Shown one piece after another: positions 1-32,260 of a DNA stretch of 32,260 nt. The stretch covers positions 1 through 32,260 of the forward strand of contig CASDZZ010000013.1 of the NCBI GenBank assembly GCA_949285875.1, given 5' to 3'. Source of the stretch: an uncultured bacterium (GTDB lineage Bacteria; Bacillota_I; Bacilli_A; RF39; UBA660). Position 1 is the first letter of the stretch, and every line of letters begins with the position of its first letter. Made by a program: the position numbers and the translations under genes. The notes beneath the pieces were generated by a model. The model searched no databases and was not told the origin of the DNA. It saw only the letters and a list, made by a program, of their open reading frames with translations.

Positions 1-1
1 A

Positions 2-505
2 TGTTATCCACATTTTATGCCATATGATAAGTTAGAAGAAGCATTACTAGATACAATAAAAAATACTTGTAAAAAATATTTAGATAAGTTAGATATTAAA
101 TCATTAGCAAAATTAGTTAATGATAAAAATAGTAAAAAAGAAAGTAATATGGAAGAAATTAATTATTTAAATAAAAGGATTAAAGAATGTAATTCTAAAA
201 TTGATATGTTATACGATGATAAATTTAAAGGTAATATTTCAGAAGATACTTATAAAAGATTATCTAGAGAAACAGAAATATTATTAAATCAATCTAAAAC
301 AAGATTGGAAGAATTACAAAGTATAGATAAAAAGAAAATTGATTCTGCTAAAGAAATTAAAAAGTATGAAGAAAAAATTAAAGAATTAATTAATCTTGAT
401 AAACCAAGTAGAGAATTATTACAATCCATCATTGATAAAATAATTATAGATAAAGATAGAAATATTGAAATCTTTTATAAATTCAGTTTGTTAAATAATA
501 TTTGA
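2..505 (+). CDS. Large serine recombinase, C-terminal part (5' end outside window)
   Basis: This is the end of a large serine recombinase (resolvase/invertase family with recombinase and zinc-ribbon domains), which integrates and excises mobile elements by site-specific recombination. The frame is open from base 2. It begins with Cys-Tyr-Pro-His-Phe-Met-Pro-Tyr-Asp-Lys, which looks like the end of the zinc beta-ribbon. A long Lys/Glu-rich coiled coil follows, with the family-typical sequence around 'ISEDTYKRLSRE'. It ends with the short beta segment usual for these proteins ('IIIDKDRNIEIFYKF'). The ATG at 17 is therefore internal, and the catalytic serine domain lies to the left of the window. 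The stop is TGA, the only TGA stop seen in the window, consistent with foreign origin. Coding continues straight into an inverted-repeat-rich intergenic region. The family call is based on recognisable pattern, not a search. Confidence 0.85.
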   Translation, partial: CYPHFMPYDKLEEALLDTIKNTCKKYLDKLDIKSLAKLVNDKNSKKESNMEEINYLNKRIKECNSKIDMLYDDKFKGNISEDTYKRLSRETEILLNQSKTRLEELQSIDKKKIDSAKEIKKYEEKIKELINLDKPSRELLQSIIDKIIIDKDRNIEIFYKFSLLNNI

Positions 506-797
506 TTCATAGAAGTTAGTTCTATACTAACTTCATACATTTAAAGGCAAGATAATAAAAATGAGAAAGTTTAGTTGCTAATTAGCTTTGTGGTAGGTTA
601 GCACAAAGTTAGTGATATAAAAATTCAATTAGTTATTTTTAGTAAATTTCAAAAAGTTCCCACCGAGTTGGTGGGAAGTTTATAGCAAATATTAACTTGT
701 GACCATGTTGGGTACAAGTAATATTTTTTAAAATAATAACTTAGACCCAAGTTGGTATGAAAATATAATGTTGACCTTATATATATCTATTATAAAT

Positions 798-820
798 CTT
801 CTGCACACTGTGTGCAGAAG
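798..820. repeat. Perfect 23-bp inverted repeat
   Basis: The arms are CTTCTGCACAC and GTGTGCAGAAG around a single T. Such near-continuous symmetry fits a homodimeric protein binding site better than an RNA hairpin, because the loop would be one base. It lies about 100 bp upstream of the fic promoter. Confidence 0.6.
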
Positions 821-846
821 GTAAGATATTATTTTTAAATAAATAT

Positions 847-865
847 ATTATGCAATTTGCATAAT
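847..865. repeat. Perfect 19-bp inverted repeat
   Basis: The arms are ATTATGCAA and TTGCATAAT around one T. It lies about 55 bp upstream of the -35 box of the fic promoter, where an operator or activator site would be expected. The binding protein is unknown; the HTH-bearing Fic protein encoded downstream is one candidate. Confidence 0.5.
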
Positions 866-918
866 TCAATAGTATATTGAAAATTAGCAAGAAATATACC
901 GGTAACGGAATAAATATA

Positions 919-947
919 TTGACAAATACTACCGTTTGCGGTATAAT
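919..947 (+). promoter_or_regulatory. Consensus sigma-A promoter of the fic-HEPN operon, with operator-like repeat in the spacer
   Basis: TTGACA (919-924), a 17-base spacer and TATAAT (942-947) form a perfect consensus promoter. The spacer and first bases of the -10 box carry the inverted repeat TACCG-TTTG-CGGTA, so a bound repressor would cover the promoter. A related block, ACCGGTAACGG, lies just upstream at 898-908. Transcription would begin near 954, which excludes the longer reading frame starting at 877 and sets the translation start at 967. Confidence 0.85.
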
Positions 948-966
948 TACAGCAGAGGTGAAAAGT

Positions 967-1893
967 ATGGAATTCATGACTACAAAAGAAGCTGTTGAAA
1001 AATGGAATATTAGCGAAAGAAGAATTAGAAAATTATTACAAGATGGTAGAATTGAGGGTGCTGTTAAAGTAGGTAATAGTTGGAATATACCAATCGATGC
1101 TGATAAACCTGTTGATAAAAGAATAATTAAACCAGATGATAATAAATTTATTATTGATTTAGATGATAACTATTTTGATGAAGTAGATAGTTTAAAAAAA
1201 GAATTAGATAGTAAAAGACCAATCTCGAAAGAAACTTTAAAATCTTTAAAAGAATCTATTAACTTAGAGTGGACTTATAATAGTAATGGAATTGAAGGTA
1301 ATACTTTAACATTAAGAGAGACACAAGTTGTTTTAGAAGGTATTACGGTAGGTGGAAAGTCTATTAAAGAGCATTTAGAAGCAATTAATCATGAAAAAGC
1401 TATTTTATATTTAGATGATTTAGTAAAAGATAAAAATCCAATAACTGAATGGAATATAAAAAATATTCACCAGTTAATTTTAAAAGATATAGATAATGAG
1501 AATGCTGGAAGATATAGAAAAGAAAATGTAACTATAAAAGGAGCAACTCATATTCCACCTGATTATTTAAAACTTCCTGAATTAATGGAAAAATTAATAC
1601 TTAATTACAATACTTGGGACGAATATCATCCAATAATTAAAGCGGCATTATTGCATGGAGAATTGGTTAAAATACATCCATTTGTTGATGGTAATGGAAG
1701 GACATCAAGATTACTTATGAATTTAGATTTAATGAATAGTGGTTATAATCCTGTAATTATAAAGAAAGAATCAAGATTAAAATATTATGAAGCATTGGAT
1801 AAAGCACATACCACTGGTAATTATACAGATTTTGTTAAATTAGTTACTGAGTTGGAAGTGGAAATGATCAAAAAATGTTTGGGGTTGTTATAA
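967..1893 (+). CDS. HTH-Fic family protein (class II Fic, probable AMP transferase)
   Basis: Fic proteins transfer AMP (or another phosphorylated moiety) from a nucleotide to target proteins. In this 308-residue protein, residues 4-45 form a short helix-turn-helix/excisionase-like DNA-binding segment. The Fic motif HPFVDGNGRTSR starts at His237. The inhibitory motif SNGIEGN at Ser106-Asn112 lies N-terminal to the Fic core, which defines class II Fic proteins; these are held inactive by the Glu (here Glu110). I chose the ATG at 967 because the consensus promoter ends at 947 and AGAGGTG precedes this start. Six bases separate its stop from the HEPN-like gene, so they are cotranscribed. The HTH suggests that it also regulates its own promoter, which carries palindromes. 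A Fic protein next to an RxxxxH HEPN protein suggests a toxin and modifying-antitoxin pair; that role is inference. Confidence 0.88.
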   Translation: MEFMTTKEAVEKWNISERRIRKLLQDGRIEGAVKVGNSWNIPIDADKPVDKRIIKPDDNKFIIDLDDNYFDEVDSLKKELDSKRPISKETLKSLKESINLEWTYNSNGIEGNTLTLRETQVVLEGITVGGKSIKEHLEAINHEKAILYLDDLVKDKNPITEWNIKNIHQLILKDIDNENAGRYRKENVTIKGATHIPPDYLKLPELMEKLILNYNTWDEYHPIIKAALLHGELVKIHPFVDGNGRTSRLLMNLDLMNSGYNPVIIKKESRLKYYEALDKAHTTGNYTDFVKLVTELEVEMIKKCLGLL

Positions 1894-1899
1894 ATAAAT

Positions 1900-3381
1900 A
1901 TGGAAAAAAATATCAATAAAAATTCTTTGCTAGCAAATATGCAATTTGTTGAAAATGATAAAAATAATTTTAATGATAGGTTGAATTTATGTTTAAAACT
2001 AGTAAGTATATTGAAAGAAATATATTTAAATGATAAAAACGAATATTTATTTATCTATTATAGATTAAATAGAAATTTAGGATCTTTATATTTTACACAA
2101 AATAATTATGAATTAAGCGAATTCTATTTTGAAACTTCAATAAAACTTTTTGAGGATAATAAAAATTTTGATTTAGAATCTCCTACTAATATTTGCATTA
2201 CAAAAGAGATGTTATCTCAAGTAAAGATGATGTTATTTTTAATATCGGGAAAAGAAGAAAAATTAAATAACGCAGATGAATTATTGAAATTTATTGAAAA
2301 TAATTATGATGATACTTGGAGCGACATTTTTAAACAAAATCTAGTAACAAGGAGAAATATTTATAATAATATAATTAATAGCAATTTAAAGACTGTAGTT
2401 TCAATGATAATTCCATATCATATAATTCTTAGTGATAAAAAAATATATTTTAAATATAAAGATATTGAGTGTTCAATTTTTTGCGAAACTGTAAAACTTT
2501 CAGAAAATAGTTTTATAGTTGGAAATAATGTATACAATGAAAAAGATATATATGGATTATTTAATAAAACAAAAATTACGATTGAAATTGGAAAATATGT
2601 TAATTTGAAAAATTGGATAAAAGTAAATAAAGAAATAGAAAGTGTCTGTGAACCTTTGACTATTGCAATTAACATTTATAATTATTTTTTGAAAAAGTAT
2701 ATTAGAGCAACAAAAAGATATTGGTTGAATGATGTTAACGAAAAAATGATAATAAATTATGAAATGAGTGCATTTGCGGGAGATTATGAGATTCAAAATA
2801 TTCCTTTTACTGCATCACTAAGTTTATCATCAAGTGGAGATAAAAACATTTCTCTTTCTGATGAAGATATTGAATGTCTAAAATATGAATTAATTAGTAA
2901 CAAAGATGAGGATTGGTTAAATTATTTGTTTGAAGCAAAGAAATATTATTTAGTTAAAGATTATAGGAATGTAATGATATTAGTTAATATTGCACTTGAA
3001 AATTTTTCTTTTCATTTTACAAAAAAGTATCTAATGAAATATAAAGACGAGCAATATGTAGATAATTTTTTATCAGGAAAAGTTAATTATGAAAATTTTT
3101 ATTTAAAAGATTATATTAAAGAGGAAGATTTTATTTCTGCAAAGCAAAAAAAATTGATTGCTGATAACCCACCAAGTATTTATATGGTTTATAAAGAATG
3201 TAATAAATATGAACTATTACCAATTAGTAGAACAAGATTAAATAAGATGATTAATTCTATAAAGTCTGAAAGAAATAATATTGTTCATGGAAAAACTATA
3301 AAAAAAGATTTAAGGTTTGTTGCTGAAGAAGCAATAGAAAATTTTGAAAAATTATTACAGATATTAGATAAAATTAATTAA
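1900..3381 (+). CDS. TPR-like/HEPN domain protein, putative RNase partner of Fic
   Basis: I do not recognise the whole 493-residue protein, but its ends are informative. Residues of about 30-110 are helical and resemble tetratricopeptide repeats ('NYELSEFYFETSIKLF'). The C-terminal third is helical and contains Arg458-Asn-Asn-Ile-Val-His463 (RxxxxH), the signature of HEPN ribonucleases, after an upstream helix of the type 'VMILVNIALENF' that is usual in HEPN folds. The middle, about 150-330, is beta-rich and unassigned. It starts 6 bp after fic with no good Shine-Dalgarno sequence (GGGG is about 15 bases upstream), suggesting translational coupling. The stop codon lies inside the left copy of the 30-bp repeat. 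Likely role (inference): an abortive-infection or toxin RNase controlled by Fic-mediated AMPylation, comparable in logic to HEPN-MNT systems. It could instead be a non-catalytic HEPN protein. Confidence 0.6.
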   Translation: MEKNINKNSLLANMQFVENDKNNFNDRLNLCLKLVSILKEIYLNDKNEYLFIYYRLNRNLGSLYFTQNNYELSEFYFETSIKLFEDNKNFDLESPTNICITKEMLSQVKMMLFLISGKEEKLNNADELLKFIENNYDDTWSDIFKQNLVTRRNIYNNIINSNLKTVVSMIIPYHIILSDKKIYFKYKDIECSIFCETVKLSENSFIVGNNVYNEKDIYGLFNKTKITIEIGKYVNLKNWIKVNKEIESVCEPLTIAINIYNYFLKKYIRATKRYWLNDVNEKMIINYEMSAFAGDYEIQNIPFTASLSLSSSGDKNISLSDEDIECLKYELISNKDEDWLNYLFEAKKYYLVKDYRNVMILVNIALENFSFHFTKKYLMKYKDEQYVDNFLSGKVNYENFYLKDYIKEEDFISAKQKKLIADNPPSIYMVYKECNKYELLPISRTRLNKMINSIKSERNNIVHGKTIKKDLRFVAEEAIENFEKLLQILDKIN

Positions 3382-3404
3382 CTACACTTTGACCATCGCG
3401 AGGT
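3375..3404 (+). repeat. 30-bp direct repeat, left copy (attP-like junction)
   Basis: It is identical over 30 bases to 8373-8402. It starts TAATTAACTACAC and ends CATCGCGAGGT. This copy continues with CATAATAGAAAG, giving the near-palindrome TGACC-ATCGCGA-GGTCA, as expected for a recombinase attachment site with both phage-type arms. It contains the stop codon of the HEPN gene and lies 32 bp before the WYL gene. I read it as the junction between two tandemly integrated elements or cassettes. Confidence 0.8.
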
Positions 3405-3436
3405 CATAATAGAAAGTTATAAAAGGAGAAGTAAAT

Positions 3437-4030
3437 ATGGGGAAAATATCCAATGCAATTCAAATGTTAAATTATTTAAATACTGGTAATAAATATAGTG
3501 TAAAAGAATTATCTCAAAAATTAGGAATTACTGAGCGTATGGTTAGATATTATAAACAAGAATTAGAAGAAGCTGGTATTCCAATAGAAACTTTTATGGG
3601 ACCAAATGGTGGGTATTTTATTATAAATAAGCAAAATCAATATAATCAATTCAATAAGTATGATATTCAATTGTTAGAAAATATATATGAAATTTTGAAA
3701 GATAATGATTATATTTACATTGATAAATATAAAAAATTATTAGATAAAATCAAAACTATTAATGATATAAATGAAGAAAAAAGTAAGTATTTTTTTACTA
3801 ATAAAATAGAAGATAATTCAAAAGTATATTTTATTTTAAATGAAGCAATTGTTAATAATTCTAAAATAACCATTTTATATAAAAATCTAAATCAAGAATG
3901 GCAAGAGAGAAATATTCATCCAATACAAATTTTTAAATTTGATAATAGATTTTATGTTACAGCTTATTGTGAATTAAGAAATGATATTAGGCATTTTGAA
4001 TGTAATAGAATAAAAGTAAAAGAAAAATAA
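3437..4030 (+). CDS. Short HTH-WYL transcriptional regulator
   Basis: WYL proteins are ligand-sensing DNA-binding regulators, many of which repress phage-defence operons or respond to nucleic-acid ligands. Residues 1-60 form a DeoR/HTH_11 winged helix ('YSVKELSQKLGITERMVRYYKQEL', split here by the usual turn). Residues of about 115-195 are a WYL domain ending in the family's 'RHFECNRIK' strand. At 197 residues it lacks the C-terminal WCX extension of the usual family members of about 300 residues. A strong AAAGGAG precedes the ATG. It is the first gene inside the unit bounded by the 30-bp repeats and probably controls the two large enzymes downstream. The next gene has its own -10-like TATAAT at 4060-4065, a likely regulated promoter. 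Confidence 0.85.
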   Translation: MGKISNAIQMLNYLNTGNKYSVKELSQKLGITERMVRYYKQELEEAGIPIETFMGPNGGYFIINKQNQYNQFNKYDIQLLENIYEILKDNDYIYIDKYKKLLDKIKTINDINEEKSKYFFTNKIEDNSKVYFILNEAIVNNSKITILYKNLNQEWQERNIHPIQIFKFDNRFYVTAYCELRNDIRHFECNRIKVKEK

Positions 4031-4059
4031 TAAAGACACAATATTTCCTATATATATGT

Positions 4060-4065
4060 TATAAT
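4060..4065 (+). promoter_or_regulatory. Probable -10 box of the HAD-PRTase operon
   Basis: TATAAT lies 22 bp upstream of the ATG at 4088, with GAGGTGAT as ribosome binding site. The -35 region (ACACAA around 4036) is far from consensus, which fits a promoter that needs activation or is kept weak. The WYL regulator immediately upstream is the obvious candidate regulator. Confidence 0.45.
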
Positions 4066-4087
4066 ATGGAGTATACGAGGTGATATT

Positions 4088-6424
4088 ATGATTAATGAAA
4101 TATTATTAAAGAATTATCATGATGCTTTAGAACAAAAATATAACGCGATATGTTTTGATATAGATGGTACTTTAACTGAAGAAAAATCTACTAAATTAGA
4201 TAATCGAATTTTACCTTTGTTGGCTAACTTACTAAATAGACATATACCTGTTGTTTTTATTACAGGAAGAGGAAGAACTGGATTATATCGTTTAAAAGAA
4301 GAAATAATAAATAGTTTAAGAAAAGATTATGAAATTAGTAATTCTGATTTGTTAAAATTGTATGCACTTACGAATGATGGAGCTAGATTTTTTTTTACTA
4401 GTGTTGATAGTAAAGATATTTTTAATTGTAGTGAATATATAGCTTCCGACATAGATTTGAAAAAATTAAAAGAGTTAGATAAAAAAATATTAAAAAAATT
4501 TGAAGAAACAAACTTATTAAAATATTGTAAAGTTACTTATTCTAAGGATGAAAAATTAGATGTTATAATTAATATAAGAGTTACTACATTTACTAATGAT
4601 GAAGTTATAAATAAAAGAATATTAGGAATCATTGAGGAATTAATTGCCAATTTTGAATTTGAAAATATTAATATGACAATGGGTATATATAATGGGAATA
4701 AAGTTTTTCAAATAGGAACTACTATTAAGAGTCATGCCATACGTATAGCTGAGAGAATTATTGGCATACCGCAAGATTCAATGTTAAGGATTGGTGATTG
4801 TGGAGACAAGTTGGGTAATGATTATAGTATGTTAAATTGTTCTCAAGGATTTAGTGTTGATAGAACAAGTGGTGAAATTGATAAATGTTTTCCTATTATA
4901 GATGATAATAATAAAATATTAAAGGGTGTAGATGCAACTATATTTTTGTTAAGCAAAGCTAAATTATTACCAACAATTTGTTTAGAACACGCTACGGAAA
5001 CAAATTATACTAAAGCATATGCTAAGGTAGAAAGACAAATGAATTATGGTAAAAACAAAAGAATAATGGTTTTTAATGAATTTATAAATACCAAATTTCA
5101 GTTAGTAGATGGAATATATGGGTTATATGATAAATCAAGTGGCAGTATAAAGATTCCTATGTATGATTGGATTGGTATTGATGATGATAATCCTTTAAAA
5201 CAATTTTGGAGTAAACAATTTTTTTTAAAAATGAAATATGCAATGTGTGATAATGAGAATATTTTGTTAAGAGGTTCACAAGTATATTATTATTTTCTAT
5301 CTAATCGTTATCACGATGAAATAACTAGAAATGATATAACTTCAAAAGACATGGTGGATATATGGTTAAATAATAATAAAACATTTTTTATGGATGCTAT
5401 AGAAGCTATAAGTAAAACAAGCGATTTAAATAGCTTAAATAATTCAAAAATGATTTTAGGAATAATTGACAATATACGAAATGAACTACTAGTTTTATTA
5501 AATCAACAAGTAATTAGAAGTAGTAAAAATCAAACATTATATATTAATTTAGAAAAAATTGATAAAAACACATTGATGTACAAAATATATAAAACATTAT
5601 TAGATGTAATTAAATTGATGCAATATATTTCTTTTGATGATAGTTACTCAATTGATAGCAATGAATTGTATTGTGTATTAAATAATGCAATCATGGTTAC
5701 AAATGAATTTCAATCAATGTTTTCACAAGAAAATACAAAAGACAATTATTCAAAAGAATTTAGAGCATACAGAGAAATTGATAATTTTGCTGAAAATTTT
5801 GTTACTTGTTATTTAACATATAAAAATGATAATTATATATCTAATAAAGGAATATGCGGTTTATCGTATGGTGGAATTGAACTTCCAATTATAATAAAGT
5901 CTATAAATAATGCTATAAGCGATGTATCAATTTTAAAATTTAATAAAAATGCAAGTGGGTATTCCAAAAAACAATCAATTGATTTAAGATTTTTTGATAT
6001 ATCAAAATCAGGTGGAATTATGCAAGTTGGTATAGATAAAAATAAGAAGTATATTTTAGTTGATGATAATTTACTAACTGGAAAAACGATGCAACTTGCA
6101 TTGACTACTTTGTATGACATGGGAATAGAAGTTGACAAAATAGTAGTTGTTAGATATCCAGGTGTTAATAGAATTAGTCAAATGTTTATGAATAATCATG
6201 GAGCTATAGACTATAGACTTTTTTTCAATTTTATTCAAGGTTTATATTTTCCTAGTCCATATAGTTGGAGAGACCCTAATAGTTTAAATCCTTATGAAGA
6301 TTCTTTGGGTATTTTTGATTTAAATCGTAGGAAAATAATAGAATGTTTAGCAAAAAATGGTGATTATTATGAAAAAAGTGAAGTAGTATATGTAAAAAGG
6401 ATGGTAAAACGTGAAGATAATTAG
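4088..6424 (+). CDS. HAD phosphatase-phosphoribosyltransferase fusion protein
   Basis: This 778-residue protein has two enzyme modules. The N-terminal HAD module is of the Cof type. It has motif I DIDGT with nucleophile Asp24 and Asp26, motif II 'FITGRG', and motif IV GDCGDKLGND with Asp237 and Asp240; it should remove a phosphate from a small metabolite. The C-terminal module carries the PRPP-binding signature ILVDDNLLTGKT (Asp659, Asp660, Thr664-Gly-Lys-Thr667) of type I phosphoribosyltransferases, followed by about 100 residues of unknown type. The helical middle (about 300-560) is unassigned. Its 3' end overlaps the PfkB-SIS gene by 14 bp, so the two are translated together. All key residues are present, so both activities are plausible. 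The substrate is unknown; nucleobase, nucleotide or NAD-type chemistry is inference. I do not recognise this fusion as a named system. Confidence 0.8.
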   Translation: MINEILLKNYHDALEQKYNAICFDIDGTLTEEKSTKLDNRILPLLANLLNRHIPVVFITGRGRTGLYRLKEEIINSLRKDYEISNSDLLKLYALTNDGARFFFTSVDSKDIFNCSEYIASDIDLKKLKELDKKILKKFEETNLLKYCKVTYSKDEKLDVIINIRVTTFTNDEVINKRILGIIEELIANFEFENINMTMGIYNGNKVFQIGTTIKSHAIRIAERIIGIPQDSMLRIGDCGDKLGNDYSMLNCSQGFSVDRTSGEIDKCFPIIDDNNKILKGVDATIFLLSKAKLLPTICLEHATETNYTKAYAKVERQMNYGKNKRIMVFNEFINTKFQLVDGIYGLYDKSSGSIKIPMYDWIGIDDDNPLKQFWSKQFFLKMKYAMCDNENILLRGSQVYYYFLSNRYHDEITRNDITSKDMVDIWLNNNKTFFMDAIEAISKTSDLNSLNNSKMILGIIDNIRNELLVLLNQQVIRSSKNQTLYINLEKIDKNTLMYKIYKTLLDVIKLMQYISFDDSYSIDSNELYCVLNNAIMVTNEFQSMFSQENTKDNYSKEFRAYREIDNFAENFVTCYLTYKNDNYISNKGICGLSYGGIELPIIIKSINNAISDVSILKFNKNASGYSKKQSIDLRFFDISKSGGIMQVGIDKNKKYILVDDNLLTGKTMQLALTTLYDMGIEVDKIVVVRYPGVNRISQMFMNNHGAIDYRLFFNFIQGLYFPSPYSWRDPNSLNPYEDSLGIFDLNRRKIIECLAKNGDYYEKSEVVYVKRMVKREDN

Positions 6425-8375
6425 TATAGGTGATTTAGTAACCGATTTTTATTATAAAAATGAAAAGTTAATAGGTGTTAATGGCGGGATGACGTCGCAT
6501 AATATAATTGCTAATATTAGTCAAATGGGTATAAAAACTTCAGTATGTGGAGTTTGTGGTGATGATGCAGCAGGGAATATTGCAATAAAAAGTTTATCAG
6601 ATTTAGGGGTTGATACTAACTATGTGCAGGTTATAAAAAATTTGAAAACAAGATGTTTCCATGTTTCTTATTCAACAATTAATGATAAAATGGAGTTCAA
6701 ATCAAAAAAGAGATGCCCTATATGCAATCAAAAAAAGTGGTATGAAGAAAGTAATATTAATCCAAATGAAATAATCTCAGTTATAGATACAGATGATGTA
6801 CTAGTATTTGATAATCTAAATGAAAAAAATCAAATTATTATAAATAATACTAAAAATAGAAAAATGTTAGATTTAGGTCAATATTTTGAACTAGATAATT
6901 ATACTAATGAAGAAATAATAGAAAAATTAGGAAAAAAATTTGACATTATTAATTTAAATAAAAGAGTTGAAAAATATATTAAGTCGAGATTTTCTTTAAA
7001 AAAACTTGAAGAAATATATCAAATAATTGAACCTAAACTAATAATAGTAACTAGAGGTAAAAAAGGAGCGGACTTTGTATTTAATCGTATAGAAATAAAT
7101 AAAGAATTAAAAGTTATTTCTAACGAACTTGATTCAACCGGTGCAGGAGATGCTTTCTTTTCAGTTTTTATTAGTGAATATGTAAAGAATGATTTTCTGA
7201 TAGATGAAAAATTTATTAATGAAACTTTTCAAAAAGCTACAAAATTAACAAGTAAAGTTGTAAAAAAAATTGGTGCTAGAGGGCATATACAATCATTGTA
7301 TAAAATTAAAAGGATAAAAAATTTTTGTTCATGTGAAAATTTTGAAGTTTCAGTAAGAAAAAAAATAAAAAGATGTAACATAAATATCAATAATTTAGAA
7401 AAAAGGATAATAAATGCTATCAATAGTAATGCTTATGAAAAATTAAAAACTATTAATTTTTCTAATAGAAAGAATTACCTTTTTGTAGGTACAGGTGGTT
7501 CTTTCGCTGGATCAAAATTTTCTGCAAAAATTATTAACAATTTATATGGTTCGAATACAATAACTTTATTACCTAGAAATGTATATTATAGAAATAATGA
7601 TAATATTGATAATGTATTTTTATTTACATATTCTGGCACTACAAATGATTTGATTGTAGGAACATCTTTATTAGATAATGATAAAAAGTTTATTATCACA
7701 AAAGGTGAAATTCAAAAGGTAGTAACAAAGACTAATATTTCTAAAAAAAATATAATATCATATCGTACTAATACCAACAAGGGGAAAGAAAGAGGTTTCT
7801 TATCTTTTGAAGGTGCATTAGCTCCAGCTAGTTTGTTTTTAAAATTGTATTTTGAAAAAAATTTAGATTATGATTTAGAAACTTTTATTAAAAATAGTAT
7901 CAATTACTGGAAATATTATTTTGAAGAGTATTTTAAAAATAACAAAAAAGGTTTAAAAGATTTTTTTGAAAAAGGGAGTTGCTTTAATATTTTTACTGGT
8001 GATTTTTCGGAATCAGCAGCAACAGACTTAGAAAGTAAAATAATTGAATCAGGAATTTTTAATTGCTTAATTCATGAAAAGAAAAATTTTTCTCATGGAA
8101 GATTTATTAATTATGAACATTTAAGTGATAAAAAAAATATATACTTCAAATCAAAAAGTACAAGCACATATGAGAAAAGGCTATTAGATTATTTACAACA
8201 TGATTATAATATAATAATTGAAAGTAGATATGATGGAATATTATGTGAGTATGATTTATTAGTTGCTTCTCAATATTTTGTTTATTTTATATCAAATTTT
8301 CTTGATATAGATATGTCTAAACCTTCATACAGTGAAGATGCTATGAAAATATATTTTTACAAAGGAGACCTATAA
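6411..8375 (+). CDS. PfkB-family kinase fused to SIS domain
   Basis: This 654-residue fusion has a ribokinase/PfkB-type module at about residues 1-310. The phosphate and anion-hole motif is DSTGAGDAF (Asp241-Phe249, catalytic Asp247), and an N-terminal 'VNGGMTSHN' segment sits where the sugar-binding GGxxxN normally lies. A CPIC pair (Cys102, Cys105) interrupts the lid region, which is unusual and may be a metal site. Residues of about 345-560 form a SIS (sugar isomerase) domain with GTGGS (Gly360-Ser364) and a phosphosugar-binding YSGTTND around Ser408. The start is GTG at 6411, overlapping the upstream gene by 14 bp. The stop TAA is the first part of the right 30-bp repeat. Together with the HAD-PRTase it could phosphorylate, transfer and dephosphorylate a ribosyl or sugar-nucleotide compound; the substrate is not evident. 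Confidence 0.82.
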   Translation: MKIISIGDLVTDFYYKNEKLIGVNGGMTSHNIIANISQMGIKTSVCGVCGDDAAGNIAIKSLSDLGVDTNYVQVIKNLKTRCFHVSYSTINDKMEFKSKKRCPICNQKKWYEESNINPNEIISVIDTDDVLVFDNLNEKNQIIINNTKNRKMLDLGQYFELDNYTNEEIIEKLGKKFDIINLNKRVEKYIKSRFSLKKLEEIYQIIEPKLIIVTRGKKGADFVFNRIEINKELKVISNELDSTGAGDAFFSVFISEYVKNDFLIDEKFINETFQKATKLTSKVVKKIGARGHIQSLYKIKRIKNFCSCENFEVSVRKKIKRCNININNLEKRIINAINSNAYEKLKTINFSNRKNYLFVGTGGSFAGSKFSAKIINNLYGSNTITLLPRNVYYRNNDNIDNVFLFTYSGTTNDLIVGTSLLDNDKKFIITKGEIQKVVTKTNISKKNIISYRTNTNKGKERGFLSFEGALAPASLFLKLYFEKNLDYDLETFIKNSINYWKYYFEEYFKNNKKGLKDFFEKGSCFNIFTGDFSESAATDLESKIIESGIFNCLIHEKKNFSHGRFINYEHLSDKKNIYFKSKSTSTYEKRLLDYLQHDYNIIIESRYDGILCEYDLLVASQYFVYFISNFLDIDMSKPSYSEDAMKIYFYKGDL

Positions 8376-8402
8376 TTAACTACACTTTGACCATCGCGAG
8401 GT
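8373..8402 (+). repeat. 30-bp direct repeat, right copy (attR-like, joined to amidase gene)
   Basis: It is identical to 3375-3404. Here the sequence after the shared GGT is GGCGATGGTGCTGAAG, the codons for Gly-Asp-Gly-Ala-Glu of a LysM amidase, so this is the junction between integrated DNA and chromosome. CCATCGC and GCGATGG form an inverted repeat around GAGGTG at the junction. The likely crossover lies in the shared GGT (inference). Confidence 0.85.
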
Positions 8403-9536
8403 GGCGATGGTGCTGAAGTAGTTTATGCTCTTAGAAATAATGATACTTTAGCTAAATCTATATTAAGTAACATAGAAGAAACGGGTCAAAACATTAGAAA
8501 ATGGTATCAAAGAAAATTGCCTTCCAATTCTAATAAAGATTATTATTATATAATAAGGGATACTAGCCCAGCAGAATCAGTTTTAATAGAATATGCCTTT
8601 TTAGATTCTAATAAAGATGATAAAAAACAAATAAGAAATGATTGGGAGAAGTGGGCTGAGGCGGTTGTTAAAGCGGTTGCAGAGTATAAAGGTTATAACT
8701 ACGTAAAACCAGGACAAAATACGGTTAATGGAATATATAAGGTTCAAAAGGGTGATAGTCTATGGTCCATTGCTAAAAAGTTTAACGTTGGAATAAATGA
8801 AATAAAAAGTGCTAATAACTTAACTTCAAATTTAATAAGTGTAGGTCAAGAATTAGTTATTCCAGGATTTGCACCTCCAGAGCAAACTAATATTACTTAT
8901 GTAGTTCAAAAAGGAGATAGTTTGTGGTCAATTGCAAATGCTAATAACACTACGGTAGATGAAATAGTTAATCTAAATGATTTGGTAAATAATACTATTT
9001 ACGTAGGGCAAATACTTCAGATACCTAATTCTGGTAATTCAAGTAATGTTCCTGATTCAGAAACTATTTATATAGTAGAAAAAGGAGATACTCTTTATTC
9101 TATAGCACAAAAATACGATACCACTATAGATGCTATAATAAGAAAAAATGGGCTTACAAATGATGATTTAGTGGTAGGTCAAAGTCTTATAATACCAGCT
9201 GATGTAGAAAGTACTGGTAAGGATGAAGATCAAGATTTAAATAAAAATTTGCATGTGGTTCAAAAAGGTGAAAGTTTGTTTTCAATAGCTAGTAAGTATA
9301 ATGTACCTATTAGTAAGTTAAGAGAGGTTAATAAATTAATGACTGATTTATTAACTATTGGCCAAGTTTTAATAATACCTGATTCTAGTGATTCTTCTAA
9401 TTTATATGTAGTTCAAAAAGGAGATAGTTTGTGGTCTATATCAAATAAATTTGGTGTAAGTATTAATAGTATAAGAGTGGTAAATAATTTATCTTCTGAT
9501 ATTTTAACAGTTGGGCAAACATTAATAATTCCATAA
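8400..9536 (+). pseudogene. LysM-containing N-acetylmuramoyl-L-alanine amidase, 5' half removed by insertion
   Basis: The frame opens at the repeat junction with Gly-Gly-Asp-Gly-Ala-Glu-Val-Val-Tyr-Ala-Leu-Arg. This is the second half of an Amidase_3 domain, which cleaves the MurNAc-L-alanine bond of peptidoglycan. The catalytic Glu segment is kept ('LIEYAFLDS'). Five LysM peptidoglycan-binding repeats follow at roughly 8730, 8895, 9065, 9255 and 9405, each with the pattern QKGDSLWSIA...GQ.LIIP, and the protein ends at the last one. The intact paralogue on the opposite strand (10272-11471) shows that about 110 N-terminal residues, including the zinc-binding region, are missing. The TTG at 8517 is not a true start. 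The missing half should lie at the other end of the integrated DNA, left of the window. A terminator follows at 9543. Confidence 0.85.
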
Positions 9537-9542
9537 AAAAAG

Positions 9543-9568
9543 ACTTATCAAATTGATAAGTTTTTTTA
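9543..9568 (+). terminator. Rho-independent terminator after the amidase
   Basis: ACTTATCA and TGATAAGT pair around AAT and are followed by seven T. A-rich sequence precedes the stem, so it may also work for the convergent SleB-like gene ending at 9566. Confidence 0.8.
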
Positions 9569-9991
9569 ATATAATTCTTTACAGACTCCTTCATCGGGCT
9601 TATAGAAACAATGGTTTTTATATTTTCCAGCGTTAGCTTGATTAAACCAAGTTTTTTTACAAGAATTTCCCGAACCAGGAGCGTAAAACCATAGAGCATT
9701 AGTAGCAGGATGAAAATTTTCTCCTTTTATTACTCTTTTAGCTAGATTTTTTTCTAAGGTTGTAGAAGAACTTTGAAAAAGAGCACTATTAGTTCCAGAA
9801 AAACCACCTGGAGATTGATATACCATATCATAAATAGTTCTTATATCTTTAAAATCAAGACAGTCAGCAATTACCCTATTAACACCTACGTTACCAACCA
9901 TTAACATTCCTAAATTTCCTTCACCTAATGCTTCAGCTCTCATAAGCCTAGCTAATAAATCAAGTTCTTTTTGCGTATAATTTACAATCAT
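9566..9991 (-). CDS. SleB/CwlJ-like cell wall hydrolase
   Basis: This 141-residue protein matches the hydrolase family of spore cortex-lytic enzymes SleB and CwlJ. 'ELDLLARLMRAEALGEG' contains the catalytic Glu region, 'VGNVGVNRV' follows, and the C-terminal half has 'NALWFYAPG' and 'WFNQ...GKYKNHCFY'. Such enzymes cut the glycan strand of peptidoglycan. It has no signal peptide and no LysM domain, as in CwlJ. AGGTGAT precedes the ATG at 9991. It lies between two LysM amidases, indicating a peptidoglycan-remodelling cluster. Whether the host sporulates cannot be told from this window; vegetative roles are known for this family. Confidence 0.85.
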   Translation of the reverse strand: MIVNYTQKELDLLARLMRAEALGEGNLGMLMVGNVGVNRVIADCLDFKDIRTIYDMVYQSPGGFSGTNSALFQSSSTTLEKNLAKRVIKGENFHPATNALWFYAPGSGNSCKKTWFNQANAGKYKNHCFYKPDEGVCKELY

Positions 9992-10023
9992 TAAATCACC
10001 TAATTTATTATATGCACAAAAAA

Positions 10024-10043
10024 AGAAAAACTTTAGTTTTTCT
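10024..10043 (-). terminator. Terminator of the small membrane protein gene
   Basis: Read on the minus strand, AGAAAAACT-AA-AGTTTTTCT is followed by a T-run. The stem overlaps the stop codon of the gene ending at 10033. Confidence 0.75.
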
Positions 10044-10221
10044 CGGTTATATCGTTATTATTTTTGTTTTGTTCTTCTCCTTTTTTATTATCATCATTTA
10101 AAGCCATAAAAATAGATATAATTAGAAAAATAAATCCTAAAATAATAAAAATTGCATCACGTAATATTCTATATTTTAATTTTTCAGCTTTAGCTTTTTC
10201 AACTTGTTTATCAAATGTCAT
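10033..10221 (-). CDS. Small single-pass membrane protein, unknown function
   Basis: This 62-residue protein has a charged N-terminus (about residues 1-20), one hydrophobic span (about 23-41, 'AIFIILGFIFLIISIFMAL') and an Asn/Lys/Asp-rich hydrophilic tail. GAGGTGA lies at the right distance from the ATG at 10221. A TATGATATAAAT stretch upstream could be its -10 region, and it has its own terminator, so it is probably a real, separately transcribed gene. I recognise no family. Its place between cell-wall hydrolase genes suggests an envelope role only by proximity. Confidence 0.6.
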   Translation of the reverse strand: MTFDKQVEKAKAEKLKYRILRDAIFIILGFIFLIISIFMALNDDNKKGEEQNKNNNDITEKN

Positions 10222-10271
10222 GATTTCACCTCATCATTTATATCATAACACAAATAACAAAAAAGTTATAA

Positions 10272-11471
10272 TTATCTTTCAATTAATAATTTTTGTCCAA
10301 TGGCTAAGGTATCATTTTTTAAATTATTTATTTTTTTTATGCTATCTACCGTAGTGTTATAATTTTTAGCAATATTCCACAGGCTATCTCCTTTTTTTAC
10401 TACGTAGGTTGTATAATTAGTAGAACTTGGTATGATAAGTTTTTGACCAATAGAAAGGGTATTACTTTTTAAGTTATTAGTTTCTTTTATTTTATCAACG
10501 GTTGTATTATAACGATTAGCTATTGCCCACAAACTATCTCCTTTTTCTACTATATAAATTATTTGGTTGGTACTTACTTTATTAGGGATAATGAGTTTTT
10601 GCCCAATAGAAAGTAGGGTAGAAGTTAAATTATTAGCACTTTTTAATTCGTTAACGCTTATATTATATTTATTTGCGATAGACCATAGGCTATCTCCTTT
10701 TTTAACAATGTAAATACTTTCATTGGATTGGTTATCATCTTCATCATTACTATTTTTAGGAATCTTTAAAATTTGACCTATTTGTAAAACGTTATTTTTT
10801 AAATTATTAGCTTTTTTTAAATCATCAACACTAACACCAAGCCTACTTGCTATGGACCATAGGCTATCTCCTTTTTTTACAACGTAATATTCGGAATTAT
10901 TAGATGGAATATAGGAAACGCCTGCGTATGTTGCAAGAGCTATTACAACTGCTTCTGCAAGCTTTTCGTAATTATTTTTAATAAGATTAACATCATCTTT
11001 ATTAGAATCAACATAGCCATAGTAAACAGCCAGTGTTTGATTATTAGGAGTATTTCTAATTAGGTAATCTGAATCAAGTGAAGTATCACTAGCATCCCTT
11101 AATTGGTAATACTTTTCAACGTTTTGACCTTCATTTTCTAAAGCTGATGCAATTAATGAAGCTAGCCTATCGTTATTTCTTAATGCATACATAATTTCAG
11201 CTCCATCGCCACCACCATTAATTAGCCGGTTTGAAATAACTATTATATTATTACCAGTTCCATATTTATTTTTTATTATATTAACCCTTTCCTCTTCAGT
11301 TAGAGTTACATCTCCATCCCTTACTAAAAAATTATCTATCCCTAAATCAGTTAACCTTTTACTTAAGTATTTTGAAATTAATAAAGTGTAGTCTTTTTCA
11401 TTTATTCCGTTAGCAGAAACACCATTTTGGGTTCCACCAGCTCTAGCATCTATCGCTACTTTGTAAGCCAT
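10272..11471 (-). CDS. LysM protein with degenerate Amidase_3 domain (probable pseudoenzyme)
   Basis: This 399-residue protein has an N-terminal Amidase_3 fold (about 1-190) and four C-terminal LysM repeats (GDSLWSIA...IGQ.L.IP pattern). The key residues are changed. The usual zinc-binding AGHGG reads Asp-Ala-Arg-Ala-Gly-Gly. The second zinc His, normally in SNHIN, is Arg ('ISNRLING'). The usual catalytic Glu in 'VEYGFLDS' is Tyr ('VYYGYVDS'). The Glu in 'NEKDY' is kept. It is therefore probably not an active amidase but may bind peptidoglycan or regulate a partner. I chose the ATG at 11471 because AGGAGG lies just upstream and the protein then starts Met-Ala-Tyr-Lys-Val-Ala-Ile-Asp, the normal beginning of the domain. 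It is the closest paralogue of the interrupted amidase at 8400-9536. Confidence 0.85.
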   Translation of the reverse strand: MAYKVAIDARAGGTQNGVSANGINEKDYTLLISKYLSKRLTDLGIDNFLVRDGDVTLTEEERVNIIKNKYGTGNNIIVISNRLINGGGDGAEIMYALRNNDRLASLIASALENEGQNVEKYYQLRDASDTSLDSDYLIRNTPNNQTLAVYYGYVDSNKDDVNLIKNNYEKLAEAVVIALATYAGVSYIPSNNSEYYVVKKGDSLWSIASRLGVSVDDLKKANNLKNNVLQIGQILKIPKNSNDEDDNQSNESIYIVKKGDSLWSIANKYNISVNELKSANNLTSTLLSIGQKLIIPNKVSTNQIIYIVEKGDSLWAIANRYNTTVDKIKETNNLKSNTLSIGQKLIIPSSTNYTTYVVKKGDSLWNIAKNYNTTVDSIKKINNLKNDTLAIGQKLLIER

Positions 11472-11547
11472 TACTTTTTCCTCCTTAAAATAATTTATGT
11501 AAATAAATTTAAAATAAAACAAATATATATTAACTGGGAGGGATAAT

Positions 11548-12240
11548 ATGTTAGGAATAATTGCACCTGAAAAAAGTTATGTAGAAGAACTATTAAAGAA
11601 TTTTAATTACGAGAAAATAGATAGCGTTTTGGGTACTGAATTATTTGCTTGTAAATATAATAATCATAAATTTTATGTAATGACTACAGGTTATGGAAAA
11701 GTAAATATAGGTAGTAATTTAAGATATCTTTTTGATAAATATAAAATAAAAGTATTGCTTCAAATTGGAACGGCAGGTAGTGTTGATGATAAAAATGAAA
11801 TTTTTAACGTGGTAATAGCTAATAACGTGTTACAATTTGATGTTGATTTTATGCCGCTAGGCTATTCACCAGCACAATTGCCTTTATTAAAAACTGGTGT
11901 TTTTCAAGCTAATTATGATTTAGTAGAATGCTTAAATGAGGTTTGCAGGAAAAGTGGTGTTAATTATACAAATGATTTAATAGCATCATCTGATATGTAT
12001 GTTTGTAACGCAAGGCTAGCTAATAGTATAAGAAGAGAATATAATGCTGGCGCGGTTGACTGTGAATGTGGTTGTGTAGGACAATTTTGTTATCAAAATA
12101 ATATAGCTTTTGCAGGTATTAAAGTAATTTCTAATTTTGCTAATAATAATTCAGTAAGACAGTATAACACATATGATGATGCAGCTTCAAAATTGGTTCA
12201 AAAATTAACTACTTTGTTTATTAAAGACTATTATGAATAA
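11548..12240 (+). CDS. mtnN: 5'-methylthioadenosine/S-adenosylhomocysteine nucleosidase
   Basis: This 230-residue member of the PNP/UDP phosphorylase family is of the MtnN (Pfs) type. It hydrolyses 5'-methylthioadenosine and S-adenosylhomocysteine to adenine and the thioribose product, serving methionine salvage and the activated methyl cycle. Visible features are the N-terminal 'GIIAPEKSYVEELL' strand and helix, 'LQIGTAGSV', 'FQANYDLVE', 'ASSDMYVC' and the C-terminal segment 'VISNFANNNS', which holds the catalytic Asp region in other members but reads Asn here. In the substrate segment the usual Met-Glu reads 'VDCECGCVGQFCYQ', a divergent version. GGGAGG precedes the ATG. It is divergent from the LysM gene. 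The specificity could be for a related nucleoside. Confidence 0.75.
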   Translation: MLGIIAPEKSYVEELLKNFNYEKIDSVLGTELFACKYNNHKFYVMTTGYGKVNIGSNLRYLFDKYKIKVLLQIGTAGSVDDKNEIFNVVIANNVLQFDVDFMPLGYSPAQLPLLKTGVFQANYDLVECLNEVCRKSGVNYTNDLIASSDMYVCNARLANSIRREYNAGAVDCECGCVGQFCYQNNIAFAGIKVISNFANNNSVRQYNTYDDAASKLVQKLTTLFIKDYYE

Positions 12241-12278
12241 TATTTTATAATTTTAATAAACTAATTATGGTGATACAT

Positions 12279-12743
12279 ATGAAAATATATTGGAAATCTT
12301 TTATAATAATAACAATTATTACTTTCGTAGTTGGCAGTTTTTTTGAAATTATATCAATGAATAACATGGAAACTTATAACGGGCTTATAAAACCTTTTTC
12401 CATACCAGGAATTGTATTTCCTATCGTATGGAGTATATTATACTTGCTTATGAGTATATCTTGTTATATTATTTATGAGTCTAATAATATTAATAAAAAG
12501 ATTGCTTTAATTATTTATTTTGTGCAATTAATTATAAATTCTTTGTGGAGTTTACTATTTTTTGGTTTTAATTTATATTTAATTTCTTTCTTATGGATCT
12601 TGCTTCTTATTGTTTTTGTTATTATTATGATAGTAAAATTTTATAAAATAAATAAGTTATCAGGACTCCTTCAAATTCCTTATTTATTATGGACTATTTT
12701 TGCAGGATACTTAAATTTCATGATATATATATTAAATAGATAG
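12279..12743 (+). CDS. tspO: TspO/MBR family membrane protein
   Basis: TspO proteins are small five-helix membrane proteins that bind tetrapyrroles and influence porphyrin and stress metabolism. This 154-residue protein has five hydrophobic spans and the family's landmarks: 'KPFSIPGIVFPIVWSILYLLM' in two parts around the first loop, 'QLIINSLWSLLFFGF', and the final 'LLWTIFAGYLNFMIY' with the conserved Trp and Asn. I prefer the ATG at 12279 over the one at 12267 because GGTGAT, the ribosome binding site used throughout this window, lies just before it. A terminator overlaps its stop codon. Confidence 0.88.
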   Translation: MKIYWKSFIIITIITFVVGSFFEIISMNNMETYNGLIKPFSIPGIVFPIVWSILYLLMSISCYIIYESNNINKKIALIIYFVQLIINSLWSLLFFGFNLYLISFLWILLLIVFVIIMIVKFYKINKLSGLLQIPYLLWTIFAGYLNFMIYILNR

Positions 12744-12762
12744 TCTTTCTATCTATTTTTTA
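12735..12762 (+). terminator. Terminator of tspO
   Basis: AATAGATAG and CTATCTATT pair around TCTTT and are followed by a T-run. The TAG stop lies inside the left arm. Confidence 0.85.
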
Positions 12763-12837
12763 TTAAAAAATATTAAATTATGCATATATGTAAACATAAT
12801 GTCTTATTTTGTTGTATAATTAAACAGGGTGATGGTT

Positions 12838-13539
12838 ATGGCGTACATTGAATTTAAGAATGTAAATAAAATTTATAAAATGGGAGAAGTTGAGATTAAG
12901 GCACTTAACAAAACTTCTTTTGAAATAAATAGGGGAGAGTTAGTTGTTATATTAGGGCCATCAGGTGCTGGTAAGACAACTTGTTTAAATATTTTAGGTG
13001 GTATGGATACTTTAACTAGTGGTAAAGTTTTAGTAGATGGAAAAGATATCACTAATTATAAAGAAAAAGATCTTATTTTATACCGCAGAAATGATATCGG
13101 ATTTGTATTTCAGTTTTATAATTTAGTTCAAAATTTAACTGCTTTAGAAAACGTTGAATTAGCGGTACAACTATGTAAGGATCATTTAGATCCTAAAACA
13201 ATATTAAATAAAGTTGGATTAAAGTCTAGAATTGATAATTTTCCTTCACAGTTATCTGGTGGTGAACAACAAAGGGTTGCTATTGCCCGTGCGATAGCTA
13301 AAAATCCTAAACTACTTTTATGTGATGAACCAACAGGAGCTCTAGATTACAAAACAGGGAAACAAATTTTAAAACTTTTAGAAGAAACTTGTCGTAAAGA
13401 AAAAATGACGGTAGTTATTATAACTCATAATGCTGCGATAGCACCAATGGCAGATAAACTAATAAAGTTTAAAAATGGTGCTGTAGAAGAAATAATTACC
13501 AATAAAAAACCAAAAAGTATTGATGAAATAGAGTGGTAA
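12838..13539 (+). CDS. ABC transporter ATP-binding protein (LolD/MacB type)
   Basis: This is a 233-residue ATPase subunit of a MacB/LolD-type exporter. Walker A is GPSGAGKTT, the Q-loop lies in 'GFVFQFYNL', the signature is [14 protein letters not shown], Walker B is [12 protein letters not shown], and the H-loop is 'VVIITHN'. It is full length and needs no other domain. I chose the ATG at 12838 with GGGTGAT upstream rather than the GTG at 12829. A TATAAT at 12815-12820 is the likely -10 box. One base separates its stop from the permease gene. Members of this group work with FtsX-like permeases to extract or export lipoproteins, peptides or antimicrobials; the cargo here is unknown. Confidence 0.93.
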
Positions 13540-13540
13540 A

Positions 13541-16500
13541 ATGAAAAAAAATAGAATAAAAACGACAAGTGTAAGAGAAATAAAATCATCTTTTAAAAGG
13601 TTTTTGTCATTACTAGTTATGAGTTTACTAGGTGTTGGTGTGTTTGTTGGAATAAGCATGGCAGCGCCTGATATGATGAAGTCATTAGATACTTACTATG
13701 ATGAAGCTAATTATTATGATATTAAACTTATTTCTACTTTAGGTTTAACAGAAGAAGATGTTTTAGCAGTAGGAAAATTAGAAGGGGTAGATAAAGTTGT
13801 TGGAACCTTTTCTAAAGATGTTCTTGTTAAGGAAAAAGATAATGAGTCAGTTGTAAAAGTTCTAGCAATAAATGATAAATTAAATAAGGTTAGTATAGAA
13901 AAAGGTAAAGCTCCTACTAAAGCTAATGAACTAGTAGTTGAAGAAGCTATGCTAAAAAGAAATAATTTAAAAATTGGTGATGAAATTACTTTTTCAAATG
14001 ATGATACGTTTAAGAATGATAAATTTAAAATTGTTGGTACTGTTAAAAGCCCGTTATACATAAGTTCTACAACTACGTATAATAATAGAGGTAATACTAA
14101 CTTAGGAACTGGAAAAATTGATTATTATGCTTATGTTTCTGAAAGTAGCTTTAACATAGATTATTACACAGAACTTTATGTAACAGTTAAAAGAGCTAAA
14201 GAAAAAGAAACTAACTCAGAAGATTATAACGATTTAATTGATAATACGTTAGATGAAATTAAAGAAATCCAAAAAAATAGAGAAGACGTTAGGTATGAAG
14301 AAATTTATAATGAGATAAATGATGAAATAAACAAAGAAGAAGAGGAAGGATTAAATAAATTTCTTTTATATAAAAATGAACTAGACTCTGCTAAAAGTAA
14401 ATTGCAAAATGGTAAATATACGTTAGATCAAACTAAAAAATTATTAGATAATTCTCTTGTTTTATTAGAAAATAACAAAATAAAATTAGATAAAGGAAAA
14501 AATGAGTTAGATTTAGCTAAAGAAAAATTAGATAAAGCTAAAACGGAAATTGACCAGAATATAAATTTATTTAATGAAAAGTTAGAAAATTATAATATTA
14601 CTTTTGATGAATTAGTGATTATTTTAGAAAAGTTAGAAAATAATGAAGTAGCAAAAGAAGATATTATAAAACTAATACCAACTGATGCTGAAAATTATGA
14701 TCAAATAATAATCATAATTGATAAGATATATGAACTTGGTATAGATCAAAAATTAATAGAAATAATTAATAATCCTGAAAAAATTGATGAAATAATAGCG
14801 TCTATCCCTGAAGATTCTCCTTATTATGAAGATATAGTAGAAGGGTTAAACTATGTTAAAGAAAATATTTTAAAGTTAGATGAATTAAAAGAAAAAGTAA
14901 ATTTACTAGTTAAGGCTAAAGAAGATTATGAAGAAAGATTAAATAAATATAATGATTCTCTTAATCAGTATAAAGAAAATTATAAGTTATATGAAACTGC
15001 TTACAATGAATATGACAGCGGAAAGCAAGAGTATTCTAAGGCTCTTGTAACTTATAATAATAATTTAAATTTATATAATAATAATTTAAAAGAATATTAT
15101 GAGAGTAGAAGCTTTTTTGAAACGGAAATTACTAATGCTAAGAAGAAATTAGAAGAAATACCAGAGTCTAAGTGGTATATATATGATAGGCTAGATAATT
15201 CTGAGTATTCTAATTATATAAATGATAGCAACAGTATTGCTAACTTATCTAAAGTATTTCCTAGTATATTTTTTATTGTAGCAGTACTTATTAGTCTTAT
15301 ATCTATGTCTAGAATGGTAGAAGATGATAGAATGCAAATAGGAACTTTAAAATCATTAGGCTTTAGTAATAAACATATAAGACTTAAATATCTTTTATAT
15401 TCGGGTATAGCTACTTTACTAGGCGGAATATTAGGAAGTTTATTAGGATTTTACCTTCTTCCTATGTATATTTGGAATATATATAAGATGTTATTTGATG
15501 TTCCAATATTTGTTATAGATTATGATATTACTTATATAATTATTGGGCTTTTACTAGCGGTAATTTGTATTTGTGGTACTACTTTATTAACGGTAAAAAA
15601 AGTACTTAAAGAAAAGCCTTCGGATTTAATGAGACCTAAGGCGCCTGCTAAAGGCAAAAGGGTTATTTTAGAAAAGATGCCTTTTATTTGGAATAACATT
15701 TCATTTTCTAACAAAGTTACGATAAGAAACCTATTTAGGTATAAAAAAAGAGTATTAATGACTGTTGTTGGTATTTTAGGATGTACTTCTCTTATGCTTG
15801 CTGGTTTTGGTATAAGGGATGCTATTGTAGATATTCCTAAAACCCAATATGGAAGCATATTTAAATTTGATGATATGGCTTACATGAAAGAAAATAAAGA
15901 TATACATAGTATATTTAACGATGAAAGTATAAGCTTGTACTTAGGTACTAAAATGGATACAGGTTTAGCTGGTAAGTATAGTATCAATATATTTGTGCCA
16001 GAAAGTACTGATAATTTAAGTGATATAGTGGAACTTAAAAGTATTGAAAATGGTAAAAAGCTTGAATTAGAAGATAATAAAATTATTATTTCTGATAAAT
16101 TATCACAGCTTACTAAAACTAAAGTTGGAGATAAACTTTTACTTACAGATTCAAATAACGTAAGGCATGAACTAGTAATATCAGGTATTTGTGAAAATTA
16201 CGTTGGTCATTATATTTTTATGAATAAAGAAACCTATGAAAAAAATATAGGTAAGTACGATAATAACGTTGTTTATTATAAAATGAAGGATTTAGACAAA
16301 GAAGAAGAGTTTTCTTCTAAAATAATAGAAGATAAAAACGCTATGAGTGTTATATCTGTTAGTTCTACGATGAAGACGGTAGATGATATGCTCAAATCAT
16401 TAGATAGCGTTGTTGTAATATTAATTTTCTTATCAGCAGCTTTATCATTTGTGGTTTTATATAATTTATCTTATATAAATATAAACGAAAGAAAAAGAGA

Positions 16501-16801
16501 AATTGCAACTCTTAAAGTACTTGGTTTTACCCATAAAGAAGTAGATAATTATATAACCAAAGAAACTATTATATTAACAATTATTGGAATCGTATTAGGA
16601 TTGATGTTTGGAACATATTTAACTGGAGTTATAGTAGATACGGTTGAAATAGAAAGTGTTAGGTTTATAAGAAATATTAATTTAATAAGTTTTATTATAT
16701 CATCTGTTATGACTATATTTTTTACGATAGTTGTAAATGTAATTACTCATTTTACTTTAAAGAAGATAGATATGATAGAATCATTAAAAAGTGTAGAATA
16801 A
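13541..16801 (+). CDS. Large FtsX-like ABC transporter permease with coiled-coil extracellular domain
   Basis: This 1086-residue permease is the partner of the adjacent ATPase. An N-terminal membrane span (about residues 17-42) is followed by a MacB-type periplasmic-core domain. A long Lys/Glu/Asn-rich coiled coil occupies about 255-540, extracellular in this topology. An FtsX core follows (about 560-690, 'MQIGTLKSLGFSNKHI'), then a second span, a second extracellular domain and a final three-helix FtsX core ('EIATLKVLGFTHKEV'). Two FtsX cores with a large coiled-coil loop are typical of Bacillota permeases of this size. It could export a peptide or act in mechanotransduction, as the VstB, YknZ and BceB groups do; the function is not settled by sequence. 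A bidirectional terminator starts at its stop codon. Confidence 0.9.
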   Translation: MKKNRIKTTSVREIKSSFKRFLSLLVMSLLGVGVFVGISMAAPDMMKSLDTYYDEANYYDIKLISTLGLTEEDVLAVGKLEGVDKVVGTFSKDVLVKEKDNESVVKVLAINDKLNKVSIEKGKAPTKANELVVEEAMLKRNNLKIGDEITFSNDDTFKNDKFKIVGTVKSPLYISSTTTYNNRGNTNLGTGKIDYYAYVSESSFNIDYYTELYVTVKRAKEKETNSEDYNDLIDNTLDEIKEIQKNREDVRYEEIYNEINDEINKEEEEGLNKFLLYKNELDSAKSKLQNGKYTLDQTKKLLDNSLVLLENNKIKLDKGKNELDLAKEKLDKAKTEIDQNINLFNEKLENYNITFDELVIILEKLENNEVAKEDIIKLIPTDAENYDQIIIIIDKIYELGIDQKLIEIINNPEKIDEIIASIPEDSPYYEDIVEGLNYVKENILKLDELKEKVNLLVKAKEDYEERLNKYNDSLNQYKENYKLYETAYNEYDSGKQEYSKALVTYNNNLNLYNNNLKEYYESRSFFETEITNAKKKLEEIPESKWYIYDRLDNSEYSNYINDSNSIANLSKVFPSIFFIVAVLISLISMSRMVEDDRMQIGTLKSLGFSNKHIRLKYLLYSGIATLLGGILGSLLGFYLLPMYIWNIYKMLFDVPIFVIDYDITYIIIGLLLAVICICGTTLLTVKKVLKEKPSDLMRPKAPAKGKRVILEKMPFIWNNISFSNKVTIRNLFRYKKRVLMTVVGILGCTSLMLAGFGIRDAIVDIPKTQYGSIFKFDDMAYMKENKDIHSIFNDESISLYLGTKMDTGLAGKYSINIFVPESTDNLSDIVELKSIENGKKLELEDNKIIISDKLSQLTKTKVGDKLLLTDSNNVRHELVISGICENYVGHYIFMNKETYEKNIGKYDNNVVYYKMKDLDKEEEFSSKIIEDKNAMSVISVSSTMKTVDDMLKSLDSVVVILIFLSAALSFVVLYNLSYININERKREIATLKVLGFTHKEVDNYITKETIILTIIGIVLGLMFGTYLTGVIVDTVEIESVRFIRNINLISFIISSVMTIFFTIVVNVITHFTLKKIDMIESLKSVE

Positions 16802-16832
16802 AAACAAAGCTTGTTAATTAGCTTTGTTTTTG
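16801..16832. terminator. Bidirectional terminator between convergent genes
   Basis: AAAACAAAGC and GCTTTGTTTT form 10-bp arms around TTGTTAATTA, with T-runs on both strands. It serves the permease (plus strand) and overlaps the last codons of the kinase-like gene (minus strand). Confidence 0.85.
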
Positions 16833-17582
16833 TTTTAATGAATATTTTGGAAAGTTAGGATATGTTGAATCAGTTTTCCTAATGGCTTTTTTAGCGTCTT
16901 CTAAAAGGATAATATCTTTATCACAATATTTACGTAGTTCTTCTTTAAATTTAGATATAAATAATTTAAAATTAACATCTTTATGATTTAATAAATATTC
17001 GTACATTTCTTTCAATTGAGGTATAGAATTTACGAATGTATTAAAATTACCATCTATTAATAATAAAGTAAGCTCGTGATTAAAAGTACTTATGTTATCT
17101 TCATAAATTTTAACAGTATCATCATCACTTCTAAAGTAATGAATTGTATCTATTGCACCAAATAGATTGCCATCATACATAAAATTGAACATCATATCAA
17201 AGCCTTTTATATTTTTTTCACTAATAGCCTTAGTATCTTTATCAAATTTTTCATAAGCTTTTAAAAGCTTTGTTAAGTTTATTGTAAGAGGCTTAATTGA
17301 AGTAAGATTATAACCATTACATTTTTTCATGATTAAAGCTTCTAATTCCTCATCAACATAAATTATTTTTTTTGTAAAATAATAACTACTACTATCGATA
17401 TCAGAAAATTGCAAAAGTTCTTCTTCGGAATAATCATTCATATCAGCAAATTCATTAAATTGTTTTAACACAAAATCTTTACCTATTTCAAAGATAGTTC
17501 CTTCTGAGCCAAAACCAATTTCTTTTTTTTCGCTCAATAAATTTTTAAAATCGTTATTATTCATTTTAATTACTTTATCCAT
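16818..17582 (-). CDS. Divergent protein-kinase-like protein
   Basis: The first 110 residues of this 254-residue protein look like the N-lobe of a eukaryotic-type kinase or aminoglycoside-phosphotransferase fold. There is a glycine-rich loop 'IGFGSEGTIF', a following 'FVLKQF' with the likely ATP-binding Lys, and a hinge-like 'LEALIMKKCNGYNL'. I cannot find an HRD catalytic loop or a DFG motif in the C-terminal half, which is helical ('NHELTLLLIDGNFNTFV'). It may bind a nucleotide without phosphorylating, or belong to an unusual kinase family. AGAGGGG precedes the ATG. Its promoter is TTGACT-16-TATAAT upstream, divergent from the DUF2975 operon. Confidence 0.55.
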   Translation of the reverse strand: MDKVIKMNNNDFKNLLSEKKEIGFGSEGTIFEIGKDFVLKQFNEFADMNDYSEEELLQFSDIDSSSYYFTKKIIYVDEELEALIMKKCNGYNLTSIKPLTINLTKLLKAYEKFDKDTKAISEKNIKGFDMMFNFMYDGNLFGAIDTIHYFRSDDDTVKIYEDNISTFNHELTLLLIDGNFNTFVNSIPQLKEMYEYLLNHKDVNFKLFISKFKEELRKYCDKDIILLEDAKKAIRKTDSTYPNFPKYSLKQKQS

Positions 17583-17609
17583 TAGAATCCCCTCTTTTTG
17601 TGAGAACCT

Positions 17610-17637
17610 ATTATATCACTAAAAAAGATAAAGTCAA
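17610..17637 (-). promoter_or_regulatory. Promoter of the kinase-like gene
   Basis: On the minus strand TTGACT (17637-17632), a 16-base spacer and TATAAT (17615-17610) lie 28 bp upstream of the start codon. Confidence 0.7.
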
Positions 17638-17661
17638 ATTTGTTATTTTAAACATAAATAA

Positions 17662-17715
17662 ATTATCGATAATCAATAAAAATATATTGACAATGAATAA
17701 ATTATATCATATACT
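17662..17715 (+). promoter_or_regulatory. Promoter and possible operator of the DUF2975-YozG operon
   Basis: TTGACA (17687-17692), 17 bases and TATACT (17710-17715) form a near-consensus promoter. The 12-bp perfect palindrome ATTATCGATAAT (17662-17673) lies just upstream of the -35 box and may bind the HTH protein encoded by the second gene; that assignment is inference. Confidence 0.7.
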
Positions 17716-17734
17716 TTAAGTGAGGTGAGAAATT

Positions 17735-18187
17735 TTGAAAAAAAGTATTATTGCTAAAATTTTATCTATTATTTTATTAATTATTTTATTTGTAGGATTA
17801 ATATCTTTATTTTTTATACCTAATTTTTATGATATTTTTAAAGATAAGAGTATTGATTCCTTTGCTAGTCATTCACTTATATATAAATTATCTTTTTATA
17901 CTTGTTATATAATATGTTTATTTATTGTTTATAGGTTAATAATGTTATTTAATTTAATTTATGAAAAAAGTCCTTTTAGAAAGGAAATAGAAAAATCTCT
18001 TAAAATTATGGCAGTTATGTTTATGATTGTAGCTATAATAGTTTTTATAAAATCTTTATTTATACCTACTTTATTATCTTTTGTTGTTTCTCTTTTATGT
18101 TTTTTAATTTCACTTAGTTTTTATCTTTTAGCAGAAGTAATTAAAGTTGCAATACATTATAAAAACGAAGTGGATTTGACGGTGTAG
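17735..18187 (+). CDS. DUF2975 family membrane protein
   Basis: This 150-residue protein has four hydrophobic spans: about 8-28, 48-70, 85-105 and 110-135. The 'YEKSPFRKEIEKSLKIMA' loop is typical of DUF2975 proteins. The start is TTG at 17735 with GAGGTG seven bases upstream. The stop lies 8 bp before a YozG-like HTH gene; DUF2975 plus a small Cro/C1 regulator is a very common pair in Bacillota. Its biochemical role is not known. It may sense a membrane signal for the regulator. Confidence 0.85.
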   Translation: MKKSIIAKILSIILLIILFVGLISLFFIPNFYDIFKDKSIDSFASHSLIYKLSFYTCYIICLFIVYRLIMLFNLIYEKSPFRKEIEKSLKIMAVMFMIVAIIVFIKSLFIPTLLSFVVSLLCFLISLSFYLLAEVIKVAIHYKNEVDLTV

Positions 18188-18195
18188 GTGATTTT

Positions 18196-18399
18196 ATGAT
18201 TATAGTAAATTTAGATGTTATGATGGCTAAAAGAAAAATGTCTTTAAATGAACTTAGTGAAAAAACTGGTATTACTACAACTAACCTATCAATATTAAAA
18301 ACTAATAAAGCAAAAGCTATAAGATTTTCTACTTTAGAAGCAATATGTAAGGCCTTAAATTGTCAGCCAAGTGATATTTTAGAATACAGAGGTGATTAA
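18196..18399 (+). CDS. YozG-like Cro/C1 family HTH regulator
   Basis: This 67-residue XRE-type DNA-binding protein is almost entirely helix-turn-helix: 'MSLNELSEKTGITTTNLSIL' forms helices 2 and 3, and 'FSTLEAICKALNCQPSDIL' is the last half. Its start (ATG with TAGGTGAT) lies just after the DUF2975 gene and its stop nearly touches the next start. It probably autoregulates the operon through the upstream palindrome. Confidence 0.92.
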   Translation: MIIVNLDVMMAKRKMSLNELSEKTGITTTNLSILKTNKAKAIRFSTLEAICKALNCQPSDILEYRGD

Positions 18400-18400
18400 T

Positions 18401-19582
18401 ATGGAAATGAAGTTAAAAAAAGAAAATATTTTAATACCAATCATATCAGCGTTAATAATTGTATTTTTTCATAATTTAGATATAAATTGGTATTTAAAAA
18501 GTATTATTATCCCATTTAGTACTTTAATAATAGGTAATATTATAATGTATAGAAAGTCTCTTTTTATAAACAAAAAAGCATATTTTATGTTAATTCCAAT
18601 AGTACTTATTTTAATTAGTGACCCAATAATTAAAATTGATGGTTCTAATAAATTTTTAAATGTTATTATGTTATTTATACTTATATCCATGTTTTTATTT
18701 TTACTAGTAAATAAAAATTATAGAATAACTTTTAATAACATCCCTTTAATGTTTAAATTATTTCCAGAAAAGTTATTTAGTAACATAAAATATTTAAAAC
18801 CAAATATTACAAAAGAAAGAAATAAAAAGATGATAAATGTCTTGCTTGGTTTGATTATTGGAATTTTAATATCATTTTTAATTTTAATGTTACTTACTAG
18901 TGCAGATGATTATTTTGATGCTTTTTTAAATAAGTTTTCTTTATCAGTAGGTTTAGATGCTAGTAATATCATTTCATTTGTAATTTGGTTTGTTATATTA
19001 TTTAGCATATCTTTAAATGTTTATAAAAATAAAGACATAAAAATGAGAGATGAACATTTTAAGAAAATGGATTCTACCTTTGTAATTACCGTATTATCAG
19101 TTATTAATTTTGTTTTTGTATTATTTTTAATTTCAGAAATATCAAAATTATGTGGTAATTTTTTACAATTACCTAAGGGTTATATATATTCTAGTTATGC
19201 AAGAGAAGGATTCTTTCAGCTACTATTTGTAACTATGATAAACTTTTCTATTATTTCATTTTTGATTTATAAAACAAAAAGTGTTAAAGAAAATAAAACG
19301 GTAAGAAATTTAATATTTTTACTAATAGCTTTTTCTATTCTTTTGATATTTAATTCTTATTACCGAATGTATTTATACATAGATAAATTTGGTTTTACTA
19401 TTTTAAGATTACAAGTAATTTTATTTTTAGCGATGGAAATAGTTTTATTTGGGATTTTAACGACAAAAATATTAAGTAAGATAAAACTTGATGGCATAAT
19501 AATACTTTCTGTTATGACTTTCTTTTATATAGTAAATTTATATTTATGTAACGATTGGTTTGTTAAATTAATCAGTGGTTAA
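18401..19582 (+). CDS. DUF4173/DUF4153-like polytopic membrane protein
   Basis: This 393-residue membrane protein has about ten hydrophobic spans. The central segments 'SADDYFDAF', 'YSSYAREGFFQLLFVTMINF' and 'YYRMYLYIDKFGFTILRLQV' match the DUF4173 family as I know it. The start is ATG at 18401 with GGTGATTA directly upstream; the longer frame from 18392 would overlap the HTH gene. It is the third gene of the DUF2975-YozG operon, an arrangement seen elsewhere in Bacillota. Function is unknown; transport or envelope sensing is a guess. Confidence 0.8.
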   Translation: MEMKLKKENILIPIISALIIVFFHNLDINWYLKSIIIPFSTLIIGNIIMYRKSLFINKKAYFMLIPIVLILISDPIIKIDGSNKFLNVIMLFILISMFLFLLVNKNYRITFNNIPLMFKLFPEKLFSNIKYLKPNITKERNKKMINVLLGLIIGILISFLILMLLTSADDYFDAFLNKFSLSVGLDASNIISFVIWFVILFSISLNVYKNKDIKMRDEHFKKMDSTFVITVLSVINFVFVLFLISEISKLCGNFLQLPKGYIYSSYAREGFFQLLFVTMINFSIISFLIYKTKSVKENKTVRNLIFLLIAFSILLIFNSYYRMYLYIDKFGFTILRLQVILFLAMEIVLFGILTTKILSKIKLDGIIILSVMTFFYIVNLYLCNDWFVKLISG

Positions 19583-19587
19583 ACGAT

Positions 19588-20034
19588 ATGAAAAAAATAA
19601 TAAAAGCATTTATAATTTTTGTGTTGATTATTATATTATTTGTTTTATTTATTACTCTTTATTCAAGTATTATGGTGAATATAAATAGTAAAATATTAAA
19701 AGGATATTATAAATCAGAGGAATATTGGGATAAAAATAGTTTTAGAGATTATTTAGATTACTGTAAATATTTTTATAAAGATGATTCTAAATTTAAAACT
19801 AATGATTATTATCATAGAGTAACAAAAGATGATATAGAAAAGATTTACAATCATTTTAAAGAAATAGAAAGATGGATGAAAATTCAAAATAGATTAAATG
19901 AATATGATTTTGATTACGCTAAAATTTCTGTTGGAGATTATTACTATTTAGATGGTGGAAGTTATGATAATTACACAATATATTTTTTTGATGTAGAAAG
20001 TAAAGTGTTATACTATGCTCATATTAATACGTAG
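19588..20034 (+). CDS. Single-TM protein of unknown function
   Basis: This 148-residue protein has an N-terminal membrane anchor (about residues 4-30) and a hydrophilic domain facing outside, rich in Tyr, Asp and Lys. The domain includes 'FKEIERWMKIQNRLNEYDFD' and a beta-rich end 'GDYYYLDGGSYDNYTIYFFD'. It starts 5 bp after the DUF4173 gene with only a weak ribosome binding site (AAACGAT), so it is probably translationally coupled. I recognise no family. It and the next, frameshifted gene both pair membrane segments with a small exterior domain. Confidence 0.65.
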   Translation: MKKIIKAFIIFVLIIILFVLFITLYSSIMVNINSKILKGYYKSEEYWDKNSFRDYLDYCKYFYKDDSKFKTNDYYHRVTKDDIEKIYNHFKEIERWMKIQNRLNEYDFDYAKISVGDYYYLDGGSYDNYTIYFFDVESKVLYYAHINT

Positions 20035-20049
20035 TTTAAAGGTGAAGGT

Positions 20050-20669
20050 ATGAAAAGATTAATTAGTTATTATTATGTACTTTTAGAATTAATATTATTT
20101 ATTTTTTTATGTTTTGAGTTAGATTCTTTTTATTTTAAAGGGATTTTATATCACATTATAATGTTATCATTTATATTTTTAAGTTTATTCATTATTATTA
20201 AATATAATAAAACACTTAAATTTAAGAAACTATTTTATGCAAGTTCAATATTATATTTTGCTTTAATTAATAATGCATATTTATTTATATTATTACTTTT
20301 AACATTTTTTATAATACTAGTATTAAATTATAAAAATAAATTTATATGTTATTATTTTTCTGCTGTGTCTTTTATTAGCTATCTATTTTTCCTATTACTA
20401 TATTCTTTTTCTTAAATAGGTTTAGTAGCATTGTATTTAATGATAATAATATCAGAAACATAATGTATGAAGATTCTTATTATAAATGCGGTAAATACGA
20501 GATTTTCTATTATTCAGGCGGGGCAATGGATAGTATGCATTTTGCTGTTTTAGAAAGACATCAATATATAAAAATAGGAAATATTTTAGAAGTAGGTTAT
20601 GATAAACAAGTTGGAGATACTAAAGAAGATTACAATAAAATAAAACAAAATAATAAATGTAGAAAGTAG
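20050..20669 (+). pseudogene. Membrane protein with C-terminal exterior domain, frameshifted
   Basis: Two reading frames make one gene. The first (20050-20415) encodes four hydrophobic spans and ends '...FFLLLYSFS'. The second frame is open across that stop and encodes Phe-Leu-Asn-Arg-Phe-Ser-Ser-Ile-Val-Phe-Asn-Asp and then a soluble domain to 20669 ('YYKCGKYEIFYYSGG', 'HFAVLERHQYIKIGN'). Restoring one T in the run at 20406-20410 joins them into a protein of about 206 residues. AAAGGTGAAGG precedes the ATG at 20050. The break may be a real mutation, slippage-based phase variation or a sequencing error. Function is unknown; it is the last gene of the DUF2975 operon. Confidence 0.7.
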
Positions 20670-20725
20670 AATACATTAAAATTATTTATAACAATTTATT
20701 AATTAAAGTTTTACTTTTGATTTAG

Positions 20726-20767
20726 AAAAAAGATATAAACCATTAAACTAGTTTATATCTTTTTTGT
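20726..20767. terminator. Bidirectional terminator
   Basis: Fifteen-base arms, AAAAAAGATATAAAC and GTTTATATCTTTTTT, pair around CATTAAACTA. This separates the membrane operon (plus strand) from the zinc-ribbon gene (minus strand), whose last codons it overlaps. Confidence 0.85.
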
Positions 20768-21173
20768 CTTTTAATATTTCATACATTTCTTCTTTATTTA
20801 ATAACCCATTTTTATATTTTTCAATACTTTTCATTATTTTTTTTGCTTTTTTAATTTTAAAGATAGATGCAAAAAAGCATGTTATACTAACGATTAATAA
20901 TAGGAATCCAAGTGATAGGGTAAAAGTGTCTTTAGAACCATTAAACGACAGGATCGCAAAGAAAAATATTACAAAAGATACAATTAATACCATAATGGAA
21001 GTCATCGATTCTTGGTACCAATAATCATATTCACTTTCTATTAATTTTTCTTTATCTTTTTTTATAATTTTTTTCATTTCATCTAAAGCATTTTCTATTA
21101 TTAATCTTTCTCCACAAAATTCACATCTAATGTTTGAATTGTCATTATCTTTTTTACACTTAGGACATATCAT
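20748..21173 (-). CDS. Zinc-ribbon membrane protein
   Basis: This 141-residue protein starts with a zinc ribbon (CPKC about 13 residues before CEFCG). A charged helix follows, then two hydrophobic spans (about 60-80 and 88-108) and a Lys-rich cytoplasmic tail. Such proteins are common in AT-rich Bacillota and have no established function. I placed the start at the ATG at 21173 because GGGTGAT lies just before it; an alternative start is three codons upstream. It is followed by a terminator and probably forms an operon with the upstream DUF2207 gene, 26 bp away on the same strand. Confidence 0.75.
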   Translation of the reverse strand: MICPKCKKDNDNSNIRCEFCGERLIIENALDEMKKIIKKDKEKLIESEYDYWYQESMTSIMVLIVSFVIFFFAILSFNGSKDTFTLSLGFLLLIVSITCFFASIFKIKKAKKIMKSIEKYKNGLLNKEEMYEILKDKKDIN

Positions 21174-21198
21174 ATTAATCACCCTTTCATAGAATTAT

Positions 21199-23550
21199 TT
21201 ACCAAGAGCTTCCTCCGCCACCGCCGGAACCACCGCCAGAAGAACCTCCACCAGTTGATCCGCCGCCAGAAGAACCACTGCTAGAACTTACAGATGGACT
21301 AGAAGACATAGAACTATTCATTGAATGCATTGTTGAACTTATAAATGATTCCATTGTTGAATTATTAAATGAGCTCGTTCCTTCATACCATGTAGGTTTT
21401 TGCAAAGTTATGGAACTAAATTTGCTTATCCACTTATCAGAAATGCCTAATACGTAAGTATATGGTAGTATGTCATAAAAATAAGTTGGATTTTCTGTTA
21501 CCATGGCTTCTAATTTTTCTTTTTCAACAGTTTCTAAAAAGTTTTTGAATCCCTCAATTTTACCTAGCATTTCATTGCCATATTTTGTTCTTTTATCTAA
21601 GTTTAAAAAACAAATAACAATACCTACATAACATATAATACCGCTGATATATGAAACTAAATATATTTTTTCAGGAAGCAGGGAAGGTAATATTAGTAAA
21701 CAAAATGGAGCCACCCCAAATGCTGCTACAATAAATAATTTAGTTATAATATTACTTACTATATTAGTATTTTTATTAGTTGAAGATAAATCTGTTTTGT
21801 TAATTAAAAATGCAGTTAAAGGAAAATATGCTAATAATGTATAAAATATGGAAAGGGACTTAAGCTCTGGTGAGCCATACATATTATATGGAGGAATCGT
21901 AATTAAGCATATTATTATGATTAACATTATAAGAAAGGTACATATCCTTTTATAATTATTCTCATACAATATTTTTTTTCTGTTTTCTTCAGCATTTATA
22001 TTACTTAAAATTTTATAATTGGTACGATAAAAATTATTATATAAATCATCTGAAGTTATTTCTGTTCTTCCTTTTAATAGTTCATCATCACTCTTTAATA
22101 AGCTATCATACGAATATTTTGGTACAAACAAACCTGCTAAAAATAATTGTTCGTTAATATCATTTCCATCATATTCTTTCAATTTAGTTATTTTAAAAAC
22201 TTTTTCATTAGTTTTTTTTGATATTTCATTTGTCTCTGTAATTTTTATATAACCTTTATTGGCTAGATATATTAGTAGTGAAGTAACGTCTTTACTATCT
22301 GCACCTCCGTTATATAAAAAGCCTACTTCTAAACTATTTTTTCCTTCAGGAGGATAAAATTCTACAGTTTCTATAACTTTATCATCTCGTCCATATTTAT
22401 GCCATGTATAAACTGCATATAGTAAAAATACTATTGGAATAATAAACATTAAGCATAAAGTATAATCTAATTTAAGTTTTGCTCCTACAAAATAGCCTTC
22501 TGGTAACTCTAATCTAACCGTTAATCCTTCTCTTTCACGTAATGTTCCGTTATAGCTACCTGAAATTGTATTACCTTGTACGTTATATTTTATATTATCA
22601 TTTTGTGTTGAACCGATTGTTCCTGAAGAAAAACCTAATTTACTAGAATCAAATTCTTTTGGCATGTTTATGGTAAAAGTAATATTTCTTATTACAGTAT
22701 CCCATTCATTACCAATTATATTAAAATATAATTCATCAATATCTTTTAATGGATCATTACCTAGGTTATAGGTATATTTAATTTCATATACCTTTTCTCC
22801 CTTGTATGTTTGATAATTAGAACCTATCTTTATACTATAAATTCCATTTTTCTTTGACGTTTTATATTTATCGTTAACCTTTAAATTATATACTTGAGTT
22901 TTATTAACATATTGTGTTCCATCTAATCTATTTACCGTATTTTTAAGAGGTATATTTCTTATGATACCATGTTTTTCTATATTAAAATATGCTGTTATTG
23001 TTTCGGTAATATCTAAGGTGTTGTTTTCGTTAACAACGATATTTACATCATACTTATCTAAAATGTAGTCTTTACCAGAATATAAATTATAATCTTCTTC
23101 TTCCTTTTGCTCGCTATTATAATCATTATCTAATATTTCAAAAGTAAGTTTATAATAGGAAATTTCATCAACAGCATGACCGTTAATAATGCTTAAATCA
23201 GACATAAAGTTAAAATTACTTATTCCTGGTATTGCGTCATTAGTAATATAACTTTCCCCTATAATATTATAATCTTTATCATAATACGAAACGATAGCTT
23301 TGTAACCAACGGATTCTTCTGATTTGTTTTCAATTATTCCAGTTAATCCAATTGCTCTAGCTGATGTATTAGCATGATTTTTAAATTTTAAATTAGAAAA
23401 ATAAAGATTTCCTACTTTAAATCGTTCTATTGCATTAATATTAATTAAGTGTGTTTCCTCTTCTAAACCATGTACTATGGTTGGGTATGAAAACGTTATT
23501 GTAATTAACGCAAATAACACTACTAAAAAGAGTAGTTTTATTTTTTTCAT
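21199..23550 (-). CDS. DUF2207 family membrane protein with Ser/Gly-rich C-terminus
   Basis: This 783-residue protein has a signal peptide (about 1-28, 'LLFLVVLFALITITFSYPTI'). The exterior DUF2207 domain has the typical 'YDVNIVVNENNTLDITETIT' and 'HGIIRNIPL' segments. One membrane span follows ('LCLMFIIPIVFLLYAVYTW'), then a cytoplasmic domain with 'NSLEVGFLYNGGADSKDVTS', two or more further spans, and a tail ending in GGGSSGGGSGGGGGSSW, which is a hallmark of this family. AAGGAGGC precedes the ATG. A stretch after the signal peptide (about 35-150) looks like an additional beta domain (FxxL-type) and is less usual. The role is unknown; envelope stress or transport is speculation. Confidence 0.88.
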   Translation of the reverse strand: MKKIKLLFLVVLFALITITFSYPTIVHGLEEETHLININAIERFKVGNLYFSNLKFKNHANTSARAIGLTGIIENKSEESVGYKAIVSYYDKDYNIIGESYITNDAIPGISNFNFMSDLSIINGHAVDEISYYKLTFEILDNDYNSEQKEEEDYNLYSGKDYILDKYDVNIVVNENNTLDITETITAYFNIEKHGIIRNIPLKNTVNRLDGTQYVNKTQVYNLKVNDKYKTSKKNGIYSIKIGSNYQTYKGEKVYEIKYTYNLGNDPLKDIDELYFNIIGNEWDTVIRNITFTINMPKEFDSSKLGFSSGTIGSTQNDNIKYNVQGNTISGSYNGTLREREGLTVRLELPEGYFVGAKLKLDYTLCLMFIIPIVFLLYAVYTWHKYGRDDKVIETVEFYPPEGKNSLEVGFLYNGGADSKDVTSLLIYLANKGYIKITETNEISKKTNEKVFKITKLKEYDGNDINEQLFLAGLFVPKYSYDSLLKSDDELLKGRTEITSDDLYNNFYRTNYKILSNINAEENRKKILYENNYKRICTFLIMLIIIICLITIPPYNMYGSPELKSLSIFYTLLAYFPLTAFLINKTDLSSTNKNTNIVSNIITKLFIVAAFGVAPFCLLILPSLLPEKIYLVSYISGIICYVGIVICFLNLDKRTKYGNEMLGKIEGFKNFLETVEKEKLEAMVTENPTYFYDILPYTYVLGISDKWISKFSSITLQKPTWYEGTSSFNNSTMESFISSTMHSMNSSMSSSPSVSSSSGSSGGGSTGGGSSGGGSGGGGGSSW

Positions 23551-23702
23551 TATAGCCTCCTTTATGATTAAATTATACTATGGTTAAGGTTCTTTTCTAC
23601 AAAAAGAATAGAAAAAAGTTTTACTTTACACAAATATTTTATATTTTTTACTTTATTAATTTGATATGTTAAAATTTATATAGAAAGGGATAATAAAAAA
23701 AT

Positions 23703-24347
23703 ATGAAAACAACAATATATATGTTAAGACATTCAGAGCCAATGAAGTCTAATTTTAGTGAAAGTAATGATTGTTTACAACTACAGAATGAAAAGCAAAT
23801 ATTATCTTCTGAGGGTGAAAAAAGAGCTGAAGTATTAAGTGAAGCTGATGAATTAAAGGACATAGATGTTGTAATATCTAGTAATTATGTAAGAGCAATG
23901 TCAACAGCAAAATATATAGCGGATAAAAATAATAAAGAAATAATTATAGAAGATGGTTTTGGAGAAAGAAGATTTGGTATTGATTCGTGGGATGAGTTGC
24001 CTAAAAGCTTTGAAAATAAACAATTAGCTGATGAAAATTATAAAATTGAAAGCGGAGAATCAAGAAGCGAAGTAACTACAAGAATGTTAAATGCTTTGAA
24101 TAAAATTTTAGAACAATATAATGGAAAGAGAATTGCAGTAGTGTCTCATGGGACTGGTATGAATTATCTATTTATAAAACTTGGAGTTGCTAATATATTA
24201 AAAGATAGTATTCTTAAATTTCGTTTTAAAGGCGAAGAATTTTTTGATGGTAAATATAATGCTCCAGAATTATTTAAATTAGAATTTGAGAAAAAAACTT
24301 TAGTTAATATTGAAAATATAAGGGGTGAATGGAATGGTAAATTTTAG
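23703..24347 (+). CDS. Histidine phosphatase family protein
   Basis: This 214-residue protein of the phosphoglycerate-mutase-like histidine phosphatase superfamily uses a phospho-histidine intermediate. The N-terminal motif is LRHSEP (Arg-His at residues 9-10). 'SNYVRAMSTAKYIADK' carries the second Arg. 'RRFGIDSWDELP' follows, and the C-terminal catalytic His is in 'VVSHGTGMNYLF'. All key residues are present, so it should be active on a phosphorylated small molecule. It is first in a run of four same-strand genes and overlaps the ASCH gene by 14 bp. A second family member lies 1.1 kb downstream. Confidence 0.85.
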   Translation: MKTTIYMLRHSEPMKSNFSESNDCLQLQNEKQILSSEGEKRAEVLSEADELKDIDVVISSNYVRAMSTAKYIADKNNKEIIIEDGFGERRFGIDSWDELPKSFENKQLADENYKIESGESRSEVTTRMLNALNKILEQYNGKRIAVVSHGTGMNYLFIKLGVANILKDSILKFRFKGEEFFDGKYNAPELFKLEFEKKTLVNIENIRGEWNGKF

Positions 24348-24678
24348 TTATCATGTTTATGAAGATGTTTATGAAAGTATGAAAAAAGGTACCAAAAGAA
24401 TTGAAATTAGACTTTATAATGAAAAATCTAGTAGAATAAAAATTGGAGATATTATTAAATTTAGTGTTTTGAATAATGAGGAAAAATATATAATGGTAAG
24501 AGTAACGGATTTAATAATCTATAAAGATGTCAATGATTTAGTTAAAAGATATAATTTTAATATGAGTACTAAAACTTATAATAAAGAAAATATTATTGAA
24601 GTTTTATATAAGATTTTTGGTAAGGAAAAAGTAGATACTCATAAATTTATTGGTATTAGTTTTGAATTGGTTAAATAA
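24334..24678 (+). CDS. ASCH domain protein
   Basis: This 114-residue single-domain protein has the ASCH pattern: 'VYESMKKGTKRIEIRLYNEKSSRIKIGDIIKF' (split over the usual helix and strand) followed by 'VRVTDLIIYKDVNDLV' and the terminal strand 'KFIGISFELVK'. ASCH domains bind RNA or modified nucleotides, and some hydrolyse N4-acetylcytidine. I chose the ATG at 24334 with AGGGGTGA upstream rather than the GTG at 24325. Its overlap with the histidine phosphatase gene suggests coupled translation and a shared pathway, possibly nucleotide or RNA metabolism. Confidence 0.8.
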   Translation: MVNFSYHVYEDVYESMKKGTKRIEIRLYNEKSSRIKIGDIIKFSVLNNEEKYIMVRVTDLIIYKDVNDLVKRYNFNMSTKTYNKENIIEVLYKIFGKEKVDTHKFIGISFELVK

Positions 24679-24705
24679 AAATTTTAGAAAGAAGGTTTTA
24701 GAATA

Positions 24706-25374
24706 ATGCCATCTCATAAAATACATTTAGCAATAGCTAAAAAAGTAAATGATAAATTGAAACTAGATTTAGACAGTGTAATGTTGAGTAGTGTTATGCC
24801 CGATTTATGTATTGGTAGAAATCATACAATAAGCCACTATCAGAATGGAAAATTAGGCGTAGTTGGAACTGCTAATCCTGATTTATTTGTAAAACATAAT
24901 AAAAACAAATTAAATAACCCTGTTATTATTGGATATTTGATTCATATTTTAACAGATAAATTTTACAATACTTTCGCTTTTACTAAATTTTTTATTTACG
25001 ATAAAAGCGGAAATGATGTGGGTTTGCATTTTAAGAATAAAGATAAATTATTATCTGCAAAAAAGATTAAGTATTATAAGCAAAGAGAATTTAGCATATA
25101 TGATAAGTGGCTATTAAATCATGGGTATGTACCTAAATTTAGTAGTCTTGATTGTTTGGATAATGTTATAAATATAAAAACTGCTAAATTTGATAAAGAA
25201 ACATTGAAAAAATACATAATGGATACAAATAAAGAAATTGAATCAATTAATATATTCAGTAAAATTAATTTAACGAGATATAAGTTAACAACAAAAAAAG
25301 AGTTGGATAAACAATTTGAACTATGTTATGAATATGTAATTAACTATATTAAAAAGTTGAAAGGATTATTGTAG
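24706..25374 (+). CDS. Zinc-dependent phospholipase C-like family protein
   Basis: This 222-residue protein begins MPSHKIHLAIA and has a 'SSVMPDL' segment, both typical of the zinc-dependent phospholipase C-like family found across Bacillota. Further likely metal ligands are His-rich: 'NHTISHY' and 'YLIHILTDKFYN'. No signal peptide is visible, so it acts inside the cell, unlike true secreted phospholipase C; its substrate is unknown. GAAGG lies upstream of the ATG. It sits between two histidine phosphatases and an ASCH protein. Confidence 0.7.
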   Translation: MPSHKIHLAIAKKVNDKLKLDLDSVMLSSVMPDLCIGRNHTISHYQNGKLGVVGTANPDLFVKHNKNKLNNPVIIGYLIHILTDKFYNTFAFTKFFIYDKSGNDVGLHFKNKDKLLSAKKIKYYKQREFSIYDKWLLNHGYVPKFSSLDCLDNVINIKTAKFDKETLKKYIMDTNKEIESINIFSKINLTRYKLTTKKELDKQFELCYEYVINYIKKLKGLL

Positions 25375-25402
25375 ATATTATTGTTATTTAAATGGAGGAA
25401 AT

Positions 25403-25939
25403 ATGAATAAATTATATGTTGTAAGGCATGGTAAAACTGAATGGAATGTCAAAGGCTTACTACAAGGTATTACAGATATTTCGCTTAATGAAGAAGGAAT
25501 AAAAGAAGCTAAAGAATTATCATCAAAATTAGATTTAAGTAAAATTGATTTGTGTATATGTTCTCCTTTAAAAAGAGCTAAACAAACTGCAGAAATATTG
25601 GTAGGAAATCATGTTGAAATTATATATGATGATTTATTAATAGAAAGAAAATTTGGGGATTATGAAGGAGAAAAAATAGACTTTAACTTAATAGGAAAGC
25701 AATGGGATTACAAGTTGAATGATTCATCACATAATATAGAAAGTGTAAGAGATTGTTTAAAAAGATCAAAGAAGTTTTTGGATAAAATAAAAAAAGATTA
25801 TCCTAATAAAAATATCTTAATTGTATCTCATGGTAGTTTTATTAAAACACTTCATTTTAATATGGTAGGATATAATGAAAATACAGACTTTTTATCTTTT
25901 AATCCCAAAAATACAACGCTATATGAGTATGGTATCTAA
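25403..25939 (+). CDS. Histidine phosphatase (phosphoglycerate mutase-like)
   Basis: This 178-residue histidine phosphatase has VRHGKTEWN (Arg8-His9), 'SPLKRAKQTAEIL' with the second Arg, 'LIERKFGDYEGE', and the distal catalytic His in 'LIVSHGSFIKTL'. It is closer to the CobC/PhoE/GpmB-like group than the upstream paralogue at 23703. AATGGAGGAAAT precedes the ATG. It ends the four-gene run. Substrate is unknown; broad-specificity phosphatase activity is typical. Confidence 0.88.
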   Translation: MNKLYVVRHGKTEWNVKGLLQGITDISLNEEGIKEAKELSSKLDLSKIDLCICSPLKRAKQTAEILVGNHVEIIYDDLLIERKFGDYEGEKIDFNLIGKQWDYKLNDSSHNIESVRDCLKRSKKFLDKIKKDYPNKNILIVSHGSFIKTLHFNMVGYNENTDFLSFNPKNTTLYEYGI

Positions 25940-26084
25940 AGTTTTTTATTGCTGATTTTATAAAAAACTAACGTTTTAACAATTGATATTGTTATATATG
26001 TAATTTTGGAAGGAAAGTAATTTTATAATTAATTTTCTAATCTAACTATGATTTTTTATACTATATTGTTGAAAGGTGATTAAT

Positions 26085-26558
26085 ATGGATAAGATTTACG
26101 ATGAGTATTATTATAAAATATATAATTGAGCGATTAGTAAGACTCATAATAAGGAAGAGGCTGAAGATTTAACTAATAATGTATTTTTAGCAGTATTTGA
26201 ATATCTTAATAAGGAAATTGATGTTAACAAAATAGAAAATTTAATATGGAAAATAGCTCATAATTTATGGTGCACCAGAGCGAAAAAATATATTAAAGAA
26301 AAAAATAATATATCAATTAATGAAGATTATAAATTAGGATATGAACCTCAAATGCTTGATAAAATTATTTATAAAGAAATTATAAATAATCTAGATAATG
26401 TTAGTTTGACTTCAAATGAAAAAAACTCATTTCAAATGTATTATATTAATGATCTTTCTATAAAGGAAATTAGTGAAAAACTAAAAACTAAAGAAGCAAA
26501 TATAAAATATTATTTATATAGTGCTAGAAATAAGATAAAGGAGAGATATTATGAATAA
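26085..26558 (+). CDS. ECF-like sigma factor with an internal TGA codon
   Basis: The ATG at 26085 has AAGGTGATTA upstream. The frame encodes 157 codons to the TAA at 26558, with one TGA at 26127-26129 (codon 15). Region 2 follows as AISKTHNKEEAEDLTNNVFLA, split by that codon from 'YYKIYN'. In related Bacillota sigma factors a Trp is common at this place (YNWAI...), so the codon is TGG mutated to TGA, or TGA read as Trp. Region 4 is 'NDLSIKEISEKLKTKEANIKYYLYSARNKIKERY'-like, in the C-terminal 60 residues. Two other Trp codons in the gene are TGG. It overlaps the following gene by 8 bp. If TGA stops translation, restart could occur at the ATG at 26352, giving only region 4. Call it a pseudogene if no readthrough occurs. 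Confidence 0.75.
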
Positions 26559-27240
26559 TTTAAATTTAGAAAAATACTTAAACATCATAAATCAAGAGAA
26601 AGAAAAAATGGGATTAAAAAATTATATTCCACTATACCCTATGTTAAGAGTAGAGGATGATAAATTATATGTTGGCGAGATGATAACAGCTGAAGAAGAT
26701 AACGTTTGGAGCAAAGATTCTGATATAAAACCTGAATATTGGGCTTTGATAGATATTTATAGTAATAAAATAGTAGAATTTAATAATACTACTGACAAAG
26801 ATTTTGTCATAGGAACTTTAATTAAGAAAAATGTTGATAATAAGCAACAAGAATTATCTAAATATACAGTTGAAAAAACATTACAATACAGAAATTATCT
26901 AATAAATGATATCAAGAATGAAGAGCTACCTTTACAAAAGAAATTATCAAATATTCTTGGCTATGAAATTGAAATTGATGGTGAGGTAATAAATATAAAT
27001 GATTATTTATTATCTAACTTAGAAGAAGATATAAAAACTAAAATAAATGATTTGGTTGATATACTCATTCAATCAAAATATGGGTCAATTACTTTTTATT
27101 ATGATAACTTATTTAATCAGATTATAAAAGAATATAAAAGTATTGGAATTATCAATAAAGAAAAAGTTTCTTTATGTGCTGAAATCATGAATAATTATTA
27201 TGATAGTGTAATTGGAATAGATAATTTCTTTAATATATAA
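26551..27240 (+). CDS. Unknown protein coupled to the sigma factor
   Basis: This 229-residue soluble protein overlaps the sigma-factor gene by 8 bp, with GGAGAG upstream of its ATG, so the two are co-translated. Genes in this place often encode anti-sigma factors, but this one has no membrane span and no zinc-binding His-Cys motif. Visible features are 'YIPLYPMLRVEDDKLYVGEMI' (split by a turn), 'KPEYWALIDIYSNKIVEF', and a helical C-terminal half with 'KKLSNILGYEIEIDGEVIN'. The first half resembles a small beta-rich domain. I recognise no family. It may be the regulator or the effector of the sigma factor. Confidence 0.65.
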   Translation: MNNLNLEKYLNIINQEKEKMGLKNYIPLYPMLRVEDDKLYVGEMITAEEDNVWSKDSDIKPEYWALIDIYSNKIVEFNNTTDKDFVIGTLIKKNVDNKQQELSKYTVEKTLQYRNYLINDIKNEELPLQKKLSNILGYEIEIDGEVININDYLLSNLEEDIKTKINDLVDILIQSKYGSITFYYDNLFNQIIKEYKSIGIINKEKVSLCAEIMNNYYDSVIGIDNFFNI

Positions 27241-27272
27241 AAATAAAAGAACTACTTTATTACACTTATTTT
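27240..27272 (+). repeat. Imperfect 33-bp direct repeat, first copy
   Basis: It shares AAAATAAAAGAA and TTACACTTATTTT, with a differing middle, with 28093-28125. The two copies flank the unknown gene at 27436-28044. They may be remnants of a duplicated 3' flank. Confidence 0.4.
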
Positions 27273-27435
27273 AGTTAAACTAGAATTAAATATACTATTT
27301 TTTGATAAAGCTGCATTAAAATATTAAATGTTTTTATGATTTGTGAAATTTGTTTGCATGTGGACAAAATATTTACTTTATTTTGATAATTATAATTTGT
27401 GTGATGAAATTTTATAGAGAATGGAGATAAATATA

Positions 27436-28044
27436 ATGAATAATAATAGTTTATATCAAGCAGGAATTACATCAGTTGAAGAAGTTATGAAAGCCCCAGA
27501 AAAATTTATTATTCCTGAATGCCTTGAAGCGTGCAAAATATTATGGGATAAGGGAATAGACACTGTTCAATGTGGGAATTATGATGATCCGGTTGAAAAT
27601 GGATTTTGGATTGAAATAGATGGTTTGTGCCTATCGGAAGAAAATAGAAATATTTTTAATTATTTGGCAAATAATGATAAAAGAGTTTCTTATCATGGCA
27701 CGCAACATGCATTAACTTTAAAGGTTGCCAGAGGTCCCAATGCTTCTCAAGAATTGTGTTGCATCGCAAATTTATTTTCTCTACAAGATACAAATCACTT
27801 TGTAACAATTGAAACATTTTTAGATTCTTATAAGAGAACAGGTGGAGAATATTGTTTTGATGATTATGGTTATGGATATCAAAAAATTAATCCAAAGTAT
27901 GAAAATGCTACACTAGAAGAAGCGTTAATTAAAAGAAATAAGCTTGAATTATACAATGAAGAAGAAGGAAGAATATATGATAGTGTACATGCTTTAGAAG
28001 TACATTTAAATTATTTAGAAAAAACTAATCATTATACAAAATAA
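27436..28044 (+). CDS. Unknown 202-residue protein
   Basis: I do not recognise a named family. The protein is soluble and compact. Distinctive segments are 'IIPECLEACKILWDKGIDTV', a 'CGNYDD' turn, 'ENGFWIEIDGLCLSEENRNI', 'SYHGTQHALTLKVARGPNAS' and an acidic C-terminus. Two Cys near residues 31 and 43 and the later CC pair are conserved-looking. The ATG at 27436 follows AATGGAGAT; the ATG at 27421 lies inside that ribosome binding site region and is less likely. Its codons (GCC, CCC, GCG, TGC) are a little less AT-biased than those of its neighbours, and it is flanked by an imperfect direct repeat, so recent acquisition is possible. Confidence 0.7.
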   Translation: MNNNSLYQAGITSVEEVMKAPEKFIIPECLEACKILWDKGIDTVQCGNYDDPVENGFWIEIDGLCLSEENRNIFNYLANNDKRVSYHGTQHALTLKVARGPNASQELCCIANLFSLQDTNHFVTIETFLDSYKRTGGEYCFDDYGYGYQKINPKYENATLEEALIKRNKLELYNEEEGRIYDSVHALEVHLNYLEKTNHYTK

Positions 28045-28092
28045 GTTTTATTCTATTACTCCTTTTGAAAGTAATTTAGTAATATTATATAA

Positions 28093-28125
28093 AAAATAAA
28101 AGAATGCTTTCCTTACACTTATTTT
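28093..28125 (+). repeat. Imperfect 33-bp direct repeat, second copy
   Basis: It matches 27240-27272 at 27 of 33 positions by eye. It lies 48 bp after the stop codon of the unknown gene at 27436-28044. Confidence 0.4.
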
Positions 28126-28333
28126 GTTTTTGAATTTTGATTTTTAAGATTGTTTACTAATTCTTTTTAAAACAAAAAAACCAAAGTGCTAACGTTTTTG
28201 TGCGAAGTCTGTGATTTTGAAAATATTTATAAAATTGTTGGGATTTGTATTGATTAATCAAATTAAATTGAAAGTGTATTTTATATATGATTATTATTGT
28301 GTAAGTTAGATGAAGTGTTTTCTTGTGTTTGGG

Positions 28334-28356
28334 TTCTAAATTTCCTAAATTTAGAA
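28334..28356. repeat. 23-bp inverted repeat
   Basis: TTCTAAATTT and AAATTTAGAA pair exactly around CCT. No T-run follows, so it is not an obvious terminator; it could be a protein binding site or a chance palindrome in AT-rich DNA. Confidence 0.4.
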
Positions 28357-28449
28357 TTTAGATTTTATACTGTATTATCAAATTGATTAGTTAAATGGAA
28401 TATTAATGATTTAAAAATTATTGTAAAAAGTGAGATTTTATATGATGAA

Positions 28450-28486
28450 AAAGACTCAAAGTATTAGCTTTGAGTCTTTCTTTTTT
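28450..28486 (+). terminator. Strong rho-independent terminator without an adjacent gene
   Basis: AAAGACTCAAAG and CTTTGAGTCTTT (12-bp arms, 6-base loop) are followed by CTTTTTT. The nearest plus-strand gene ends 400 bp upstream, so it ends either a long untranslated region, an unrecognised small RNA or a lost gene. Confidence 0.8.
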
Positions 28487-28530
28487 AAATGAATATTTCT
28501 TTACTATTCAAAATAAAATATGGACTTTCT

Positions 28531-28662
28531 TTAAAAAAATGTAAATGGATTTTTTAAAATTTTATGATAAACCTCTGATTGTTTATTATTTTCAACATAT
28601 TTTGGTAACATATCAACATATATTTTTGAGGTTTCTACATTGATATGTAATAAAAGAACATG
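28531..28662 (-). pseudogene. Possible C-terminal remnant of a tyrosine recombinase
   Basis: Read on the minus strand, 43 codons from 28662 to a TAA at 28531 give a protein-like stretch with 'LLHINVETSKIYVDMLPKYV' near its start. It resembles the 'GH-nvETT-iY-hmLP' end of tyrosine recombinases, with the Tyr in place. No start codon or upstream catalytic residues are visible. It lies beside tRNA-Trp, a common type of integration site. The match is by eye and could be chance. Confidence 0.35.
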
Positions 28663-28689
28663 TAAGCGAAAAAAATCTCCCCCATAAGT

Positions 28690-28716
28690 ATTAAAAAAGT
28701 AGCATTTCTGCTACTT
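28690..28716 (-). terminator. Terminator of tRNA-Trp
   Basis: On the minus strand AAGTAGCA-GAAA-TGCTACTT is followed by TTTT, 12 bases after the CCA end of the tRNA. Confidence 0.85.
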
Positions 28717-28727
28717 AAATTTCTAAA

Positions 28728-28801
28728 TGGCAGGGGATGAGAGAATCGAACTCCCAACAGTGGTTTTGGAGACCATTATTATACCATTTAACTAATCCCC
28801 T
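28728..28801 (-). tRNA. trnW: tRNA-Trp (anticodon CCA)
   Basis: On the minus strand this 74-base cloverleaf has acceptor AGGGGAT/ATCCCCT, D stem GTTA/TAAT, anticodon loop CTCCAAA with anticodon CCA, T stem GGGAG/CTCTC with loop TTCGATT, discriminator G and encoded CCA. The outermost anticodon-stem pair is A-C. It decodes TGG. No second tRNA-Trp with anticodon TCA, as used by TGA-reading mycoplasmas, is in the window. It has its own promoter and terminator. Confidence 0.95.
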
Positions 28802-28815
28802 AAATGGACAAGTAA

Positions 28816-28845
28816 ATTATAACATAAAATATTACTAATTATCAA
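28816..28845 (-). promoter_or_regulatory. Promoter of tRNA-Trp
   Basis: On the minus strand TTGATA (28845-28840), 18 bases and TATAAT (28821-28816) precede the tRNA 5' end by 14 bases. Confidence 0.7.
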
Positions 28846-28905
28846 TAGATACTATGAAAAAAATATTAATGATGATATACTTTATTATATGTTAGAGGTA
28901 GTAAT

Positions 28906-29436
28906 ATGAAAGAAGTAAAAAAAATAGATAAAGAAGAACTAATTAATAAGTACTTATTAATATTTATGGTAGGGTGTTTAGCAGGCTGGATTTATGAAGA
29001 AATCTTTTATTTGATTTCAGATGGACATCTTTATAACCGCGGTTTTTTGTATGGCCCTTATCTACCAATTTACGGATATGGAGCGGTGCTAATATATTTC
29101 TTTTGTAATAGATATAAGCAAAAACCAGCATATGTTTTTTTAATTTCTTTTTTATTAACTGGAATATTTGAATATTTTTCAGGTTTTTTCTTGTATAAAA
29201 TTTATCATATAAAATGGTGGGATTATACTGGTCTTTTCCTAAATTTAGACGGATATATTTGCCTTAGGTCACTTCTTTCATTTGCCCTAGCTGCCTTATT
29301 ATTAATTTATTTTGCTGTTCCGTTAATTGAGAAAGTTATTAAGAAAATAGGTATTAAAAAAGTAAAATTAATAAATAAAATTTATTTTAGTATTTTTTTG
29401 TTAGATACAATTATTACTATGATTTTTAGATACTAG
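28906..29436 (+). CDS. CmpB-type putative ABC transporter permease (membrane protein)
   Basis: This 176-residue membrane protein of the putative ABC-transporter type IV (CmpB) family has about five spans. Landmarks are 'CLAGWIYEEIFY', 'GFLYGPYLPIYGYGAVLIYF', 'IFEYFSGFFLYKIYHIKWWD' and 'NLDGYICLRSLLSF', which match the family's GWiyE, GP-lPIYG and WWDY...NL-GyicL pattern. AGAGGTAG precedes the ATG. No ATPase gene is next to it, so the transporter assignment rests on family naming only. Confidence 0.85.
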   Translation: MKEVKKIDKEELINKYLLIFMVGCLAGWIYEEIFYLISDGHLYNRGFLYGPYLPIYGYGAVLIYFFCNRYKQKPAYVFLISFLLTGIFEYFSGFFLYKIYHIKWWDYTGLFLNLDGYICLRSLLSFALAALLLIYFAVPLIEKVIKKIGIKKVKLINKIYFSIFLLDTIITMIFRY

Positions 29437-29479
29437 TTATACTTATTCTAAACTTGAATATTATTAATTAGGTGATTAA

Positions 29480-29983
29480 ATGAAAGTGAAATTAGATATT
29501 CCTTATCCTGAAGTCAAGGTGGAAAAAGAAAATTTAGAGTATGCTGAAATATTAAGTGAAGATTATGCTGGTTTAAAAAGTGAGACAACAGCTATATTTT
29601 TATATTCTTATCAGAATTTTGAAAAGTTTAAAGAAAATAAAGAATTTGCTAAAATTATTGAGGAAATATCAGTAGTAGAAATGAGACATTTAGAAATGCT
29701 TGGCAAAACAATAAAGTTACTTGGCAAGAATCCTACTTTTGAAACCTGTGAAACTTTATGTAGAAATTGTGTTATGTGGAATGCTGGCACTTTAAAGTAT
29801 CAAAATAATCTTAAAGATATGTTGAAACAAGATATTGAAGGAGAAAAAAATGCTATTACGACGTATAAACTTCATAGAGATATAATTGATGATAAATATA
29901 TTAAGGAAATGCTATCTAGAATTATATTGGATGAAGAAAAACATTTAGAAATTTTTGAAACTTTATATAAATCAATAAATTAG
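29480..29983 (+). CDS. Ferritin-like diiron protein
   Basis: This 167-residue protein is a four-helix ferritin-like fold with the four-helix metal-ligand pattern: Glu in 'KSETTAIFLYSYQ', the ExxH of 'VVEMRHLEML', Glu in 'DIEGEKNAITTYKLH', and the final ExxH of 'LDEEKHLEIF'. It belongs with rubrerythrin or manganese-catalase-like proteins; a 'CETLCRNC' stretch in the middle is a possible extra metal site or redox Cys group. A role in peroxide or iron handling is likely. TAGGTGATTA precedes the ATG. Confidence 0.85.
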   Translation: MKVKLDIPYPEVKVEKENLEYAEILSEDYAGLKSETTAIFLYSYQNFEKFKENKEFAKIIEEISVVEMRHLEMLGKTIKLLGKNPTFETCETLCRNCVMWNAGTLKYQNNLKDMLKQDIEGEKNAITTYKLHRDIIDDKYIKEMLSRIILDEEKHLEIFETLYKSIN

Positions 29984-30037
29984 TTTTATTTATAAATTAG
30001 TTATGATATAATAGGCTTAAGAATAAAGGGTGATAAT

Positions 30038-30430
30038 ATGGATAAAGATTTTGCTTTCTTAAAAGAAATAGCTATGAAATTAGCAAGGGATACTACAATT
30101 AGTGATTATGTAAGATATGGGCATGTAGCGTGTGCTTTAATGACGGATAAAGGAAACGTATATACAGGGGTTTCTATAAATGCAAAATGTGGAATAGGTT
30201 TTTGTGCAGAGCATGCTGCTATTGCAGATATGTTAAAAGCAGGAGAAACTAAGATTATTAAGTTGGTTTCAGCTAGTGATAAAGAAGTTGTACCACCTTG
30301 CGGAAGGTGCAGAGAATTTATTAGACAAATAAATAATGATAACTTTAATACAAGAGTATTGATTAATGGCTTTGAGGCAAAAACTATAAGAGAGTTATTA
30401 CCTTATTCTTGGTCAATGGAAAAGCTTTAA
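30038..30430 (+). CDS. Cytidine deaminase-like protein
   Basis: This 130-residue zinc deaminase has the catalytic motif CAEHAAI (His/Glu pair: C-A-E) and the second zinc site PPCGRCREFI. The N-terminal 'YVRYGHVACALMTDKGNVYTG' is typical of cytidine or blasticidin-S deaminases. It would deaminate cytidine or deoxycytidine to uridine for pyrimidine salvage. It is slightly short and divergent compared with classical Cdd, so the substrate could be another nucleoside. GGGTGATA precedes the ATG, and TATAAT around 30006 may be the -10 box. A terminator follows. Confidence 0.85.
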   Translation: MDKDFAFLKEIAMKLARDTTISDYVRYGHVACALMTDKGNVYTGVSINAKCGIGFCAEHAAIADMLKAGETKIIKLVSASDKEVVPPCGRCREFIRQINNDNFNTRVLINGFEAKTIRELLPYSWSMEKL

Positions 30431-30458
30431 AAAAATATGTAAAAAAGTGTATAAAAGT

Positions 30459-30489
30459 GAAATGCTACTAATTAATAGCATTTTTTTTT
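30459..30489 (+). terminator. Terminator of the deaminase gene
   Basis: AAATGCTA and TAGCATTT pair around CTAATTAA and are followed by a T-run of more than six. Confidence 0.85.
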
Positions 30490-30514
30490 GTTAAAATATA
30501 TATGGTGATTTAGT

Positions 30515-31255
30515 ATGCTGGATATTGCTTTAACTATATTTAAAATAGATTATATTTTGTTTATTGCTATGATTCCAGCTATTATTTTGGGGATTTATAT
30601 ATATAAAAGAGATATTGTAGAAAAAGAGCCTGTTTCACTTTTAATTAAATTATTATTTTTTGGTGTTTTAGCTACAGGTGTTTCTCTTTTCTTTGAAAAT
30701 ATTTTTCAAAATTTGTTTTTAAAAAATGTTGGTAGCTATGATTTATTTGCAACTTTTATAAAATCATTTTTAATTATTGGTTTTACTGAAGAATTTATTA
30801 AATGGTTATTTGTTTACGTGTTAACCTGGAAAAATAAAAATTTTGATTATGTTTATGATGCCATAGTTTATAGTTCATTTGTTTCCATAGGTTTTGCAGC
30901 CATAGAAAACTTACTTGTTATTATACTTAATAATGCTAGTATTGCTGTAGCTATAAAAAGGGGCTTAATATCGGTTCCAGCCCATGTTTTCTTTGCTATT
31001 TTAGCAGGTTATTATTTAGGAAAGGCAAAAAAATATGAAAATAGAAATTGGAAGAAAAAAAGTAGGCAAAGCATTATTCTAAGTATTATTTTACCAATTA
31101 TGGTACATGGATTATTTGACTTTATTTTATTTGTAGGAAATGAACTTTGTTTTATTTTGCTATTAGTATTAATAGTTTATTTATATATTTCTTCTTATTA
31201 TAAGGTTAAAGAAACTTCTGGTGATAAACATAAAATAAAAAAAGTTAAATATTAA
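30515..31255 (+). CDS. PrsW family intramembrane metalloprotease
   Basis: This 246-residue protein has about seven membrane spans. The PrsW pattern is visible: the EE motif in 'GFTEEFIKWLFVYV', a second Glu in 'GFAAIENLLV', His in 'SVPAHVFFAILAGYYLG' and a C-terminal His in 'MVHGLFDFIL'. PrsW proteases cut anti-sigma factors, as for SigW in Bacillus subtilis, so it may have a target elsewhere. The start is ATG at 30515 with TGGTGATTT. It converges on the VanY-type gene with one base between them. Confidence 0.85.
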   Translation: MLDIALTIFKIDYILFIAMIPAIILGIYIYKRDIVEKEPVSLLIKLLFFGVLATGVSLFFENIFQNLFLKNVGSYDLFATFIKSFLIIGFTEEFIKWLFVYVLTWKNKNFDYVYDAIVYSSFVSIGFAAIENLLVIILNNASIAVAIKRGLISVPAHVFFAILAGYYLGKAKKYENRNWKKKSRQSIILSIILPIMVHGLFDFILFVGNELCFILLLVLIVYLYISSYYKVKETSGDKHKIKKVKY

Positions 31256-31256
31256 T

Positions 31257-32093
31257 TTAACTTTTTAATTCATAATATTCTTCTAATGTTAGATTATTTT
31301 TCTTTAAATATTTAGCAAGCTCTGTACCAACAAATCTTAGGTGATAAGGTTCATAGTTGTGACCTGTTATCTTTTCTTTATTTTTGGGGTATCTTATTAT
31401 AAAGCCATATAGGTATGCTATGTTTTCTAGATAAGAATATTCTTTACTATCATAATTACTATTTAAAGAAAATTTGTTGCTAGAAATTGTAAAATCAAAA
31501 GCTATTCCTAAGTTGTGCTCTGAAGCACCTTTTTTTTCTATATTATTTTGGGCGTAATCCTCACCCTTCTTAATTTTAAAATTCTTATAAACTATATCAG
31601 ATAATTCTAGAGATGAGTAACCATTTACAATATTTATATAATAATTTCTTTCAGCTAAGTTTTCTTTTAATTTTTTATAATTTCTGTAAGTAATTTCTTC
31701 CAGTTTTATTCCGTCATATAAATTATCTTCTACGTTAACTAAATTATAATTTTTTAAAATTTTTTCATCAATAATATTAGCATTATTAACAATAACAACA
31801 TATTTATCATTATAATTATTATTATAAGTTTTTAAACTACTTGAATATTTATTTAAAACAACAAAATTATCAAGATTAGTTTTATATGCATTTGCACTTA
31901 ATTTTAAAGTTACTTGTTTTTGATAAAGGTTAAGAGTATATATAGAAGTAAAAATAATAAATAAGAAAAGTATGATAAATACGATTAATATTTTTTTACT
32001 TTTATTTTTAGGTTTCTTTGCTGCTTCTTTTAAAATTATTTTTTCAGCATCACTTTCAAATAAAAATTCTGTTTTGTCATAATTATTATTCAT
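31257..32093 (-). CDS. VanY-type D-alanyl-D-alanine carboxypeptidase (M15B)
   Basis: This 278-residue peptidase has a cytoplasmic Lys-rich head (about 1-34), one membrane span (about 35-54) and an exterior M15B domain at the C-terminus. The zinc site is visible: 'SEHNLGIAFDFT' (His and Asp ligands in SxHxxGxAxD) and 'EPYHLRFVG' with the third His, where Tyr replaces the usual Trp. It should trim the terminal D-Ala from peptidoglycan stem peptides, or a related dipeptide. The N-terminal exterior part (about 60-170) is an additional, unassigned beta-rich segment. GTGATGA lies just before the ATG at 32093. Confidence 0.85.
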   Translation of the reverse strand: MNNNYDKTEFLFESDAEKIILKEAAKKPKNKSKKILIVFIILFLFIIFTSIYTLNLYQKQVTLKLSANAYKTNLDNFVVLNKYSSSLKTYNNNYNDKYVVIVNNANIIDEKILKNYNLVNVEDNLYDGIKLEEITYRNYKKLKENLAERNYYINIVNGYSSLELSDIVYKNFKIKKGEDYAQNNIEKKGASEHNLGIAFDFTISSNKFSLNSNYDSKEYSYLENIAYLYGFIIRYPKNKEKITGHNYEPYHLRFVGTELAKYLKKNNLTLEEYYELKS

Positions 32094-32260
32094 AATTCAT
32101 CACTACCTTACCTTTAACAGTTTTATTATATCATAAGCTAAATAAAAAAAATAGCTATAAATTATTTGAGTTTCGGTATTTTACAAGAAATTTATATAAG
32201 ATTATAATAGTTTTTAGGATTTTGATAAAATTTTTCAAAATCTTATTTTAAAATTTGGTA

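Follow-up and report, generated by a model that had tools for sequence, protein, structure and literature searches.

A modular operon of a WYL regulator and two nameless enzyme fusions on a repeat-flanked cassette in uncultured gut Bacilli

Two adjacent enzyme fusions in the window (the whole stretch of 32,260 nucleotides that was analysed, from an uncultured bacterium) belong to a modular operon headed by a WYL-domain regulator, of which the window carries a shortened form. Judged from sequence, the operon anatomy, a conserved operator-promoter, the modular gain and loss of genes and the boundaries of the surrounding cassette are established. The reading of its function which fits best, possible rather than probable, is that of a WYL-regulated intracellular phosphosugar or nucleotide operon on a non-autonomous cassette mobilised in trans, with an accessory role in stress or against phage.

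The first fusion (4088..6424, plus strand, 778 amino acids, ATG start) joins a HAD-IIB phosphatase (residues 1–294) via a helical middle part (295–555) to a phosphoribosyltransferase, PRT (555–778). The second (6411..8375, plus strand, 654 amino acids, GTG start) consists of a PfkB kinase (1–315) and a double-SIS domain (319–654), and the two reading frames overlap by 14 nucleotides. An earlier note, made from the sequence alone, had described this coupled pair with four intact catalytic modules, and open reading frames, translations and alignments bear it out: the HAD motifs are found as D24-I-D26-G-T, T59, K214 and GDCGDxxGND 236–245, the PRPP loop as DDNLLTGKT 659–667, and the PfkB and SIS motifs as GAGD 244–247, GTGGS 360–364 and YSGTT 407–411. 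All these are invariant or nearly so over 39–44 relatives. The profile searches proposed in the note, together with fold matches and family profiles, support the four modules to different degrees. The PfkB domain is clear (Pfam E 5.2e-18; fold match E 2e-16), and its matches include fructoselysine 6-kinase and ribose-1-phosphate kinases. HAD-IIB is found at 6.7e-10, slightly below the NCBIfam cut-off, and in Foldseek the HAD half matches HAD nucleotidases with an E of 1.5e-8. Its best fold match is the IMP-specific 5'-nucleotidase ISN1, likewise a HAD enzyme, to which identity is 11–16% and from which it differs in being fused to the helical and PRT parts. PRT matches Pfam at 1.7e-4, below the cut-off, with Pfam matches in 15 of 39 family members. 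SIS went undetected when the window protein was searched alone and was recognised via its relatives, 20 of 44 family members matching Pfam SIS (best 3.7e-4) and the family profile matching PDB structures of double-SIS enzymes at E about 0.007. PRT and SIS stand far from any characterised family, so that their chemistry could differ. The AF2 structure predicted for HAD-PRT has a pLDDT of 88 and a pTM of 0.87, and that predicted for PfkB-SIS a pLDDT of 89.

A dN/dS of 0.1–0.25, about 0.2 for HAD-PRT against relatives, indicates purifying selection. The window HAD-PRT carries extra changes, among them arginine at residue 63 where 38 of 38 relatives have glutamate. Decay was rejected as their cause, since dS is raised in the N-terminal region too, a pattern that suggests an allele which has diverged, or a mosaic, with selection still acting on it.

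The fusions had been taken for a two-protein system, a description which had to be abandoned. In all other complete Bacilli loci the order of genes is WYL regulator, small NT5C-like HAD, HAD-PRT, an optional gene pair and PfkB-SIS, and the operon is kept over 40 or more loci. The small HAD gene of about 490 bp, which the other complete Bacilli loci have, is missing from the window, where comparison of positions 3900–4200 with 10200–11080 of a related locus (L034) places a deletion scar, GATATTATG, at 4082..4090 of the plus strand. By this comparison the small HAD was lost from the window by way of a 9-bp repeat, leaving a deletion derivative of a four-gene or larger operon.

The optional inserts each couple an enzyme adding a group with one removing it, either CAT with an esterase or an APH kinase with a DHH phosphoesterase, and across the tree these pairs have often changed. 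At least 16 module changes are found on it, six of them concerning the HAD arm, and gain and loss both recur. The minimal unit is WYL plus SIS, and the core of all versions is WYL plus SIS, with or without PfkB; in some relatives SIS and PfkB are separate genes. On this phylogenetic footing the HAD/PRT arm is an add-on, dispensable to the WYL-PfkB-SIS core and repeatedly lost. Some loci hold split or degraded copies (L056, L089, L090, L091, L095, L099), and an apparent WYL/HAD-PRT cluster in the blastp grouping proved to be an artefact of N-masked sequence in one locus (L080). No transporter, be it a permease or an ABC transporter, is among the conserved operon genes, and the substrate is therefore probably internal.

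The WYL regulator that the note had placed with the pair was confirmed with Pfam (WYL 1.1e-14) and PADLOC (WYL 2e-26). The regulator (HTH_11 plus WYL, 197 amino acids, 3437..4030, plus strand) is the first gene of the operon and is present in every complete related Bacilli locus, a few reduced ones excepted. Just 3' of its gene lies an operator-promoter (4035..4065, plus strand) composed of GACACAATATTTC (4035–4047) and the extended -10 element TGTTATAAT (4057–4065). The core GACnnAATAyTTC with the extended -10 occupies this place in 37 of 41 loci, where 0.04 occurrences of the core would be expected from its density elsewhere, and the same motif is found in most minimal WYL-SIS versions. From the conservation of this putative operator at its promoter, the operon is probably WYL-controlled. 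WYL proteins have been described as sensing nucleotides and as regulating defence (PMC10693628, PMC9122601). In BrxR/CapW-type defence loci, too, a WYL regulator is the first gene and the promoter carries a conserved DNA site; here, however, the WYL protein is short, the site lies behind its gene and before the enzymes, and the enzymes are unrelated to CBASS or BREX.

The mobile setting that had been proposed holds as well. The operon forms a 5.0-kb unit bounded by exact 30-bp direct repeats, the left one at 3375..3404 (plus strand, recombinase-type site ACACTTTGACCATCGCGAGGT) and the right one, attR, at 8373..8402 (plus strand). The latter is the junction with the 3' part (8400..9536, plus strand) of an N-acetylmuramoyl-alanine amidase/LysM gene, which the insertion cuts at codon 87 and which is uninterrupted in L185, L186, L189, L190 and L191. 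One of the 30-bp repeats is located at a large-serine-recombinase junction within this gene. A C-terminal fragment of such a recombinase (17..505, plus strand), truncated by the contig start, falls into a blastp cluster with the 501–562-residue recombinases of relatives; the family was assigned by inspection, Pfam giving only a weak DUF4368 match. An intact version of 527 residues is present in L053, L217, L218 and L220, in copies 97–98% alike. The cassette itself has no recombinase and lies beside an element with the same target which does carry one. The repeats and the attB and attR sites suggest a non-autonomous cassette that bears the operon and is moved in trans by the serine recombinase, and a circle formed from the repeats would have the junction ...CCATCGCGA-GGT-CATAATAG... 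The cassette site was not found in IMG/VR. Pseudo-SCC elements in composite SCC islands (PMC2900268) are likewise recombinase-less units flanked by integration-site repeats in tandem with a recombinase-bearing element; the present cassettes differ in their site (the amidase gene, GGTGGCGATGG), in their recombinase and in being small 5-kb single-operon units.

Members of the family, remnants counted, occur in 22 of 288 genomes of the order and in 2 of 8 genomes of the sampled genus, at varied chromosomal places almost limited to one family of gut Bacilli. This patchiness and the varied neighbours rule out a housekeeping operon at a fixed place, which the note had named as the finding that would speak against it. 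Beyond the lineage HAD-PRT has one genuine relative, in a Clostridia MAG (L098), other matches being short and to generic HAD or PRT genes; the SIS subfamily, sought in 314 genomes from the phylum, is present in two, each belonging to the same family. No HAD-PRT relatives were found in plasmid, phage or IMG/VR collections. For PfkB-SIS a Proteus PfkB match of 22% was all that the plasmid set gave, IMG/VR gave none, and Foldseek against viral proteins returned a generic HAD match and no more. The family is absent from the plasmid, phage and viral collections that were searched. Neither fusion has a name in Pfam, NCBIfam or PADLOC, and the literature yielded no named system or pathway that combines them, the other finding which would have spoken against the note.

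According to the favoured reading, the promoter 3' of the WYL gene would be silenced by the WYL protein as long as no nucleotide-like or stress ligand is present. PfkB would then phosphorylate a sugar moiety; isomerisation or cleavage of the phosphorylated (amino)sugar by the double-SIS domain would follow, in the manner of FraD and then FraB (PMC4941530). With PRPP as donor, PRT would place a phosphoribosyl group on a base or amine, the HAD domains would remove phosphates, and the optional pairs (CAT and esterase, APH and DHH) would mask and unmask the product. The operon would most likely make or destroy a metabolite, nucleoside-like or an aminosugar, as part of an accessory response to stress or phage, and the window copy, without the NT5C-like phosphatase, would operate a shortened version. 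For a nucleoside-like metabolite a biosynthetic module linked to Ter has reportedly been proposed by Anantharaman et al. in 2012. Both have PRT and HAD enzymes in an accessory operon with a link, putative in the present case, to stress or defence; as far as Pfam annotation allows comparison, the present operon adds PfkB and SIS and has no Ter proteins, the Ter PRTase and ATP-grasp families giving no Pfam match among its conserved genes. It is doubtful that this is a new kind of bacterial pathway against stress or phage, in which the WYL-switched operon builds a phosphoribosylated or aminosugar antimetabolite, with swappable mask/unmask pairs and recombinase-less 5-kb cassettes stacked by a serine recombinase at one chromosomal site in integron-like fashion.

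Overlapping with the favoured reading, and rather unlikely in its strict form, is an anti-phage system whose WYL regulator would respond to infection and whose enzymes would then deplete the nucleotide pool or poison it. Defence systems are flanked by WYL regulators (PMC9122601), and at the same amidase site the cargo of sister elements is for the most part defence-like (SIR2/ThsA-like, Fic, helicase). This part of the defence setting suggested earlier stood; against it, most copies elsewhere stand singly among ordinary or housekeeping genes, outside defence islands. PADLOC-DB 2.0.0 gave no meaningful match for either fusion, the WYL regulator alone matching associated models, and a phage-triggered effector domain or nuclease is absent. 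The case for defence is circumstantial, though such a role is plausible. Unlikely, too, is a catabolic operon with a fused kinase and deglycase like FraD/FraB or FrlD/FrlB, acting on Amadori products or gut nucleoside sugars while HAD/PRT salvages the base. The hosts are gut bacteria, the order PfkB then SIS is that of FraD and FraB, with PfkB matches of the fitting kind, and the SIS profile reaches fructosamine-6-phosphate deglycase (3eua) at E 0.0072, the same as for another SIS protein and close to GlmS. Unlike those systems, however, kinase and SIS are fused in one protein of remote sequence which is joined to HAD/PRT and WYL, the SIS motif is HEKxxFSHGRF and not of HGP type, and the permease or ABC transporter of frl operons (PMC12632257) is lacking. 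The regulator is of WYL and not of sugar type, the CAT, esterase, APH and DHH pairs are a poor fit, and the operon is very patchy and mobile. Metabolite repair, the destruction under stress of phosphosugars and nucleotides that are damaged or non-canonical, would suit the NT5C-like and HAD-IIB phosphatases, the Ham1/ITPase gene that follows one WYL-SIS locus (L152), the WYL-linked control and the low dN/dS, but is improbable, as such house-cleaning enzymes tend to be found nearly everywhere and to be inherited vertically, whereas this operon is rare and changes sites.

The gene missing from the window cautions that loci from single MAGs may not be complete systems. The cassette repeats suggest an integron-like stacking of defence-type cargo by way of a serine recombinase, and the two nameless fusions together with a clear regulatory site and exchangeable pairs offer an experimental handle on a small-molecule pathway of uncultured gut Bacilli.

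The earlier note had read two overlapping enzyme genes as a HAD-phosphoribosyltransferase (HAD-PRT) and a PfkB kinase-SIS fusion, and translation of the window bore out both reading frames (778 amino acids, positions 4088 to 6424, and 654 amino acids, 6411 to 8375, both on the forward strand), their overlap and the quoted motifs. Pfam searches with these proteins gave a strong match to PfkB and a weak one to PRT, and HAD-IIB scored almost at the NCBIfam cut-off. SIS was not detected when the window PfkB-SIS protein was searched on its own; Pfam SIS is matched by 20 of the 44 PfkB-SIS family members, and a family SIS profile, built with stand-alone SIS relatives included, reached the double-SIS PDB proteins 2aml, 3eua, GlmS and 1j5x with E-values of 0.007 to 0.03. 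The AlphaFold models of the two fusions were confident (pLDDT 89 for PfkB-SIS and 88 for HAD-PRT). Foldseek matched the PfkB half to sugar and nucleoside kinases; for the HAD half the matches were ISN1 IMP-nucleotidases, trehalose-6-phosphate phosphatases and Cof-type HADs. As the SIS and PRT halves are not represented among the matches listed (50 per model), their fold assignment comes from sequence profiles and motifs. Near-invariant CPxC and CxC cysteines (residues 102, 105, 306 and 308; window 6411 to 7355), which lie in the lid of the PfkB domain and beyond its end and are missing from some stand-alone PfkB relatives, possibly form a zinc site.

HAD-PRT was matched in 22 of 288 sampled genomes of the order and, within the genus, in two of eight. 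A scan of 84,980 GTDB species yielded 47 loci, nearly all in metagenome-assembled genomes (MAGs) of gut Bacilli (Ca. Faecisoma, Caccenecus, Onthousia, Scybalousia), together with one Clostridia MAG with about 33% identity. The gene order is WYL regulator, NT5C-like small HAD (157 to 183 amino acids, best Pfam match 4.6e-7), HAD-PRT, optional genes and PfkB-SIS. The optional genes are CAT plus esterase (L053, L057, L060, L095), esterase alone, or DHH phosphoesterase plus APH kinase (L076, L083, L089, L096), both pairs being inserted at one position, after HAD-PRT and before PfkB-SIS. Either full pair attaches and removes one kind of group, and may mask and unmask the product. HAD-PRT is degraded or split at differing points, with PfkB-SIS intact, in L056, L089, L090, L091, L095 and L052/L099; a 4-bp overlap of its two parts in L048/L089 suggests true gene fission.

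Searching with PfkB-SIS revealed stand-alone SIS genes immediately downstream of the WYL gene (L152 to L157), WYL-SIS-PfkB trios (L146, L147, L149) and WYL-(esterase)-PfkB-SIS operons without HADs (L141 to L144). Immediately downstream of the WYL gene, 37 of 41 loci carry GACnnAATAyTTC, followed about 10 bp on by TGnTATAAT; the density of the motif over the rest of these loci would predict 0.04. The GACnnAATAyTTC core is also present in most minimal versions. This sharing, together with the WYL-SIS minimal forms, identifies WYL, the GACnnAATAyTTC site and SIS as the common unit. On the PfkB-SIS tree, made by a quick method and with many open forks, there are at least 16 changes in module content and at least six in the HAD arm, the HAD and PRT genes added to this core. 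In L152 (7888 to 9455) a Ham1/ITPase gene stands next after the minimal WYL-SIS unit.

In the window 57 bp separate the WYL gene (3437 to 4030) from HAD-PRT, and the small HAD is absent. Comparison with a sister of 90% identity reveals that two copies of the 9-bp repeat GATATTATG bound a clean deletion (window 4082 to 4090 versus L034 10384 to 10863), which removed the NT5C-like gene and spared promoter, ribosome site and start codon. By this alignment the window operon is a deletion form without the small HAD; the absence may also be an assembly error. In the deletion form HAD-PRT still has a dN/dS of about 0.2, its N-terminal third being more diverged in dN and dS alike, and residue 63 is R where 38 relatives have an invariant E63.

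An exact 30-bp repeat (window 3375 to 3404 and 8373 to 8402) flanks the operon as a 5.0-kb cassette, and its 23-bp core has just these two copies in the genome at up to three mismatches. The right copy abuts an amidase-LysM gene at codon 87; the gene is uninterrupted in relatives (L185, L186, L189 to L191). The terminal part of a large serine recombinase lies at the left edge of the window. The site ACACnnTnACCATCGCGAGG was found in 11 of the 288 genomes, and the reversed control gave no hit; in the loci read it adjoins an interrupted amidase gene or marks a cassette boundary, and recombinase or Fic genes often share its element. Two cassettes bounded by three site copies (6807, 13632, 15967) are found in L053, and L212 has the second of these cassettes (434 and 293 amino acids) by itself, with a site at either end. 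The window arrangement is similar to that of pseudo-SCC units (PMC2900268), and the array at the amidase-LysM site is integron-like, with defence-type cargo. Within amidase-LysM genes the cargo of the serine-recombinase elements is exchangeable, and ACACnnTnACCATCGCGAGGT forms the end of every unit (window, L053, L212, L217, L218, L220). Since the left end of the cassette lies about 35 bp upstream of the WYL start, transcription of the WYL gene probably depends on read-through, while for the enzymes a separate promoter is predicted. Most other family loci lack such flanking repeats. At both operon ends L086/L087 carry terminator-like direct repeats of 30 to 39 bp, at the same positions as the window repeats, which may represent another type of cassette junction.

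Among the cargo at the amidase site are a SIR2/ThsA-like protein, Fic, a helicase of defence type, Bro-N and AAA/DUF4143 proteins, and directly upstream of the window cassette (877 to 3381) lie a SoFic/PDC-S04-like Fic protein and a TPR protein whose C-terminus weakly matches HEPN. In other loci the immediate neighbours, taken as two genes to either side, are mostly ordinary. Nucleotide sensing and control of defence loci are both known for WYL domains (PMC10693628, PMC9122601). In FraD/FraB the kinase acts first and then SIS, and the intermediate, once phosphorylated, can be toxic (PMC4941530); the Bacillus frl operon, however, includes uptake genes (PMC12632257), and the PfkB-SIS operon contains none. 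The best-supported reading is that the operon would encode an internal, WYL-controlled phosphosugar or nucleotide pathway with an accessory role in stress or defence.
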